From positions 42,689 through 106,688 of the forward strand of contig JAFSTO010000049.1 in assembly GCA_017450435.1 (NCBI GenBank): a DNA stretch of 64,000 bases. The letters are read 5' to 3'. Below are positions 1 through 64,000 of this stretch, one piece after another. Every line of letters starts with the position of its first letter. Position 1 is the stretch's first letter. The notes under the pieces were generated by a model. It did no database searches and was not told the DNA's origin. It worked only from the letters and a program-made list of their open reading frames with translations. Source of the stretch: Paludibacteraceae bacterium (GTDB taxonomy: Bacteria > Bacteroidota > Bacteroidia > Bacteroidales > Paludibacteraceae). The position numbers were made by a program, and so were the translations under genes.

Positions 1-315
1 CAGTTTGTGTCTGCTTGGGGACGACTATACAAAACAAACATTATCAACGGGCTGTCGTTCCCCCAAGGACTATACTATGAAGATGTGCTTTTTTCCATTG
101 ACGTATGGGAACGCCGCCCAAGGATAGTTCTGAGTTCTGATTGCGGATACTGCTACACTCTCAATCCGGCATCCACCACCTCTGTCAGCCACCCTACTGA
201 CCGCAAGATACTATTTCAACAACTACGCCAACGATTATCAGGAGCCGACATGCATACAAAAGCTATCTTACTATATACGATGATACGCCTTCGTATGCAC
301 TTTATGTTTCGATAA
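1..315 (+). CDS. Glycosyltransferase family 2, C-terminal fragment (5' end outside window)
   Basis: The frame is open from base 1, so the true start lies upstream. The visible 104 residues contain SAWGRLYK followed by GLYYEDVLF, the arrangement typical of the C-terminal half of capsule or O-antigen GT-A fold (GT2) enzymes, where the acidic ED helps position the acceptor or catalytic base. It presumably transfers a sugar from a nucleotide donor to a surface glycan at the inner face of the cytoplasmic membrane. It ends 29 bp before the RND gene and is probably unrelated to it. The family call rests on this short segment only, so the acceptor and sugar cannot be stated. Confidence 0.7.
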   Translation, partial: QFVSAWGRLYKTNIINGLSFPQGLYYEDVLFSIDVWERRPRIVLSSDCGYCYTLNPASTTSVSHPTDRKILFQQLRQRLSGADMHTKAILLYTMIRLRMHFMFR

Positions 316-344
316 ACGAGCCCCCAATACCGAACAAAAGAACA

Positions 345-3300
345 GTGAAACGCGAAAAGAAATATAATCACATTGAAGGCGCCATGCGCAAGCCCGGACT
401 GATAGGGTTTGTGGTGGCGTGTCTGCTTGCGTTCGGTATCTGGAGTCTGCCTCACATGAACAAGGACGAGTTCCCGCAGTTTACTATTCTTCAAGGAGTT
501 GTTGTAGCTGTTTACCCCGGTGCAACAGCAGAGGAGGTAGAGGCGGAAGTAACCAATAGATTAGAGCCATATCTGTTTACTTTTCCCGAGATAAACAAGC
601 GCAACACCTACTCTTACAGCCGCAACGGCATTGTATATATCTTTGCAGAGCTACGCACCGATGTTCGCGACAGAGACGAGGCATGGAGCAAGATTCGTCA
701 CGGACTGAATCTCTTCCGTCAGACATCGTTACCGGCAGGAGTGGCAGCCGTTACCGTTATTGATGACTTTGGCAATACCTCGTCGCTCTTATTGGCAGTA
801 GAAAGCGATGGTCGTCCGCCTCGCGAGTTAGAGCATTATGCCCGGCAGTTGAGTGCCCGTCTGAGAACCATTCCCGAAACAGGAAATATCAAACTAAGCG
901 GCATACAGCAGGAAGAGATAGCACTCATCATCTCCACCGAGCGTCTTGCAGCCTATCGTATTCCTCCGGCAGCTCTGCAAGCCGGTCTGGCTCTGCAGGG
1001 AATACGTACCACCAATGCCGAGACAGAGAAGGACGGAAGACACACATTGGTACACGTGTCAGCACCGTACCGCACAGAGTATGAACTCGGGAACCAGATT
1101 ATATACACCGACCCCGTAAGCGGTAGCATCGTGCGACTATCAGATATAGCACAGATAGAACGACGCTATAAGGAACCTAAACAATATGTGAGGTATTATG
1201 CCAACAGCACCACAACATCATTAGACGAGAGCGAACAACACAACTCAAACATCAAAGCGGCAAATGGTCTTCCCTGCGTGATAATGTCGGTAGAAATGTA
1301 TCCCGGCAACAACATCGTCGCTTATGGAAAAGAGGTTGACCGCATTATCAGTGAGACGCAGACTGAGTTACCGCCCGATGTACATTTCCACCGAATAACC
1401 GACCAGCCGCACGTTGTTGATAGCAGCGTACGCTCGTTCCTTCGCGACCTGCTGTTCTCCATTCTTGTGGTTATTCTTGTGATGCTTGTTCTCTTCCCTC
1501 TTAAGACCGCTCTCGTCTCCTCAACAGGCGTGCCGGTTTGTATCGCAATAGCAATAGGACTGATGTATCTTTTCGGAATAGAACTGAACACAGTTACCCT
1601 TGCTGCACTGATAGTTGTGTTGGGAATGATTGTAGATGACTCGGTAATTGTAATAGACGGCTACACGGACCTGTTATCTCAAGGTCACAGTCGCTGGTAT
1701 AGCGCTATTGTGAGTACAACGGCTTTATTCATTCCGATGACGCTTGCCACATGCTCCATCTCCGGCATGTTCTTCCCAATGACTCATATCATCACCGGCC
1801 CGCTCGGCGAATTTGTACAATTATTTCCATGGGCGGTATTCTTCGCATTAACTGCCTCTATCTTCTATGCTACATGGGTCATTCCGTCGCTTGCTACAAA
1901 GTATATCCGCAACCTGCGCACAGAGGACGCCGGTTGGTTTGAACGCCAGCAAGGTAAGTTCTTCACTCGCTTGCAGTCGCTATATCAGCGTGTGCTATCT
2001 GTATGTTTTCATCACCCTTGGCTGACGCTTAGTGCGGGTATATTATCAGTTGCTATCGGAATCTTGCTATTCACCCGTCTTAATGTACAAATGATGCCCA
2101 AGGCCGAGCGCGAATGCTTTGCCGTGGAGATACACCTCTCCTCCGGCAGCAGTCTGTCGGCAACAGGCTTGATAGCAGACTCACTTGCCCGCGTGCTCTC
2201 CTCCGATGAGCGTGTACTTAGCGTCACCTCGTTTGTCGGTTGTGCGTCACCGCGTTTCCACGCAACCTACTCACCACAGATGCCGCGTCCTGAGTATGCG
2301 CAGTTTGTGGTGACGACCCGTTCACAACAAGCGACAGCCGAGTTGCTCAAACAATACACCCCACTCTACCAAGATGCCTTTCCCAACGCATATATACGCT
2401 TTAAGCAGATGGATTATCAGGCAGTTAAAAACCCGTTAGAGATTCGTCTTGAGAGTGATGACCTCCATCAGTTGCGCCCTTACGCCGATTCTATCAAGCA
2501 GTATATGTCGCAGCTACCGGCACTGCAGTGGATACATTCGGACTACGATGAGGTCACAGCCGGCACTCAGGTTACTCTGCGTGGCGAAGAATCCGGCAGA
2601 CTGGGAGTGACGGAAGCCGCATTATCGCTATACCTCAACCAATGTCTCAGCGGACAAAAAGTGACCTCAATATGGGAAGATGATTATGAAGTTCCGGTCA
2701 TGCTTTACAACAGCGCGACTCAGAGTTCAGCCGAGCTCGGCTCACTACCTATACCTATTGCCGGCGGCAGTACGTGGGTTCCACTGAGCGAAGTAGCGGA
2801 CATCGTTCCTACTTGGTCACCGGCTTCAATCACTCACTACAACGGCAATAGAGGTATAACTATAGGAGCAGACATTAGCGGCAAGGCGTCACAGCCCGAA
2901 CTGCAAAAACAATTAGAACAGTATGTAAGCAAACATATCGAGCCGTCACTTCCGGCAGGAACACGCATCAAATACGGCGGTCTGACAGCCATCAACAATG
3001 CCGTCATTCCCGAACTCGCCATGTCGGTAGTCGCTGCTTTGTTAGTGATGTTCGTCTTGCTCATCTACCATTTCGGCAAGATTCGCGTAGCCGTCCTCGC
3101 CCTCACCCAATCCCTGCTTTGCATCTTCGGAGCATGCCTTGGCTTATGGCTGTTTGACCTTGACTTCTCCATCACTGCGCTTCTTGGACTGGTCTCGCTG
3201 ATAGGCATCATAGTTCGAAACGCCATAATCATGTACGAATATGCAGAGTCACTTCGTTACGAGGAACACAAGTCGCTTCGTGAGGCATCCTATCAAGCCG

Positions 3301-3482
3301 GTTTGAGACGAATGCGGCCTATCTTCCTAACCTCTGCCACCACAGCGCTCGGCGTCACGCCTATGATAATTGCCCACACCTCACTATGGATGCCAATGGG
3401 AGTTGTTATATGTTTCGGTACGTTGTTCACCCTTCCGCTTGTTGTAACAATGTTGCCGGTTGCTTATTGGAAAACGATGTAA
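345..3482 (+). CDS. RND-superfamily efflux permease (AcrB-like)
   Basis: This is a 1045-aa inner-membrane proton antiporter of the HAE/RND type with the usual two-fold repeat: TM1 near residue 20, a large periplasmic loop, a central TM block (about 365-510), a second periplasmic loop, and a final TM block (about 895-1040). The TM4 proton-relay pair is visible as GMIVDDSVIV with D431 and D432. In the second half, the position of the AcrB relay lysine holds arginine (IGIIVRNAII, R958). The start is GTG at 345; it leaves a short cytoplasmic lead before TM1. The membrane-fusion gene follows after 14 bp, the reverse of the common MFP-RND order, and no TolC-type gene is nearby. The substrate is unknown. 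Confidence 0.92.
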   Translation: MKREKKYNHIEGAMRKPGLIGFVVACLLAFGIWSLPHMNKDEFPQFTILQGVVVAVYPGATAEEVEAEVTNRLEPYLFTFPEINKRNTYSYSRNGIVYIFAELRTDVRDRDEAWSKIRHGLNLFRQTSLPAGVAAVTVIDDFGNTSSLLLAVESDGRPPRELEHYARQLSARLRTIPETGNIKLSGIQQEEIALIISTERLAAYRIPPAALQAGLALQGIRTTNAETEKDGRHTLVHVSAPYRTEYELGNQIIYTDPVSGSIVRLSDIAQIERRYKEPKQYVRYYANSTTTSLDESEQHNSNIKAANGLPCVIMSVEMYPGNNIVAYGKEVDRIISETQTELPPDVHFHRITDQPHVVDSSVRSFLRDLLFSILVVILVMLVLFPLKTALVSSTGVPVCIAIAIGLMYLFGIELNTVTLAALIVVLGMIVDDSVIVIDGYTDLLSQGHSRWYSAIVSTTALFIPMTLATCSISGMFFPMTHIITGPLGEFVQLFPWAVFFALTASIFYATWVIPSLATKYIRNLRTEDAGWFERQQGKFFTRLQSLYQRVLSVCFHHPWLTLSAGILSVAIGILLFTRLNVQMMPKAERECFAVEIHLSSGSSLSATGLIADSLARVLSSDERVLSVTSFVGCASPRFHATYSPQMPRPEYAQFVVTTRSQQATAELLKQYTPLYQDAFPNAYIRFKQMDYQAVKNPLEIRLESDDLHQLRPYADSIKQYMSQLPALQWIHSDYDEVTAGTQVTLRGEESGRLGVTEAALSLYLNQCLSGQKVTSIWEDDYEVPVMLYNSATQSSAELGSLPIPIAGGSTWVPLSEVADIVPTWSPASITHYNGNRGITIGADISGKASQPELQKQLEQYVSKHIEPSLPAGTRIKYGGLTAINNAVIPELAMSVVAALLVMFVLLIYHFGKIRVAVLALTQSLLCIFGACLGLWLFDLDFSITALLGLVSLIGIIVRNAIIMYEYAESLRYEEHKSLREASYQAGLRRMRPIFLTSATTALGVTPMIIAHTSLWMPMGVVICFGTLFTLPLVVTMLPVAYWKTM

Positions 3483-3496
3483 AAGATACAGATGTT

Positions 3497-4558
3497 ATGA
3501 AACAAACGACTATATATATCACTGCCATACTTAGTGTTCTTCTCACCGGCTGTTCATCACGTAACGGTCAATCAGCAGAAAGCCGTGCTCCGCTGTTGGT
3601 CAATACTCTCATCATCACATACGATAGCATTTCAGAGCGTCACCAATATAGCGGTGAGGTACGTTCGTCTGCCAATATTGACCTTCATCATCCTCTTGGT
3701 GGCGAGGTAGTGTCTCTTCACGTCAAGTCAGGTGATGTTGTTCGCAAAGGTCAGTTGCTTGCAGTAATTGACAGTACTCGCGCTCACGCTCTTCATGAGA
3801 GTGCAGTTGCTCAGCTACGTCAAGCGGAAGACGCATATCAGCGCGTTGGCGGCGTACACGAAAAAGGGGTGGTGGCAGACGTTAAGTGGGTGGATATACA
3901 AACGCAACTTGCACAAGCCAGACAAAGCGAACGAGCAACACTGAAGACGCTCACCGACTGCCGTATCACTGCTCCCTATGACGGTACGATAGCCTCACTT
4001 AATGTGCATGTAGGACAACATGTTCTTCCCGGGCAGTCACTACTGACACTAACTGACACACACAATATGGAGATAGTATTCTCTGTACCTGAGCAAGACA
4101 TGCCGGATATTGATGCCGGAGAACAGATAGAGGTGAATGTGCCTGCCGCAAACTACACATCACGCGCCAACGTAATGCCTAAGACTGTTGTCAGCAATCC
4201 TCTTACTCACACCTACCTGCTACGAGCCACACTTGTTCATCCGTCACCTCAACCGGGTCAGTCGAAGTCTCCGCGTCTCTTGCCCGGTATGCTTGGCACA
4301 GTGCGGCTGTATGACACTACTCAGCCGTTACTCAGCATTAACGGCGAGTGCGTACACACCACTACCGACGGACCTGCTGTTTGGATTGTACAAGACGGCA
4401 AAGCGCACAGACAAAACATTTCCACCGGAGGCTTCAGCAGCAAAGGAGTGATAGTAACCGGCGGACTGACCGAAGGAGATACACTTATCACACAGGGCTA
4501 CCAAAAACTTTATGAGGGGGCTGAAGTCGCAGTGAGAAGTGAGACCGCTACACAGTGA
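3497..4558 (+). CDS. RND periplasmic adaptor (membrane-fusion) lipoprotein
   Basis: A 353-aa HlyD/AcrA-type adaptor that would link the RND permease to an outer-membrane channel. The start at 3497 gives a clean lipoprotein signal with lipobox LLTGC (Cys18); an upstream in-frame extension would put residues before the signal peptide and overlap the permease gene, so I rejected it. A lipoyl-like half motif (HHPLGGEVVSLHVKSGDVV) is followed by a short helical hairpin (about 95-140), the second lipoyl half (ITAPYDGTIASLNVHVGQHV) and beta-barrel domains. It lies 14 bp after the permease gene and is probably co-transcribed with it. Confidence 0.93.
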   Translation: MKQTTIYITAILSVLLTGCSSRNGQSAESRAPLLVNTLIITYDSISERHQYSGEVRSSANIDLHHPLGGEVVSLHVKSGDVVRKGQLLAVIDSTRAHALHESAVAQLRQAEDAYQRVGGVHEKGVVADVKWVDIQTQLAQARQSERATLKTLTDCRITAPYDGTIASLNVHVGQHVLPGQSLLTLTDTHNMEIVFSVPEQDMPDIDAGEQIEVNVPAANYTSRANVMPKTVVSNPLTHTYLLRATLVHPSPQPGQSKSPRLLPGMLGTVRLYDTTQPLLSINGECVHTTTDGPAVWIVQDGKAHRQNISTGGFSSKGVIVTGGLTEGDTLITQGYQKLYEGAEVAVRSETATQ

Positions 4559-4596
4559 CAAGTGAAACCGACAAAGTGAGCGACGCTCTAAAAAAG

Positions 4597-4640
4597 CGTC
4601 TGACACCCCACTCACGTTGTTCGCGGAGACACCGTATCTC
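4597..4640. repeat. Intergenic repeat remnant (shares blocks with 15.7 kb and 45.8 kb)
   Basis: Two exact shared blocks mark this 149-bp gap. CGTCTGACACCCCAC (4597-4611) recurs at 15665-15679, and ACGTTGTTCGCGGAGACA (4614-4631) recurs at 45828-45845. It appears to be a partial copy of the dispersed palindromic repeat described under findings. The short stem GACGCT/AGCGTC just before it (from about 4582) could act as a weak terminator after the adaptor gene. Confidence 0.6.
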
Positions 4641-4707
4641 TACCAAAATCGGATAGCACGATATACACCACTAACAACATAATAAACCCTTTTAAACATT
4701 ATCAACC

Positions 4708-6141
4708 ATGTTTACACAACAAGATCAAGAGCAACTTGCCTCACGCGGCATCAGTTTGCAACAAGCAGAAGAGCAACTCCGTTGCTTCAAGACGGGCTTT
4801 CCAGCCCTTGACATCACCTCTGCAGCTTCAATCGGCAAAGGTATCATGCTCCCGAAAGCAGAAGAAGAGGAGCATTACATCAACGCATGGAAAGAATACC
4901 TCGGTGAGAACCACGATATTCTGAAGTTCGTTCCTGCAAGCGGTGCCGCCAGTCGTATGTTCAAGAATCTCTTTGAATACTTGGACAACGGCGAAGAGAC
5001 TGCTTTTATACAGAAGTTCCTCGGTGAGTTGCCACATTTCGCCTTCTACGACGAGTTGCACCGCCGCGCGGGATCTGACGATGGTAAGGTTATTGTTCGC
5101 ACCTTGCTTGAAGACATGTCATACGGCAAACTGCCGAAAGGTCTGCTACTCTTCCACAGCTATGCAGACGGCGCGCGCACTCCTGCATTAGAGCACATGG
5201 TGGAAGGAGCGTTATATGCACAGAATGCCAAACACGACGTGAACCTGCATTTCACCGTGTCACACGAGCATCTGGAACTCTTCAAGAAACACATCAGCGA
5301 ACATGTGGCAGCCTATGAACAACGTTACGGCGTACACTATAACATCTCTTTCTCCGAGCAGAAACCGTCAACCGACACCCTTGCAGCCAATCCTGACGGA
5401 ACGCCCTTCCGCACATCAGACGGCAAACTGCTTTTCCGTCCCGGCGGACATGGTGCGCTGATAGAGAACCTCGGTGAGCAGAACGCTGATATCGTGTTCG
5501 TTAAGAACATCGACAATGTTGTACCGGACCGTTTGAAGGAACCGACAGTTCGTTACAAACAAGTGATAGCCGGCGTGCTTGTCAGTATCCAAAAACAAGT
5601 GTTCGCTTATCTCCGTGAGCTGGAGAACCCGCAGATTTCTGACGCCAAGCTACAGGTTATTCACCGCTTTGTAGAAAAAGAACTGTCAATAGAAATGCCG
5701 TCGTTCACTCGCGAAGAGTTGCAGGCTGTATTAAATCGTCCTATTCGCGTATGCGGCATGGTACGCAATGAAGGTGAGCCCGGAGGTGGACCGTTCCGAG
5801 TAAGAGAGGAAAACGGCAGAGTTCAGAACCAGATTTTGGAATCATCGCAGATAGCCGACCCGAGCCTCATGCAGTCTGCCACCCACTTCAATCCGGTGGA
5901 CCTCGTTTGCGCTATCAAGGACTACAAAGGCAACCGTTTCTGCCTGAAAGACTATGTTGACCCGAAGACAGGATTTATTTCGCAAAAGTCGAAGGATGGC
6001 AAAGAGCTGCAGGCATTAGAGCTGCCCGGACTATGGAACGGAGCAATGGCTAAATGGAACACGCTGTTTGTAGAAGTGCCTATCAGCACCTTCAATCCTG
6101 TTAAGACAGTGAACGACCTCCTTCGCGAACAACACCAATAA
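4708..6141 (+). CDS. DUF4301 family protein
   Basis: A 477-aa soluble protein recognised as DUF4301, a family I know mainly from Bacteroidota and whose biochemical role is not established. Visible conserved stretches include KFVPASGAASRMFKNL (about 76-91), LLFHSYADGARTPALEHM, FRPGGHGALIENL and RNEGEPGGGPFRV. Repeated glycine-rich and charged blocks resemble nucleotide-sugar pyrophosphorylase folds, but that is only an inference. No signal peptide or membrane segment is present. It stands alone, with 149 bp upstream and 80 bp before the S24 regulator. Confidence 0.8.
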   Translation: MFTQQDQEQLASRGISLQQAEEQLRCFKTGFPALDITSAASIGKGIMLPKAEEEEHYINAWKEYLGENHDILKFVPASGAASRMFKNLFEYLDNGEETAFIQKFLGELPHFAFYDELHRRAGSDDGKVIVRTLLEDMSYGKLPKGLLLFHSYADGARTPALEHMVEGALYAQNAKHDVNLHFTVSHEHLELFKKHISEHVAAYEQRYGVHYNISFSEQKPSTDTLAANPDGTPFRTSDGKLLFRPGGHGALIENLGEQNADIVFVKNIDNVVPDRLKEPTVRYKQVIAGVLVSIQKQVFAYLRELENPQISDAKLQVIHRFVEKELSIEMPSFTREELQAVLNRPIRVCGMVRNEGEPGGGPFRVREENGRVQNQILESSQIADPSLMQSATHFNPVDLVCAIKDYKGNRFCLKDYVDPKTGFISQKSKDGKELQALELPGLWNGAMAKWNTLFVEVPISTFNPVKTVNDLLREQHQ

Positions 6142-6221
6142 ATGATATGGGCATATCTAAAAAATCAGCTTAGCTCACGTTTTTAGGAAACAGCCCGATA
6201 AACAATATTTAGCACTTATAT

Positions 6222-6896
6222 ATGTTGTCTTCACAAGAAGTATTACATCAATTACTTGCCGAGCTGGACATGTCTGTCAAGTCGTTTGCAGACAGTATCG
6301 GTTACTCATCTGCAAAGATTCATGACTTGAAGCGTGGGAAGACTCGCCGCTTCAGTGACGACCTCATTGCGCATATCGTTGCCACCTACCCCGTCATCAG
6401 CCGTATATGGCTGATGACGGGTGAGGGCAATATGTATGGGAAGCCGTCAACGGACATCAATCAACAATCGTCAACCGGCAATCAACAACATCAAAATATG
6501 CTGCCTCTCATACCGATAGACGCCGTAGCCGGCTATAATGGGATTGACAGCATGGGGGTGCTGATAGAAGACTGCACTTTCTACTCCGTGCCGGAGTTCA
6601 TAGCCGCCAAGGCTGAATACATGATCCGCGTGAGCGGCTCAAGTATGTACCCCAAGTACTCCAGCGGCGACATCTTAGCATGCCGGCGTGTTCCCGAAAT
6701 AACGTTTTTCCAATGGGGCAAAGTGTATGTGATTGACTCTAACCAAGGAGCAATGGTTAAACGTTTATTCGAGGTAAAAGAGGACCCGACAGTGGTTCTC
6801 TGCAAATCTGATAACAACAACTACCCGCCATTCGTATTACCCAAAAAAGAGATACGTTCACTCTCAATAGTGGTGGGAGTGATAAGATTAGAATAA
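6222..6896 (+). CDS. LexA/CI-like S24 peptidase regulator with N-terminal HTH
   Basis: A 224-aa transcription regulator. Residues about 1-65 form a helix-turn-helix (VKSFADSIGYSSAKIHDLKRG), and residues about 93-224 form a peptidase S24 domain. The self-cleavage parts all look intact: the Ala-Gly bond at A103-G104, the nucleophile Ser141 in GSSMYP, and Lys180 in AMVKRL. By analogy with LexA, CI and UmuD, it would be a repressor inactivated by RecA-stimulated autocleavage, though many Bacteroidota homologues are not studied. It ends 8 bp before lon, which suggests co-transcription. No other phage gene is near, so I do not read it as a prophage remnant. Confidence 0.85.
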   Translation: MLSSQEVLHQLLAELDMSVKSFADSIGYSSAKIHDLKRGKTRRFSDDLIAHIVATYPVISRIWLMTGEGNMYGKPSTDINQQSSTGNQQHQNMLPLIPIDAVAGYNGIDSMGVLIEDCTFYSVPEFIAAKAEYMIRVSGSSMYPKYSSGDILACRRVPEITFFQWGKVYVIDSNQGAMVKRLFEVKEDPTVVLCKSDNNNYPPFVLPKKEIRSLSIVVGVIRLE

Positions 6897-6904
6897 CAAC
6901 TGCT

Positions 6905-9217
6905 ATGAATGAAGAAATAATATATACCGAGCCCTTGAGCGTGTTGGTACTGCGTGAGAAGGTTCTTTTCCCGTCAGTACCTGTAACAGTAACCATCACT
7001 CGACCTGCCGCAAAGAGCCTTGTGGAAGAAGCATACGGTGCAGGCAAGATGATTGCAGTAGTGTGCCAAAAAGACAAGAAGACTCAGCGTCCGACAGTAG
7101 AGGATATCTACCAAACCGGCGTAGTGGCAGAGATTAAACGCATCATGTCGATGCCGGACAAGAAACAGATGGTAGTACTTGTGGCACATGAACGTATGCG
7201 TCTGCTAAATGTCATCAGCGAGAGTCCGTATATGTTGGCTCACATTGAAGCGCTGCCCGAGTTGCCCTACGATAGTCATGACCACGAGTTGATGAGTATT
7301 CTCCGCGCAATGCGGGAGACTCTTACCTCAATCATCATGCGCTCGGATAACATTCCTGAGGGACTGTTGCATGCCTTTGATGCCATAGACGACCCGGAGC
7401 TTGTGATAAACTTCTGCTGCTCAAGTATTCAGACAGAAAGCTCTGAGATGCAGGCGTTGCTTGAACTAAGCGACATCAAGGAGCGCGGTGCAAAGATGCA
7501 ACAACTGCTCAGCAACTTCGACAGTTACCAGCAGGCGCAGAAAGACATCAAGAAGAAGACCGAGGAGGTGGTGACGCAGAACCAGCGCGAGTATTACCTC
7601 CACCAGCAGCTTCGAGCCATTCAGAAAGAGCTTGGTGACACGTCAGCCCAAGAGGTGGATGACCTCAGAAAACGCGGCGAAAAGAAGAACTGGAGTACAG
7701 CAGTGGCTGAACGCTTTGAGGAAGAGGTAAAAAAACTGGAGCGAATAGGAATGCAGTCGCCGGAATACTCAGGTCAGCTCAACTACCTCGAAGTGATGCT
7801 TTCTCTGCCATGGAACGAGATGAGCACAGATAATACCGACCTGCGCCATGCGGAGCGTGTTCTCAACCGCGACCATTATGGTATAGAGCAGGTGAAGGAG
7901 CGTATATTGGAGTATTTAGCCGCAAACATGCGCGGCAGCATGATACTATGTCTATATGGTCCTCCGGGAGTGGGCAAGACCAGTCTCGGCAAGTCGATAG
8001 CATCTGCACTCGGCAGGAAATACGCACGCATATCGCTTGGCGGTCTGCACGACGAAGCCGAGATACGCGGTCACCGACGCACGTATATTGGAGCCATGCC
8101 CGGCAGGATTATTGACAGCCTGCGCAAGGTTGGAACATCTAACCCGGTGTTTGTTCTTGACGAGATAGACAAAGTGTATGCCGATTATCACGGCGACCCG
8201 ACATCTGCGTTGTTAGAGGTGCTTGACCCTGAGCAGAATAACACATTTCACGATAATTTCCTTGATGTGGATTATGATCTGAGCCATGTGCTTTTCATCG
8301 CCACCGCCAACACTCTGCAGAGTATTCCTCGCCCTTTGCTTGACCGCATGGAGCTCATCGAGATGAGCGGCTACCTTCAGGAGGAGAAAGAGCAGATTGC
8401 CAAACATTACCTTGTACCAAAGCAGCTTGAGCAGTATGGTTTAAAAAACAACGAGCTTCGCTTCGGTATCCAAAGTCTTCGCACTCTGATTGACGATTAC
8501 ACTCGCGAGTCAGGAGTACGTGAACTGGAGCGGCAGATAGCTGCCGTCATTCGCAAGATTGTGAAGAGACGCGCATTAGGCGAAGAGTACCCCGGCCAAC
8601 TGCGGCCCGATGACATACACAGTTTGTTAGGCAAGCCCCGTTTCAGCCGAGACAGGTATGAGGGCAATGACTATCCGGGCGTAGTGACAGGCCTGGCGTG
8701 GACGCAAGTTGGCGGTGAGATACTGTTTATCGAAACCTCACTATCTCCAGCCAAACAGCCCTCTCTGACCTTGACAGGCAACCTTGGTGATGTAATGAAA
8801 GAGTCGGCTACTATTGCGCTGAGTTACGCACGTGCACACGCAGATGACTTCGGACTGAAAGTGGCGGATTTTGACAAGAAAGCCGTACACATACATGTTC
8901 CCGAAGGCGCTATACCCAAAGACGGACCATCAGCAGGCATAACGATGACTACCGCCATCATTTCAGCTTTCAGCGGCAAGAAAGTGCGTGCTCGACTGGC
9001 CATGACAGGAGAGATGACACTCAGAGGAAAAGTACTACCGGTTGGCGGAATAAAAGAAAAAATCCTTGCCGCCAAACGAGCCGGCATAACCGACATCATT
9101 CTGTGCAAGGAAAACGAAAAAGACATTAACGAGATTCCTGAACGCTACTTGAAGGGGCTTCACTTCCACTACGTCAACGACATTCACGAAGTGATAGCTT
9201 TCGCACTGAACATCTAA
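6905..9217 (+). CDS. lon: ATP-dependent Lon protease
   Basis: A 770-aa cytoplasmic AAA+ serine protease that degrades misfolded and regulatory proteins. The order is LonN substrate domain (1-200), coiled helical region, AAA+ module with Walker [10 protein letters not shown] (about 350) and Walker [11 protein letters not shown], and C-terminal protease domain. The catalytic dyad is present as Ser676 in DGPSAGITM and Lys719 in GGIKEKILA. The length is close to E. coli Lon (784), slightly short for Bacteroidota, whose Lon often carries extensions. It starts 8 bp after the S24 regulator and is followed after 14 bp by the DUF2520 gene. Confidence 0.97.
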
Positions 9218-9231
9218 AATCGACCTACCCT

Positions 9232-10014
9232 ATGACCATCACTCTCATCGGTGCCGGCAACGTAGCCACATCCTTGGCGCCTGCACTAATACAAAAAGGA
9301 CATACAATAAAACAGATTTTCTCTCGTCACCTCAGTACAGCACAGCATCTTGCAGCAACACTCCCCTTGCCCGTGCCGTGTACCGACAGCTATGAGGATA
9401 TACAAACCGAGTCCGACTGCTATATCTACTGCCTAACCGACAACGCACTACCCGAAGCAGTAAGACGGCTCAACGAGCTGAAAGGTGAGCATCTGAGTCA
9501 TGCCATGCACCTGCACACTGCCGGATCTGTGCCACTATCTGTCTTTCCCTTTACATGGGAGCGAACGGGGATTCTATACCCGTTCAACAGTTTTTCAAGA
9601 CAAGTGTTGCAAGACTTTGCCAATGTCACACTACTGATAGAAGCGAACAATGCTGACACGCTTAGTGAGATACGTGTTCTTGCACAGAGTCTGTCTCCAA
9701 TGGTATATGAGGCGGACTCTGAGCAACGCGGATACGTTCACCTTGCCGGAAACATAGCCAACTGTTTTACCAATTGTCTTGCTGACATGGCACGCGAACA
9801 ACTGGAACGCGCGGGCTTGCCCTTTGAGATTATCCTGCCGGTAATGCATCACACCGTTGACAAACTACACCGTCTCACCCCACGTGAAGCGCAGACAGGA
9901 CCGGCAGCAAGAAGAGACACCAACACAATGAACAAACATCTGCAACTGCTCACCTCAGAGAAAGACCGACAGATATACACGCTCTTGACAGAAAAAATAA
10001 TATCGTACACGTAA
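9232..10014 (+). CDS. Rossmann-like / DUF2520 domain protein
   Basis: A 260-aa probable NAD(P)-dependent oxidoreductase of unknown substrate. The N-terminus has a dinucleotide-binding glycine motif (LIGAGNVATSL), followed by the F420-dependent-oxidoreductase-like fold, and the C-terminal half (about 125-258) is the helical DUF2520 domain. The conserved LHTAGSVPLSVF and GILYPFNSFS blocks are typical. It lies 14 bp after lon and is likely in the same transcript. The gene ends in a region of dispersed repeats that separates it from the convergent surface-glycan operon. Confidence 0.85.
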   Translation: MTITLIGAGNVATSLAPALIQKGHTIKQIFSRHLSTAQHLAATLPLPVPCTDSYEDIQTESDCYIYCLTDNALPEAVRRLNELKGEHLSHAMHLHTAGSVPLSVFPFTWERTGILYPFNSFSRQVLQDFANVTLLIEANNADTLSEIRVLAQSLSPMVYEADSEQRGYVHLAGNIANCFTNCLADMAREQLERAGLPFEIILPVMHHTVDKLHRLTPREAQTGPAARRDTNTMNKHLQLLTSEKDRQIYTLLTEKIISYT

Positions 10015-10057
10015 AATGATGTACGATGTTAGATGTAACCGACAACGTGTACCGCAA

Positions 10058-10120
10058 CGTGTAGAGACGGTGTTGTACACCGTCTCTCAAAGCGTGGGTA
10101 AACCTTGGGAGGAACGTTGT
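10058..10120. repeat. Dispersed palindromic repeat, copy 2 (also a possible bidirectional terminator)
   Basis: An 11-bp perfect stem AGAGACGGTGT (10063-10073) pairs with ACACCGTCTCT (10077-10087) across a 3-nt loop. It lies in the 139-bp gap between two convergent genes, where it could end transcription from both sides. The core AGAGACGGT/ACCGTCTCT and the flank GGAACGTTGT recur in other gaps of this window (15.7, 45.8 and 51.9 kb). Confidence 0.7.
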
Positions 10121-10153
10121 ACCTGGTACTTGGTCACTTGTTCACCTCGTACT

Positions 10154-11266
10154 TCATTTAAACCTCTGCCAAAACGAAGTATCCTTCTCATTGTTTGCTT
10201 TCTTAGCCTGCTCAACAGAGGTCGGATAATTCTCGATAAACCACGTAAAGAAAGCCGTAACATCAATCTTATCGGCAAGCATTCGCTGACGCCGTTGCTG
10301 CCACTCTTCGCGGAGATTTGGCATAGCGAGCAGCTCTTCTATCTTTGCATAGAGCTTGTAGGGCTCACGCGACGAGATTCCATACGTTAGTCCATACACG
10401 TGTTCCAGTTCCTCCATTACACCAATCTTCTTTTTCCCAACGAAGTCGTTGAACCTCAATGACGGAATGCCTAACATTGCCGCCTCTACAGCCATTGACT
10501 GTGAGTCGCCGATATACAAAGTAGCGAACGCCATGAGATGGTGTATATCAAGCGGATTGATATGCATACGATACTGTTCGAACTGCGGTTCAAGCTCGCG
10601 CTCTGACGTGATAAGAATACGCCCATGCGGTGCAAGGATGTCAATGAGATGTTGAGCGACCTCTGTGGTGATACCTTGTACTCCAACATCGTGATGCGCT
10701 TTCAGACTGGCGAAACGGAAGATGAAATATGGTCGGTCGGGGTCTATTTGGTATTGTTCCACAATTTTTCTATCCGGAGAGAAACGTTTCGGATGCAGAT
10801 ATGCAAGTTTCTGGAATCCGGGATATTTAGTCGATTTAATATCCCATCGACCATTGTTGCAGCTATCCGGTGTTAAGACACATGAGGCAAATGGATAGAC
10901 CAATTTCGCAAAATTAGGCACCACATCGGCATCATCTTCTCCCATAGCAATCACTGATATACGATTAATTTTAGAAGCAGTAAATGATAAAGTTGAACCT
11001 ATTAATATATCAATCTTGTTTCGTCGAAGAAACTGCCACATATGATATTCCATTCCTAACACAGACCTTATAAGTCCTATTTTAGAACCGGTTCGACCCT
11101 CGCGAATTTTGAAGTATTTAAATCCAGCATTCTGGCACAAGGTCTCTAGGATGTCTTTTTTCTTAATCACAAAGAACACCTCATGACCGTGCACCTTCAA
11201 CCCCTCTGCAACATATTTTAGCATATGGAAATGTGCAGGATGTCCAAAGAACAATGCAACTCTCAT
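10154..11266 (-). CDS. DUF354 family glycosyltransferase-like protein
   Basis: A 370-aa protein of the DUF354 (COG1817) family, which shares the GT-B fold of UDP-GlcNAc 2-epimerase and MurG-like enzymes. The N-terminal motif FFGHPAHFHMLKYVAEGLK is the family signature, and GDSQSMAVEAAMLGIPSLRF near residue 275 is the nucleotide-sugar binding region. It may transfer or epimerise a sugar for surface glycan synthesis. It is the last gene of the acyl/glycan operon, 19 bp after the KAS III gene. The exact reaction is unknown for most members. Confidence 0.82.
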   Translation of the reverse strand: MRVALFFGHPAHFHMLKYVAEGLKVHGHEVFFVIKKKDILETLCQNAGFKYFKIREGRTGSKIGLIRSVLGMEYHMWQFLRRNKIDILIGSTLSFTASKINRISVIAMGEDDADVVPNFAKLVYPFASCVLTPDSCNNGRWDIKSTKYPGFQKLAYLHPKRFSPDRKIVEQYQIDPDRPYFIFRFASLKAHHDVGVQGITTEVAQHLIDILAPHGRILITSERELEPQFEQYRMHINPLDIHHLMAFATLYIGDSQSMAVEAAMLGIPSLRFNDFVGKKKIGVMEELEHVYGLTYGISSREPYKLYAKIEELLAMPNLREEWQQRRQRMLADKIDVTAFFTWFIENYPTSVEQAKKANNEKDTSFWQRFK

Positions 11267-11285
11267 TTCTCCGCAATAAATTAAA

Positions 11286-12281
11286 TTATTTAATCTTCAA
11301 CATTACTCCACCCCATGACAAACCAACACCAAAACCTGCTAAAAGTACATTGCCATGCAGTTTTCCTTCACGGCGAGCCTCTACCATCGCAATCGGAATC
11401 GTTGAGCTGACGGTATTGCCTACATGTTCCATGTATAGGTAGAATTTTTCTTTGTCTATATCCAGTAGTTTACGCAAATAGTTAATCATGTATTTGTTAG
11501 CTTGGTGGAATATCCATAAATCCACATCATCTTGAGCAACTCCACTCTTTTGCAACAACTCATTTACCATCGGTGGCACCACATCGGCAGTAAAATTGAA
11601 GACATTACCTCCGTGCATATACAGATAATCGCCACTGACAATTCCTTCATCCTCGTCCATCCGCAAGTCATTGAGCAGACCTTTGTGACGAGCACCAAGG
11701 CTCCGCACAATCAGGTTATCAGCACCACTCCCATCTGTACCAACAACCACTTCTCCGATTTCTGCAAATCCTTCTGTTGATATAAGTGATGCAGATGCTC
11801 CATCACCAAAGATTGTGCGATTACCCTTATCTTTCGGATGAATATATTTCGTATAGGTTTCAGCCGTAAGTAATAGTATATTTTTCGCAGTACCAGAAAG
11901 AATCAGCCCTTTGGCAATTGCTAATCCGTACTCATATCCGGAACAACCAAGATTAAAATCCAACGCTCCACAATGCGTACTGAGCCCTAAACGATCTTGT
12001 AACAAACAAGCAGATGATGGCAGAAAATAATCGCCACTCTGCGTGCATAGTAACACAAAATCTATGGTTTTTCTGTTTATTCCTTGTGCAAAGAGACGTT
12101 CAGCAGCTTGAAAGGCCATATCCGTGGCAGTCTCATTTGGAGCAGATATATGGCGTTCCGTGATTCCTACTTTGTTTGCTACTTTTTCAGCCGACCATTC
12201 TGGAAACTCTGCGGCTATCTGTTCATTTGTTAATACTTGCTCCGGCAAGTAATAAGCTATATCTTTAATAAATGCTTTCAT
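11286..12281 (-). CDS. 3-oxoacyl-ACP synthase III family protein (KAS III, FabH-like)
   Basis: A 331-aa thiolase-fold condensing enzyme. The Cys-His-Asn triad of FabH is complete: Cys113 in LGCSGYEYG, His259 in IFHQANK and Asn289 in HVGNT. It should condense an acyl-CoA starter with a malonyl- or acyl-thioester on ACP, or transfer an acyl group. Its place in an operon with its own ACP and SDR reductase, away from primary fatty-acid genes, argues for a dedicated role in making an acyl substituent for a surface glycan or lipid. The gene is 24 bp downstream of an acyltransferase gene. Confidence 0.9.
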   Translation of the reverse strand: MKAFIKDIAYYLPEQVLTNEQIAAEFPEWSAEKVANKVGITERHISAPNETATDMAFQAAERLFAQGINRKTIDFVLLCTQSGDYFLPSSACLLQDRLGLSTHCGALDFNLGCSGYEYGLAIAKGLILSGTAKNILLLTAETYTKYIHPKDKGNRTIFGDGASASLISTEGFAEIGEVVVGTDGSGADNLIVRSLGARHKGLLNDLRMDEDEGIVSGDYLYMHGGNVFNFTADVVPPMVNELLQKSGVAQDDVDLWIFHQANKYMINYLRKLLDIDKEKFYLYMEHVGNTVSSTIPIAMVEARREGKLHGNVLLAGFGVGLSWGGVMLKIK

Positions 12282-12305
12282 TACAAATATTCATTATAAT
12301 TTACT

Positions 12306-12866
12306 TCATATCAAAGCACTAAAATCCGCAGCTATCTTCATTGGGTTTCCTTTGGCTAAAGCACAATCAGGAATATCCTTATCCACAACCGTACCGGCAG
12401 AAACAATGGCGTTCTTACCTATCGTCACACCACGTAATATAATAGCCCCATCTGCAACCCATGCTCCTTCCTTAATCACCACTGGAGACACTCCGGATTC
12501 AACTACATTTTTAAAATGTCCATACGGGTTACTATGCGCTAAAATAGTTACATTACCCGCCAAAGACACATTATCCTCAATATATACATATTCCGGATAT
12601 GCATTGTCTATCGTGCAATGAAGTCCAATGTACACATTCTCTCCAATTGTGACCCCACGTCTTCTATTCCAACGCACCCTGAATTTATTCAACGGACATC
12701 TATATGACCATCTGCTTAAGATAATATTCCGAATCTTCCGCAATGCAAAACGCATTGGACTCATCTTTCTGCGGGAACTGGAATTTTGTATGGTCTTTCT
12801 TAGACTCGAATCATCATGGTCGAAATATGGAATCGAGATCGCTTCTCTTATTGTGTATTCCTTCAT
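12306..12866 (-). CDS. Left-handed beta-helix (hexapeptide) O-acyltransferase, paralogue A
   Basis: A 186-aa acyltransferase of the NodL/LacA/Maa-like hexapeptide family. Imperfect [LIV]-G-x4 repeats begin at GVTIGENVYIG (about 72) and run to GVTIGKNAIVSAGTVV (about 147-162), giving a trimeric beta-helix that acylates sugar hydroxyls. The catalytic histidine is probably the one in TILAHSNPYG. The N-terminal 65 residues are basic and helical, suggesting membrane association. It is clearly paralogous to the next upstream gene, sharing RRRGV-IG-NVY-G, PEY-YIEDN and the C-terminal IGKNA-VSAG block, which points to a tandem duplication followed by divergence. Confidence 0.88.
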   Translation of the reverse strand: MKEYTIREAISIPYFDHDDSSLRKTIQNSSSRRKMSPMRFALRKIRNIILSRWSYRCPLNKFRVRWNRRRGVTIGENVYIGLHCTIDNAYPEYVYIEDNVSLAGNVTILAHSNPYGHFKNVVESGVSPVVIKEGAWVADGAIILRGVTIGKNAIVSAGTVVDKDIPDCALAKGNPMKIAADFSALI

Positions 12867-12880
12867 TTCCTCTATGCATT

Positions 12881-13411
12881 TTAGTTCATTAACTCTCTAT
12901 ATTCCAGTACTTTCTTTGCAGGAACGCCTTTTACCATCGTATAGTCAGGTACAGATTTCTCCACTACGCTTCCTGCGCTTACTACCGCGTTCTTTCCTAT
13001 GGATACTCCCGGCATGATAGTACACCTGACTGCAACAATCGCTCCCTCTTTAATCAACACCGGTGCCATCTGCGCTTGGAAGATAGGAGCATATCGCTTC
13101 ATTGGGTTAAAATGCGTTAGGATCATCGTTCCGGCATTCACACTCGCATTATCCTCAATATAGATATACTCAGGATGGAGATTGTCCAAAAAACAGAACA
13201 TTCCTAAATAGACATTCTTGCCAATATGTACTCCACGTCGACGATGCATCCATTGCCGCAGTTTATTATTCGGACATGCATATGCCATCAGCATATAAAT
13301 TGTATTACGTATCTTTTGCATCTTTTGCACAAATGTCCGTTTCTGCGTTTCTTCGTAATATGGCACATTTTGTGCAGAAAGGATCTCCGGATATTGTTCA
13401 GAATTCATCAT
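12881..13411 (-). CDS. Left-handed beta-helix (hexapeptide) O-acyltransferase, paralogue B
   Basis: A 176-aa hexapeptide acyltransferase. The beta-helix starts at RRRGVHIGKNVYLG (about 57-70) and ends at GVSIGKNAVVSAGSVV (about 141-156). TMILTHFNPM carries the likely catalytic histidine. Its start codon overlaps the stop of the deacetylase gene by 4 bp (ATGA), so the two are translationally coupled. The neighbouring paralogue A has the same architecture; having two suggests two different hydroxyl positions or two acyl donors, an inference from context only. Confidence 0.88.
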   Translation of the reverse strand: MMNSEQYPEILSAQNVPYYEETQKRTFVQKMQKIRNTIYMLMAYACPNNKLRQWMHRRRGVHIGKNVYLGMFCFLDNLHPEYIYIEDNASVNAGTMILTHFNPMKRYAPIFQAQMAPVLIKEGAIVAVRCTIMPGVSIGKNAVVSAGSVVEKSVPDYTMVKGVPAKKVLEYRELMN

Positions 13412-14313
13412 GATTGAATAATTTTATTATCTTTAATCATACAAAATTCTCCTCCTCGTTCGCTCCAAAATTTCAGTTCCTTCTCCAACAAAGTTAAGGC
13501 TCTATGATCCAAATTTCGTAATTTAACCTTTGCTCTCAACACATCTGACAACAAATATCCTAATTTAGACTGTGCTCTATGTTGCGGAGTATACTCTTCT
13601 TCTATTTCCTGCACCGCTTCACTAGGATGATAAAGGAAAGTTATAGGGGTATCTTTTTGTTGGCTCTCCCAGTATAATAATCTCCTTGTCATAGGTAATA
13701 AGGAGTACGGCGCAATACGCATAACAGTACCAATATACGGGACACCATATGACGACACCGGTACTTCTACAATTCCTGATTTACCTTTTCGGGCCAGATT
13801 ATCAATGGCCGTTTCGTAAATAGCTCGCGGTGCTTTCAGCCATTGCTTTTTATTAGCACCCAATGACATAAAAGCATCCATACGTTGCGGTGCCACACTG
13901 CTGTCAAACTTAAATCCGGCCTCACGCAATGCCATCGGAGTATCACTATTAACTCGTAGGGCAGGAGCACGGAACGAAACCACTTCCTGACCTCCTATCT
14001 GTTCTAACAAATCCTTCGAATGACGTAATTCGGCAATCTGTTCCTCTAATGTCATCATATCGAATGCGCTACGATAATCATGCTGATAGCCATGCGAACC
14101 CACTTCTTGACCATGAGCCACAATCTGTTTGACGATATTAGGCTTCAATTCTGCTAGTTGCCCCAACACAAAGAAAGTAGATCTTACCTCGTATTTATCA
14201 TACAGTTCCAACAAACGAGGCAGGCCATCCTCGTCAACCTGCTTCGCAATTCGTTTCCATACTGCGCCACTTACGCTGGTATGCTCTACATCGTTGGAAA
14301 AAAATACTTTCAT
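13408..14313 (-). CDS. Polysaccharide deacetylase family protein (NodB homology)
   Basis: A 301-aa CE4-like protein. The metal-binding elements can be followed: FFSNDVEHTS (first Asp motif, in the DVE form rather than TFDDG), STFFVLGQLAE, EVGSHGYQHD (the HxxxH motif, about 73-82) and SFRAPALRVN. This pattern is closest to the deacetylases linked with exopolysaccharide systems (the DUF3473-type DVE subgroup). It probably removes N-acetyl groups from a sugar, which could create a free amine for acylation. It is 3 bp downstream of the SDR gene and overlaps the next gene by 4 bp. No signal peptide is seen, so it may act in the cytoplasm on a lipid-linked intermediate. Confidence 0.85.
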   Translation of the reverse strand: MKVFFSNDVEHTSVSGAVWKRIAKQVDEDGLPRLLELYDKYEVRSTFFVLGQLAELKPNIVKQIVAHGQEVGSHGYQHDYRSAFDMMTLEEQIAELRHSKDLLEQIGGQEVVSFRAPALRVNSDTPMALREAGFKFDSSVAPQRMDAFMSLGANKKQWLKAPRAIYETAIDNLARKGKSGIVEVPVSSYGVPYIGTVMRIAPYSLLPMTRRLLYWESQQKDTPITFLYHPSEAVQEIEEEYTPQHRAQSKLGYLLSDVLRAKVKLRNLDHRALTLLEKELKFWSERGGEFCMIKDNKIIQS

Positions 14314-14316
14314 CTA

Positions 14317-15036
14317 TTACAATGTTTGTGCTCCTCCCGTTAATTCAAAATTACTACCGGTCACCCATGCAGCCTCATCCGAAAGTAGATACACCACCAT
14401 CGGTGCTATATCTTCCGGTTGACCATATCGTTTCATCGGGTAAGCTTTTTCTGCTTCATGCAATTGATCTTCCGAAGCACCAACCAATGCCAGATCCGTC
14501 CATACCATTGTAGGACTGATGCAGTTCACGCGAATCTTCCTTGATGCCAGTTCCAGAGCCAGACACTTAGCATACGCAATCATCGCAGCCTTGGATGCAC
14601 TGTAGATTCCGTTCCCAACACTCGGCATGGTAGCAGCAGCGGAAGCAATAAAGACGATAGATGCTTCTTTGGCGATTTTCTTCTCTCGCAGCAACTCTGC
14701 CTGTAGCAACACCGGAGCTTCGAAATTTACGTTCATCACATGACGCACATCTTCAAGCTCCAGCATCTTGCCTAACACACGGCTGCCGATACCGGCACAA
14801 TGCACAACCCCGTCTAATGGAGGTAATGCATCCACTAACGATTGCCGCTGCGCATTATCCGTTAAATCAGCTGGAATAATGATGTGCTCATCCCTCTCCA
14901 TCAAAGCACGGGTATCTTCGAGACGCTCAATGTTGCGACCTGTCAGAACAACTTGTAGTCCTTTTTTTGCACAAGCAATAGCTATAGCGCGCCCAATGCC
15001 CGATGATGCACCTGTTACTAAGATTGTCTTAGCCAT
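14317..15036 (-). CDS. SDR family oxidoreductase (FabG-like 3-oxoacyl-ACP reductase)
   Basis: A 239-aa classical short-chain dehydrogenase. It shows the NADP(H) motif TGASSGIGRAI (8-18), the NVN-type motif MNVNFEAP, Ser132, Tyr145 and Lys149 of the catalytic tetrad (YSASK), and the substrate loop that follows. Its start codon shares one base with the stop of the ACP gene (TAATG), so the two are tightly coupled. Next to an ACP and a KAS III, reduction of a 3-oxoacyl-ACP to a 3-hydroxyacyl-ACP is the simplest reading, giving a 3-hydroxyacyl group for the acyltransferases. Confidence 0.9.
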   Translation of the reverse strand: MAKTILVTGASSGIGRAIAIACAKKGLQVVLTGRNIERLEDTRALMERDEHIIIPADLTDNAQRQSLVDALPPLDGVVHCAGIGSRVLGKMLELEDVRHVMNVNFEAPVLLQAELLREKKIAKEASIVFIASAAATMPSVGNGIYSASKAAMIAYAKCLALELASRKIRVNCISPTMVWTDLALVGASEDQLHEAEKAYPMKRYGQPEDIAPMVVYLLSDEAAWVTGSNFELTGGAQTL

Positions 15037-15260
15037 TATAACTTACTTTGTACCAAATCATAAACGTCTTTGATTGTCACAGCAGCTTTGAGTTCCGCCG
15101 GAGCAACTTTGACACCATATTTTTTAGCAATCATGTTGAGAATGGCCAGTCCGGTCAGACTACTCCACTCCTCTAATTCATGAAACTCGCACTCGGGGGT
15201 GAACTCATCTAAATCCGTTTCATCCCACTGTGCAGCAAAATTTTTAATAAACTCTTCCAT
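15036..15260 (-). CDS. Acyl carrier protein (dedicated, non-canonical)
   Basis: A 74-aa acidic four-helix carrier. I chose the ATG at 15260 because residues from a farther upstream start (15332) are lysine-rich and would overlap the preceding remnant. The phosphopantetheine site is at EEWSSLTGL: Ser34 takes the role of the DSL serine, but the usual Asp before it is replaced by Ser33, so this is a specialised ACP rather than AcpP. It would carry the acyl chain built by the neighbouring KAS III and SDR and hand it to the hexapeptide acyltransferases. Confidence 0.88.
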   Translation of the reverse strand: MEEFIKNFAAQWDETDLDEFTPECEFHELEEWSSLTGLAILNMIAKKYGVKVAPAELKAAVTIKDVYDLVQSKL

Positions 15261-15300
15261 AACTATTAAATTAATTTTTATCTTCTTCTTTTCAATATCT

Positions 15301-15495
15301 TTACGCCCCACGTTCCGAGCTTGTAGAGACATAGTTTTGCGTAATCATCAAATCATCAGAAATATACACATTCTTCACCACGTCATATCTCATGGCACGT
15401 AAACTTCTTGCACGTACCTTGGAGAACGGAAAGTGCACACCAATCTTATAAATGAGTTTATTTCGGATTCTGGTATAAATTTTACGTATCATCAC
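15301..15495 (-). pseudogene. Truncated hexapeptide acyltransferase (N-terminal remnant)
   Basis: A 64-aa frame whose sequence is the lead-in of a third beta-helix acyltransferase: a basic amphipathic N-terminus (MIRKIYTRIRNKLIYK) followed by VVKNVYISDDLMIT, the first hexapeptide turn. It stops at SSERGA, just where the repeats of a complete enzyme would continue. No continuation was found in the other two frames, so the rest has been deleted rather than frameshifted. It is the first frame after the promoter at 15.6 kb, so it would be transcribed and could still be translated as a short leader before the ACP gene. Confidence 0.65.
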
Positions 15496-15586
15496 TAAAC
15501 TAAATTTTAATATTGCTTCAAGGTTTAGTCACTCATTTCCTTAACAATTTATAGTTTTGCAACAGCTGTTAATTCAATAGCGGTTG

Positions 15587-15617
15587 CAAAATTAGAATAG
15601 TAATTTGGATTATACAA
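15587..15617 (-). promoter_or_regulatory. Bacteroidales-type promoter of the acyl/glycan operon
   Basis: On the minus strand there is TTG (15617-15615), a 20-nt spacer, then TAATTTTG (15594-15587). This matches the Bacteroidota sigma-70 pattern seen repeatedly in this window. It lies 92 bp before the truncated acyltransferase and should drive the whole minus-strand cluster down to 10154. Confidence 0.75.
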
Positions 15618-15664
15618 GTTTTTCTGCTATTTTTTTCACATTGTTTCTCCCCGTTATCAATTAC

Positions 15665-15812
15665 CGTCTGACACCCCACGTACCTTGTTCCTTTGTACTT
15701 AAAACCTTCGTACATCGTACATTTGCCCTTCGTACTTTTGAGAGACGGTAAGCACCGCGCCTTTTAACCGCCCCAATTACCGTCTCTACCCTTGGGCGAA
15801 ACAAGGTCAGTA
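15665..15812. repeat. Dispersed palindromic repeat, copy 3
   Basis: This fills most of the 334-bp gap 15496-15829; the rest of the gap holds the promoter at 15587-15617 and AT-rich spacer. AGAGACGGTA (15741-15750) pairs with TACCGTCTCT (15778-15787), and the right flank CCTTGGGCGAAACAAGG follows. The left part has CGTCTGACACCCCAC (also at 4597) and the near-palindrome CGTACATCGTACAT. Related blocks occur at 4.6, 10.1, 45.8 and 51.9 kb. It sits between a gene end and the promoter of the next operon on the same strand, so it could also act as a terminator. Confidence 0.7.
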
Positions 15813-15829
15813 CTTGTTCACTTGGTACA

Positions 15830-16792
15830 TTACAGCAACCTTAACCCTAATGAGCCGAGCGAATAAAGGAGGCGGTTATTCACACGCAGGAATCGGCCAA
15901 ATTCCTTCAGTTCGCCCCCGAACTGCAACTTGAAATCACGTACGCCGTAATGTTTGCCGGGTTCGCCGGCGCCCATAAGGTCGAAGAGCGGAAGATTATG
16001 TCGGTTAGCATAATCCATAGCAGCCCACGTGACAATAGGCGGACCGACAACGTACCATTCATAGAGCGTTTTACCTGTCAAAAAAGGGCATAACATTCCG
16101 CCGATAATCGTCCCCCCATGTCGTGCCAACAGCAGAACTCCTTTTTTATCGGCTACAAAGGTAGTAAAAAAAATCAAGTCAAACAACGGTTTATGAATTT
16201 TTTCTTTGTACAACCTGCACAACAGCTGATAAAACTCAACAACCTCTGTCTCCGAAGTAGCTTCTACTATTTCCACTCCCTCGTCTATTGCTCGGCGTAT
16301 CCGCCTCATCTTACTATCATTGACACGGCTCTCCATCATGCTTCGGTCTGAGCATGTGATATGCATATCAAAATGTGGCTTATATGCAAATCCGCATTGC
16401 TCGAAGACTGTGCGCCAGCGGCTATAATCGCAGAAATTGCGCGTCTCGGTATAAATAGCTTTCCTCAACGTAAACGAAACTACAGCTCCAAGCATTGCCT
16501 TCAACTCGTCATCAGTTATATCCTCTGCCAACAACGGCCCCCCAACGATGATTGCCCGTCGCGTAAAATACTGCTTCAAGAAGTTCCTCTCCTGTGTGAC
16601 GTAACCGACCACAACTCCTTTTAAGTTCTCACCACGAGAGACTGCAAAGGCAAATGGCGTCATCTGTGAAGGAACAGACGCATAAAAGTCATACGCCTCC
16701 GGCGTCTGAAACCACGAAGCAACCGAGGAAGAGTCAACAAGTTGTTGCCACTGTTCGTTGTCAATATCCCTGTATGTTGTATAAACGTTCAT
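15830..16792 (-). CDS. FemAB-like GNAT-fold acyl/aminoacyltransferase
   Basis: A 320-aa protein with two GNAT-like halves, as in FemA/FemB/FemX and the Acetyltransf_6 family. Recognisable parts are an N-terminal half with SWFQTPEAYDFY, a central basic helix (SKMRRIRRAIDEGVEI), and a C-terminal half with GGTIIGGMLCPF and YGVRDFKLQFGGEL. In Gram-negative bacteria such proteins sit in polysaccharide loci and probably attach an aminoacyl or acyl group to a lipid-linked sugar. I use the ATG at 16792 because the upstream MVTG adds nothing conserved. It follows the GT4 gene by 34 bp in the same operon. Confidence 0.8.
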   Translation of the reverse strand: MNVYTTYRDIDNEQWQQLVDSSSVASWFQTPEAYDFYASVPSQMTPFAFAVSRGENLKGVVVGYVTQERNFLKQYFTRRAIIVGGPLLAEDITDDELKAMLGAVVSFTLRKAIYTETRNFCDYSRWRTVFEQCGFAYKPHFDMHITCSDRSMMESRVNDSKMRRIRRAIDEGVEIVEATSETEVVEFYQLLCRLYKEKIHKPLFDLIFFTTFVADKKGVLLLARHGGTIIGGMLCPFLTGKTLYEWYVVGPPIVTWAAMDYANRHNLPLFDLMGAGEPGKHYGVRDFKLQFGGELKEFGRFLRVNNRLLYSLGSLGLRLL

Positions 16793-16826
16793 TCCCGTCA
16801 CCACCGGCGTATTCTCTTCTCAGTTA

Positions 16827-17777
16827 TCACTTTACAATCTTGTTATATATTTCCCGAACGCAGTGTGCCACATGCTTGTTATCCAGACCTCCTGATATGA
16901 TTCTGCTTCTACCGTCGGTCTTTCCGTTAAACGCCAATGCCTGACCAAGTAGTAGAGCCAAATCCTGCGGTTGGCGCGAGTGGGCAACAAAACAACCTTT
17001 TATTCCCTCTGTCCTTTCCTTCACATCTCCCACATCCACACTCACTACCGGGCATCCGCACGCCATAGCTTCCTTTACCACCTGTGGCGAGCCTTCAGTC
17101 TTGGATGTGAGTAGCAAAGCGTCTGCAGCGCACATAAGCAGCGTTACCTCATCGCGATTGTAGCCCTTGAGTTCAATGAGATGCACATTAGTGTTTTCTG
17201 ATAACGCATAAGCATCGTTGTGGGTTAGTTCAGCTACGGCAACCTTGGCTAACGGCGCGTTCTTGACCTGATTATCAAAGGCACCCGCAAAAAGGATGTA
17301 CTTCGCATCGGGCGACAGACACATCTGCTCACGAGCTTGTTGTTTGTCTGTCAGTTGTAAATCATTCAAATCCACTCCACACGGCAACAAGGAAAAACAA
17401 CGATGCGGATGTGCTATTTTCATCGTTGCTGCAGACACGAAGATATTCCATTGAGAAAGCATCATCGATAGTTTAGAAAACGTCCTTGGTATCTTGTTGT
17501 TGATATCCGACCCATGATATGTTGTCACCACCGGTGTCCTTCTTTGCAGGTTAGCCAACAATCCGCTCAAACCGTAGTGAGCATGAATAACATCAGGCTT
17601 ATACTCGGCTATTTTTCGCATCAGAGCAGGGAAGGCGGAAATATATCCGGAAATGCCCTTTCCTGTTACCCCGAACCAGTCTATCTCACAGCCTTCTCTC
17701 TGCAAAGCCGCCGCCTGCTCCTGTATGAACGGAGCGAAACGTTTTTTGTTATATGACGCTACGATAAGTACTCGCAT
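16827..17777 (-). CDS. Glycosyltransferase family 4
   Basis: A 316-aa GT-B fold retaining glycosyltransferase. The start at 17777 gives MRVLIVASYN; ATG at 17783 is equally possible, while a farther upstream start would overlap the preceding gene. Motifs include DVIHAHYGLSG (N-domain), VTTYHGSDIN, and in the C-domain the EX7E-type donor site TEGSPQVVKEAMACGCPVVS. It transfers a hexose from a nucleotide donor to a lipid-linked glycan on the cytoplasmic side of the membrane. It is in an operon with the GT-C-like gene (34 bp upstream) and the FemAB-like gene. Confidence 0.92.
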   Translation of the reverse strand: MRVLIVASYNKKRFAPFIQEQAAALQREGCEIDWFGVTGKGISGYISAFPALMRKIAEYKPDVIHAHYGLSGLLANLQRRTPVVTTYHGSDINNKIPRTFSKLSMMLSQWNIFVSAATMKIAHPHRCFSLLPCGVDLNDLQLTDKQQAREQMCLSPDAKYILFAGAFDNQVKNAPLAKVAVAELTHNDAYALSENTNVHLIELKGYNRDEVTLLMCAADALLLTSKTEGSPQVVKEAMACGCPVVSVDVGDVKERTEGIKGCFVAHSRQPQDLALLLGQALAFNGKTDGRSRIISGGLDNKHVAHCVREIYNKIVK

Positions 17778-17811
17778 AATCATGAATAAAGCAGCTAAAG
17801 GCAGAGTATTT

Positions 17812-19260
17812 CTATAGTCCGCGTCCACGCAACTTGAACCAGTTCCACCCGACAAAAGCCAAGAACATCAACAAGGTCCAGTAGTTGTATAATCTCTTTT
17901 CGCGTGGGTGCTTAATCACCTCGTACATTCCGTAAGCTGAGAACATCAGCATAAAACAAACAATAGGCATGTGGAAACGCTCAGCTTGCGCGAAGTTACT
18001 AAATGCCAACACGACAAGATACCCGCCATAGTAAGCACCGGTCAGGACATATTTACGCCACTCGCCGGAGAAAATCAGAGTAAACAGACTATAGATAACG
18101 AATCCGGACATTATGTTCTTCACAAAGTTTCCGCCATGAATAAGACGCTGGTTCTCCTGATTCGGGAGATTTGTTGCAGAAGGGAACGGAAGTGTGAATA
18201 TCATCGGGGCGAACACTATTGCTCCTGCGTACTTAGCGAAGCGATTAGCACCGGCTGAGCTGGAACGTGTGGAGCGCCACTGCATTGCCTTCTGCTGCTC
18301 TTCCACCACATTATGGGTTGTCAGTTCACGAACCTCACTCTCCAAACGTCCGCCTACCATTGACAAGAGAAGCAATCCAGCAATTAGAATCATAATGATA
18401 CGTTTGCCCCAATCGACCACCCTATCCGTTGTGATAGTCAATGCCGTGAGCAATGCCAAAATTGTTACAGCGCCCAAGACGGTTCGGAAAGTGAACAAGG
18501 TGAGCATACAGATAGCCATCGGCACCATCTTCCACACATTGAACTTCTTGAGACGCATAACCTGGTCAGCCTGTTCGATAGCCACGACAGCAAGGAAACA
18601 CATCTCCGTCTCCTTAAGGTGCAGACCGCAATAGAGAATCAGATTTGGCATTAGCATACAGAAGATACCCGTCATGCGCCCCACCCCTTCGCCGAAATTG
18701 CGAGTGGCAAGTCGCGACATAATAAGGGCAGTAACCGCACTTAAGAACGCCTTTATAAACCGCACAACGAGCAGACTGTCACCTGTAAGCCAATACACAA
18801 AGCCGAGATAAGCCGGATAGCCCATATCAGAGAAAGCTATTTTGCCACTGGTATATTTATTACAAATATCATACACCGCAAAATTACCTTCCCTAAAATT
18901 TTCCGAAAGAACTCTACCCATATCATCGTAGAACAAAACGTCACCGGCAGAGAACTCGAAGTGCTCGCCTGTCATGACGAAATAGAACCAATAGGAGAAC
19001 AACACCCACACAGCTCTTATACCAAATGCTGTCCAAAAGAGTCTCTTCTCAAAAGTTTTGGTAGTAAGCCTTGCCCACGACCGAGTCAGCCTGTTAGATA
19101 CGTAAAAAAAGCCGACGACCTCAACAACGCCAAACACATAAAAATACCACTCCATGGCATAACTCATAAACCATAGAGTAACAACAGCCAACGCCGCAAA
19201 ATAAATCATAATGGCGCGGTTGCTAACCCACTTGGGCATATATGCAAGAGGTTGCTGCAT
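17812..19260 (-). CDS. Polytopic membrane protein, GT-C glycosyltransferase-like
   Basis: A 482-aa integral membrane protein with about 11-12 hydrophobic segments. After the third predicted TM helix a loop carries FSAGDVLFYDDMGRVL, an acidic pair in the position of the catalytic first-loop Asp of GT-C enzymes (GT39/GT87-like), followed by the conserved YPAYLGF. This supports a polyprenyl-phosphate-sugar-dependent transferase or a polymerase acting on the periplasmic side. O-antigen polymerase is the main alternative. It is first in a three-gene minus-strand operon behind a strong promoter. Confidence 0.7.
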   Translation of the reverse strand: MQQPLAYMPKWVSNRAIMIYFAALAVVTLWFMSYAMEWYFYVFGVVEVVGFFYVSNRLTRSWARLTTKTFEKRLFWTAFGIRAVWVLFSYWFYFVMTGEHFEFSAGDVLFYDDMGRVLSENFREGNFAVYDICNKYTSGKIAFSDMGYPAYLGFVYWLTGDSLLVVRFIKAFLSAVTALIMSRLATRNFGEGVGRMTGIFCMLMPNLILYCGLHLKETEMCFLAVVAIEQADQVMRLKKFNVWKMVPMAICMLTLFTFRTVLGAVTILALLTALTITTDRVVDWGKRIIMILIAGLLLLSMVGGRLESEVRELTTHNVVEEQQKAMQWRSTRSSSAGANRFAKYAGAIVFAPMIFTLPFPSATNLPNQENQRLIHGGNFVKNIMSGFVIYSLFTLIFSGEWRKYVLTGAYYGGYLVVLAFSNFAQAERFHMPIVCFMLMFSAYGMYEVIKHPREKRLYNYWTLLMFLAFVGWNWFKLRGRGL

Positions 19261-19276
19261 ACACTATAACGCACTG

Positions 19277-19307
19277 CAAAATTACTGCTTTTTAGTGAGA
19301 TTTACAA
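19277..19307 (-). promoter_or_regulatory. Promoter of the GT-C/GT4/FemAB operon (extended box)
   Basis: On the minus strand: TTG (19307-19305), 20 nt, TAATTTTG (19284-19277). The spacer ends in AAAAAGCAG, the extended box shared by six promoters here. It lies 17 bp before the ATG of the GT-C gene, so the leader is very short. It is divergent from the promoter at 19378. The 332-bp gap 19261-19592 holds these two promoters and a long leader for the epimerase gene. Confidence 0.8.
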
Positions 19308-19377
19308 TAGTAAAACCACAATATTTCAACAAATTCGACACTTATTGCATCGCCATTGTTTTTTTTACGATTTTCTT

Positions 19378-19407
19378 TTGTTATACAAAAAAAAAGCAGT
19401 AACTTTG
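19378..19407 (+). promoter_or_regulatory. Promoter of the methylmalonyl-CoA decarboxylase operon (extended box)
   Basis: TTG (19378-19380), a 19-nt spacer ending in AAAAAGCAG, then TAACTTTG (19400-19407). Transcription would start near 19413, giving a leader of about 180 nt before the epimerase gene. A 29-codon frame begins at 19412 but is not supported by anything else. Confidence 0.82.
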
Positions 19408-19592
19408 CAAAATGGAATACTTTGTAGGCAAAGTAACGACATACAAGACACATGCGGCACAAATATTCCGAATAAACTTGGAGCAATGCCACCGAACATA
19501 ATTACTGCGATAATGGCATAAAAGAGGGGAAGGCTTGCTTCAACAACAAACATCACAAAGCAAATAACCAATTAACAAAAAACAATAAAACT

Positions 19593-20006
19593 ATGAATCC
19601 TACTCACATTGAGCATCTTGGTATCGCTGTGACCTCACTGGAGGCAACGATACCTTTTTTTGAGTTTCTCACCGGTCAGAAATGCTACTCCATTGAGGTA
19701 GTAGAGGACCAGAAAGTAAAAACCGCTTTCTTCAAGGTCGGTCAGACCAAGATAGAGCTTCTTGAGCCGACAAGCCCTGAGTCAACAATCGCCAAGTTCA
19801 TTGAGAAAAACAATGGTCGCGGCGGTGTACACCACGTAGCATTCAACGTTGAAAACGTAGCAGAAGCTCTGAAAGAGTGCGAGGCAGCCGGTCTGCAACT
19901 CATCGACAAAGCTCCGCGTAAAGGTGCCGAGAATCTGATGATTGCTTTCCTGCACCCGAAGTCAACTTGCGGAGTGCTGACAGAGATTTGCGAGCAACCG
20001 AAATAA
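19593..20006 (+). CDS. mce: Methylmalonyl-CoA epimerase
   Basis: A 137-aa vicinal-oxygen-chelate enzyme that interconverts (R)- and (S)-methylmalonyl-CoA. The metal ligands of the family are recognisable: His in THIEHLGIAV, His in GGVHHVAFNV and Glu in CGVLTEICEQ. The length is typical. It leads the operon, 97 bp before the carboxyltransferase gene, matching its job between methylmalonyl-CoA mutase (not in this window) and the decarboxylase in succinate-to-propionate fermentation. Confidence 0.95.
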   Translation: MNPTHIEHLGIAVTSLEATIPFFEFLTGQKCYSIEVVEDQKVKTAFFKVGQTKIELLEPTSPESTIAKFIEKNNGRGGVHHVAFNVENVAEALKECEAAGLQLIDKAPRKGAENLMIAFLHPKSTCGVLTEICEQPK

Positions 20007-20103
20007 TAATATACCATTAGTTCATTAACCACTTGTCTGCTACTTGGGCGACAGCCAATTGTCCACCAATGCAGACAATTAACCATTTAGATATTTCCAG
20101 ATT

Positions 20104-21660
20104 ATGGATTCTCAGAAATTACAGAAACTCATTGATTCCCGCGCCAAGGCAAACGCCGGTGGCGGTGAAGCAGCTGTAGAGAAACATCATGCCAAAGGCA
20201 GTTATACAGCCCGCGAGCGTATCAATATGCTCCTTGACGAGGGCAGCTTTGAGGAAGTGGACATGTTCCTCACCCATCGTTGTACCGACTTCGGCATGGA
20301 GAAAAAAGTATTCCTTGGTGACGGTGTAGCCTGCGGTTCAGGTACTATTGACGGTCGCCTTGTGTTTGTCTTCGCACAAGACGCAACAGTCATTGGCGGT
20401 TCATTGTCGGAAACGATGGCTCAGAAGATTTGCCACGTAATGGATATGGCGATGAAGCTTGGCGCTCCTATCATCGGATTGAACGACTCAGGCGGCGCAC
20501 GTATTCAGGAAGGCGCATGTGCCTTGGCAGGTTACGCTGAGATTTTTGAGCGTAACATCCTCGCTTCCGGTGTAGTGCCGCAGATAAGCGTTATCTTCGG
20601 TCCGTGTGCCGGTGGCGCCGTTTATTCACCGGCTCTAACCGACTTTATAATGATGACCGAGCAAAACTCGTATATGTTCATTACCGGTCCGAAAGTAGTA
20701 AAAAGCGTGACGGGAGAAGACGTTACGGTAGAGCAACTCGGTGGTGCAAAGGTACACGCAACCAAGTCAGGTGTAACGCATTTCGTAGCTGCCACAGAGG
20801 ACGAGGCAATGGCTGAGATTCGCCGCCTCATCTCGTTCATTCCGCAAAACAACATGGAGGAAGCTCCTGTGTTCGAGTGCAAGGACGATCCTGCACGTAT
20901 AGAGGACAGCCTGAACGAGATTGTTCCTGACGACCCGAACAAACCATACAACATGAAAGATATCATCTACACAATAGTTGATGATGGTGATTTCATGGAG
21001 GTACAGAAGGACTATGCCAAGAATATCATTTGCGGCTTTGCCCGTTTCAACGGTCGTTCAACAGGTATCATAGCCAATCAGCCAAACTGGCTTGCCGGTG
21101 TGCTTGACTGCGACGCCAGCCGCAAGGCCGCTCGTTTCGTACGTTTCTGCGACGCATTCAATATTCAGATTCTGACGCTGGTTGACGTCCCCGGTTTCCT
21201 CTGCGGTACGGGTCAGGAGTATGCCGGAATCATTGACCACGGTGCAAAACTGATGTTCGCATACGGCGAAGCCACCGTGCCCAAGGTAACCATTACCGTT
21301 CGCAAGAGCTACGGCGGCAGTCATATCGTTATGTCGTGCAAGCAGCTACGTGGTGACATGTGCTATGCATGGCCTAATGCCGAGATTGCAGTTATGGGAG
21401 CAAGCGGTGCCGTAGGTGTGCTACAGGCAAAAGCTATCAAAGCGATTGAAGACCCTGAGGAGAAGAAGAAGTTCATTGCTGAGAAAGAGGCAGAATACAA
21501 GGACAAGTTCGCTTCCCCGTATCAGGCAGCAAACCGCGGATATATTGACGATGTGATTGAGCCGCGCAACACCCGTGCCCGCATCATTCGCGCATTCGAG
21601 ATGCTACAAACCAAACGTCTCACCAATCCACTTAAGAAACACTCTAATATACCATTGTAA
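20104..21660 (+). CDS. mmdA: Methylmalonyl-CoA decarboxylase carboxyltransferase (alpha) subunit
   Basis: A 518-aa carboxyltransferase of the PccB/MmdA family. It moves CO2 from methylmalonyl-CoA to biotin. Characteristic blocks are the N-terminal KGSYTARERINMLLDEGSF, the acyl-CoA oxyanion region LNDSGGARIQEG (about 126-137), FGPCAGGAVYSPAL and the biotin-side KSYGGSHIVM. The C-terminus has the conserved YKDKFASPYQAANRGYIDDV. Neighbouring OadG-, biotin- and OadB-like genes show that it works in a sodium-pumping decarboxylase rather than a propionyl-CoA carboxylase. The stop shares a base with the next start. Confidence 0.95.
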   Translation: MDSQKLQKLIDSRAKANAGGGEAAVEKHHAKGSYTARERINMLLDEGSFEEVDMFLTHRCTDFGMEKKVFLGDGVACGSGTIDGRLVFVFAQDATVIGGSLSETMAQKICHVMDMAMKLGAPIIGLNDSGGARIQEGACALAGYAEIFERNILASGVVPQISVIFGPCAGGAVYSPALTDFIMMTEQNSYMFITGPKVVKSVTGEDVTVEQLGGAKVHATKSGVTHFVAATEDEAMAEIRRLISFIPQNNMEEAPVFECKDDPARIEDSLNEIVPDDPNKPYNMKDIIYTIVDDGDFMEVQKDYAKNIICGFARFNGRSTGIIANQPNWLAGVLDCDASRKAARFVRFCDAFNIQILTLVDVPGFLCGTGQEYAGIIDHGAKLMFAYGEATVPKVTITVRKSYGGSHIVMSCKQLRGDMCYAWPNAEIAVMGASGAVGVLQAKAIKAIEDPEEKKKFIAEKEAEYKDKFASPYQAANRGYIDDVIEPRNTRARIIRAFEMLQTKRLTNPLKKHSNIPL

Positions 21661-22025
21661 TGATACTCTTAGCAACAAACTGGAGTCACGTATGGATGGT
21701 GACTCTGCTGGGTTTCGGCTTGGTCTTTTTATTGTTAGTGGTACTTATCTATGTACTGAAGCTTTTCGGACTTATCATGCACCCGCGCGTTAAGGTTGAG
21801 AACCCGCAAGACGTGCATAAATCGGTAGGTACACAACGCAAAGAGACATCAGAGAAGATTTCTCTGACCGGTCAAGCTACGGCAGCTATTGCCATGGCCC
21901 TTCACCTGTACTACAATGGTGTTCACGACGAGGAACCGACACAGGTGACAATCAAGAAAGTGGAGCGACGCTACTCTCCTTGGAATAGCAAACTCTATGG
22001 TATGAACAATTTACATCGCGATTAA
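21660..22025 (+). CDS. OadG-family small membrane subunit of the decarboxylase (delta)
   Basis: A 121-aa protein with one N-terminal transmembrane helix (about 10-40, rich in Leu and Val) and a short polar C-terminal tail, the layout of OadG/MmdD that holds the carboxyltransferase to the membrane pump. The C-terminal part has IAMALHLYYNGVHDEEP and RRYSPWNSKLYGMN, typical of the Bacteroidota form. It overlaps mmdA by one base (TAATG) and precedes the biotin gene by 4 bp, so the subunits are translationally coupled. Confidence 0.88.
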   Translation: MILLATNWSHVWMVTLLGFGLVFLLLVVLIYVLKLFGLIMHPRVKVENPQDVHKSVGTQRKETSEKISLTGQATAAIAMALHLYYNGVHDEEPTQVTIKKVERRYSPWNSKLYGMNNLHRD

Positions 22026-22029
22026 AACA

Positions 22030-22770
22030 ATGAAAGAATTTAAGTTTGTAATTGACGGTCATAAATACAGTACAGCCGTCAATGAGATAGGCAACAATCT
22101 CGCAGAGGTGACCGTTAACGGCACTATTTTCAGAGTAGAGATTGAAAGAGAAGAAAGCTCATCACCTGTTGCACGTCCAAGCGTACATCATGTAGTAAGT
22201 TCCGCCCAGACCGGCACTCAGAGCGGTGCAGCCGGCATACAGGTTGTCAAGTCACCTCTGCCCGGTTCTATAGTAAAAGTTAACGTCAAAGTCGGCGACA
22301 AAGTTAACGTAGGTGACGAACTTCTGACCATGGAGTCGATGAAGATGGAGAATTCCGTCAAGTCAGAGGTAAGCGGTACCGTCAAAGCCGTGTATATTGA
22401 GCCCGGCAAGAACGTCATGCAGGAAGACCGTCTTCTTGAGATTGAGACCGCTGCATCAGCTCCTGCCGCCCCGTCAGCAGCTCCTGCAGCAGCGCCGGCC
22501 GCACCCAAAGCAGCACCTAAGGCCGACGCACCCAAACCCGCCGCAGCACCTGCTGCAGGTTTTAAGGTAACGTCTCCGCTACCCGGTTCCGTCATCAAAG
22601 TTTTAGTAACAGAGGGACAAACCGTAAAGAAAGGCGACACACTGCTCAGCCTCGAGTCAATGAAGATGGAGAACGCTATCATGGCAGAACAGGATGGTAC
22701 TGTAAAACAGATTTGCGTCAGCGCAGGTCAGAACGTGATGCAGGACGACCTACTGATAGTATTAGGATAA
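22030..22770 (+). CDS. Biotin carrier subunit with two tandem biotinyl domains (gamma)
   Basis: A 246-aa biotin carboxyl carrier protein. Unusually it has two complete biotinyl domains: the first at about 70-140 with ESMKMEN (biotin Lys105) and the second at about 178-246 with ESMKMEN (biotin Lys212). A flexible Ala/Pro/Lys linker (about 141-177) joins them. The N-terminal 60 residues are a short beta-rich lead (KEFKFVIDGHKYS) seen in MmdC/OadA-type carriers. Family members I know carry one site. The two domains have diverged in sequence (SIVKVNVKVGDKV versus SVIKVLVTEGQTV), so this is not a recent copy or an assembly error. Confidence 0.92.
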   Translation: MKEFKFVIDGHKYSTAVNEIGNNLAEVTVNGTIFRVEIEREESSSPVARPSVHHVVSSAQTGTQSGAAGIQVVKSPLPGSIVKVNVKVGDKVNVGDELLTMESMKMENSVKSEVSGTVKAVYIEPGKNVMQEDRLLEIETAASAPAAPSAAPAAAPAAPKAAPKADAPKPAAAPAAGFKVTSPLPGSVIKVLVTEGQTVKKGDTLLSLESMKMENAIMAEQDGTVKQICVSAGQNVMQDDLLIVLG

Positions 22771-22809
22771 CGCTCTGTAAAGAGTTTTTGATTTAGTCAT
22801 TGGAAAAAA

Positions 22810-24024
22810 ATGGAAACTAATATTTGGCAAGAGGTATTGGAGTTCTTCCAGACAATGGGTTTCATGCAGATGGGCGCCGACTTTCTCGGCACCGGTTGGC
22901 AGCAACTCGTCATGCTCCTTATCTCGTTCTTCCTACTCTATTTAGCGATTAAGAAACAATACGAGCCCTTGCTGCTCCTTCCGATAGCCTTCGGCATGTT
23001 GCTCACCAACCTGCCCGGTGCAGGAATGTTCCACAGCGAGCTTTGGTCCGCCTTTCTTGATCCGCAGAGTCCCGCATATCACAGCTACGGTGCCATCTTG
23101 AAAGAAGGTGGTCTGCTTGACGTACTATACATAGGCGTCAAAGCCGGTGTTTATCCGTGCCTTATATTCATAGGTGTAGGTGCGATGACCGACTTTGGTC
23201 CGCTGATTGCTAATCCCAAGAGTCTGTTGCTTGGTGCAGCTGCACAGATAGGCATTTTCCTTACATTTCTGTGTGCCAACGCACTCGGTTTCAGCGAGGC
23301 TCAAGCCGGTTCAATAGGCATCATCGGCGGAGCGGACGGCCCTACCAGTATCTTCCTTACCTCACGATTAGCGCCGGAACTACTCGGACCTATCGCTATC
23401 GCAGCATATTCATATATGGCATTGGTTCCCGTAATCCAGCCGCCCATCATGCGCGCGCTGACTACAAAGAAGGAGCGTGCAATCAAGATGAAACAACTGC
23501 GCTCGGTAAGCAAGACCGAAAAGATTGTCTTCCCGATTATGGTTACCACCGTAGTAGCACTTATCCTGCCCGATGCAGCACCTCTTATCGGATGTTTGAT
23601 GCTTGGCAACCTAATGAAAGAGTGCGGCGTTGTTGACCGCTTGAGCAAGACTGCACAAAACGAGTTGATGAACATTGTTGTTATCTTCCTCGGTTTGTCG
23701 GTAGGCGCGACAGCCACCGGTGCTTCGTTCCTCAACTTAAAGACTATCATGATACTTGCAATGGGTATTGTAGCCTTTGGGTGTGGCAGTGCAGGCGGTG
23801 TGCTGCTCGTCAAAGTAATGAATCTGTTCACCAAAGAGAAGATGAATCCTCTTATCGGTTCAGCCGGCGTGAGTGCAGTGCCTATGGCAGCACGCGTCAG
23901 CCAACAGGTAGGTCAAGAGGAGAACCCGGGCAACTTCCTTCTCATGCACGCAATGGGACCGAACGTAGCAGGTGTTATCGGCTCAGCCGTTGCAGCGGGT
24001 ATATTGCTATCAATGCTTGGATAA
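22810..24024 (+). CDS. mmdB: Sodium-ion-translocating decarboxylase beta subunit
   Basis: A 404-aa polytopic OadB/MmdB/GcdB family pump. It decarboxylates carboxybiotin and exports Na+. Family landmarks include [31 protein letters not shown], the re-entrant segment [16 protein letters not shown] carrying the key Asp, a second re-entrant region ([17 protein letters not shown]) and the final [15 protein letters not shown]. It closes the operon and is followed by a strong stem-loop at 24067-24106. It couples methylmalonyl-CoA decarboxylation to a sodium gradient. Confidence 0.95.
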
Positions 24025-24066
24025 AAACAAGTTACAAAGTACCAAGTTACTACATACTAAGTATTC

Positions 24067-24106
24067 AATCAAATCCGTACCTCGTCTTTTAGGTACGGAT
24101 TTGATT
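24067..24106 (+). terminator. Strong stem-loop after mmdB
   Basis: A perfect 16-bp stem, AATCAAATCCGTACCT with AGGTACGGATTTGATT, and an 8-nt loop, followed by a weak T run (GTTTA). It lies 42 bp after the mmdB stop and should end the decarboxylase operon. The 328-bp gap 24025-24352 otherwise holds the rplU promoter and leader. Confidence 0.85.
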
Positions 24107-24236
24107 GTTTATACAGACAGACTTGTGTAATAAGAAAACAGGTAGTCGTAATCAGAGATAACAATACAGACTACTTCTAATAATTCACCGCATTTAGTTT
24201 GCCAAAATAAAAAATTATAAAAAATGCTATAAAGAT

Positions 24237-24267
24237 TTGTGTATATGAAAAAAAAGCAGTAATTTTG
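24237..24267 (+). promoter_or_regulatory. Promoter of rplU-rpmA (extended box)
   Basis: TTG (24237-24239), a 20-nt spacer ending in AAAAAGCAG, then TAATTTTG (24260-24267). It is near-identical to the rplM promoter over 23 bp, including the CAG that follows. Confidence 0.85.
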
Positions 24268-24282
24268 CAGTCGATTTCGCAA

Positions 24283-24322
24283 GTAGGCAAGAGTAAGTAT
24301 CAGGATGAGCCTGTTCGCCTAC
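24283..24322 (+). promoter_or_regulatory. Candidate structured leader of rplU
   Basis: Within the 85-nt leader, GTAGGC (24283-24288) can pair with GCCTAC (24317-24322), enclosing a small hairpin CAGG/CCTG (24301-24304 and 24310-24313). Ribosomal-protein operons are often controlled by such leaders through binding of their own product. This is an inference from the fold by eye; I cannot assign it to a named RNA family. Confidence 0.4.
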
Positions 24323-24352
24323 CCGATTAACTCAATAAACATTTTAGAATAA

Positions 24353-24673
24353 ATGTACGCAATCGTAGAGATGCAAGGACAGCAGTTCCGCGCAGAAGCG
24401 GGTCAGAAGCTGTTCATCCACCGTATGGAGACTGCTGAGGTTGGTCAGAAAGTGGAGTTTGACAAGGTTCTCTTAATTGAGAACGAAGGTGCAATCACCG
24501 TTGGCGCACCTGTAGTAGAGGGCGCAAAGGTAGTGGTTGAAGTATTGGACAATAGTGTTCGCGGCAAGAAAGTACTTGTGTTCCACAAGAAACGTCGCAA
24601 AGGCTACAAGAAGCTGAACGGCCATCGCCAGAACTTCACCCAAGTAGAGGTAAAAGAAATTGTTAACGCTTAA
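24353..24673 (+). CDS. rplU: 50S ribosomal protein L21
   Basis: A 106-aa bL21 that binds 23S rRNA. The start [19 protein letters not shown] and the C-terminal basic block [19 protein letters not shown] are typical. It is first in the rplU-rpmA pair, with 18 bp between genes, as in most bacteria. Expression is set by the extended-box promoter at 24237 and perhaps by a structured leader. Confidence 0.98.
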
Positions 24674-24691
24674 AAAGAAAGGACTGAGATT

Positions 24692-24961
24692 ATGGCACAT
24701 AAGAAAGGTGTCGGTAGTTCGAAGAACGGCCGTGAATCAGAAAGCAAACGTCTTGGTGTAAAAATTTGGGGCGGACAATTCGCCAAAGCCGGCAACATCA
24801 TCGTTCGCCAGCGTGGTACTCAGCATTTCCCCGGTGAGAACATCGGTATGGGTAGTGACCATACTCTTTACGCACTGGTGGACGGCATCGTGACCTTCAC
24901 AAGGAAACGCAATGACCGCTCATACGTCTCCGTTAAGCCACTCGCAGCAGCAGAGGCATAA
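24692..24961 (+). CDS. rpmA: 50S ribosomal protein L27
   Basis: An 89-aa bL27 located near the peptidyl-transferase centre. It begins [18 protein letters not shown] directly, without the cleavable N-terminal extension found in Firmicutes. [17 protein letters not shown] is conserved. It is followed by a stem-loop terminator at 24987. Confidence 0.98.
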
Positions 24962-24986
24962 AAATGGAAACGTCACCGGACAACAT

Positions 24987-25021
24987 AAGGCTCTCCTGTT
25001 GCTAACGCACGGGAGAGCCTT
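24987..25021 (+). terminator. Rho-independent terminator after rpmA
   Basis: A 10-bp stem AAGGCTCTCC / GGAGAGCCTT with a 15-nt loop, followed by TGTTTGATTT. It separates the ribosomal-protein pair from serS. Confidence 0.8.
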
Positions 25022-25114
25022 GTTTGATTTAGCGGAACTTCAAAAAAAACAGCAAAGCGCACATTTGCTGAAAAGAGCCCCAATAAGTAAAAAAACAATA
25101 CACAAAATACAACA

Positions 25115-26482
25115 ATGTTAACACTAAAACAAATCTATGATGACAAGGCAAAGATTGTTGCCGGTCTGAATAAGAAACACTTCGCCGGTGCAGAAGAGGC
25201 GATAGAGAAAGTACTGGAGCAGGACGCTCTGCGCAAGTCGGCACAACAGAAAAAAGACGCTGCAGCAGCCGAGATGAACAAGTTGTCGAAAGAGATAGGC
25301 AAACTCTTTGCTCAAGGCAAACAGGAAGAGGCAAACGAAGCCAAGACACAGACAGCATCACTGAAAGAACAAATAAAAAGTTTGGAAGAAGAACAAGCAG
25401 CAGCAGAGCAAGAGCAGACACGTTTACTTCTCACCATACCTAACGTACCGTACGACATTGTACCTGAAGGTGCTTCCGCAGAAGACAACCTTGCAGTGAC
25501 AATAGGCAACTGGCCCAATCAGCCGATGATAGACGCCATTAAAAAAGACGGAGCCGTGGCACTGCGTGACTGGGATGGTGAGACCGATGAAAAGATTGCT
25601 GCCGAGCGAATTGCTCAAAGCGAGAAACTGCCGCACTGGGAGCTTGCAAAGAAATACAATCTTATTGATTTTGACCTTGGCGTAAAGATCAGCGGTGCCG
25701 GTTTTCCCGTATATATAGGTCAGGGTGCCCGTCTTCAGAGAGCACTGATTAACTTCTTCCTTGCCGAAGCAAACAAAGCCGGTTATACAGAGATTATGCC
25801 CCCAACAGTTGTGAACGCAGCTTCAGGGTACGGCACCGGACAACTGCCCGACAAGGAGGGTCAGATGTATCATTGCGAAGTGGACGACCTATACCTCATT
25901 CCAACAGCCGAGGTGCCGGTCACTAATCTCTATCGCGACGTTATCATCGAAGAGAAAGAACTGCCAATCAAAAACTGCGCCTATACGGAGTGTTTCCGTC
26001 GTGAGGCCGGTTCATACGGCAAAGATGTGCGCGGACTGAATCGCCTGCACGAGTTCTCTAAGATTGAGATAGTGCGTATTGACACTCCCGAACACTCCGA
26101 CGCAAGTCATAAGGAGATGTTGGAGCACGTGGAGGGACTTCTCAAGAAACTGGAGCTACCTTATCGTATCCTTCGTCTTAGCGGTGGTGACATGTCCTTT
26201 ACCGCAGCACTCTGCTATGATTTTGAGGTATATTCAGAAGCTCAGCACCGCTGGCTTGAAGTAAGCTCCACTTCTAATTTCGACACCTACCAAGCCAATC
26301 GTCTGAAGTGCCGCTATCGCAGGGCAGAGGATAAGAAAGTAACATTATGCCATACCCTCAACGGCTCGGCTTTAGCATTGCCACGTATAGTAGCAGCACT
26401 GCTTGAAAACAACCAGACAGAAGAGGGCATACGTATCCCTGCGGCACTACAACCGTATTTCGGAGCTGATATGATTAAATAG
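25115..26482 (+). CDS. serS: Seryl-tRNA synthetase
   Basis: A 455-aa class II synthetase that charges tRNA-Ser (and tRNA-Sec where present). Residues about 1-115 form the long antiparallel coiled-coil arm rich in Lys/Glu/Gln. The catalytic core follows with motif 2 (CFRREAGSYGKDVRG), the serine-binding TAEVPVTNLY, and motif 3 (LNGSALALPRIVAALLENNQ). It is somewhat longer than E. coli SerS (430), mainly in the arm and linker. It lies 58 bp before the MFS gene. Confidence 0.97.
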   Translation: MLTLKQIYDDKAKIVAGLNKKHFAGAEEAIEKVLEQDALRKSAQQKKDAAAAEMNKLSKEIGKLFAQGKQEEANEAKTQTASLKEQIKSLEEEQAAAEQEQTRLLLTIPNVPYDIVPEGASAEDNLAVTIGNWPNQPMIDAIKKDGAVALRDWDGETDEKIAAERIAQSEKLPHWELAKKYNLIDFDLGVKISGAGFPVYIGQGARLQRALINFFLAEANKAGYTEIMPPTVVNAASGYGTGQLPDKEGQMYHCEVDDLYLIPTAEVPVTNLYRDVIIEEKELPIKNCAYTECFRREAGSYGKDVRGLNRLHEFSKIEIVRIDTPEHSDASHKEMLEHVEGLLKKLELPYRILRLSGGDMSFTAALCYDFEVYSEAQHRWLEVSSTSNFDTYQANRLKCRYRRAEDKKVTLCHTLNGSALALPRIVAALLENNQTEEGIRIPAALQPYFGADMIK

Positions 26483-26540
26483 GAATATATCCTTCCGCCT
26501 AACCAATAACAGAAAAACAACCTAAAAGCACAAGAGCAAT

Positions 26541-27815
26541 ATGAAAAACATGAAATTCCGCCTAATTGTGATGAACTTCCTCGAATATGCCGTTTGGGGA
26601 GCGTATCTCACATGTATGGGCACTTACCTTGCCAAACACGGCTTGGCCGGCCACATCGGTATATTCTACTCTATTCAAGGTATAGTATCACTATTCATGC
26701 CGGCCTTGATGGGTATAGTAGCTGACCGATGGATACCTGCCCAGAAACTCCTATCGTTGTGCCATGCGTTGGCAGGTGCGTTCATGATTGGAGCCGGCGT
26801 ATATGGAATCAGCATGGGAGCGGATATACAATTCGGGATACTCTTCAGCCTCTACACCCTCTCCGTTGCGTTCTTCATGCCAACTATTGCTCTTGCCAAC
26901 TCGGTTGCCTATACTTGTCTTGGAAAAGCAGGCATGGATACAGTGAAGGACTTTCCGCCAATACGTGTATTCGGCACCGTCGGCTTCATTGCAACGATGT
27001 GGGCTGTTGACCTATTAGGATTCCAACCCACGGCATGGCAGTTTATCGTGAGCGGTTGCTTGAGTATCGCTCTTGCAGCCTACTCGCTCACCCTGCCCGA
27101 GTGTGAAACAAAAAAGAACGTTGAAACCAAGTCAATCGTTGAGGCGTTGGGTCTGCAGGCGTTCTCTCTATTCAAGCAGAAGAAGATGGCGATATTCTTC
27201 ATCTTCTCGATGCTACTGGGCGTATCACTGCAAATAACCAATGGTTTTGCCAATCCGTTTCTCACCAGTTTCGGTGAGTTAGAACAATATGCAGACACCT
27301 TCTGCGTACAGCACGCCAACATTCTAATCAGCATATCTCAGATTTCAGAAACCCTGTGTATTCTGCTTATCCCGTTCTTCCTCAAGAAGTTCGGCATCAA
27401 GAACGTAATGTTGATGGCGATGTTCGCTTGGGTACTTCGTTTCGGCTTGTTCGGCGCCGGAGACCCCGGCAGCGGAGTGTGGATGTTCGTCCTCAGTTGC
27501 ATCGTATATGGCTTTGCTTTCGACTTCTTCAACATCAGCGGTTCGCTATACGTTGACCAAGAGACCGACCCTGCCATCCGCTCATCAGCCCAAGGCTTGT
27601 TTATGATGATGACCAACGGCCTCGGCGCCACCATTGGCACCCTCTCTGCACAAGCCGTAATCAACAGGTTTGTGAACAATGCCGAGACTATTGCCGCCGG
27701 TCCTGAGGCTATTTGGCACGGCTGGCAAACAGCGTGGTACGGTTTCGCGGGATATGCGCTGGTAGTGGCTATTCTCTTCTGGATTTTCTTTGAGTATAAA
27801 CACGAGAGAGAATAA
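26541..27815 (+). CDS. MFS nucleoside permease (NupG/XapB-like)
   Basis: A 424-aa twelve-helix transporter of the nucleoside:H+ symporter family. The N-terminal FLEYAVWGAYLTCMGTYL and the loop motif GIVADRWIPAQKLL are typical of the Bacteroidota NupG-like branch. It likely imports nucleosides, which fits the AMP nucleosidase gene 2 kb downstream, though they are not adjacent. No signal peptide is cleaved; TM1 starts close to the N-terminus. Confidence 0.88.
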   Translation: MKNMKFRLIVMNFLEYAVWGAYLTCMGTYLAKHGLAGHIGIFYSIQGIVSLFMPALMGIVADRWIPAQKLLSLCHALAGAFMIGAGVYGISMGADIQFGILFSLYTLSVAFFMPTIALANSVAYTCLGKAGMDTVKDFPPIRVFGTVGFIATMWAVDLLGFQPTAWQFIVSGCLSIALAAYSLTLPECETKKNVETKSIVEALGLQAFSLFKQKKMAIFFIFSMLLGVSLQITNGFANPFLTSFGELEQYADTFCVQHANILISISQISETLCILLIPFFLKKFGIKNVMLMAMFAWVLRFGLFGAGDPGSGVWMFVLSCIVYGFAFDFFNISGSLYVDQETDPAIRSSAQGLFMMMTNGLGATIGTLSAQAVINRFVNNAETIAAGPEAIWHGWQTAWYGFAGYALVVAILFWIFFEYKHERE

Positions 27816-27880
27816 GGATGAGAATATATATACATTGATACAAACTGAGAGAGTGAGAATAAAAAGATAACAGCAAACTT

Positions 27881-29578
27881 ATGTTAAAAACAACAAATAT
27901 TCACCTACTCTTCATAGCCGCACTACTTGGTGCGGCTATGAGTGTTCATGCCGCCAATAAACCGTCTTTACAACGCGCAAATTGGGATGGTCTGAGCTAC
28001 ATCCTTGACGAACAGACGATGACCGCCTATGTCGATGCCGGTCAGAAAGTACAAGGAGACATCAGCATCCCCGAACAGATAGAGGCAGGAGAAGACATAT
28101 ATACGGTTGTCGGGATAAGCGACAAAGCGTTCAAAGGTTGCAAAGAACTGACAAGCGTTAGTCTGCCAAGCACCATAAGAACAGTATATCGGAGCGCGTT
28201 TGAAGGAACAGCGTTCTACACAAACAAAGAAGAGAACTGGGAACACGGCACGTTATATATTGACTCTATCCTTATCTCCGTTGATCCCGATTCTATCCGC
28301 TCAAAATACATTGTTCCCGAGCGCACCAATGCAATAGCAGTAGGAGCGTTTATTGACTGCAAGGAACTAAAGCAGCTTTTCCTGCCCAACACAATCACAG
28401 AGATAGCTCCTGAGACTTTCAGAGGATGCAAATCAATACGCAAGTTCAAGCTTGGCTCCGGCATACGTCGTATCGGCAAAGACGCCTTTCTCAACACAGG
28501 AGCATGGGAGAACGAAGGTAATTGGAAAAAAGGCGTGCTTTACATTGACACCTGCGTTATAGCCTCTGACAAAAGTATCAAACCCGTATATGTGGTGCGA
28601 CCGGAGTCGCGCGTGATGGCCGATGCCGCCTTCGCAGAAAACACAGCACTGCAACATATCGTTCTGTCACCACGATACAAGGAGATAGGTAACGAGACTT
28701 TTGCCGGATGCGGGCATTTGGAATATGTAGATATTCCCGCTGACATAGAACGAATTGGCGACAAAGCTTTTGCAGACTGTTCAGCCCTAAAAGAGCTGCG
28801 TTTGCCGGCGAGCGTCAAGGAGTTAGGCGTACAGTCCTTCTCCGGTTGCGTTACCCTAAGCGAGATACGGTTACCAGACCATATCACTACCCTGCCCAAC
28901 GGGCTGTTCTATCAGTGCCAGGCTTTGCAGAAAGTGTCGTGGCCTGCCGGACTGACAAGGATTGGCAAAGGTGTGTTCTACGGCTGCGTTACACTTCGCG
29001 AGGTAAAAGACTTGCCACAAACAGTGAAATACATCGGTTCCGGCACGTTCTGCGGTTGCTACGACCTTAGGACCGCCGTTCTCCCGGACAGTGTGATGCA
29101 GATTGCAGCACACCTGTTTGACGGTTGCTCCGCACTAACCAAAGTAACCTGTTCCGATAACGTATATGACATCAGCGAATTTGCTTTTCGCAACTGTGTC
29201 CACCTTGAGGCTATACATATCCCCGACTATCTGTTTCGCATAGGCCAGTATGCCTTTGCCGGCTGCTTAAGCCTACGCTATGCTGCACTGAACGATAACA
29301 TTGAAGTTATCGAACAAGGCGCGTTCATGGGATGTGCTTCGCTTGAGAAGATGAACATTCCACTCAAAACAAAACATATAGAAAAACAGACATTCTCCGG
29401 TTGCCGCGCACTGAGCGAAGTTAACTTTCACACCAAAGTGGAAGATGTAGGTGAACTGGCATTTGAGAATTGTACACTACTCAAAAAAACATTCCTGCCT
29501 GAGAAGACAGAGGTACACAAAACCGCTTTCAAAGGAACGAAAACCATCATCACACGAGTTCCTGAAAAAACAGAGTAG
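27881..29578 (+). CDS. BspA-type leucine-rich repeat surface protein
   Basis: A 565-aa secreted protein with signal peptide (cleavage near VHAANK, about residue 25) and about 15 LRR_5 repeats of roughly 23 residues, pattern IGxxAFxxCxxLxxxxLPxxVxxI. Two longer inserts (WEHGTLYIDSILIS and WKKGVLYIDTCVIA) interrupt the repeat array in the first half; their similarity suggests an older block duplication. Such proteins of Bacteroidales and Treponema bind host matrix or other bacteria, but the ligand here is unknown. No T9SS-type C-terminal domain is apparent, so the anchoring mode is unclear. Confidence 0.9.
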   Translation: MLKTTNIHLLFIAALLGAAMSVHAANKPSLQRANWDGLSYILDEQTMTAYVDAGQKVQGDISIPEQIEAGEDIYTVVGISDKAFKGCKELTSVSLPSTIRTVYRSAFEGTAFYTNKEENWEHGTLYIDSILISVDPDSIRSKYIVPERTNAIAVGAFIDCKELKQLFLPNTITEIAPETFRGCKSIRKFKLGSGIRRIGKDAFLNTGAWENEGNWKKGVLYIDTCVIASDKSIKPVYVVRPESRVMADAAFAENTALQHIVLSPRYKEIGNETFAGCGHLEYVDIPADIERIGDKAFADCSALKELRLPASVKELGVQSFSGCVTLSEIRLPDHITTLPNGLFYQCQALQKVSWPAGLTRIGKGVFYGCVTLREVKDLPQTVKYIGSGTFCGCYDLRTAVLPDSVMQIAAHLFDGCSALTKVTCSDNVYDISEFAFRNCVHLEAIHIPDYLFRIGQYAFAGCLSLRYAALNDNIEVIEQGAFMGCASLEKMNIPLKTKHIEKQTFSGCRALSEVNFHTKVEDVGELAFENCTLLKKTFLPEKTEVHKTAFKGTKTIITRVPEKTE

Positions 29579-29602
29579 AAACTCGTCTGCAATCATCGCT
29601 CT

Positions 29603-29645
29603 GATACATCGCCACATGTCAATAAAGTACGTGCGGCGATGTATC
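29603..29645 (+). terminator. Stem-loop after the LRR gene
   Basis: GATACATCGCC (29603-29613) pairs with GGCGATGTATC (29635-29645), an 11-bp stem with a 21-nt loop. The T run after it is poor, so function as terminator is likely but not certain. Confidence 0.6.
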
Positions 29646-29677
29646 TTGATAAAAAAATAATGAAAGAAAGATTTTAC

Positions 29678-29708
29678 TTGTATGTTTCAAATAAATTAAC
29701 TATCTTTG
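29678..29708 (+). promoter_or_regulatory. Promoter of the AMP nucleosidase gene
   Basis: TTG (29678-29680), 20-nt spacer, TATCTTTG (29701-29708). It lies 74 bp before the ATG of the AMP nucleosidase gene. The spacer lacks the AAAAAGCAG extension. Confidence 0.8.
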
Positions 29709-29782
29709 CAGTTTACAAAGCACCATGGTATCTAATTTGTCACCGCGAGTTACCACACAAGAAACACTAATCTATCACAACT

Positions 29783-30559
29783 ATGGAACGTACAAAAGAA
29801 GATATTGTAAAAAACTGGCTGCCCAGATACACCCATCGCGCCCTTGAAGACTTTGGTGAATACATCCTTCTCACCAATTTCAACAACTACGTTGAGCTAT
29901 TTGCACAAATGTATGACGTTGAAGTGCTTGGCAGAGATGCCAATATGCTCAGTGCCACAGCAAACAATATCACCATCATCAATTTCGGTATGGGTTCACC
30001 TAATGCAGCCTTGATAATGGACATGCTCAGCGCCATAGAACCGAAGGCAGTATTGTTTCTTGGCAAGTGTGGTGGTCTTCGCGACAAGAACAAGATAGGC
30101 GACCTTGTATTGCCTATAGCAGCGATAAGAGGCGAGGGAACGAGTAACGACTATTTTCCTCCTGAGATACCTGCCTTACCGGCGTTTGCGCTTCAGCGAA
30201 CCACCTCGTCCGCCATTCGTGATTTTCAGTATGACTATTGGACAGGTACCGTCTATACCACCAACCGCCGTGTATGGGAATATGACCTGCAGTTTTGCGA
30301 CTATCTTCGCTCCACCCGTGCGCAGGCAGTGGATATGGAAACAGCCACACTCTTTACCGTAGGCTTTCACAACAGTATCCCTACCGGCGCCTTGCTCCTT
30401 ATATCAGACATGCCTCTACAAGACGACGGCATCAAGACAGCAGAGAAGGACAAACACACTACAGCCAAATACGTGGAGGACCACCTGCGGATAGGAATCA
30501 AGTCACTTACTTCACTGCAGACAGGCAGCCGCACAGTAAGGCACCTGAAGTTTGAGTAA
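29783..30559 (+). CDS. amn: AMP nucleosidase (short Bacteroidota form)
   Basis: A 258-aa PNP/UDP-family N-ribohydrolase that cleaves AMP to adenine and ribose 5-phosphate. Family features are LFLGKCGGLRDKNKIGDLVL (phosphate side), RGEGTSNDYFPPE, VDMETATLFTVGF (ribose binding) and LLISDMPLQDDG with the catalytic Asp. It lacks the N-terminal domain of the 480-aa E. coli enzyme, as is normal in Bacteroidota. It has its own promoter and is followed after 42 bp by holA. Confidence 0.92.
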   Translation: MERTKEDIVKNWLPRYTHRALEDFGEYILLTNFNNYVELFAQMYDVEVLGRDANMLSATANNITIINFGMGSPNAALIMDMLSAIEPKAVLFLGKCGGLRDKNKIGDLVLPIAAIRGEGTSNDYFPPEIPALPAFALQRTTSSAIRDFQYDYWTGTVYTTNRRVWEYDLQFCDYLRSTRAQAVDMETATLFTVGFHNSIPTGALLLISDMPLQDDGIKTAEKDKHTTAKYVEDHLRIGIKSLTSLQTGSRTVRHLKFE

Positions 30560-30601
30560 AAGACACGTACTTGAATAGTTATTTTAGACTACCTCTGAAC
30601 A

Positions 30602-31633
30602 TTGAAAGCGACATACGAACAAATATTATCTGACCTCAAGCACGAGAAATACGCCCCCGTTTACTTGTTCTACGGCGACGAGCCTTATTACATTTCCAAA
30701 CTTGGCGAGTATATGGAGAAATACGTGCTTGACGATGCTGCCAAATCGTTCGACCAACAGGTCTTCTATGGTAAGGACTTGAGCGACATTTCTCCTGTCA
30801 TCAATGCTGCCCGACGTTTTCCGATGATGGGAGACAGGCAGATGATAATCCTAAAGGAAGCCCAGATGCTAAAAAAATGGGAGAACTTCCAACTCTACTG
30901 GAAGAATCCTATGCAGAGCACTATTCTTGTTGTCTGCTACAAAGGGAAACCAGACAAACGTCTCCTTGCTTTCAAGGACATAGAAAAGAGTTGTACAGTG
31001 CTTGAGTCTGCCCCTCTGCGCGAGTACGAGGTCGGCAGATGGATACTGGACTACATCCGCCAATGGAACGCCACTGCGGCAGCCACCAACCAAGTAAAGA
31101 TTGACGAGAAGGTTGTACAGGTACTGGCAGAATCGTTAGGAACCGACCTTACTCGCATCACAATGGAGCTGCAGAAACTCGTGAACGGCCGTCCGGAAGG
31201 GGTAAACGTGATTGATGCAGACCTTGTGCAACGCAATATTGGTATAAGCAAAGACTACAACACCTTTGAGTTGCAAGACGCCTTCGTCAAAAAAGACATA
31301 CTCAAAGCCAACCGCATAACGCAATATTTCGCAGCAAACAAAAAAGACCACGCTATACAAAAGGAGCTGGCAATGGTGTTCTCGTTCTTCTCAAACCTGA
31401 TGATTTACCACTATCTGTCGCAGAAAGACGAGCGGTCGGTAGCGCAAGCATTAGGCATAAGTCCGTACTTCGCAAAGAATTATGCCGCAGCCGCAAGACA
31501 GTACAACGCCGGCAAAACGTTCAAGATTATAGGATATATACGCGAAACAGACGCCAGGTCAAAAGGCATAGACAACATTAGTGCGGACGATAGTGACCTA
31601 TGGAAAGAGTTAGTGTATAAAATTATGCACTGA
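30602..31633 (+). CDS. holA: DNA polymerase III delta subunit
   Basis: A 343-aa AAA+ clamp-loader subunit that opens the beta clamp. The start is TTG at 30602, giving [30 protein letters not shown]; there is no ATG in a better place. The degenerate P-loop region [10 protein letters not shown], the [15 protein letters not shown] linker and the C-terminal collar helices match the family. It follows amn by 42 bp and precedes metK by 26 bp. Confidence 0.93.
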
Positions 31634-31659
31634 AAAATATAATAACAATAACATCAATT

Positions 31660-32922
31660 ATGACATACTTATTTACATCCGAGTCGGTATCTGAAGGACA
31701 TCCTGATAAAGTAGCGGACCAGATATCCGACGCTATCTTAGACAATTTTTTAGCAAACGACCCGCAGTCACACGTAGCCTGCGAGACAATGGTGACCACA
31801 GGACAGGTAATCGTGGCAGGCGAAGTGTCTTCCAACACTTATATCGATGTACCTGAGATAGTACGCAAGACCATCAGTCGCATCGGTTACACCAAGTCAG
31901 CCTATAAGTTCGAGGCGGAGAGTTGCGGCATTCTGACCGCTCTTCACGAACAGTCATCCGACATTAACCAAGGCGTCAGCCGCGGCGAGCTACTGCAACA
32001 AGGTGCCGGTGACCAAGGAATGATGTTCGGCTACGCTACCGATGAGACCGATAACTACATGCCTCTAACACTTGACATCGCACACACTCTCGTTTTCACA
32101 TTGGCACGAATACGCAAAGAGGGTAAACAAATGCTATGGCTACGTCCTGATACAAAGTCACAAGTAACGATTGAATACAATGAAGACGGAACACCATTGC
32201 GTATTGATACCATAGTTATCTCAACCCAACATGACCCGGAAGTAAAGCAACAGCAAATACGTCAGGAGATAATCGACATACTCATTCCGCGTGTACTCTC
32301 ACGTGACAGCAGTTATGAATCTCTCTTCAGCCGTTTCCTTAAGGAAGAGGCAGAAGATCGAGCCACACTGCTGGTTAACCCTACGGGTCAGTTTGTCATA
32401 GGTGGTCCTCATGGTGACACAGGTCTGACAGGCAGGAAGATTATCGTTGACACCTACGGTGGCCGCGGCGCTCACGGTGGCGGAGCATTCTCCGGCAAAG
32501 ACCCTTCCAAGGTTGACCGGTCAGCTGCATACGCGGCTCGCTGGATAGCAAAGAACCTTGTGGCAGCCGGCGTGGCAAAAGAAGCTCTTGTGCAGATTAG
32601 TTACGCTATAGGCGTGGCAGAGCCTGTCAGCCTGTATGTGAACACTTACGGAACAGCCAAACACGGTTTGACAGACCATGAGATAGCGGCTAAGTTGCCC
32701 ACACTATTCGACCTTCGTCCCGGAGCAATAGAACAAGCCCTGCAACTACGCGAACCGATATACGAAGAGACGGCAGCCTACGGACACGTCGGACGTTCTC
32801 CACAAATTGTAACAAAGACCTTTGTGGACGGCAACGGAAAGACCTTTGAGAAACAAGTGTCATTATTCACTTGGGAGCGACTTGACAAGGTGGAGCAGAT
32901 AAAGAAAGCCTTCGGAATATGA
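31660..32922 (+). CDS. metK: S-adenosylmethionine synthetase
   Basis: A 420-aa enzyme that makes SAM from methionine and ATP. The N-terminal [20 protein letters not shown], the P-loop [20 protein letters not shown] and the nearby [17 protein letters not shown] are all intact. It lies 26 bp after holA, and its last four bases overlap the lspA start (ATGA). Confidence 0.98.
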
Positions 32923-33584
32923 ATATGAACGACGCAGACAAGTCAAGCCTACAGACAGCCCAACAGGTAAAGAACATCCACCATCAGTGGCTGATAGCGA
33001 GTATTGTGATTGCAGTGCTTCTCATAGCCGATCAGGCGCTCAAATGTTGGGTCAAGCTCACATTCTCTCTCGGCGAGAGCGTGGAGATTACTCCGTGGTT
33101 TCTGATATGCTTTGTGGAGAATAACGGAATGGCATTCGGTATAGAGTGGTTTGACAAACTCTTTCTTACACTCTTCCGCATTCTGGCCGTCGGTTTATTA
33201 TTCTGGTACATTTCACGCCTCATCAAACACGGCGTCAGTATAGGGTATCTCGTTATTATCTCGCTGCTTACGGCAGGCGCAATTGGAAATATCATCGACT
33301 GCATGTTCTATGGACTTATCTTCTCTTCATCCACCCCTTGGGAAGCGGCACAGATTGTTCCATGGGGCGAAGGATACGCGCCGTTCCTTTACGGACGAGT
33401 GGTGGACATGTTTTACTTTCCGCTTATTCATAACTCTGCCGGTGAAGTGATATTTTTCCAACCGGTATTCAATCTTGCAGATAGTGCCATTACCGTTGCT
33501 GTAGCACTGCTCATAATTGTGCCGTCATGGCGCAAAACTCTAAACGACTCGCTGTCAAAAGAAGAAAGTAAAAAAGACAAGTGA
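32919..33584 (+). CDS. lspA: Lipoprotein signal peptidase (signal peptidase II)
   Basis: A 221-aa inner-membrane aspartyl protease that cleaves prolipoproteins before the lipidated Cys. Four TM helices are present. The catalytic aspartates are Asp163 (RVVDMFYF) and Asp188 (FNLADSAIT); the ENNGMAFG and [10 protein letters not shown] motifs are conserved. It is longer than E. coli LspA because of an N-terminal extension, a loop after TM3 (about 135-155) and a Lys/Glu-rich tail, common in Bacteroidota. It is coupled to metK (4-bp overlap) and to the next gene (GTGA overlap). Confidence 0.95.
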
Positions 33585-34144
33585 AACCAACCGGTCATAT
33601 CATATCAAAATACATATTACACTCCGTCTGTTTGCTACTCAGTACATTGGTAGCATCCTGCTCAATACGTCCGGATAATGTGCTAAGCAACAAAAAAATG
33701 ACGGATGTTCTTGTGGATATACATAACGCAGAGGGTGTACTACAAGTAGCCGGATATAATTATGGTCATGATGACGAAGTTAAGGCTTACTACTCGGACA
33801 TCTTGCAGCAACACGGCGTGACTCAAGCACAGTTTGACTCGTCGATAGTCTGGTACACCGACCATCCGCAGTATTTCCAGCGCGTCTATCCGAAAGTCAT
33901 CAAGCAATTACAGCAACGTCATGACGACGAGACCAAACGGCTGACAGCTCTTGATGAGGAGCTGAAACAAGCATTGCAAGATAGTATCCGGCTTTCAGAC
34001 GGTCAGATACGTCTCTCTGCCCATGATATCGAACTACGTTATCGCGAGGGACTACCTACCACACTTTTTGAGCGACAAGGACCGGTCGTATTATGTACAG
34101 ATACACTATATGACAAAAAAGATGAGACTCCGACTGAAAACTAA
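33581..34144 (+). CDS. DUF4296 family lipoprotein
   Basis: A 187-aa probable lipoprotein. A GTG start overlaps the lspA stop (GTGA); a type II signal ends at LVASCS. The DUF4296 region (about 30-115) has KKMTDVLVDIHNAEGVL and IVWYTDHPQYFQRVYPKVI. The family is found next to lspA in many Bacteroidota; its function is unknown. It is the last gene of the run from AMP nucleosidase and is followed by a perfect bidirectional terminator. Confidence 0.85.
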   Translation: MKPTGHIISKYILHSVCLLLSTLVASCSIRPDNVLSNKKMTDVLVDIHNAEGVLQVAGYNYGHDDEVKAYYSDILQQHGVTQAQFDSSIVWYTDHPQYFQRVYPKVIKQLQQRHDDETKRLTALDEELKQALQDSIRLSDGQIRLSAHDIELRYREGLPTTLFERQGPVVLCTDTLYDKKDETPTEN

Positions 34145-34163
34145 CTACAGATTATTATAACAT

Positions 34164-34203
34164 AATAAACCCCGAAAGCCAAATCAGACTTTCGGGGTTT
34201 ATT
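34164..34203. terminator. Bidirectional terminator between DUF4296 and SulP genes
   Basis: A perfect 15-bp stem, AATAAACCCCGAAAG with CTTTCGGGGTTTATT, and a 10-nt loop. It lies between convergent genes and has A/T runs on both sides, so it can serve both strands. Confidence 0.92.
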
Positions 34204-34248
34204 GTAACAGAATTTTTCCAAAACAGTTGTCAGCTACTATCCGGAATG

Positions 34249-35958
34249 TTATTGTTTTGTAGCGAGTACTGAAGCACGTGCGAGTGCAACATTGATATTC
34301 GGACAAATGTTTTCTTCGCCTAACTTCTCCGCAAATCCGGCATTGATTAGCGTGTCACGCACATTATCTCTTACGCCGGACAAGACCACCGTAGTGCCGG
34401 AGCGACGGCTTCTCTCACATAGCATCTCCAAGTTATGCAAACCGGTTGAATCGATGAACGGAACCTTACGCATCCGTATCACACGCACCTTTGGAGCAGT
34501 ACGAGCAAGACGAACCATATCGTCAAACTTATTAGCAATGCCGAAGAAGTACGGACCATCAATCTCATATACCTCAACATCATCAGGTATATGCAGTTTC
34601 TCATCGGTCAAATACATATCTGATTCAGAATTGGGATCGATATCCCCATGAAACATCTGCACCGATGTGGACAGACTGATGCGTCGAAGGAAAAGCACAA
34701 TAGCGAGTAACATTCCGACAGTTATAGCCACCGTCAGGTCAAAGATGACAGTAAGCAGGAATGTAGTTAGCATCACCATGAAGTCAGACCTTGGGTTTTT
34801 GAGCATTCCCACTATCGTTCTCCATCCGCTCATGTTGTATGCCACCATTATCAACACCGCAGCCAGACATGCCATCGGAATAAGCGCCACAAGCTGTCCG
34901 AACAAGAGCAAGACGAGCAGCAGCACAACAGCATGAACAATGCCGGCCACAGGAGTACGTCCACCATTGTTGATATTCGCCATTGTTCGCGCAATGGCGC
35001 CGGTAGCCGGTATGCCTCCAAAGAACGGAACAACGATATTGGCAATACCCTGCCCTATCAGCTCAGTGTTCGAATCGTGTCGGTCACCGGTAACGCCATC
35101 AGCCACCATTGCCGAGAGTAGCGACTCAATAGCACCAAGCATCGCTATTGTAAAGGCGGACGGAAAGAGACTCTGCAGAAGTTGCATCACCGTCTGCCCT
35201 TCTTCCGGTTCCAACTTAGGCAGATTCGGAGCAGGAATACCTGTAGGTAACTCATACAAGTCGCCGATAGTCATTATACCCGTGACGCCGGCATAGCGCT
35301 TGAGCAACCACACAACAAACGTCATAATAACAATAGCAAGCAGTGAGCCGGGAATTTTCTTCGACAAACGTGGAGCGGCGAAAATTATCAACAAACTAAC
35401 CAACCCGACACCTAATGTCCACCAATGTACATGAGTTGCGTTCTGTGCATAACAAATCCACTTGTCAATGAAATTGGCAGGCACATTCTGCAAGCCGAAC
35501 CCGAACAAGTCGTTCATCTGAGTGGAGAAGATAGTCAGCGCAATACCTGCAGTAAAACCTACTATAACAGGATAAGGGACGAACTTGATGACAGAACCGA
35601 GCCGACTGAATCCCATTATTACAAGTAAAATACCGGCCATAATAGTAGCAATAGCCAGCCCTGACAGACCATACTGCTGAATAATACCATAGATAATGAT
35701 AATAAACGCACCTGTAGGTCCGCCTATCTGCACGCGTGTTCCGCCGAGAGCAGAGATGATGAAACCCGCAATAATAGCAGTCACCAGTCCTTCCGTCGGA
35801 CCGACACCTGACGATATACCGAAAGCTATAGCCAGTGGAATAGCAATAACACCGACTATCAATCCCGCCATCACATCCTTGCCAAACCGAGTGCGGTCAT
35901 AGTCACGAAGAGCACTGAAAAACTGAGGACGAAAAACGCCCTTAACAGAGAAATTCAT
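34249..35958 (-). CDS. SulP-family anion transporter with STAS domain
   Basis: A 569-aa inner-membrane transporter (SLC26/SulP). The membrane domain (about 20-420) has VGVIAIPLAIAFGISSGVGP and VQIGGPTGAFIIIIYG, the usual signatures near TM1 and TM3. The STAS domain (about 445-560) includes FIDSTGLHNLEMLCERSRR. Bacterial members carry sulfate, bicarbonate or dicarboxylates; the sequence alone does not tell which. It has its own promoter at 36040-36070 with the extended box. Confidence 0.92.
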   Translation of the reverse strand: MNFSVKGVFRPQFFSALRDYDRTRFGKDVMAGLIVGVIAIPLAIAFGISSGVGPTEGLVTAIIAGFIISALGGTRVQIGGPTGAFIIIIYGIIQQYGLSGLAIATIMAGILLVIMGFSRLGSVIKFVPYPVIVGFTAGIALTIFSTQMNDLFGFGLQNVPANFIDKWICYAQNATHVHWWTLGVGLVSLLIIFAAPRLSKKIPGSLLAIVIMTFVVWLLKRYAGVTGIMTIGDLYELPTGIPAPNLPKLEPEEGQTVMQLLQSLFPSAFTIAMLGAIESLLSAMVADGVTGDRHDSNTELIGQGIANIVVPFFGGIPATGAIARTMANINNGGRTPVAGIVHAVVLLLVLLLFGQLVALIPMACLAAVLIMVAYNMSGWRTIVGMLKNPRSDFMVMLTTFLLTVIFDLTVAITVGMLLAIVLFLRRISLSTSVQMFHGDIDPNSESDMYLTDEKLHIPDDVEVYEIDGPYFFGIANKFDDMVRLARTAPKVRVIRMRKVPFIDSTGLHNLEMLCERSRRSGTTVVLSGVRDNVRDTLINAGFAEKLGEENICPNINVALARASVLATKQ

Positions 35959-36039
35959 AAACAGACAATACCTTATTAAAATAAATGATGTAATCAGCTA
36001 CTGATACAAACCCTGCCGCATGTAATACCAATAGCGCCA

Positions 36040-36070
36040 CAAAGGTACTGCTTTTTTATGAAACACACAA
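36040..36070 (-). promoter_or_regulatory. Promoter of the SulP gene (extended box)
   Basis: On the minus strand: TTG (36070-36068), 20 nt ending in AAAAAGCAG, then TACCTTTG (36047-36040). It is divergent from the TlpA promoter, whose -33 box starts at 36087. Confidence 0.8.
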
Positions 36071-36086
36071 ATACTATTGATTTTAT

Positions 36087-36117
36087 TTGCTGATATTGTG
36101 TTTTTTTAGTACCTTTG
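36087..36117 (+). promoter_or_regulatory. Promoter of the TlpA-like gene
   Basis: TTG (36087-36089), 20-nt spacer, TACCTTTG (36110-36117), 54 bp before the ATG. Confidence 0.82.
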
Positions 36118-36170
36118 CAGCGTTAATGAGCAAACAAAACAAAACAAATAATCCATTAAACCCTTAAACA

Positions 36171-36755
36171 ATGCAAACACGAATCGTCATCACAACAGCC
36201 TTGGCACTTATCCTTGCATCATGTGTTACCAAGCAGCAAAAAACGCAAGACAACAGCGAGCAAACGCCATCCACGGAAGAAGTTCTCGTCAGCGAAGCGG
36301 CGCAAACAGAATCGGAAACAGAATCAACAGATGCCGGCAATGAGCAACCGGTATTTGCCCCTGACTTCACTTTGAATGATATCAATGGTCAGCCGCTCAC
36401 CTTGTCATCACTAAGAGGGAAATATGTTGTGCTTGATTTCTGGGGTTCCTGGTGCAAATGGTGCATCAAAGGGATGCCTGAGATGAAAGAATACTACGCC
36501 AAGTACGCCGGCAAGTTTGAGATACTTGGTATTGACTGCGGCGACAATGAAGCCGATTGGAAGACTGCTGTCAAGGCCAACGCACTGCCGTGGTTGCACG
36601 TGTATAACCCTGACGATAGTTTTCTGACCGAACAGTATGAGATTCAAGGTTACCCCACTAAGATTATTCTCTCGCCTGACGGCAGTATCCACAAAACCAT
36701 CATAGGTGAGGATCCCGCTTTTTACGAAGAGTTAGACAGACTATTCGGAGAATAG
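36171..36755 (+). CDS. TlpA/ResA-like thioredoxin-fold lipoprotein
   Basis: A 194-aa periplasmic disulfide oxidoreductase. The type II signal has lipobox LASC (Cys18), a Ser/Thr/Glu-rich linker follows (about 20-58), then the AhpC/TSA-like thioredoxin domain with redox motif WCKWC (Cys95, Cys98). IQGYPTKIILSPDG supplies the cis-proline loop (YPT). Such proteins reduce periplasmic cysteines or help cytochrome maturation; the partner is unknown. It is a single-gene transcript with its own promoter and terminator. Confidence 0.92.
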   Translation: MQTRIVITTALALILASCVTKQQKTQDNSEQTPSTEEVLVSEAAQTESETESTDAGNEQPVFAPDFTLNDINGQPLTLSSLRGKYVVLDFWGSWCKWCIKGMPEMKEYYAKYAGKFEILGIDCGDNEADWKTAVKANALPWLHVYNPDDSFLTEQYEIQGYPTKIILSPDGSIHKTIIGEDPAFYEELDRLFGE

Positions 36756-36777
36756 TAGAACGTATGCTAACCAAACA

Positions 36778-36808
36778 CAAAGAGATGGTCAAATTGACCA
36801 TCTCTTTG
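36778..36808. terminator. Bidirectional terminator between TlpA-like and GH3 genes
   Basis: CAAAGAGATGGTCAA (36778-36792) with TTGACCATCTCTTTG (36794-36808), followed by a T-rich stretch. It lies between convergent genes. Confidence 0.88.
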
Positions 36809-36838
36809 TTGTCTTACTTTACGCTCTGTCATTTTCCG

Positions 36839-38530
36839 TCACAGCACAAGATTCTTAAATTTGGCATGGCGTTTCTCGTCCTGCATCAGCAGGTTCATTT
36901 TGAACTGCCCGTCTCGCGCGCCTTCGGCTATACACTGAGCCTTGAAATGCTCGAAAGAGTCCTTCTGCAAACGGTGAGTGACAGGGTCTTTCACTCTGAA
37001 GGACTCACGCTTTGCCTTATATTCGATATTGCTCTTCTGCAATACCTTATCTACATACTGCGTAAACAGTTCTGCGCTCTGCTGAGTAGTGGTCTGCTCG
37101 GCAAATTCGTAATAAAAATGATAAGCAGAGATATCCAGGTCGGCAAAACCCACAAAGAAACGTAGCGGCATCTTCAAAGCCGACTCTGCCTCACGCACAG
37201 CCTCAATGAACTGACGTTCGTGCAATTTTTCACCGGTCATCGTAACAATACCATTAATCTTCTGAATCATGTGCACCGTCGGCGTTCCCTCAAACATAGG
37301 TCCGGCCTCGAGCAGGTCGTTCATATTGTAACGATAAAGCCCCGCATAAGTCGTAACAAACGGGCAATAACGTTTGCCCGGGACAAGCTCATGCAGCTGC
37401 AAATAATGAGGATGCTCGCTCTCAATCTCTTCCTCTGCAACGAATTCATAATAGTGCATGTGCGGGAAGAGCACGGTGTTATTGGTATCGTCAAGAACAA
37501 GCCCGAAACGGCACTCTGAGGAGAAGTAACCGAACTCCTGATGAAGCATCTGCTTCGGGAACGAATCCTTGAACTTATCAAGATAAACTCTCGTATTACC
37601 ACACTTCCATGTGTTCAATATTTGTAGGTTAGGCCAATAGTGCTTTGGTAGCACCGTTCCGTACTTTTCCTTCAAGGCACGCAGTTCGGCAGCTCTATCG
37701 GGATTAGGTTTCAGATAAGGCTGTATAGCGTCACGTATCTCTTTTGAAATATTGAGCGAAGCATTCAGCGTCCCCTTCTCAATATCCTCAACATATTGGT
37801 CGTAATACTCATTGACGTTATTCTGCATCTCTACGATAGTTGAGGGATTAGCAGTGACAACAAGAGTGATATTCCGCTCTATTCCCATTCGCATGATAGC
37901 GTAGTATCGCGCAGTGTAGTCCGTAATAGAGAAGACATCCGCCGGCGAAGCATACAGTTTCTTGACAAACTTCGGGCAGTCGCGTTGCGTAACCCCACTC
38001 ACCGAGCCAAACACAGTTCCGTCAGGCGCATACCCCTCTATCACCTTGCCCACGATAGACACAATCTTGCCGGTGAACACCTTCGGGCGATTCTTAATAA
38101 AATTAAAGAGCCACACTTTGGTCATCTTCCCGTACACCTTGTTCATATACACATCGGTGATAGGAATCCACTTCGGCTCATTAGTCGTGCCGCTTGTTGT
38201 TGCATACATGATAGGCTTTCCGGGGAACAAGATGCCCGACTCGCCGTTCTTATGACGGTCAATATACGGACGCAGGTCCTCATAGTCTTGGGCAGGAACG
38301 TATTTTTGGTACAGAGAATACAACTCTTCATCATCATGTGCAGCCAGTATTTCTGCAAAATGATGCTCCTTACCAAAAACAGTATCCTTGGCATATTCAA
38401 GGATACCGCGAAGCGTCTTTTCACTTGTGTTGCGCGGGTTGCGCGAAGCACGTTTCAAGTTCAGATATTGTATCCCGCCTGCTACACCAAGCAGGAAATT
38501 CGGGACGAAAGCACTTACAGGTTCTTCCAT
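36839..38530 (-). CDS. GH3 auxin-responsive-promoter family protein (acyl-adenylase fold)
   Basis: A 563-aa protein of the GH3 family, ANL-like adenylating enzymes that in plants conjugate hormones to amino acids. The ATP-binding P-loop-like motif ATTSGTTNEPKWIPIT (about 110), YFSSECRFGL and LYRYNMNDLLEAGPMFEGTP are visible. The bacterial substrate is unknown; Bacteroidota genomes usually have one or two copies. It has its own promoter at 38596-38626. Confidence 0.88.
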   Translation of the reverse strand: MEEPVSAFVPNFLLGVAGGIQYLNLKRASRNPRNTSEKTLRGILEYAKDTVFGKEHHFAEILAAHDDEELYSLYQKYVPAQDYEDLRPYIDRHKNGESGILFPGKPIMYATTSGTTNEPKWIPITDVYMNKVYGKMTKVWLFNFIKNRPKVFTGKIVSIVGKVIEGYAPDGTVFGSVSGVTQRDCPKFVKKLYASPADVFSITDYTARYYAIMRMGIERNITLVVTANPSTIVEMQNNVNEYYDQYVEDIEKGTLNASLNISKEIRDAIQPYLKPNPDRAAELRALKEKYGTVLPKHYWPNLQILNTWKCGNTRVYLDKFKDSFPKQMLHQEFGYFSSECRFGLVLDDTNNTVLFPHMHYYEFVAEEEIESEHPHYLQLHELVPGKRYCPFVTTYAGLYRYNMNDLLEAGPMFEGTPTVHMIQKINGIVTMTGEKLHERQFIEAVREAESALKMPLRFFVGFADLDISAYHFYYEFAEQTTTQQSAELFTQYVDKVLQKSNIEYKAKRESFRVKDPVTHRLQKDSFEHFKAQCIAEGARDGQFKMNLLMQDEKRHAKFKNLVL

Positions 38531-38595
38531 TTTTTATAACGTTTTGATTTAATTAAATACTAATCTGAGGCGACAGTATTCGCGTAATAACAATG

Positions 38596-38626
38596 CAAAA
38601 TTACTCATTTTTTTCAGAACAAGCAA
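38596..38626 (-). promoter_or_regulatory. Promoter of the GH3 gene
   Basis: On the minus strand: TTG (38626-38624), 20 nt, TAATTTTG (38603-38596). The spacer has an A tract ending in AAAAAAATGAG, close to but not the same as the extended box. The 419-bp gap 38531-38949 holds this promoter, the divergent rplM promoter and the rplM leader. Confidence 0.8.
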
Positions 38627-38734
38627 GACTACCACATAACAAAAGAAAGAAAAGGTATCTTTTTAATAAATTATACATGATTGTAACAATTCTTGAAAAT
38701 AATTAAATAAAAATCGCAAAAAATGCATAATTGT

Positions 38735-38765
38735 TTGGTCAATTGAAAAAAAAGCAGTAATTTTG
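38735..38765 (+). promoter_or_regulatory. Promoter of rplM-rpsI (extended box)
   Basis: TTG (38735-38737), 20-nt spacer ending in AAAAAGCAG, TAATTTTG (38758-38765). The region from the A tract through CAGTCG matches the rplU promoter base for base. Confidence 0.85.
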
Positions 38766-38826
38766 CAGTCGGTTTGCGGGTAAAGGGCAAAGAGTGTCCA
38801 CCCCAAAACACATTTTTTACTAACAC

Positions 38827-38928
38827 GCTCGGTTGTGTAGTGGGAGCCTAAGTAAAGTACAAAGGAAAGAAGTACGATGTACGAAAGCAAAATATAAATG
38901 AGCTCCGTAAGATGTCTATAGGCCGAGC
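38827..38928 (+). promoter_or_regulatory. Candidate structured leader of rplM
   Basis: The leader of about 180 nt can form nested pairs: GCTCGG (38827-38832) with CCGAGC (38923-38928), enclosing GGAGC (38843-38847) with GCTCC (38902-38906). Inside is the near-palindrome GTACGATGTACGA. A leader this long and foldable before a ribosomal-protein operon suggests autoregulation by L13 or S9. I cannot confirm a known family by eye. Confidence 0.45.
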
Positions 38929-38949
38929 CGCTAAAACACATTTTTAACA

Positions 38950-39411
38950 GTGGAAACATTAAGCCAGAAAACCATCTCAGTGAGCAAAGAGAACGCTCTT
39001 GCTCAGAAAAAATGGGTGGTTGTTGATGCTGAGGGTCAGATCCTCGGCCGCATGTGCTCGAAGGTTGCAAAGATTCTTCGCGGCAAGTACAAACCTTGTT
39101 TCACACCTAATCAGGACTGCGGTGACAACGTTATCATCGTTAACGCAGCAAAGATTGAGTTGACAGGCAAGAAGATGACGGATCACGTTTACATCCGCTA
39201 CACGGGTTACCCCGGTGGTCAGCGTTTCTCCAATCCTGAGATTGAGTTGAAGAAATCGCCTGAGCGTTACATTAAGAAAGTGGTAAAAGGCATGCTGCCA
39301 AAAAATCGTCTTGGCAACCGTCTCATCACCAACCTCTACGTCTTCGACGGACCGGAGCACAACATGCAGGCTCAGCAACCGGTAAAAATAGATATTAACA
39401 CCCTTAAATAA
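38950..39411 (+). CDS. rplM: 50S ribosomal protein L13
   Basis: A 153-aa uL13, an early 50S assembly protein. The start is GTG at 38950 (METLSQKTISVSKENALAQK). Conserved blocks are KWVVVDAEGQILGRMCSKVA, HVYIRYTGYPGGQR and VKGMLPKNRLGN. It is 11 bp before rpsI in the usual L13-S9 operon. Confidence 0.97.
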   Translation: METLSQKTISVSKENALAQKKWVVVDAEGQILGRMCSKVAKILRGKYKPCFTPNQDCGDNVIIVNAAKIELTGKKMTDHVYIRYTGYPGGQRFSNPEIELKKSPERYIKKVVKGMLPKNRLGNRLITNLYVFDGPEHNMQAQQPVKIDINTLK

Positions 39412-39422
39412 GCATCAACACA

Positions 39423-39809
39423 ATGGAAGTTATAAACGCACTCGGAAGACGTAAAGCAGCAGTAGCACGCGTCTTCGTTAGCGAAGGAAACGGAAAAATC
39501 ACGATTAACAAACGTGATATTGAACAATATTTTCCGTCATCTATTCTCCAATATATAGTGAAACAGCCGCTCAACACTCTTGGTGTAGCAGAGAAATACG
39601 ATATCAAGGTAAATCTTGACGGCGGCGGCTTCAAAGGTCAGGCAGAGGCACTGCGTCTTGCAATCGCCCGCGCTTTGGTCAAAATCAATCCGGAAGACAA
39701 ACCTGCACTTAAGGCAGAAGGCTTCATGACACGTGATGCACGTGAGGTAGAACGTAAGAAGCCCGGTCAGCCGAAAGCCCGCAAGCACTTCCAGTTCTCA
39801 AAACGTTAA
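39423..39809 (+). CDS. rpsI: 30S ribosomal protein S9
   Basis: A 128-aa uS9. It begins MEVINALGRRKAAVARVFV and ends in the basic tail RKKPGQPKARKHFQFSKR that reaches the P-site tRNA. The GQAEALRLAIARAL helix is typical. It is followed by a stem-loop region that leads into rpsB. Confidence 0.98.
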   Translation: MEVINALGRRKAAVARVFVSEGNGKITINKRDIEQYFPSSILQYIVKQPLNTLGVAEKYDIKVNLDGGGFKGQAEALRLAIARALVKINPEDKPALKAEGFMTRDAREVERKKPGQPKARKHFQFSKR

Positions 39810-39817
39810 TACAAACT

Positions 39818-39871
39818 CTACGCAAACCGTCCGGATGCACACAATGCCTACCGGACGGTTGCTGCGCGTAG
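39818..39871 (+). promoter_or_regulatory. Long stem-loop between rpsI and rpsB
   Basis: CTACGC (39818-39823) with GCGTAG (39866-39871) encloses AACCGTCCGG (39825-39834) with CCGGACGGTT (39851-39860). There is no T run after it, so it may be a terminator without a clear tail or part of an rpsB leader. A second small stem ACGGAG/CTCCGT follows at about 39938-39960. Confidence 0.5.
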
Positions 39872-40033
39872 CTTAAAAAGACCGGAGTAAGTACAAAGGC
39901 GGTTAGTGCAGTGTACTAAAGAATGGTCTTGCGGAACGGAGATGTTCAACACCGCTCCGTCAAAGCAGTTCACGCACAGCTCAGCAGAGGGGAAAAAAAC
40001 AAATAACACTTAACTAATTAACAAACAAAAAAA

Positions 40034-40903
40034 ATGGCTCGTACCAATTTTGAACAACTGCTTGAGGCCGGTTGCCACTTCGGTCACCTCAAGCGCAAAT
40101 GGAATCCTGCAATGGCTCCCTACATCTTCATGGAGCGCAATGGTATTCACATCATCGATCTCAACAAGACTGTCATCAAACTTGATGAAGCAGCAGAGGC
40201 ATTGAAGAACATCGCTAAATCAGGACGTCGTATCCTGTTTGTTTCGACAAAGAAACAAGGTAAGGACGTTATCGCACAGTACGCACAGGAGATTGGCATG
40301 CCCTATATCTCTGAGCGTTGGGCAGGCGGTATGCTCACCAACTTCCCCACCATCCGTAAGGCTGTGAAGAAAATGTCAACCATCGACAAAATGATGACCG
40401 ACGGAACATTTGACAACATCTCCAAACGTGAGAAACTGCAGATTACCCGTCAGCGCGAGAAACTCGAGAAGAACCTTGGCAGTATAGCCGACCTTACCCG
40501 TCTGCCTGCAGCATTGTTTGTTGTTGACGTAATGAAAGAGCACATCGCTGTAGCAGAAGCACAGCGCCTCGGCATACCTGTTTTTGCTATCGTTGACACC
40601 AACTCCAATCCTAACGACGTTGACTACGTTATTCCTGCAAACGATGATGCTTCCAGCTCAATCGAGATTATCCTGAAGACCGTATGCGACGCTATCAAGG
40701 AAGGACTTGAAGAGCGCAAGGTGGAGAAAGCAGACGAGAATGCTGCAGCACAGCAGGCTGAGGGTGAGAAGAGCGAAGCTCCCGCACCGAAAGAGCGTCG
40801 TCAGCGCGTACGCAAAGCTGCCGCTCCAAAGGAAGCTGAGAAAGTAGCAGAGGCTAAACCCGAAGAGGAAGCTGCCGCAGAAGAGGCTCCTAAGGCTGAG
40901 TAA
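40034..40903 (+). CDS. rpsB: 30S ribosomal protein S2
   Basis: A 289-aa uS2. The core (1-235) has [40 protein letters not shown] and [20 protein letters not shown]. The last 50 residues are an Ala/Glu/Lys-rich, low-complexity tail ([18 protein letters not shown]), a feature of many Bacteroidota S2 proteins. It is followed 69 bp later by tsf, the conserved rpsB-tsf pair. Confidence 0.97.
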
Positions 40904-40972
40904 ATAAACAAACGTACTGTTGTTTTTTAGGCAGTACCTATTTTTGCAAACCCTTAAAATTAGAAAACTATT

Positions 40973-41962
40973 ATGGCTGTATCATTAGCAGATATAAAGA
41001 AACTTCGCGACATCACCGGTGCCGGTATGATGGATGTGAAGAAAGCCCTTGAAGAGGCAAATGGTGATTTCGAGCAAGCCAAAGACCTGCTTCGCAAGCG
41101 CGGTCAGGCCATCGCAGCCAAGCGTTCAGAGCGCGAGGCTTCAGAGGGTTGTGTTCTCGCCAAAGCAGAGAACGGCTTTGCCGCTATCGTGGCACTGAAG
41201 TGCGAGACCGACTTCGTAGCAAAGAACGCCGACTTCGTAGGACTGACCAAACTGATTCTCAATGTAGCAATGGATCGCCAACCGGCAGACCTTGAGGCAC
41301 TGAAGAACGAGATTGTTGACGGCAAGACTGTTGCAGAGCTTATCACCGAGCGCTCAGGTGTAACCGGTGAGAAGATGGAACTCTCTGACTACGTGTTCCT
41401 GCGCGGACCTAAAGTGGACGCATACAACCACCTTGGCAACAAACTGTCATCGCTGGTCGCTGTTGCGGAGCCTGACGCTGACCATGACACTGTTCATGGT
41501 ATCTCTATGCAGGTAGCAGCTATGTCTCCTATCGCTGTCAGCGCTGAACTCGTTGCACAGGAGGTTAAGGACCATGAGCTCGCTGTAGCTATCGAGAAGA
41601 CCAAGCAGGACGAGATAAACAAAGCCGTAGAGAACGCACTTCGCAAAGCCGGCATCAACCCTGCACACGCTGATTCAGATGACCACATCGAGAGCAACAC
41701 AGCCAAAGGCTGGCTTACAGCAGAGCAGGCTGAAGAGGCTCGCAAGATTCGCGCCAATGTGCCCGCTGAAGCTGAGGCACAAATCAACATGAAGAAAGTG
41801 GAGATGATTGCACAAGGTCGTCTGCAGAAGTTCCTCAAAGAGTCAACGCTTCTCGAGCAACAATATGTTATGTCAGAAGACAAGGCTCTCGTAAAAGACG
41901 TTCTGAAGAAAGCCGGCATCACCGTTAACGACTTCAAGCGCGTAACACTCAACCAAGAGTAA
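40973..41962 (+). CDS. tsf: Elongation factor Ts
   Basis: A 329-aa nucleotide-exchange factor for EF-Tu. The N-terminal UBA-like domain LRDITGAGMMDVKKALEEANGD is followed by the core with the TDFV motif (KCETDFVAKNADFV) that contacts EF-Tu. The length is typical of Bacteroidota, longer than E. coli (283). It ends at a strong terminator. Confidence 0.97.
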   Translation: MAVSLADIKKLRDITGAGMMDVKKALEEANGDFEQAKDLLRKRGQAIAAKRSEREASEGCVLAKAENGFAAIVALKCETDFVAKNADFVGLTKLILNVAMDRQPADLEALKNEIVDGKTVAELITERSGVTGEKMELSDYVFLRGPKVDAYNHLGNKLSSLVAVAEPDADHDTVHGISMQVAAMSPIAVSAELVAQEVKDHELAVAIEKTKQDEINKAVENALRKAGINPAHADSDDHIESNTAKGWLTAEQAEEARKIRANVPAEAEAQINMKKVEMIAQGRLQKFLKESTLLEQQYVMSEDKALVKDVLKKAGITVNDFKRVTLNQE

Positions 41963-41984
41963 TGTCAAACGACTAAGTATAACG

Positions 41985-42017
41985 ATAGAGACGCTCAAAA
42001 AAAGCGTCTCTATTTTT
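41985..42017 (+). terminator. Rho-independent terminator after tsf
   Basis: ATAGAGACGCT (41985-41995) with AGCGTCTCTAT (42003-42013), followed by a run of T. The stem AGAGACG resembles the dispersed repeat core. Confidence 0.9.
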
Positions 42018-42146
42018 TATGAATAGCGCCATAAAAGCACTACGAAAACATAATTTAGCACATATTTCAATCAGCACTCCTCAATAATGACAACGCATGT
42101 AAATGCAAACTACAACTAACAAATTGCATTTATTTTTATTTTTATT

Positions 42147-42177
42147 TTGGAATTATCAGCAAAAAGCAGTAACTTTG
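42147..42177 (+). promoter_or_regulatory. Promoter of the beta-barrel gene (extended box)
   Basis: TTG (42147-42149), 20-nt spacer ending in AAAAAGCAG, TAACTTTG (42170-42177). The ATG is 72 bp downstream. Confidence 0.82.
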
Positions 42178-42248
42178 TATCATAATTAGCAACAAGAAAC
42201 ATTGCACCATTTAAAAGAAATAACAACTAACAATAAATTATTAATAAA

Positions 42249-42806
42249 ATGAAGAAAAGTCTTTACTTGATCGCTGCTCTGACGGTGTTCGGTGCAGCAA
42301 TGGCAGTAGCCCAGCCCCGCGCCATCGGTGGTCGATTGGGTGCTTTCGAAGGATTCAGCTACCAGCACGGTTTTGGTGAGAGCAACATGCTTGAGTTGGA
42401 AGTTGGTTGGAGCGTAAACGGTCGTCTCTCCAACGGCAACGGAACAATGTGGGGTCACAATTTCCAATTAGCCGCTACCTACGATTGGATTGACCCGTTT
42501 GGTGCCAACTTCTCTAACGTATGGGAGCACAAAGGCATGTGGCACTGGTACATGGGTGTAGGTGCTGCTGCAGGTTATGGCTGGCACGCATTCACAGCAG
42601 GTGGAAACGGCTCTTTGAACTGGGGCTTTGTCGGTGCTGCAGGACGTGTAGGTGTTGAGTACGACTTCTGGTTCCCTCTGCAACTGTCTGTTGACTACCG
42701 TCCGACACTCGGTCTCGGTCTTGCCGACAACGGCACAGGTGGTGCTCAAGGCGGCCTTTACTGGGAAATGACTTCTATCAGTCTGGGCGTACGTTACAAG
42801 TTCTAA
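42249..42806 (+). CDS. Small outer-membrane beta-barrel protein, unknown function
   Basis: A 185-aa protein with a clear signal peptide (MKKSLYLIAALTVFGAAMAVAQ, cleaved after about residue 21). The mature part alternates aromatic and small residues in strands (MLELEVGWSVNG, FQLAATYDWID, GRVGVEYDFWFPLQLSVDY) and ends SISLGVRYKF with terminal Phe, as expected for a protein inserted by BAM. Size suggests an 8-stranded OmpA/OmpX-like barrel. No specific family is recognised. It has its own strong promoter and terminator. Confidence 0.82.
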   Translation: MKKSLYLIAALTVFGAAMAVAQPRAIGGRLGAFEGFSYQHGFGESNMLELEVGWSVNGRLSNGNGTMWGHNFQLAATYDWIDPFGANFSNVWEHKGMWHWYMGVGAAAGYGWHAFTAGGNGSLNWGFVGAAGRVGVEYDFWFPLQLSVDYRPTLGLGLADNGTGGAQGGLYWEMTSISLGVRYKF

Positions 42807-42816
42807 AACAATTATG

Positions 42817-42845
42817 CAGGTGTGGATTATTCCGCACCTGTTTTT
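42817..42845 (+). terminator. Terminator after the beta-barrel gene
   Basis: CAGGTGTGGA / TCCGCACCTG stem with one G-U pair and a 4-nt loop, then TTTTT. Confidence 0.88.
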
Positions 42846-42884
42846 CTTTTATCTGACAACCGATAACAGAATAATGATATTACT

Positions 42885-44075
42885 ATGAAGTGCCGCTTAC
42901 AAATTCTGTCACTAACCTTCCTACTCTCTCTCAACCTCCTTGCCGCAGCCCAAACGCCTGCCAAGCCTCAGGCTGTATATGTAGGAACAACCGACAAACC
43001 TTCGCTGCGCTACGAAGACGCTCTGCAGTTTCGTATTATAAACCGAGGTTTTCCGTACGCGAAAACAAACGAAGCTGAGAACCAGAGCGCACAATATACC
43101 GAGAGTGCCTACACTCGTTTGCCCGTTTATCTGAAGGACTCTGTTCGCGAAAACCTCTGGTGGCTCGCAGGTTGCTCCACAGGCATCGGCATACGGTTTG
43201 CAACAGACTCAAGAACTATAGCTGCACGATATAATCTCAAGCGAAACTTCTACATGGCCCACATGGCGATGACCGGCATCAAAGGTACTGACCTCTATCG
43301 TCTTGGAGAAGACAACAAGTGGCACTACGTCAACACCTGCAGGCCAACAAAAGACTCCGTGCAGCACAAGGTGTATGTAGAGAACATGGACGGAATGATG
43401 CACGAATATCTTATTTACCTGCCTCTATATGATGGCAACAATTGGTTTGAGATTGGCGTTGACAGCACTGCTCGCCTCGAACAGCCACATGTTGACAATC
43501 CACGGCGCAACAAAGGGAAAATTGTGTGCTACGGCACCAGCGTCATGCAAGGCGGATGTGCCACACGCACCGGTATGACACAAACAACGATGCTGCAACG
43601 CGACCTTAATATAGAGGTCGTCAACCTCGGGTTTTCCGGCGAGGGCAAGATGGACTACTGTATAGCACGTGCTATGGCTTCTATACCCGACGTTGTCTGC
43701 TACGTCATTGACCCCGTACCAAACTGCACCAAAGACATGTGCGACACGCTGACCTACGGGTTCATACGTATTCTGCGTGATGCTCACCCCGATGTGCCGA
43801 TTATTATGGTAGAAGGACTAACCTACCCTTACGCCAAGTACGACTCTTATTTCCGGGACTATCTGCCCGCGAAGAACGCCGCCTTCCGAAGGAATTATGA
43901 ACAGCTCAAAAAAGAAAATCATAAAAACCTCTATTACATGACCACCGACGGCATGACCGGACTCGACGAGGAAGGTACCGTTGACGGAATACACCTCACA
44001 GACATAGGCTTCCGAGCATATACCGATAAACTGGAGAAAATACTAAGAAAGGTCATGAAGAAACAACTGAAATAA
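42885..44075 (+). CDS. Secreted SGNH/GDSL hydrolase
   Basis: A 396-aa secreted esterase. Signal peptide to about residue 22 (LLAAAQ), then a beta-sandwich N-domain (about 30-200), then the SGNH domain. Block I is CYGTSVMQGG (nucleophile Ser), block II NLGFSGEGKMD (oxyanion Gly), and block V DGIHLTDIG (Asp and His). Block III Asn is probably in DPVPNCT. This two-domain form is common in Bacteroidota and often deacetylates polysaccharides, though the substrate is not known here. It stands between a beta-barrel gene and the decayed RHS locus. Confidence 0.9.
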   Translation: MKCRLQILSLTFLLSLNLLAAAQTPAKPQAVYVGTTDKPSLRYEDALQFRIINRGFPYAKTNEAENQSAQYTESAYTRLPVYLKDSVRENLWWLAGCSTGIGIRFATDSRTIAARYNLKRNFYMAHMAMTGIKGTDLYRLGEDNKWHYVNTCRPTKDSVQHKVYVENMDGMMHEYLIYLPLYDGNNWFEIGVDSTARLEQPHVDNPRRNKGKIVCYGTSVMQGGCATRTGMTQTTMLQRDLNIEVVNLGFSGEGKMDYCIARAMASIPDVVCYVIDPVPNCTKDMCDTLTYGFIRILRDAHPDVPIIMVEGLTYPYAKYDSYFRDYLPAKNAAFRRNYEQLKKENHKNLYYMTTDGMTGLDEEGTVDGIHLTDIGFRAYTDKLEKILRKVMKKQLK

Positions 44076-44116
44076 ACATCTTGCAAACAACGGAATAACA
44101 TTTGGCGTGTTTTAGC

Positions 44117-44353
44117 ATGAGGCGCATCTTTCTCATACTATTCTCACTAACTTTATCAATTACACATGCCAATGATTTTGTCGTAATATCTGAGATAATG
44201 TATGATACACCCCTTAATGAGAATACTGCAGTCACGCCACACAATTTTGGAGAGTATATTGAACTATACAATGCAGGAGAACAAGAAACAAATCTATATA
44301 ATTGGCAGTTGAACATTAGAGAAACATCCGAAACGTTCTATCACACAAAGTGA
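44117..44353 (+). pseudogene. Truncated lamin-tail-domain N-terminus of an RHS-type protein
   Basis: A 78-aa fragment with signal peptide (MRRIFLILFSLTLSITHA) and the beginning of a lamin-tail domain (FVVISEIMYDTP, then GEYIELYNAG and LYNWQL). In Bacteroidales this combination is the N-terminus of very large secreted RHS proteins. Here it is cut after NIRETSETFYHTK, and the adjoining frame carries a C-terminal toxin-like segment, so thousands of bases of the gene have been lost. The start at 44117 is chosen for the signal peptide; TTG at 44102 is unlikely. Confidence 0.7.
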
Positions 44354-44639
44354 TAAAGGTAGATTAGACTATACATCATATCATAATTCCATAATAGATA
44401 TCAAAAATAAGTCCTATTTTTATTTACCATAAAAGAGCCTTTACGCACATGATCCAAGTAATTTCGGCAATTTTTTATGGGGACATGCAATGGCATCAAT
44501 GCATATTTCATACGGAGAAGCAGTAATCGGTTCTCATTTCCACAATCTTGTGGTTTCATACTTGTATGAAAAAAAATTTCAACTTGATTCATTTGACGAT
44601 CATTTGTCCATATTCTTGGGATATTTTTATACCACATAA
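44349..44639 (+). pseudogene. Remnant of an RHS C-terminal toxin-like domain
   Basis: In the frame that begins AGT at 44349, 96 residues are open except for one TAA at 44430. The sequence reads DKGRLDYTSYHNS near the start, then after the stop AHDPSNFGNFLWGHAM, HFHNLVVSY and DSFDDHLSIFLGYFYT. The FGNFLWG, H-N and DD-x-x-SI-x-x-GY spacing resembles the C-terminal domain of polymorphic toxins I associate with Ntox44-like sequences, so this is a tentative family call. It has no start codon and is directly joined to the lamin-tail fragment in another frame, the sign of an internal deletion. Confidence 0.5.
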
Positions 44640-44693
44640 ACATATTCAACCATTTACTACAGTATGTGGTAAAATAATTCCACATCGGATACT

Positions 44694-45416
44694 ATGAAAA
44701 CGTCAAGCATAAAAACAGCAATATTAATAGGTTTGATATTTCTCATTGTGTTCCAATTCTTAATGTATAGTTTTTCTTTTATATTAGGCGGAACTCCATA
44801 TATCAAACATAAGATTCATAAAATGTTAGTGTGTGAGTTAAAAGAAATAATTCCACACATTGATAATGATTCGTTACTCATGAATGAATATATGGGATTA
44901 CAATGGTATATATATAGTAGAACGGAGCCGATACAATCAATAGATATTCCTTTAAATAATAGAAAAGTAATATCTTACATCATCAGAAAAGAAGAATTTG
45001 CTCTTTATCCCGAAGAATTGGCTGTTGTTGAAGACAAAGTTTATCTGAATGTTCCTTTGATAATTCATAAGCCCCATTCTCCCCACAAAAAAACAGAAAT
45101 GAATAATAAAACCATTGAGAGAATGGTAATCGAAAGTAAGGAGCTTTGTAAATCATTGATTCTTAACAATGATTCTAACATGCACTTTGTCGGAGTGAGT
45201 TGGCTGAAAAATGATAAATTATGGGAACTGTCAGATTCCTCCAGTCAACATTTCTCTAAATACACTTGCGATTTTTATTTACTTTTTTATTATAAGTTAT
45301 GGTTATACCAATTAGTCTATGTAAACGATGAAACAAAAAATAAAATGTTAGAAGATGACGTATATACACACATTTGGTCTAATTGGTTTCTCCGTCCATA
45401 TATGTGGAAATTATAA
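44694..45416 (+). CDS. Unknown 240-aa membrane-anchored protein (candidate immunity protein)
   Basis: Not recognised. It has one N-terminal transmembrane segment (about 8-33, TAILIGLIFLIVFQFLMYSF) and a charged extracytoplasmic or cytoplasmic domain rich in Lys, Asn and Ile. The AT content is clearly higher than in the housekeeping genes around it, which suggests later arrival. It sits 54 bp after the toxin-like remnant and before an RHS core fragment, the place where an immunity gene or a displaced orphan module would be. It is intact, which is what is expected when immunity outlives a toxin, but no motif proves this. Confidence 0.55.
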   Translation: MKTSSIKTAILIGLIFLIVFQFLMYSFSFILGGTPYIKHKIHKMLVCELKEIIPHIDNDSLLMNEYMGLQWYIYSRTEPIQSIDIPLNNRKVISYIIRKEEFALYPEELAVVEDKVYLNVPLIIHKPHSPHKKTEMNNKTIERMVIESKELCKSLILNNDSNMHFVGVSWLKNDKLWELSDSSSQHFSKYTCDFYLLFYYKLWLYQLVYVNDETKNKMLEDDVYTHIWSNWFLRPYMWKL

Positions 45417-45422
45417 ATGTAA

Positions 45423-45632
45423 GTTTATTCAAAGAACTATGTAAGAAAAACCTGGTTTAATCCTGTTCCAAATTATAAGGAATGGTTCCAACGTATGCAG
45501 TACTACCCAAGTGGATTACCTTGGGATATTAGCCAAAATTCCAGTCAGCAGCCATACAAGTATGTTAGCAAGGATTTTGTCGAGATGCATGGATTAGATG
45601 AGTATGACTCATACGCACGGTGGTATTTTTGA
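45423..45632 (+). pseudogene. RHS core fragment (orphan 3' module)
   Basis: A 69-codon frame without start codon. It reads FQRMQYYPSGLPWD, then QQPYKYVSKDFVEMHGLDEY, then DSYARWYF and stop. This is the highly conserved end of the RHS core just before the toxin, with the usual QPYKYNGKEFVEMHGLDEYD form; here the GK is changed to SK. The YPAI and DPLAEKYY segments that should follow are gone. A second core after a toxin and immunity set is typical of RHS loci that keep alternative C-terminal cassettes. The gap 45417-46145 holds this fragment, a frameshifted signal-peptide fragment, repeat copy 4 and the promoter at 45966. Confidence 0.85.
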
Positions 45633-45662
45633 TAAACTTAAAAATAGCACTTCCATAACAAA

Positions 45663-45789
45663 ATGAAACGAACTACAGGAATATTATTTTATACTTTCTA
45701 AACACTTTGTGTGTATTTTTTAGTGTGACAAATGCGTCTAATTATATACATTTCCCTATAGAAAATGATACCATAATTAATAAAATAAA
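45663..45789 (+). pseudogene. Frameshifted fragment with a signal peptide
   Basis: ATG at 45663 opens MKRTTGILFYTF and then stops. In the next frame the text continues NTLCVFFSVTNASNYIHFP, giving a normal-looking signal peptide if one frameshift is assumed. The rest runs into repeat copy 4. It was probably a small secreted gene of the RHS neighbourhood and is now broken. Confidence 0.4.
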
Positions 45790-45790
45790 A

Positions 45791-45845
45791 GAGACGGTAA
45801 AAAATACCGTCTCTACACTTGGGCGGAACGTTGTTCGCGGAGACA
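45791..45845. repeat. Dispersed palindromic repeat, copy 4
   Basis: GAGACGGTA (45791-45799) pairs with TACCGTCTC (45805-45813), then ACTTGGGCGGAACG and ACGTTGTTCGCGGAGACA (45828-45845), the last identical to 4614-4631. It interrupts the reading frame of the broken secreted gene, so it may have inserted there. Confidence 0.7.
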
Positions 45846-45965
45846 TTGTTGTCTATACCATGGTCGGTTTTTGTAATTTTGTATTAGCTTTGTAGCGATT
45901 AAATCAAGATATAGTTTTAGACGAAAACTTTTATTGAAATTTAACGAACTATTGTTAGAAATAAT

Positions 45966-45996
45966 TTGCAAGTATGTAAACTTTTTCTTACCTTTG
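45966..45996 (+). promoter_or_regulatory. Promoter of the secreted unknown gene at 46146
   Basis: TTG (45966-45968), 20-nt spacer, TACCTTTG (45989-45996), giving a leader of about 145 nt. Confidence 0.8.
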
Positions 45997-46145
45997 TATC
46001 TAAATTTTTCGTCCTATGACTCCATCCATGAATATTGATTAGTACTGATGCATTTACTTTTGAAGAAACAAACGTATCACTAACATTGGGTATTCTTATA
46101 TCTGCCCAATAATACTACGCAATACTTTCATAAATCTCAAAACAA

Positions 46146-47009
46146 ATGAAAAACTATCTTATTCTTTTTACTGCACTAATCATCACAATTGTAGCTGCTA
46201 ACGCACAAGAAATTATCGTCAAGAATGACGGTTCGGTGATTAACGCATTTCGAACCGACTATTCCGGACAGGTTGTTTATTATCAGTTGCAAGATTCGGA
46301 TGATGCACCAATATTCCGCATTTCGAAAGAAGATATTCTCGTTATCCGTCTTGCAGACGGCACAGCAATAACACCTAATACCATTCGTACTGTTCAGGAA
46401 ACAGCGCAATCACCGAACAGCGCTGCGCAAAACGTGAATGAAAGTAAGTTTCCGGATATTGACTTAACCACTTATCACGGATTCTTACTCGATAAAGGCA
46501 ACTGCGTATATGTAACCTATAACAGCAAAGTTGATTACGAAATTGAAACCGTTGAGGCAATTAAACAAAGTATTAGAGAAAACGGATTATGGCAGGTTGT
46601 TGACAAGCCAAGTCAAGCACATTTCGTGCTGCAATACAACGTCTGCTTGATAGGACGGGATCTTGCATACATTGTTTTTCGTCCGAGAAAGGATTATGAG
46701 AAAACTCCTTTTCTCGATTTCGGATGGAGTGATCGTACAAAAGACCAATTTTTTATTTGTGGAATGGAATATGCAAGTGAAGATATCTCAGAGAATATTA
46801 ACGTAGGGCAAACATTAATTACACATATATTACAGAATTATAAAGAAATACTACAAAGCGAAGAATTTATAGAATGTGTAAAAACCGGTAATTATAAAAA
46901 GTCAAAAGAAAACAAAGAAAATTGGTACGTTACTGACTGCATTTCAATAAGACATAAAGCTTCTAAAAACGCAATAATACTTCTTCACAATTATTTTTAT
47001 ATAGAATGA
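46146..47009 (+). CDS. Secreted protein of unknown function
   Basis: A 287-aa protein with signal peptide (cleavage near ANAQE, about residue 21). The first mature part, IIVKNDGSVINAFRTDYSG, with later FRISKEDILVIRLADG, resembles a short beta-rich domain often seen at the N-terminus of Bacteroidota secreted proteins that start QDIIVKKDGS. The rest is not recognised. It precedes the TonB receptor by 226 bp containing direct repeats and a stem-loop, so co-transcription with it is uncertain. Confidence 0.6.
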   Translation: MKNYLILFTALIITIVAANAQEIIVKNDGSVINAFRTDYSGQVVYYQLQDSDDAPIFRISKEDILVIRLADGTAITPNTIRTVQETAQSPNSAAQNVNESKFPDIDLTTYHGFLLDKGNCVYVTYNSKVDYEIETVEAIKQSIRENGLWQVVDKPSQAHFVLQYNVCLIGRDLAYIVFRPRKDYEKTPFLDFGWSDRTKDQFFICGMEYASEDISENINVGQTLITHILQNYKEILQSEEFIECVKTGNYKKSKENKENWYVTDCISIRHKASKNAIILLHNYFYIE

Positions 47010-47029
47010 TTTAGACTTTAGAGGGATGG

Positions 47030-47083
47030 ACAGCGTCCGAATGACATTCGGGCAATATATTAACGGATGCCTGCTGACGCTGT
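47030..47083 (+). other. Stem-loop element between the secreted gene and the TonB receptor
   Basis: ACAGCGTC (47030-47037) with GACGCTGT (47076-47083) encloses the hairpin CCGAATGACATTCGG. It could be a terminator without a T run, or a leader element. No known riboswitch motif was recognised. Confidence 0.4.
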
Positions 47084-47100
47084 GGGATGTGAGATCGCTT

Positions 47101-47144
47101 CGCTTAATGATGTATTGAGCCGCTGTCGCTTAATGATGTATTGA
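47101..47144. repeat. Direct repeat CGCTTAATGATGTATTGA, two copies
   Basis: Exact 18-bp copies lie at 47101-47118 and 47127-47144, and a third at 51862-51879. The segment 47160-47200 also repeats CTCTAAACTCTAAACA twice. Together they fill the stretch before the TonB receptor gene; no standard promoter was found there. Confidence 0.85.
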
Positions 47145-47235
47145 TGCCGCGGGGGAGAAACCCTCTAAACTCTAAACAAACAGCTCTAAACTCTAAACAA
47201 TTCAATCATATAACCACAAAACAAACAAAATCAGC

Positions 47236-49959
47236 ATGAGAAAAATCTGCTTTTTATTTTGCATGATGTCAGTTATGCTCTCGTCTGCTGTTATGGCGCA
47301 GCAGTTGAAGGTGAACGGGCATGTACAAGACGCCTCAACAGGCGAAGAACTCATCGGCGTCAGTGTCCTCGAAGCCGGCACCACCAACGGTACGGTTACC
47401 GACATTGACGGCAATTTCCAACTCAGCGTCTCTCAGGGTGCTACGCTGCAACTGTCCTACGTGGGTTACACAACCAAAGAACTGAAAGCCTCGAAATCCA
47501 ACCTCGGTACTATCACACTTGACGGCGATGCCGTTATCCTGGAAGACGTGACCGTCACCGGTCAGATGGCAGTACAGAGCAAGACGCCGGTTGCAGTCAG
47601 TCAGGTCAACTATCTTGATATAGAAGAGCGTCTTGGCGGCGGCGAGTTCCCTGAGATCTTGAAGAACACTCCGGGCGTTCACGCCAACGGTCAAGGCGGC
47701 GGTTGGGGTGACTCGGAGATTTGGATGCGAGGTTTCGACAATACCAACGTGTCCACTATGATCAACGGTGTACCGATGAACGATATGGAAGGCGGCACAG
47801 TGTATTGGTCCAACTGGCAAGGTTTGAGCGACGTCACCTCCGTCATGCAGACTCAGCGAGGTATGGGTGCCTCAAAAGTGTCAGGCCCGTCAGTGGGCGG
47901 AACGATTAACATCATCACACGAGGCATTGATGCTAAGAAAGGCGGAGTGGTATCCTACTCACTCGGCAATGACGGTGCCAACAAACTACTCTTCTCCGTC
48001 AGCACCGGTCTGATGAAGAGTGGCTGGGCTATCACGGTAATGGGGTCGCGCAGTTGGGGTAACGGTTATATACAAGGTACCGGCTACACCGGCTATAGTT
48101 ACTTCGCCAACATAAGCAAACGCATCAACGAAAGCCACCAGCTATCCCTGACAGGTTTCGGCGCGCCTCAGAGTCACTGGCAGCGTCCGAGCGGCTCAAG
48201 CGGAGCACTGACACTGGCCCAGTGGAATGAAGTGAAGAAATACATGACTGACGGCATGGATTATCGTCGTTACAACCCCGCCTACGGCTACGCTAACAAC
48301 GGCAAACAAAAAGGAGCTAACTTCAACCAGTATCATAAGCCGCAGATATCGCTCAACCACGTTTGGCAGATTGATTACAAGTCATCGCTATCCACATCTC
48401 TTTATACCAGTATTGGTCGCGGCTTCGGCTATACGGCAGAAGCCAGTCCGTACAGCGAGTACGCCTATTCCGACCTCACCCGCGGCGCTTATAACGGTGT
48501 ACTGACACAGACGTTCCGTCGCGCGGACGGCAGTTTTGACTACGGCGCTGTGGAGGATATAAATGCCGCGTCAGAAACAGGTTCACAACTCATCTTTGCG
48601 GAGAACCGCAATTATCATAACTGGTACGGACTCGTTTCCACATATAACAACAAGTTCCTTGACGACAAGCTTGACCTGACCGTTGGAATCGACATGCGCT
48701 ACTATCAGGGTATTCACCAGGCAGTCATCAGCGACCTGCTGAGCGGCGACTATTTCATCGACGCTACTCGCGCCAACAGCGTCAGCGTTGCCAATAACAG
48801 CCGGCGTGCCGACGACCGATGGACGTATGAGAAACTGACAACGGGCGATGTCGTATATCGCGACTACACAGGTCACGTGATGCAAGAAGGTGCATTCGCG
48901 ACACTCGAGTATTCCAACGAACAATTCTCTGCTTTCGTCAACGGCTCGTTCGCATACACCAATTATTGGCGTTATGACCGTTTCTATTACGATGCGGCTC
49001 ACGCTCGGTCTCAGACGGTAGGGTTTGCCGGAGGTACAGTCAAAGGCGGCGTGAACTACAACATCAACCGCAACAATAACCTCTTCCTCAATGCCGGATT
49101 TATCAGCCGTGCGCCTAAGTTCAACGGAGCGTTCATGTCGTCCAATGTCAGCCACGCTGTGAACAAAGACGCCGCTAATGAGAAGATTGCGTCTGTCGAA
49201 CTGGGCTACGGCTTCCACAACGAGTATGTCAACCTCCAAATCAACGGCTACTACACGCGTTGGTTGGACAAGACGATGTCTCGCAGCACCACCCTTGACA
49301 ACCAATCGCAGGGGTATATCAACATGACGGGTGTGAACGCCCAACACATGGGTTTGGAGTTCGAACTAAAGGCACGACCGACTAAATGGTTAGAACTGAA
49401 CGCAATGTTCTCTCTCGGCGACTGGCGCTGGAAAGGCAAAGACGTCACCGGTTACCTATATGACGAGCACGGCAACGCCATAACACAAAACGGCGCAATA
49501 ACCACCATCGGAGCAGAGGATCACGCTTGGGCGAAAATCAATCTTGAGAACATCCGCGTAGGCGGTCAGGCACAGACCACAGCCGCCGTTGGTGTGACAT
49601 TCAAACCGTTCAAAGGGTTCCGTATCGGCGGCGACTACACATTGCACGACCGCAACTACTCGTACTACTCCTTCTCCGGCAGCAACCTCACCGTTGGCAA
49701 GACCGTCAACGTGGTGGAACCCTACCGCTGCCCCATCGGCGGAGCGATGGACCTGAGAGCAAGTTACAGCTTCGACTTCGGCTCACTCAAAGCTACAATA
49801 GGTGCCAACGTAAGCAACGTGCTCAACCAACACTATATAGAGAAAGCATGGAGCGCAAGCACCGTGTCACAGTCCATTGCAGAAAACACCAAGGATAACA
49901 TTTACTTCTTCTACAACAAAGGCAGACAATGGAACATACGTTTCAAACTTGCCTTCTAA
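47236..49959 (+). CDS. TonB-dependent receptor with carboxypeptidase-like N-domain
   Basis: A 907-aa outer-membrane transporter. Signal peptide to about residue 21 (AVMAQQ), a CarbopepD_reg_2 domain (about 22-105, VQDASTGEELIGVSV), plug domain (about 110-235, with IWMRGFDNTNVSTMINGVPM and INIITRG) and a 22-strand barrel ending IRFKLAF with terminal Phe. It lacks the SusC signature region and has no SusD next to it. The genes after it encode OB-fold proteins, so the ligand may be something other than a glycan. Confidence 0.93.
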   Translation: MRKICFLFCMMSVMLSSAVMAQQLKVNGHVQDASTGEELIGVSVLEAGTTNGTVTDIDGNFQLSVSQGATLQLSYVGYTTKELKASKSNLGTITLDGDAVILEDVTVTGQMAVQSKTPVAVSQVNYLDIEERLGGGEFPEILKNTPGVHANGQGGGWGDSEIWMRGFDNTNVSTMINGVPMNDMEGGTVYWSNWQGLSDVTSVMQTQRGMGASKVSGPSVGGTINIITRGIDAKKGGVVSYSLGNDGANKLLFSVSTGLMKSGWAITVMGSRSWGNGYIQGTGYTGYSYFANISKRINESHQLSLTGFGAPQSHWQRPSGSSGALTLAQWNEVKKYMTDGMDYRRYNPAYGYANNGKQKGANFNQYHKPQISLNHVWQIDYKSSLSTSLYTSIGRGFGYTAEASPYSEYAYSDLTRGAYNGVLTQTFRRADGSFDYGAVEDINAASETGSQLIFAENRNYHNWYGLVSTYNNKFLDDKLDLTVGIDMRYYQGIHQAVISDLLSGDYFIDATRANSVSVANNSRRADDRWTYEKLTTGDVVYRDYTGHVMQEGAFATLEYSNEQFSAFVNGSFAYTNYWRYDRFYYDAAHARSQTVGFAGGTVKGGVNYNINRNNNLFLNAGFISRAPKFNGAFMSSNVSHAVNKDAANEKIASVELGYGFHNEYVNLQINGYYTRWLDKTMSRSTTLDNQSQGYINMTGVNAQHMGLEFELKARPTKWLELNAMFSLGDWRWKGKDVTGYLYDEHGNAITQNGAITTIGAEDHAWAKINLENIRVGGQAQTTAAVGVTFKPFKGFRIGGDYTLHDRNYSYYSFSGSNLTVGKTVNVVEPYRCPIGGAMDLRASYSFDFGSLKATIGANVSNVLNQHYIEKAWSASTVSQSIAENTKDNIYFFYNKGRQWNIRFKLAF

Positions 49960-50002
49960 ACGCTATTTGAACGCTATTTGAATAATAGAAATACTGACAA
50001 TT

Positions 50003-51853
50003 ATGAAAACAAAACACATATTTCTACTCGCCCTTGCATCTGTTGTTTTTGCTTCTTGTGAGAATTACTTCGACGAGAAGTACCTTGGCAACAGCGATTA
50101 CAAGCCCTCCGATGTTCGCACGTCGATGACCTACACCCTCACCTCTGACGATGTAGTCGCTATCGGCAAACAGTGCACGCATAAGGGTAACGACACTGTG
50201 CCCTCAGTATATGAACAGAAGGCTCTCTCACTCTGCACGCCGGACGACTCATCCGCTTACACCAACTGGCTGCAGATATCAAAGCTCAAATCGTTCACAG
50301 AGGAAGCAAGCGCCGATATCTATGTGCCGATGTTCATGGCGCAGAAATTCCCTTACCTTGACGCCGGCACAATATGCAACGTCACCTACCCTCTCTACGA
50401 GGGCAAGTCCGCACGCGTAGAGCCGTTCCGCTTTACAACACCTTACACCCTGACAGAAGATGACTACCGCACCATCTGGAACGGACGCGGCGCATCGTAT
50501 ATCTCCTCAGAGACAGAAGCTGCCCTGCCCGCATTCCTTGCAAAGACCTTTCCATTGGCAGCTGACGGCAAGATTATCGTACTCACTTATAACTACCGCT
50601 CTGCCGAACCCGACAGCATCATTCCATTCCTTCCATACGATTGTAGCGTTGCACAACTGCTTGAAGCAAAAGAGACGGAGGAGCACCGACTGACCGGCAC
50701 CGTAGGAACAGTCAAATCCACTATCTATGGGCGGTTCTACCTCGTTGACGGACAAGATTCAATCTACGTCTATGGTCTAAGCGACGAAGAAGGTAACCGA
50801 GTATGGAAAGACAAAGGCATACAGAAAGGCGACCTTATTACCGTCAAAGGTTATTACTCAGACGAGAGCAGCGAGCCTCAATTCATCAATGCCGTCTATG
50901 TGTCGCACACACCGGCTAATGCCGGCGTACCACGTCGTATGTCACAACAGGCCTCGGTCCAAGACGGACCAAAGACCGTTATCTATCAGCTCAAAGACGG
51001 CGCATGGAGTATCTTCCAAAACGACCAGCTGACAGCTGCATTAGCCCTGCAGCCTGCTCTGTATGAGCAGATGGGTAGCGACGTTATTGCTGACGCTCAA
51101 AAGACGATTGGCGATTGGCTCCGCCGCACATTCCTCTACCCGCATGATAAAGAGATTTATCTTGTTGCCTACAACACCGCCTCCGGCTACACCGCCGACG
51201 AATGGACCTACAACGGTACAGACTTCGTGATGAACACCGGCTTTGTAGATGACGTGATGTCATTCGTGTATAACGGCTCGTGGATTGCTAATATATCCAC
51301 ATACTACACCACACCGTTCGTAGGTGATGGTCCTGCCGATTTCACGATGCAAACAGTAGCTCTTGACGGTCTCAATTACATCTGGCGTTATCAGGCCGCC
51401 TACGGCATGACCGCATCTGCTTACGTGAGCGGCACCAACCACCCGGTGGAAGGCTGGCTCGTATCTCCGAAGATTCGTCTGAAGAAAAGCACCGCTCCTG
51501 AACTCACATTCTACCACGCTGTACGTTACGGCAACCCCGTCAGCAACCTTGAGTGGCTGAAAGTGAAAGTGACAAATAATTACACAGGCGACGTAACCAC
51601 CACCGAATGGAAACACCTTGAGTTCACCGACTCCATTCCCGACGGCAGCAACTGGGTGTTCCGCAACGCCGGTCGTTTCGACCTGTCAGAATATAACGGT
51701 GAAAGCATTGTCATCGGCTTTGAATACAACACCACCATCGGCGAGGTTCCATCCGCTCCTACATGGGAGATACAAGACCTGCTCGTAGCTGAGAAAGAAG
51801 AGGTGGATGCCTTCATCAAAGCAGGCAACGAGAAACGCGGTATCACGCAGTGA
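50003..51853 (+). CDS. Lipoprotein with internal repeats, an OB-fold and a choice-of-anchor J domain
   Basis: A 616-aa lipoprotein (lipobox VFASC, Cys19). Two related modules (MTYTLTSDDVVAIGK at about 47 and PYTLTEDDYRTIWNG at about 148) each end in a hydrophobic strand (VTYPLYEG, VLTYNY). An OB-fold segment follows (about 215-305, RLTGTVGTVKSTIYGRFYL and KGDLITVKGYY). A C-terminal beta-sandwich of the choice-of-anchor J type (about 410-595) has EGWLVSPKIRLKKSTAPELT. It is 43 bp after the TonB receptor, hence probably its surface partner. The ligand is not known. Confidence 0.72.
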   Translation: MKTKHIFLLALASVVFASCENYFDEKYLGNSDYKPSDVRTSMTYTLTSDDVVAIGKQCTHKGNDTVPSVYEQKALSLCTPDDSSAYTNWLQISKLKSFTEEASADIYVPMFMAQKFPYLDAGTICNVTYPLYEGKSARVEPFRFTTPYTLTEDDYRTIWNGRGASYISSETEAALPAFLAKTFPLAADGKIIVLTYNYRSAEPDSIIPFLPYDCSVAQLLEAKETEEHRLTGTVGTVKSTIYGRFYLVDGQDSIYVYGLSDEEGNRVWKDKGIQKGDLITVKGYYSDESSEPQFINAVYVSHTPANAGVPRRMSQQASVQDGPKTVIYQLKDGAWSIFQNDQLTAALALQPALYEQMGSDVIADAQKTIGDWLRRTFLYPHDKEIYLVAYNTASGYTADEWTYNGTDFVMNTGFVDDVMSFVYNGSWIANISTYYTTPFVGDGPADFTMQTVALDGLNYIWRYQAAYGMTASAYVSGTNHPVEGWLVSPKIRLKKSTAPELTFYHAVRYGNPVSNLEWLKVKVTNNYTGDVTTTEWKHLEFTDSIPDGSNWVFRNAGRFDLSEYNGESIVIGFEYNTTIGEVPSAPTWEIQDLLVAEKEEVDAFIKAGNEKRGITQ

Positions 51854-51861
51854 GAGCGCTG

Positions 51862-51942
51862 CGCTTAATGATGTATTGATGTCGCTGACGAGTCCGGACC
51901 TTGTTTCGCCCCAGTGTAGAGACGGCATCGGATACCGTCTCT
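51862..51942. repeat. Third direct repeat and palindromic repeat copy 5
   Basis: CGCTTAATGATGTATTGA (51862-51879) is followed by a repeat copy in inverse orientation: CCTTGTTTCGCCC, then AGAGACGG (51918-51925) and CCGTCTCT (51935-51942). The left part is the reverse complement of the right flank of copy 3 with few changes. Confidence 0.75.
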
Positions 51943-52019
51943 ACACGCGGACCGACAACGCATCAACAACGCAAGCAACCAACAACATATCAACCAACAA
52001 CTTATAAACAATTATCATT

Positions 52020-53198
52020 ATGAAAAAGATTCTTCTTTTTTGTGCAGCCCTTGTCGCTGCAATGAACATGAGCGCAACCATCACCTCGATGACCTGCGCC
52101 GAGGCAAAACAAGCAACGCTTGACAATCTTCAATCCGGTGAGACCGGCACCGACTCCGTTGCCGTGACGGGTTATGTAACCAACACCAACGGTTCAATCA
52201 GCCGCGGGCAACAGACGTTCTGGTTAGACGACCAAAAAGGGACAGCGAAGACATTCCAAGCTTATTGGTGCAACATGCCAGAAGGTGAAAACCCTCTGAA
52301 CGTAGGTGACAAAGTCACTATTAAAGGATTCTTAATGAACTACCAAGGCACTACCGCCGAGATGAAAAACGGAGATGTGGTCATCCTCCAGCGTGTAGAA
52401 GTTAATATAGATACTCTTGAGGTTAGCGCTTGTGACGCCATCGAAGAGGGAGAGTCGCTGAACGCAGGAGCTGTCAGCGATGACTACTTCAGTGTATCAG
52501 GACGCGTCGTTTCCGTTGACATGACCAACGAGCAATACATGCAGGAGACATTCTGGATTGAGTGTGCTGAAAACCAAAAACGCTTCGAGGCTTATTATGT
52601 AACAATACAAGGTAACGAGTTTGCAGAGATTGGCGACAGCGTAATGGTAATTGGCAAACTGACTAACTTCAACGGCACCACCATAGAGATTGCCAACGGC
52701 AAAGCATGGATTGTTGAAAAAGGTGAAAAACAAGCCACTCCACAACTGACCGTTGCACAAGCACTTTCTATCGGAAACGAACTTGCACAAGGAGCTAAGA
52801 CAGATGGAATGTACATCATCATCGGCTACGTTGATAGCATCAGTAGCGCTTACAGCGAACAATATGGTAACATCAGCTTCTTCATGACTGACGACATTAA
52901 CACTCCTGCTTATGAGTTCGAAGTATATCGTGGTAAGTTCAACGCAGACATAGCACTTGGCACAAAGGTATATGTACTCGGTCAGATTCAGCATTACTAC
53001 AAAGCAGCGGTCGATGGACAGCCGGAGGTTGACAAGATACAACTCACCAACGGAACCGTATATCTTGAGAATCCAGAAAACGCTCTTGAAGACATCAACA
53101 CTAATAGCCGAAACGGTCTCAAAGTAATAGAGAACGGTCAAGTGTTTATCGAAAGAGACGGTATTCGCTACAACGTGCTCGGAACACAAGTCAAGTAA
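52020..53198 (+). CDS. Secreted protein with three OB-fold-like repeats
   Basis: A 392-aa protein with signal peptide (to about residue 19). Three similar modules follow: about 25-130 (VAVTGYVTNTNG to VTIKGFLMNYQG), about 135-235 (FSVSGRVVSVDM to VMVIGKLTNFNG) and about 245-350 (YIIIGYVDSISS to VYVLGQIQHYYK). Each has the strand pattern of OB-fold nucleic-acid or oligosaccharide binding domains of Bacteroidota. The C-terminus VFIERDGIRYNVLGTQVK resembles a short surface-sorting tail. It is the third gene of the TonB locus, 166 bp after the lipoprotein, and ends at a terminator. Confidence 0.72.
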   Translation: MKKILLFCAALVAAMNMSATITSMTCAEAKQATLDNLQSGETGTDSVAVTGYVTNTNGSISRGQQTFWLDDQKGTAKTFQAYWCNMPEGENPLNVGDKVTIKGFLMNYQGTTAEMKNGDVVILQRVEVNIDTLEVSACDAIEEGESLNAGAVSDDYFSVSGRVVSVDMTNEQYMQETFWIECAENQKRFEAYYVTIQGNEFAEIGDSVMVIGKLTNFNGTTIEIANGKAWIVEKGEKQATPQLTVAQALSIGNELAQGAKTDGMYIIIGYVDSISSAYSEQYGNISFFMTDDINTPAYEFEVYRGKFNADIALGTKVYVLGQIQHYYKAAVDGQPEVDKIQLTNGTVYLENPENALEDINTNSRNGLKVIENGQVFIERDGIRYNVLGTQVK

Positions 53199-53240
53199 AA
53201 GTACGAATGACTGAAGGACGATGTACGAAGGCGTACTAAT

Positions 53241-53270
53241 AAAAAATCCTCGCAAATGCGAGGATTTTTT
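53241..53270. terminator. Bidirectional terminator that contains the murI stop
   Basis: AAAAAATCCTCGCA with TGCGAGGATTTTTT, a 14-bp stem with a 2-nt loop by full pairing. It serves the OB-fold gene on the plus strand and murI on the minus strand; the murI stop codon (53269-53271) lies at its edge. Confidence 0.9.
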
Positions 53271-54102
53271 ATTTCAATGCAACATATTCGGCACTGACAG
53301 GCTCCGAAAGGAACAACGTTGCTGACTCACTGAATTTCTCAGGATGCTCCGTCGTCAGATAACGACACGTACCGCCCTTGTTCAAACAGCGTTCAAGTTC
53401 GCTGTGACGCTTGAGATAATCGGCGAGCGAAGATGCGACAATGTCTCCCTGCACTATCAGCTTCACCGAAGGCGGTGTGAACTGCCTAATCTTATCATAA
53501 AGCAAGGGGTAATGTGTACAACCCAGGATGATACGGTCGATTTGCCTATCTTTTGATAGCAGTTCGTTGACATATTTTTTCACAAAGAAATCAGCTCCTT
53601 CAACGGTATGTTCCCCCGCCTCAATAAGCGGCACCCACATCGGGCAGGCTTGCTGCGTAACAACAGCCTGCGGCATCAGTTTGTTAATCTCTATCACATA
53701 CGACTGCGAGGCTACAGTACCGGGTGTTGCCAGAACCCCCACATGCGGCGTCTTCGCTTGGTCACCTATCACCATCTCAACCGTTGGACGTATCACCCCC
53801 AAGACACGCTTTCTATCACTGCCTTCTGTTTTCCAAACGTCCAATAGTTCGCACTGTTGTATAGAGCGCAAAGCCTTAGCAGAAGCAGTGTTACACGCCA
53901 AAATCACCAACTCGCACCCCTCGTCAAACAACCGACGTACACACTGCCACGTATAGGCATAAATAACCTCAAACGAGCGTGTACCATACGGAGTGCGGGC
54001 ATTGTCGCCTAAATATACATAATCGTACTGAGGCAGACGTTCCCGAATCTTACTCAGTATCGTCAAACCACCATAGCCGCTGTCGAAAACTCCTATCTTC
54101 AT
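53269..54102 (-). CDS. murI: Glutamate racemase
   Basis: A 277-aa enzyme that makes D-glutamate for peptidoglycan. The start at 54102 gives MKIGVFDSGYGGLTIL; an upstream ATG at 54144 would add 14 non-conserved residues and begin within the -7 box, so it is rejected. The two catalytic cysteines are in ACNTASAKA (about 72) and GCTHYPLL (about 185). It has its own promoter, divergent from that of dnaN. Confidence 0.96.
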   Translation of the reverse strand: MKIGVFDSGYGGLTILSKIRERLPQYDYVYLGDNARTPYGTRSFEVIYAYTWQCVRRLFDEGCELVILACNTASAKALRSIQQCELLDVWKTEGSDRKRVLGVIRPTVEMVIGDQAKTPHVGVLATPGTVASQSYVIEINKLMPQAVVTQQACPMWVPLIEAGEHTVEGADFFVKKYVNELLSKDRQIDRIILGCTHYPLLYDKIRQFTPPSVKLIVQGDIVASSLADYLKRHSELERCLNKGGTCRYLTTEHPEKFSESATLFLSEPVSAEYVALK

Positions 54103-54141
54103 AAATAATATGTTGTGGAACAAATAACAAGGAACACTTTG

Positions 54142-54172
54142 CAAAATTACAAAAAAATACTTATTTAATCAA
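54142..54172 (-). promoter_or_regulatory. Promoter of murI
   Basis: On the minus strand: TTG (54172-54170), 20 nt, TAATTTTG (54149-54142). Confidence 0.8.
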
Positions 54173-54188
54173 ATAATTAACTTAATAT

Positions 54189-54219
54189 TTGCAGATGTCG
54201 CAAAAAAATCGTAACTTTG
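54189..54219 (+). promoter_or_regulatory. Promoter of dnaN
   Basis: TTG (54189-54191), 20-nt spacer with an A tract, TAACTTTG (54212-54219), 60 bp before the ATG. It probably drives dnaN and the exonuclease and RNase Z genes. Confidence 0.82.
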
Positions 54220-54279
54220 CGCAAGATTATTATGGGTAATAAGCCTTTGATTAAAGTAAAATAAAAAAGAAAGAAGTAT

Positions 54280-55404
54280 ATGAAATTTAACGTATCCAGC
54301 AGTCTGCTGTATCAGCAGTTGCAAGCCGCCAGTCGCGTATTAGTAAGTAAGAACAGCCTGCCGGTATTGGAGTGTGTACTGTTCGACCTTCATGGTGAGG
54401 AGCTAACCATCACAGCCTCAGACAGCGAGACCACGATTCGCACAGTCATCAGCGTAGAGAACGCAGAGGGCGAAGGCAAAGTGGCGTTTGGGACAAAGCT
54501 CTTGCTTGACACCCTGAAAGAGTTGCCGGAGCAACCCATCACCTTCCAAATCGATGACCAGTCCTTCAGCCTGAATATCAGCACCGCTAACGGAAACTAC
54601 TCGTATGTAGGCGTAAACGGCAACGAGTATCCTGAGATGCAGCAACTTGAGAACGAGCATCGCGAGTTTATCGTTGACGCCCCCACTCTTCTCGGCGCTA
54701 TCAACAAGACCATCTTCTGCACAGCCGATGACGAGCTCCGTCCGGTAATGAACGGTGTGTACTTCGACCTTTCCACCGACCATATCACTCTGGTGGCTAC
54801 TGACGCTCACCGCCTTGTCAGATACACAAACAGTAGCGTATCCGTACCCGAAGCAGCAAGTTTCATCCTGCCAAAGAAACCGGCTAACCTGCTTCGCAAC
54901 CTATTGGCAAAAGAAGAGGGTGATGTGAATGTATATTTTGGTGACAAGAACGTGATGTTCGAGTTCGGCAAGACGGTGATTATCTGCCGCCAGATTGAAG
55001 GCCGTTATCCCAACTATAACGGTGTTATTCCACAGAACAACAGCAATATCATCATTGTTGACCGCCAGACGCTACTGAATGCAAGCCGCCGTGTAGCGGT
55101 CTTCGCCAACAACGGCACATCGCTGCTGAAACTCGTTATCGGCGACAATAAGATTAACATCTCCGCCCAAGACATCGATTTCTCCACCGCAGCGGAAGAG
55201 ACGATTCCGTGCTCATACGAGGGTGAGCAGATAAGCATTGGTTTCAAGGCTCCGTTCCTCATAGAGCTTGTGGGTGCAATCGAGTCTGACAACGTTGAGT
55301 TGCGCCTTGCCGATGCAGCACGCGCCGGACTGCTTCTGCCTACGGAACAGAAAGAGAACGAAGAGGTGCTGATGCTACTAATGCCGATGCTGCTTAACGA
55401 TTGA
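54280..55404 (+). CDS. dnaN: DNA polymerase III beta subunit (sliding clamp)
   Basis: A 374-aa ring-forming clamp with three similar domains. The start MKFNVSSSLLYQQLQAASRV, FILPKKPANLLRNLL and the C-terminal LLLPTEQKENEEVLMLLMPM are conserved. It is not next to dnaA, as is usual in Bacteroidota, so it does not mark the origin. The exonuclease gene begins 41 bp later. Confidence 0.97.
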   Translation: MKFNVSSSLLYQQLQAASRVLVSKNSLPVLECVLFDLHGEELTITASDSETTIRTVISVENAEGEGKVAFGTKLLLDTLKELPEQPITFQIDDQSFSLNISTANGNYSYVGVNGNEYPEMQQLENEHREFIVDAPTLLGAINKTIFCTADDELRPVMNGVYFDLSTDHITLVATDAHRLVRYTNSSVSVPEAASFILPKKPANLLRNLLAKEEGDVNVYFGDKNVMFEFGKTVIICRQIEGRYPNYNGVIPQNNSNIIIVDRQTLLNASRRVAVFANNGTSLLKLVIGDNKINISAQDIDFSTAAEETIPCSYEGEQISIGFKAPFLIELVGAIESDNVELRLADAARAGLLLPTEQKENEEVLMLLMPMLLND

Positions 55405-55445
55405 TTGGAGATTGCACTTTATTCATTTGTAAATCACAAATAACA

Positions 55446-56441
55446 ATGTTGTTATCACTCACACGCCCGCTCGTCTTCTTTGACTTGGAGACGACGGGCG
55501 TCAACATATCCCAGGATCGCATCGTTGAGCTGTCTCTCGTCAAACAGTTGCCTGACGGTAGTCTTGCCACGCACACATGGCGCATCAATCCCGAGATGCC
55601 CATTCCCGCACAAGCTACAGCCGTACACCACATCAGTAACGAAGATGTAGCGCAGTGCCCTACATTCAAGGACATAGCACACGATGTCATTGAATTTATT
55701 GCGGATTGTGACCTTGCCGGGTATAACAGCAATCATTTTGACGTACCGCTTCTGCAGGAGGAGTTGTTGCGAGCCGGCATTGATGTTGACCTTCGTTCAG
55801 AACACAGGCTGGTTGATGCTTTTGTAATATTCCAGAAACACACTCCACGCACCTTGACAGCGGCCTATAAGCACTATTGTGGCAAAGACCTTGAAGGGGC
55901 GCACGGCGCCAACGCTGACACACTCGCCACGCGAGAGGTGCTGCTCGCACAACTTGAGCAACACAAGGACGTGCCGCATACCATCGAAGAATTGGAACAA
56001 TACACCACCATGAGCAGGACGGCAGACCTTGCCGGACGCCTCGGATACGATGAGCAAGGAGAGGTAATCTTCAATTTTGGCAAATACAAGGGCAGACGCG
56101 TCAAAGAAGTGTTCCTTGCAGACCCAAGCTACTACTCATGGATGAGTCAGGGCGATTTCCCGTTATACACCAAACGTATCATCACTCAGCTTCGCGAAGA
56201 ACTCAGTGCCGACAAGAAAGCAGCCAAACAGCAGCAATACAATACGCTAAGCAGTCAGCCTGCGGCAGGAAGCCATCCGCAAGGAGGCGGCGAACCGACA
56301 GAAGACGACCTTAATAAACTAAGAGCAGCCTTTCCTGCTAAGCATCAACAACGCAAAGCCTCCAATAATCAACCACCGGCAGGAAAGCGGAAAGCAAACA
56401 ACGATAAGCAACCGACCCTTTTCTCACTACAGGAATTTTAA
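55446..56441 (+). CDS. DnaQ-like 3'-5' exonuclease with C-terminal extension
   Basis: A 331-aa DEDDh exonuclease. I use the ATG at 55446 because FFDLETTG then follows at about residue 11; a TTG upstream overlaps dnaN. Exo I is DLETTG (Asp13, Glu15), Exo II around NSNHFDVPLLQEEL, and Exo III HGANADTLATREV with the His and Asp. After residue 200 a small domain with FNFGKYKGRRVKEVFLADPSYYSWM follows (DUF3820-like), then a Gln/Lys-rich tail. Its place after dnaN suggests proofreading or repair with the clamp; it may bind the clamp through the tail. Confidence 0.9.
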   Translation: MLLSLTRPLVFFDLETTGVNISQDRIVELSLVKQLPDGSLATHTWRINPEMPIPAQATAVHHISNEDVAQCPTFKDIAHDVIEFIADCDLAGYNSNHFDVPLLQEELLRAGIDVDLRSEHRLVDAFVIFQKHTPRTLTAAYKHYCGKDLEGAHGANADTLATREVLLAQLEQHKDVPHTIEELEQYTTMSRTADLAGRLGYDEQGEVIFNFGKYKGRRVKEVFLADPSYYSWMSQGDFPLYTKRIITQLREELSADKKAAKQQQYNTLSSQPAAGSHPQGGGEPTEDDLNKLRAAFPAKHQQRKASNNQPPAGKRKANNDKQPTLFSLQEF

Positions 56442-56460
56442 AAACAGGTAAACATACTAC

Positions 56461-57264
56461 ATGACTACACGTCTTACAATATTGGGTTGCGGCAGTGCTG
56501 TTCCGACGGTACAAAACAAACCATCATCCCAGATTCTGGAAATGTGCGACAAGCTCTTTCTTATTGACTGCGGCGAGGGCACACAGAACACCATACGCGA
56601 ACTCGGTGTACATACAAACAGGTTATATAGTATATTTATCTCCCACCTTCATGGTGACCACTGCTTCGGTTTGCTTGGTCTTCTTTCCACCCTTGGAATG
56701 CTTGGCAGAACACAAGACATGCACATCTATGCACATAAAGACTTAGAACAACTACTCACACCTCTGCTTGCATACTTCTGTTCTCACCTACCCTTTTCCA
56801 TTATCTTCCATCACATCAACCCACGCCGCAGCGAACTTATTTTTGATGACCGCACACTTACCGTTCGCACTATCCCGCTTCGACACACCGTTCCCACATG
56901 CGGCTTTCTATTCGAAGAGAAGCCCCGCCGCATACACCGCGAGACCGATGCTAAACCCTTCTCATACGCTTATTGTTCAGACACCGGTTACAAACCTGCC
57001 ATCAGACGTTGGATAGACGGCGTGAACGTGCTGTATCATGAGGCAACATACACTGAGGCGCAACGCGACTCTGCCGAACGTTATCAGCATTGTACTGCTG
57101 CACAAGCAGCAAAAATAGCGACGAAAGTCAATGCCGGTACCCTGATTATCGGTCATTTCTCTGCCCGCATCAACGACCAATCAACGTTTCTTAACGAGGC
57201 ACAAACAATATTCCCAAACACTATACTTGCCGAAGAGCACAGAACGTATGAGTTCAACTCATAA
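56461..57264 (+). CDS. rnz: Ribonuclease Z
   Basis: A 267-aa metallo-beta-lactamase-fold endonuclease that matures tRNA 3' ends. The core motif HLHGDH is at 62-67; further ligands are in CSDTGYKP, YHEATY and IGHFSAR. The length is shorter than the usual 300-310 residues, with a reduced exosite arm. It lies 19 bp after the exonuclease gene. Confidence 0.93.
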   Translation: MTTRLTILGCGSAVPTVQNKPSSQILEMCDKLFLIDCGEGTQNTIRELGVHTNRLYSIFISHLHGDHCFGLLGLLSTLGMLGRTQDMHIYAHKDLEQLLTPLLAYFCSHLPFSIIFHHINPRRSELIFDDRTLTVRTIPLRHTVPTCGFLFEEKPRRIHRETDAKPFSYAYCSDTGYKPAIRRWIDGVNVLYHEATYTEAQRDSAERYQHCTAAQAAKIATKVNAGTLIIGHFSARINDQSTFLNEAQTIFPNTILAEEHRTYEFNS

Positions 57265-57279
57265 TCACGAAAAAAGTTG

Positions 57280-57287
57280 TACCTTTG
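57280..57287 (+). promoter_or_regulatory. Possible -7 box of radA
   Basis: TACCTTTG, 22 bp before the radA start; no TTG is found at the expected distance, so it is weaker than the other promoters. Confidence 0.45.
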
Positions 57288-57309
57288 CATAAATTTAGCG
57301 TAAACCTGA

Positions 57310-58695
57310 ATGAAGGCTCAAACAATATATATATGTCAGCAATGCGGCGCCAAGTCGCCGAAGATGTTAGGTCGTTGTCCCGTGTGCGGCGAATGGGGTA
57401 CCTACGTAGAGGAAACCATTGAGCGCTCAAGCATAGCGCAGAAAACACCTAAGGTACTAACCTCCGGCATGGTGCCAAAAAAACTTACCGACATAGAAAC
57501 CGCAGCAGAGACACGTATCGACATGCAGAGCAACGAGTTGAACCGAGTCCTCGGAGGAGGATTGGTACAAGGCTCAATGATTCTTCTTGGCGGCGAACCC
57601 GGCATAGGCAAGTCAACACTGGCCCTGCAGGTGCTGATGCGGTTAGAAGGACACCGGACACTATACGCCTCAGGCGAAGAGTCGGCACGACAACTGAAGA
57701 TGAGGGCAGAACGACTGGCAGGCTCAGCGGATGATATGTACATCCTCAGCGAGACCTCACTTGAGAAGATTCTCGAGCACACAACGGCACTGCAACCGGA
57801 GATTCTCGTTATTGATTCTATACAAACAGTCGGCACAGAGACAATAGAGGCATCAATCGGCAGCTTGAGCCAAGTGCGCGAGTGCGCCAATATCCTCCTC
57901 AAATACGCCAAGGAGACCGGCACCGCATGTATCATTGTAGGACATATCAACAAAGAGGGAGCTATTGCCGGACCAAAGGTATTAGAACATATTGTTGACA
58001 CGGTTCTGCAGTTCGAAGGCGACCAACACTATCTCTATCGAATCCTAAGGGCCCAGAAGAACCGCTTTGGCAACACCTCCGAACTTGGTATTTTCGAGAT
58101 GCGTCAAGACGGACTGCGTGAGGTGACCAACCCTTCAGAACTGCTTCTGACAGCAGACCGCAGCGAACTCTCGGGTATAGCCGTCGCAGCTGCAGTAGAG
58201 GGTATTCGTCCCATACTCATTGAGGTACAAGGCTTGGTCAGCAGCGCCGCCTATGGCACACCGCAACGTAGCACTACAGGCTTTGACCAACGACGACTGA
58301 ACATGCTGCTCGCAGTATTAGAAAAACGCATCGGATTCAAACTAATGCAGAAAGACGTGTTTGTCAATATCGCCGGAGGCTTGCGCGTCAACGACCCGGC
58401 TATCGATCTTGCTATCCTTGCTGCTGTGCTATCTTCTAACACCGACATCGCACTACCCGCCGACACATGCCTCACCGGAGAGGTGGGACTGGCAGGAGAG
58501 ATACGACCCGTGCCGCGTATCGAACAACGAATAATGGAGGCGCAAAAACTCGGCTTCAAACGAATCATCGTTCCCGCCGCCAATAAGATTCCCGCCACCG
58601 GTCAACAGCAGTCACTTGCCGGCAGCCATTCCATAGAAATATGTCCTGTTCGCAAGGTGCAGGATGCTTTCAGACTTTTAATGAGACCGCTGTGA
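57310..58695 (+). CDS. radA: DNA repair protein RadA
   Basis: A 461-aa RecA-family branch-migration protein. The order is the zinc finger CQQC...CPVC (Cys9, 12, 23, 26), ATPase with Walker A GGEPGIGKST (94-103), the RadA signature KNRFG (250-254), and the Lon-like C-terminal domain with GGLRVNDPAIDLAILAAVLS. It has no neighbour of related function on the downstream side. Confidence 0.97.
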   Translation: MKAQTIYICQQCGAKSPKMLGRCPVCGEWGTYVEETIERSSIAQKTPKVLTSGMVPKKLTDIETAAETRIDMQSNELNRVLGGGLVQGSMILLGGEPGIGKSTLALQVLMRLEGHRTLYASGEESARQLKMRAERLAGSADDMYILSETSLEKILEHTTALQPEILVIDSIQTVGTETIEASIGSLSQVRECANILLKYAKETGTACIIVGHINKEGAIAGPKVLEHIVDTVLQFEGDQHYLYRILRAQKNRFGNTSELGIFEMRQDGLREVTNPSELLLTADRSELSGIAVAAAVEGIRPILIEVQGLVSSAAYGTPQRSTTGFDQRRLNMLLAVLEKRIGFKLMQKDVFVNIAGGLRVNDPAIDLAILAAVLSSNTDIALPADTCLTGEVGLAGEIRPVPRIEQRIMEAQKLGFKRIIVPAANKIPATGQQQSLAGSHSIEICPVRKVQDAFRLLMRPL

Positions 58696-58779
58696 GTAGT
58701 GAGAATGAGTCACCTGCCCGCCGCGTCAATGACAAGTTAGCAGATTATTCAATTATTATACAGCAAAAAACTTATAAAA

Positions 58780-61700
58780 ATGAGAAAACTATTCTCTTTT
58801 GTTGTTATACTATTTGCCTGTATGACACCTCTATCGGCACAGAGTGTCATTAAAGGTACGTTAGTTGACACAAATGGTAACCCGGTGATTGGCGCCGCTA
58901 TTGCAGAAGACGGCACTACCAATGGTACTATCAGTGACATAAACGGACAATTTACCATCGGGGTGAACAATGGCGCTTCATTGACCATTTCTTATTTAGG
59001 CTATAAGACCATAACCACGAAGGCTCAGAATGACATGCATATTGTTATGGAAGAGCAGGACGAGGTGCTCGACGAACTTGTCGTGGTAGGTTATGGCATT
59101 CAGAAGAAAGCCAACTTGACAGGTGCTGTATCAACAGTAGATGTAGGCAAGACACTGGAATCCAAGTCACAAGCTAACGTAACAAAGGCTCTGCAAGGAG
59201 TTGTCCCCGGCTTAACCGTAACGCAAGTTAATGGTGATATCAACGAGGATGCTTCTGTTCAGATTAGAGGTATAGGTTCGATTAACGGTTATTCACGCCC
59301 ATTATATGTTATCGACGGAATACCTATGGATGTAACTGACAACTTCAACCCTCTGGCATCAATCAACGCTAATGATATCGAGTCTATCTCGGTATTGAAA
59401 GATGCATCTTCCACATCTATCTATGGTACGAAAGCCGCTTTCGGCGTTGTTCTTATTACAACCAAGTCGGCCAAAGAGTCAGGTAAGTTCAAAGTAACCT
59501 ACAACAACAACTTCGGTTGGAGTCAGGCAACCGTTCTTCCTCAGTACCCTAATGTAGCCAAACAGGCAGAGGCAATGCTTCAGGCTAACGACCGCAATGG
59601 TGATGCAAGCGAACTGTTCGGTATTTATTTCGACAAGACCTCTACCGAGGGTAAACATTTTTGGGAGATGGTAGGCAAATGGCAGAACCAATATGGCGAG
59701 AACTACAAGAAAGGCTACGAGGAGATTATCAAGGGCATTGACTATGATGAGTATGGCTACTATGCGGACTGGGATGTACCCGGCATCTTTTTTAACAACG
59801 CAGCTCCTTCTCAGCAACACAACATCTCGATATCCGGAAACACAGGCAAGACTCAGTATTACCTCTCATTCGGCTACGACCAAGAACAGAGTTTAACTAA
59901 GTTCAATCCTGACAAACTGCGTCGCTATAACGCTACCGTTAACCTGCAGAGTCAAGTAAAGAAGTGGCTTATGGTAGGAGCACGCTTCTCGTACTCAGAT
60001 AAGAATTTCAACTCTGTTTATGCTCGCGGTGCCGGTACTTATCAGTACTTATGGCGCTGGGGATCATTCTTCGGCCCTTATGGCTATTTCGTTGACGCAA
60101 ACGGTGACAAATGGGATGCTCGTACAATGATTGGTGGTCGTAACACCGGTGGCGACATCACACGTCGCTATATGTCTATGCGTGCTAACGCCTTCTTTAA
60201 GATTGATTTCTCACACGGCTTTACCTTCAATGCCGACTATACTTTCGTAAACTCCACATCACGCTACAAAGGCGATGGTCTGCCCTCGTATGTTTACAAC
60301 ACATGGGGACTTAATCCTACCGGTCCGTCGAACATAGCAGGTGCAACCACCTGGGTTGAAACAGACCGCTCGTTCGCATTCCAACACATAGCCAACGCCT
60401 ACATCAACTACAACAACTCGTTCAATAAGGTTCACAATCTCAATGTAATGCTCGGTGGTAACCTCGATAAATATAACTACGAGTATCTCTACTTCGAGAC
60501 TCATGCTATCATGGACCCCAATATGCCTGAACTTGCACTCTCCAACGAGATGTATGCCTATACTCACGCAAAAAACAAACGCGGATCACTCGGTCTGTTC
60601 GGTCGAATCAACTACGACTACAAAGGCATCTACCTTATTGAACTCAATGGTCGCTACGACTGGTCGTCGAAGTTCCCTGATGGTTCGAAGGGTGCATTCT
60701 TCCCATCGGCATCTCTTGGCTATCGTATATCAGAAGAGAGCTACTATGAGCCGGCTAAGCAGTATGTGAGCAACATGAAGGTGCGTGCATCGTATGGTAC
60801 CGTAGGTAACTCGGATGTGGGTGACAATATGTTCCTCGCAACCATGTCTAAGCAAGGTAATGCCGTTAACTGGCTTGGCACAGGCTCGTCAAAATACGAT
60901 ACCCTCTCGCAACCTAAGCTTGTAGGCTCATCGCTCACTTGGGAGACCATCGCTACCACCAACATCGGTATTGACCTTGGCTTCTTCAAGAACGCTCTTA
61001 ATGTCAGCTTTGACTGGTTCCAGCGTGAAAACAAAAACATGATTGCTCCGGGTAAAGCTATGCCAGCAGTGCTTGGCGCAAATGCAGCCTACGAGAACGC
61101 CGGTTCAATGCGTTCGCGTGGCTGGGAACTGACCATTGACTGGCGGCAGACCTTCGGCGACTGGACTGTTTATGCAACAGCTAACCTCAACGACTACAAA
61201 ACAATTGTTACCGAATGGGACAGCAACAACCTCATTGGCGGAAACTACTCAGGTAAGGAATATGGTGAGATCTGGGGTTTCCAGACCGATCGTTACTTCA
61301 CCGCAGAAGACTTCATAGGCGGCAATCCTACTAACGGCTATGCAGCAGGCATAGCTGACCAAACAGCTCTGCAATCCGGTAAGTTCGTTTACGGCATTGG
61401 TGACATCAAGTTCGTTGATCAAAACGGTGATGGTAAGATTGACGCAGGCGAAGGTACTCCTCAGAACCACGGCGACCTTATCAGGATTGGTAACTTTACT
61501 CCACGTTTCCAGTACTCACTCCGTGCCGGCTTCGACTACAACATCAACAAAGGCAAGGGCGGTGCTCTTGACCTTGACCTCTATTTCCAAGGTGTTGGTA
61601 AACGCGATATGTGGACACAGTCATCGTTCGTAATGCCGTTCATGCGCGGCGTTGATGGTATCTACGACCACCAGATGAGCTATGTAACTCAAGAGATGAT

Positions 61701-62088
61701 TGACAAGAACACCATTGACCAGTCGGTTAAATATCCGGCTCTCTATGGCGGTGGAGCCGGACTTGGTACTATTCCAAGCACCGTACTCAACAACGGATGC
61801 TACAACTTCTATCCCCAGACCAAATACTTGGTTAACATGGCTTACCTGCGTCTGAAAAACATAACATTGGGTTATACTCTCCCGCGCAACATCACTCGTA
61901 CTGCTTACATCGAGAAGATTCGTGTATATGGTTCTATCAACAACGCATGCGACCTTATCAATCACACTGCTCAGTATGGTCTTGACCCCGAAATCAATAC
62001 CGGTGTCGGCTCATACGCTAACGGCGTTTGGGGACGTACGGAACCTATTACTCGTACCTATAGTATTGGTCTGCAAGTTGAATTCTAA
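58780..62088 (+). CDS. SusC/RagA-family TonB-linked outer-membrane protein
   Basis: A 1102-aa importer that forms a complex with the SusD-like lipoprotein. Signal peptide to about residue 20 (SAQSVI), carboxypeptidase-like N-domain (IKGTLVDTNGNPVIGAAI), the TonB-box-like segment EVLDELVVVGYGIQKKANLT and the SusC signature plug (VQIRGIGSINGYSRPLYVIDG and SISVLKDASSTSIYGTKAA). The barrel ends SIGLQVEF. It is followed after 53 bp by the SusD gene. No glycoside hydrolase, sensor or sigma factor is in the window, so the glycan cannot be predicted. Confidence 0.96.
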   Translation: MRKLFSFVVILFACMTPLSAQSVIKGTLVDTNGNPVIGAAIAEDGTTNGTISDINGQFTIGVNNGASLTISYLGYKTITTKAQNDMHIVMEEQDEVLDELVVVGYGIQKKANLTGAVSTVDVGKTLESKSQANVTKALQGVVPGLTVTQVNGDINEDASVQIRGIGSINGYSRPLYVIDGIPMDVTDNFNPLASINANDIESISVLKDASSTSIYGTKAAFGVVLITTKSAKESGKFKVTYNNNFGWSQATVLPQYPNVAKQAEAMLQANDRNGDASELFGIYFDKTSTEGKHFWEMVGKWQNQYGENYKKGYEEIIKGIDYDEYGYYADWDVPGIFFNNAAPSQQHNISISGNTGKTQYYLSFGYDQEQSLTKFNPDKLRRYNATVNLQSQVKKWLMVGARFSYSDKNFNSVYARGAGTYQYLWRWGSFFGPYGYFVDANGDKWDARTMIGGRNTGGDITRRYMSMRANAFFKIDFSHGFTFNADYTFVNSTSRYKGDGLPSYVYNTWGLNPTGPSNIAGATTWVETDRSFAFQHIANAYINYNNSFNKVHNLNVMLGGNLDKYNYEYLYFETHAIMDPNMPELALSNEMYAYTHAKNKRGSLGLFGRINYDYKGIYLIELNGRYDWSSKFPDGSKGAFFPSASLGYRISEESYYEPAKQYVSNMKVRASYGTVGNSDVGDNMFLATMSKQGNAVNWLGTGSSKYDTLSQPKLVGSSLTWETIATTNIGIDLGFFKNALNVSFDWFQRENKNMIAPGKAMPAVLGANAAYENAGSMRSRGWELTIDWRQTFGDWTVYATANLNDYKTIVTEWDSNNLIGGNYSGKEYGEIWGFQTDRYFTAEDFIGGNPTNGYAAGIADQTALQSGKFVYGIGDIKFVDQNGDGKIDAGEGTPQNHGDLIRIGNFTPRFQYSLRAGFDYNINKGKGGALDLDLYFQGVGKRDMWTQSSFVMPFMRGVDGIYDHQMSYVTQEMIDKNTIDQSVKYPALYGGGAGLGTIPSTVLNNGCYNFYPQTKYLVNMAYLRLKNITLGYTLPRNITRTAYIEKIRVYGSINNACDLINHTAQYGLDPEINTGVGSYANGVWGRTEPITRTYSIGLQVEF

Positions 62089-62141
62089 TTCTAAGATTTT
62101 TAAAAAAGAAAGAAATGTTTAATTTTAGAAATTCAGCGATT

Positions 62142-63854
62142 ATGAAAAAAATAGCTTTATTTACAGTAGCAGTCCTTGTTTTTGCAAGTTGTTCGGTTCT
62201 TAATAGTGATCCGGAGACCGAGTTCACTAAGATGAACTATTTTACAAGCGAGACTAATGTTGAAGTGTTTGCCAACGCCTTCTATAACACTTTCACCGGC
62301 TACGGAAGCGGTTCTGGCGACTACTATTTCAACACTCTCAACGATGACCAATCAGACCGTGGAATCACTCCTTGGAAATACACCTCGGTAGGTGCTACTA
62401 ATGAGGTATGGGACAGTGCTTATACCGAGATCCGTCGTGCTAACATCCTCATCGAGCAGGTGCCTAACATCGAGGCAATGAGCGAAGTAGCAAAAAAGAA
62501 CTGGATAGGCATAGGTCGTCTGTATCGCGCATGGCAGCATTATAAACTCGTTCGCGCCTTTGGCGATTGTTATTATGTTGACCACGAAGTTCAGACCACT
62601 GAAAGAACTATTCTTTATGGCGCCCGTCAAGACCGCGACGAGGTGATGGATAAAGTGCTTGAAGACCTGAACTATGCAGTGGAGAATATCACATATAATG
62701 CTACTTCTCGCGTTGCTTTCAACGTGTATGTTGCCAACGCAATGAAGACCGAAATATGCCTCTATGAGGGTACTTTCTGCAAGTATCGTGTAGCAGCCGA
62801 CGGACAGAAAGCTCCGGATGCAGTGCGCGCAAGTAAGTATCTGCAAGAAGCCATCAAAGCCGCTAAGGTAATTATCAATTCGGGAAACTACTCGCTAAAC
62901 GGTACCGATGTGTCGGGGTATCAGGCTAACTTCAACTCGTTCGACCTTGCAGGAAACAACGAGATGATACTCTACAAACACTATATCGACGGAGTAATGG
63001 GACATGGTACAATCGACTATACCTGCGGTTCAACTCCTGTTATCGGTATGTCGAAAGACGCATTCGACAGCTACCTGTTCATAGATGGTAAGACAGCTGC
63101 CGAGACTGCTCAACCGACTACCGACAAAGGTGTGGTTGCTACTATATTAGCAACCGATGGTATATGCAACTCCGACCATGATGTGATGGATATATCAGCC
63201 GTCCTTGCTGTTCGCGACCCGCGTTTGTCTGTTCAGGTTGACAAGTATGTGCACTTCGTTGACCACGGCTATGCTCGTTTTGGCGGTTCCGAATCGACCT
63301 CAACCACCGGATATGGTGTGCTCTTGTTCGATGTTAGCACTATCGGCAGTTCGGAGCCTAACTGGAACAACACTGCTCGTCAGTCAACCACTCACAACTG
63401 GACCGATGCTCCTATCTTCTGGTATGGCAAACTCTTGCTTGACTATGCAGAGGCATGTGCAGAAGAAGGTGAAACAGCAGAGGCTACTGCAGCTATCGAC
63501 CAACTGCGTACCCGCGTTGGACTACCCGGCGTTACCGCTACCGGCGGCAATCTCATCCAGAACGTGCGACGTGAGCGCCGCTGCGAACTCATGTACTGCA
63601 TGAACGATCGCTATTGGAGCCTTATCCGCTGGCATCAGCTTGACAAACTGGACACCGACAAGAATCCTGACATCGCCAAGGGGGCATACGTAGGACCTCT
63701 CGCAGGTACAAGTGTTGAGGTGGACGCTGAAGGATATATAGTAACTCTCAATGGCAACAAACGTATATACGACAAGAAATATTACCTCTATCCTATACCG
63801 TCGAACGAGATAGCACTAAACCCGGCTGTCGGTCAAAACCCCGGATGGGAATGA
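62142..63854 (+). CDS. RagB/SusD-family nutrient-binding lipoprotein
   Basis: A 570-aa surface lipoprotein. The ATG at 62142 gives MKKIALFTVAVLVFASC with lipobox Cys17; the upstream ATG at 62115 adds nine residues before the signal and is unlikely. The helical TPR-like core has IGRLYRAWQHYKLVRAFGD (about 122-140), and the SusD C-terminal signature WYGKLLLDYAEACAEEGE then LRTRVGLPG and RRERRCELMYCMNDRYWSLI. It binds the substrate and hands it to the SusC partner. A terminator follows. Confidence 0.96.
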   Translation: MKKIALFTVAVLVFASCSVLNSDPETEFTKMNYFTSETNVEVFANAFYNTFTGYGSGSGDYYFNTLNDDQSDRGITPWKYTSVGATNEVWDSAYTEIRRANILIEQVPNIEAMSEVAKKNWIGIGRLYRAWQHYKLVRAFGDCYYVDHEVQTTERTILYGARQDRDEVMDKVLEDLNYAVENITYNATSRVAFNVYVANAMKTEICLYEGTFCKYRVAADGQKAPDAVRASKYLQEAIKAAKVIINSGNYSLNGTDVSGYQANFNSFDLAGNNEMILYKHYIDGVMGHGTIDYTCGSTPVIGMSKDAFDSYLFIDGKTAAETAQPTTDKGVVATILATDGICNSDHDVMDISAVLAVRDPRLSVQVDKYVHFVDHGYARFGGSESTSTTGYGVLLFDVSTIGSSEPNWNNTARQSTTHNWTDAPIFWYGKLLLDYAEACAEEGETAEATAAIDQLRTRVGLPGVTATGGNLIQNVRRERRCELMYCMNDRYWSLIRWHQLDKLDTDKNPDIAKGAYVGPLAGTSVEVDAEGYIVTLNGNKRIYDKKYYLYPIPSNEIALNPAVGQNPGWE

Positions 63855-63864
63855 TAAAGAAGAG

Positions 63865-63898
63865 GCTGTCTAACAAGTTTTGTTAGGCAGCTTTTTTT
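63865..63898 (+). terminator. Terminator after the SusD gene
   Basis: GCTGTCTAACAA with TTGTTAGGCAGC (one G-U pair), loop 3 nt, then TTTTTTT. The last 100 bases of the window hold no gene that I can see. Confidence 0.9.
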
Positions 63899-64000
63899 GA
63901 TGTACACCATCAGCGAATGGATGTCTGTAAGAATTTGTGAATGGTAGTCGTATTTTGATTAGAAAAAAAATAGGCTTTCTTGCTGTTTTTCAACAAGAAA

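Follow-up and report, generated by a model that had tools for sequence, protein, structure and literature searches.

The locus and its neighbourhood

The window, that is, the whole stretch of 64,000 nucleotides analysed, carried on its minus strand a cassette of genes for an acyl carrier protein (ACP), a short-chain dehydrogenase/reductase (SDR), a NodB-fold deacetylase (PDA), two hexapeptide acyltransferases (HxA and HxB), a beta-ketoacyl-ACP synthase III (KAS III) and a DUF354-like protein, beside a GT-C/GT4/FemAB operon (Table 1). Open reading frame and profile searches recovered all the genes that the initial annotation had named (ACP, SDR, KAS III, deacetylase, both acyltransferases, the DUF354-like gene and the three neighbours).

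Table 1. Features of the cassette and of the adjoining glycan operon, by position in the window.
Feature	Position	Strand	Basis
ACP, acyl carrier protein, 74 aa	15036-15260	-	PF00550, motif EEWSSL
SDR, short-chain dehydrogenase/reductase, proposed 3-oxoacyl-ACP reductase	14317-15036	-	PF13561
PDA, NodB-fold deacetylase, proposed to release sugar amine	13408-14313	-	PF01522
HxA, hexapeptide acyltransferase, proposed second acylation site (O-acyl likelier)	12881-13411	-	PF00132
HxB, hexapeptide acyltransferase, proposed N-acyltransferase partner of PDA	12306-12866	-	PF00132
KAS III, beta-ketoacyl-ACP synthase III, proposed acetoacetyl-ACP maker	11286-12281	-	NF006829
DUF354-like, terminal gene of the operon, possibly of GT-B fold	10154-11266	-	PF04007 below cut-off
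63-aa ORF, possible N-terminal remnant of third hexapeptide acyltransferase	15301-15492	-	Weak similarity to HxB homologue
FemAB/GNAT-like protein, neighbouring glycan operon	15830-16804	-	PF02388 below cut-off
GT4 glycosyltransferase, neighbouring operon	16827-17855	-	PF13692, 51.3 bits
Multi-pass membrane protein, GT-C type via homologue	17812-19260	-	Homologue L053:4653-6236
Inverted repeat I2, likelier a divergent promoter pair	19275-19409		19-bp arm

The feature had been drawn to end at 15495, which took in a separate 63-aa open reading frame that is no part of ACP. This frame had no match in Pfam or NCBIfam, resembled the N-terminus of an HxB homologue (30% over 47 aa, E 0.016) and, besides the copies of its own genome, had no nearer match among the compared loci; judged by sequence, it may be what is left of the N-terminus of a third hexapeptide acyltransferase. 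The gene overlaps claimed earlier were present at 2/6 junctions (ACP/SDR, 1 nt; PDA/HxA, 4 nt), the other 4 being gaps of 3 to 24 nt. The plasmid collection held no match to the 9.1-kb region.

The DUF354 label of the last gene was weak by sequence (PF04007 14.5 bits, cut-off 22), although diverged homologues in two other loci scored above the cut-off (L054, 36.5 bits; L056, 53.9 bits). Matches to this protein at E 0.001 occurred in 70/150 genomes of the family. The sole match of the family profile in the PDB was a UDP-GlcNAc 2-epimerase (E 0.62, insignificant); the protein is possibly a GT-B-fold enzyme. The FemAB/GNAT-like protein scored below the cut-off of PF02388 (21.1 bits, cut-off 24) and was a frequent neighbour of the cassette in relatives. 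The membrane protein had 36 hydrophobic windows and no Pfam match of its own; its 44% identical homologue in L053 matched PF03901 (25.5 bits), and PF13231 below cut-off. The 19-bp arm of the inverted repeat I2 had 8 matches in the window at ≤3 mismatches (0.08 expected) and contains what we take to be the Bacteroidetes -7 promoter motif. Because the arm recurs and carries this motif, an invertible promoter was disfavoured and a divergent promoter pair is likelier.

Profile matches and conserved residues

ACP, scored on the frame minus its first codon, passed PF00550 (25.1 bits, cut-off 20.8) and was the weakest among the 8 PF00550 matches in its own genome. The modifiable serine on which the initial annotation had made its proposal depend (WSSL) was kept in 16/16 aligned ACPs. 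SDR matched PF13561 (174.6 bits); in NCBIfam, a glucose 1-dehydrogenase subfamily was best and FabG models came next, with all 25 matches listed below cut-off. Its Ser-Tyr-Lys was kept in 15/15 aligned homologues, and its substrate would probably be 3-oxoacyl-ACP.

KAS III passed NF006829 (262.5 bits, cut-off 249), remained below the cut-off of the fabH model TIGR00747 (242 bits, cut-off 292.1) and contained both ACP_syn_III domains (PF08541 and PF08545). Its Cys-His-Asn triad was conserved (Cys113 in 20/20; His259 and Asn289 in 19/20, with one gap). Lysine occupied both positions aligned with the Trp and Arg of FabH that presumably bind CoA. KAS III was the only PF08541 protein found in its own genome, and many genomes of the window's genus showed no KAS III of any kind. 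PlsX, taken as a marker of the housekeeping fabH locus, had no match in the window's genome, nor in a Bacteroides control.

PDA matched PF01522 (75.6 bits, cut-off 23.1), DUF2334 and, weakly, GH57, with no LpxC-family match in Pfam. Asp8, Glu10, His74, His78, Arg115, Pro117 and His229, which we take to be the metal-binding and catalytic motifs of PF01522 deacetylases, were kept in 11/11 aligned sequences. A hydrophobic-window scan of PDA showed no signal peptide and no hydrophobic N-terminus, which would place it in the cytosol with ACP and HxB. Its score against the NodB model TIGR04243 was weak (44.8 bits, cut-off 240). This match, and the same functional parts in NodB, NodF, NodE, NodG and NodL, would suit a set yielding a free lipid or signal, as in Nod-factor synthesis, instead of a modified glycan; that reading has next to no credence, given that no NodA or NodC match was present among the operon proteins and that the cassettes sit beside GT4, GT-C and FemAB genes in glycan loci.

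HxA and HxB are paralogues (PF00132, 42.4 and 47.4 bits), and the window's HxA fell in the HxA clade of the tree (support 95/97). Against the NeuD/PglB/VioB family (TIGR03570, cut-off 160.8), HxA scored 50.2 and HxB 48 bits. HxB matched LpxA/LpxD-family models at 25.6 bits (NF003657, cut-off 226) and 29.3 bits (NF002060, LpxD; cut-off 207), and neither was among the best 25 of the 34 NCBIfam matches of HxA. The best NCBIfam matches of both proteins, below cut-off, were O-acetyltransferases (heptaprenylglyceryl-phosphate, WcaF-like, Maa and LacA). By these matches HxA and HxB would both be O-acyltransferases (acetyl or 3-hydroxybutyryl) and PDA would leave the amine unsubstituted, as happens in polysaccharides that are partly deacetylated. 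Periplasmic polymer deacetylases, however, have a hydrophobic N-terminus for export that PDA lacks, and the association of PDA with HxB rather than HxA, given below, would go unexplained; this alternative is quite improbable. The earlier description of both enzymes as O-acyltransferases was too narrow: N-acyl transfer is the better explanation for HxB, and O-acylation is the more likely activity of HxA.

Recurrence of the cassette and company of the deacetylase

The six-gene set of ACP, SDR, PDA, HxA, HxB and KAS III occurred in 5 genomes (G000, G015, G211, G016 and G263). The gene order, whose retention in relatives had been put forward as a test, was ACP-SDR-PDA-HxA-HxB-KAS3 in 4/5, with HxA before PDA in G015. 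Among the loci with this KAS III at ≥55% identity (n = 46, window included), ACP lay within 5 kb in 41/46, SDR in 38/46, and both in 36/46; loci without SDR at this distance included L107 and L124-L126, L147 had no detectable ACP, and L115 and L120 had neither. Duplicates were counted once (L031 of L093; L032 of L053), KAS III matches in G072, G023, G069, G160:C188 and G178:C197 lay outside the loci counted, L100, L102 and L154 were on short contigs, and the L107 set was at a contig end. In the phylum sample HxB occurred in 1/395, the window's own genome.

In exploratory comparisons uncorrected for relatedness, PDA accompanied HxB-type acyltransferases in 12/13 cases and HxA-only sets in 0/7 (Fisher p = 1e-4), and within the window's genus in 7/7 and 0/3, respectively (p = 0.008); with G161 counted as HxA, the figures were 11/12 and 1/8 (p = 8e-4). 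Minus two divergent cases, they were 11/11 and 0/7. G161 had initially been HxA-only and was re-sorted to HxB-type after its PDA appeared on another contig. The p-values are exploratory because the idea arose from the same loci, only four cases being added later (L147 and L154 with PDA; L107 and L116 without). Left unassigned between HxA and HxB were hexapeptide proteins with a profile score ≤60 or <140 aa, together with three proteins on long branches (the second Hx of L095 and those of L143 and L156). L099 (G195), whose HxA carries an in-frame stop, and L097 (G217), whose KAS III and ACP belong to a different subfamily (30% and 32%), were counted as HxA-only. The sole HxB-type case without PDA, as judged from its locus, was L061 (G176), where a 275-aa protein two genes upstream had insignificant similarity to PF01522 (E 0.12). 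The association supports the earlier claim of a deacetylase able to free the acceptor.

The ACP/SDR/KAS III core stood without PDA in many loci, and the window's genome had four DegT aminotransferase (PF01041) matches, as would be expected of an ordinary cassette of the viosamine or wfp type in which 3-hydroxyacyl-ACP is used on an aminotransferase-made amino sugar from elsewhere and PDA is unrelated. Those four matches were on other contigs and none was on that of the window (C33); among 19 genomes, no DegT gene lay within 9 kb of the cassettes, the nearest on the same contig being ~10 kb from a cassette gene. Against such a cassette, which is rather unlikely, PDA tracked HxB-type enzymes over loci and gene orders, HxB still adjoined PDA in L096 with ACP and KAS III ~4 kb off, and the PDA subfamily was paired with a formyltransferase in G043 and G049.

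When relatives were selected by PDA alone, the PDA subfamily was present in 5/61 genomes, 3 with HxB and 2 with a formyltransferase. In the distant genomes G043 and G049 the formyltransferase (best NCBIfam match ArnA) was at or near the 3' side of PDA, and the acyl set was absent. This proximity would also fit PDA as an ArnD-like deformylase in a cycle of formylation and deformylation, which has very little chance of being right: PDA scored far higher against an XrtA-system deacetylase than against ArnD (112.7 and 27.6 bits, both below cut-off), and the window operon had no formyltransferase.

Proposed acyl exchange and known systems

The domains, conserved catalytic residues and recurrence supported the earlier proposal of a glycan locus that pairs acyltransferases with a dedicated 3-hydroxyacyl-ACP-type set. 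We consider the operon, with a probability of about 0.6, to be a cytosolic N-acyl-exchange module that deacetylates and then reacylates a surface-glycan precursor; the reactions, acyl group, acceptor sugar and N- or O-linkage are as we infer them. KAS III would condense a short primer, acetyl-CoA or another, with malonyl carried by the dedicated ACP, and SDR would then reduce this product to a 3-hydroxyacyl-ACP. As the operon encodes neither a dehydratase nor an enoyl reductase nor an elongating synthase, the simplest such product would be 3-hydroxybutyryl-ACP. The acyl group could instead be acetoacetyl, longer or branched, as the lysines of KAS III at the FabH Trp and Arg positions make other groups conceivable. 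PDA would N-deacetylate an acetamido sugar of a nucleotide-linked or lipid-linked precursor, HxB would place the 3-hydroxyacyl group on the exposed amine, and HxA would acylate a further site, for which a hydroxyl is the likelier candidate. The GT-C, GT4 and FemAB genes and the DUF354-like protein would build and handle the glycan.

In lipid A synthesis, LpxA, LpxC and LpxD combine two hexapeptide acyltransferases with a deacetylase acting on an acetamido sugar, with 3-hydroxyacyl-ACP as donor. The cassette shares this logic, but its PDA is a PF01522 protein and not LpxC, its modules occur apart and a short acyl group is proposed. A wider and doubtful reading is a modular acyl exchange that parallels LpxA-LpxC-LpxD but uses short chains and, for the most part, other enzymes: a 3-hydroxybutyryl ester made by HxA, cytosolic N-deacetylation by a NodB-fold enzyme and a 3-hydroxybutyryl amide made by HxB, all fed by one dedicated ACP, with PDA as a plug-in for an acyl-donor set or a formyltransferase that alters the N-acyl group of surface sugars in Bacteroidales loci. 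In Nod-factor synthesis, likewise, a NodB-fold deacetylase exposes the amine for NodA, and NodFEG includes a dedicated ACP; in the cassette the acyltransferase is a hexapeptide enzyme and KAS III replaces NodE.

In the accessible text on the viosamine and Qui2NAc4N pathways, the unusual N-acyl group comes after an aminotransferase (PMC3927599, PMC6519341), whereas in the cassette acetate is apparently removed to expose the amine, which then receives a different cap. If so, a deacetylase adjoining either a formyltransferase or a hexapeptide transferase would allow N-acyl diversity of gut Bacteroidales glycans to be predicted, and the small size of the system would permit its reconstitution in vitro. 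The presence of the ACP/SDR/KAS III core at many loci of the Bacteroidales would point to acyl-decorated glycans being more widespread in this order than has been looked for.

The initial annotation took stand-alone sets of this kind to be undescribed, which was wrong, as vioS/vioR/acp/vioB of Pseudomonas syringae (PMC3927599) and wfpC-G of Flavobacterium psychrophilum (PMC6519341) are published. The P. syringae viosamine island (vioS, vioR, acp, vioB and vioA; product with a 3-hydroxybutanamido group) resembles the cassette in having KAS III, 3-oxoacyl-ACP reductase, ACP and acyltransferase in a glycosylation locus; by its accessible account, loss of vioR abolished modified viosamine by mass spectrometry, and homology was the basis for assigning vioS and acp (PMC3927599). 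There the amine comes from the DegT-family aminotransferase VioA on a dTDP sugar, none of the seven genes given is a deacetylase and the one acyltransferase is of the VioB kind (PMC3927599). The cassette differs in having PDA, no DegT match on its contig, and HxA and HxB far below the TIGR03570 cut-off. In F. psychrophilum, also of the Bacteroidota, NMR of the O-polysaccharide shows an amide-linked hydroxyacyl group for which the locus's own ACP, reductase and acyltransferase are predicted (PMC6519341). As far as the accessible text goes, wfpC-wfpG have two ketosynthases for 3,5-dihydroxyhexanoyl against one KAS III in the cassette operon, the amine is ascribed to pglE/pglF, the acyltransferase is PglD-like and no deacetylase is mentioned (PMC6519341). 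Two-ketosynthase sets (ACP-KAS-SDR-KAS) did occur in other loci compared here (e.g., L119, L136 and L141). The 3-hydroxybutanoyltransferases FdhC/QdhC of enterobacterial O-antigens attach (R)-3-hydroxybutanoyl in amide linkage to a sugar of the O-antigen, an amide of the kind proposed for the cassette, and a transferase making GlcN(R3Hb) from GlcN was proposed in Hafnia alvei; the accessible part of that account contained no acyl-carrier-protein terms and no deacetylase, both of which the cassette has (PMC4869667). The accessible open-access PMC literature yielded no glycan locus in which a PF01522 deacetylase is coupled to a transferase for hydroxyacyl or formyl groups. The general means of building the acyl group is thus known, and the coupling of deacetylase and acyltransferase looks new.

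Organization of the acyl operon

The acyl operon is a real, conserved glycan-acylation cassette. A 63-aa ORF is followed by genes for ACP, a short-chain dehydrogenase/reductase (SDR), a PF01522 deacetylase (PDA), the paralogous hexapeptide acyltransferases HxA and HxB, KAS III and a DUF354-like protein, and the gene content claimed by the initial annotation was present in full. Gene overlaps, also claimed there, were confirmed for ACP/SDR (1 nt) and PDA/HxA (4 nt), but the remaining junctions were gaps of 3 to 24 nt. From ACP through the DUF354-like gene G+C was 0.41-0.48, versus 0.49-0.51 in seven flanking genes. The genome (2.65-Mb assembly) is in 76 contigs. Both relatives that carry a name are deer-derived Paludibacteraceae MAGs.

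The GT-C/GT4/FemAB operon lies upstream and ends 569 bp before ACP. Within this gap, a match to the Bacteroidetes promoter motif (TTG, 20 nt, TAATTTTG) was read as a putative promoter. It is overlapped by an inverted repeat (22 nt, 5-nt loop, 82% complementary), which could be an attenuator, an operator or chance. At locus L031 an AAA_14/DUF4143 ATPase gene separates FemAB from ACP, at the place taken by the 63-aa ORF in the window, and this gap may be prone to insertions.

A 19-bp element, AAAAAGCAGTAAYTTTGCA, which includes the Bacteroidetes -7 motif, had eight matches at up to 3 mismatches (0.08 expected), four of them weaker than those tabulated; it may act as a core promoter in extended form. 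Upstream of the GT-C gene, two copies point away from each other. In one 2-kb step G+C dropped to 0.316 (adjoining steps 0.43-0.47).

Coordinates of features in the window and in other loci (L)
Feature	Sequence	Position	Strand
Acyl operon	window	about 15.5 to 10.15 kb	-
ACP start (ATG)	window	15260	
Putative promoter	window	15617-15587	
Inverted repeat	window	15549-15597	
19-bp element	window	19275-19293	-
19-bp element	window	19391-19409	+
19-bp element	window	24251-24269	+
19-bp element	window	38749-38767	+
Low G+C step	window	44001-46000	
ATPase gene	L031	7082-8368	
Weak PF01522-like protein	L060	8977-9729	
Weak PF01522-like protein	L061	8263-9090	
Weak PF01522-like protein	L055	9995-10759	
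Weak PF01522-like protein	L096	11298-12101	
Weak PF01522-like protein	L171	445-1251	

Distribution and association of PDA with HxB

KAS III was matched in 43/358 family genomes (E 1e-60) and in 37/393 sampled order genomes (1e-80), own genome counted in both, and HxB (at least 65% identity) in 8/358 family genomes. The six-gene set (ACP, SDR, PDA, HxA, HxB, KAS III), sought in other Bacteroidales, was complete in four genomes (G015, G211, G016, G263) besides the window's own (G000). In G016 it had no GT-C, GT4 or FemAB match within 19.9 kb and was accompanied by another DUF354 protein (29% identical over part of its length), an arrangement that points to movement of the cassette. Relatives of the DUF354-like protein occurred in 70/150 family genomes (E 0.001), far more commonly than the acyl set, and the DUF354-like gene therefore belongs to a wider glycan scaffold.

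In a tree of 28 hexapeptide proteins, HxA-type enzymes formed one clade (support 95/97); the HxB core had 88/89, with some HxB-type proteins unresolved outside HxA. PDA accompanied HxB in 12/13 HxB-type genomes (G000, G015, G211, G016, G263, G259, G271, G197, G084, G522, G408, G161; not G176, searched within its locus) versus 0/7 HxA-only genomes (G217, G371, G195, G352, G266, G160, G073; no genome-wide match at E 1e-12), several genomes being incomplete or on short contigs (Fisher 1e-4, ignoring shared descent). Inside the window's genus the counts were 7/7 and 0/3 (0.008, likewise ignoring shared descent). The hypothesis came from the initial loci themselves; later cases were L147 and L154 (with PDA) and L107 and L116 (without). 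G161, classed HxA-only at first and moved once its PDA turned up, has an HxA set, a divergent second set (HxB-type, 41%) stopping at a contig edge (L101), and PDA on another contig behind the end of a KAS III (L171). Without the divergent G161 and G176 the counts were 11/11 and 0/7; when G176 was retained and G161 counted as HxA, they were 11/12 and 1/8 (p 8e-4, again ignoring shared descent). Recurrent 250-275 aa proteins in glycan loci had very weak PF01522 similarity, below cut-off, and could represent another deacetylase that has diverged.

A relatives search selected by PDA alone found the subfamily in 5/61 genomes, three with HxB and two (G043, G049) with a formyltransferase (PF00551). 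The 13 members used to build the subfamily profile scored 462-517 bits on that same profile, and other PF01522 proteins in those loci at most 98. In G043 and G049 no KAS III or ACP was matched in the 13.7 and 18.4 kb examined; their PDAs were 68% identical, so the pairing may be one event. The formyltransferase gene immediately followed PDA in L055, whereas a small ORF intervened in L056. Its best NCBIfam match was ArnA, with Fmt close behind (all below cut-off), and a rival reading makes PDA an ArnD-like deformylase. The simplest reading common to both pairings is an amine uncovered by PDA and then re-capped by a partner enzyme.

DegT aminotransferases (PF01041) were found in 19/19 genomes searched (a set without G176, G043 and G049; short contigs could conceal further copies). 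Where one shared a contig with cassette genes, the shortest distances were about 10 (G195), 12 (G522), 16 (G084) and 19 kb (G211).

Catalytic residues, KAS III and predicted steps

Among homologues scoring >100, drawn from 18 chosen loci, the modifiable ACP serine proposed initially was kept in 16/16, SDR Ser, Tyr and Lys in 15/15, PDA motif residues in 11/11, and KAS III Cys in 20/20, with His and Asn each in 19/20 (one gap each). No hydrophobic stretch was found at the PDA N-terminus. As judged from enzyme class, acetoacetyl-ACP would be formed and converted to 3-hydroxybutyryl-ACP, the sugar would be N-deacetylated by PDA, and HxB would N-acylate it, with HxA performing a second acylation.

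KAS III shared 26-29% identity with four FabH-like proteins from the order's other families, and a quick tree placed it outside them. Aligned to 4nhd, it has Lys opposite both the Trp and the Arg with which FabH binds CoA, so its primer may be handled differently from that of FabH.

The genus may be without housekeeping FabH, since the KAS III query matched only itself in the own genome, where one protein had PF08541, and PF08541 was matched in 14/37 same-genus genomes (own counted; any domain match, few proteins inspected individually; five of the 23 negative ones reached at least 95% completeness) versus 21/24 from other families of the order. Against this, many genomes are incomplete, and PF08541 was also absent in 3/24 from other families. 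Initiation of fatty-acid synthesis independent of FabH is reported in E. coli (PMC8666670).

Published systems

Searches of open-access PMC literature found no published description of the deacetylase-coupled half. The acyl-building half, which the initial annotation had considered not described in detail as a stand-alone set, is already known in print. The viosamine island contains vioS, vioR, acp and vioB, and flagellin of the vioR mutant was without modified viosamine by mass spectrometry (PMC3927599). Hafnia alvei O-antigens involve 3-hydroxybutanoyltransferases, one proposed to convert GlcN to GlcN(R3Hb) (PMC4869667). In F. psychrophilum, wfpC-G, predicted ketosynthases, reductase, ACP and acyltransferase, were assigned to a 3,5-dihydroxyhexanoyl amide, and the amide was shown by NMR (PMC6519341). 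ACP-KAS-SDR-KAS sets resembling the wfp genes occurred at L119, L121, L136 and L141, spread over several Bacteroidales families, and among other loci L161 had such ACP, KAS and SDR parts in a different order.
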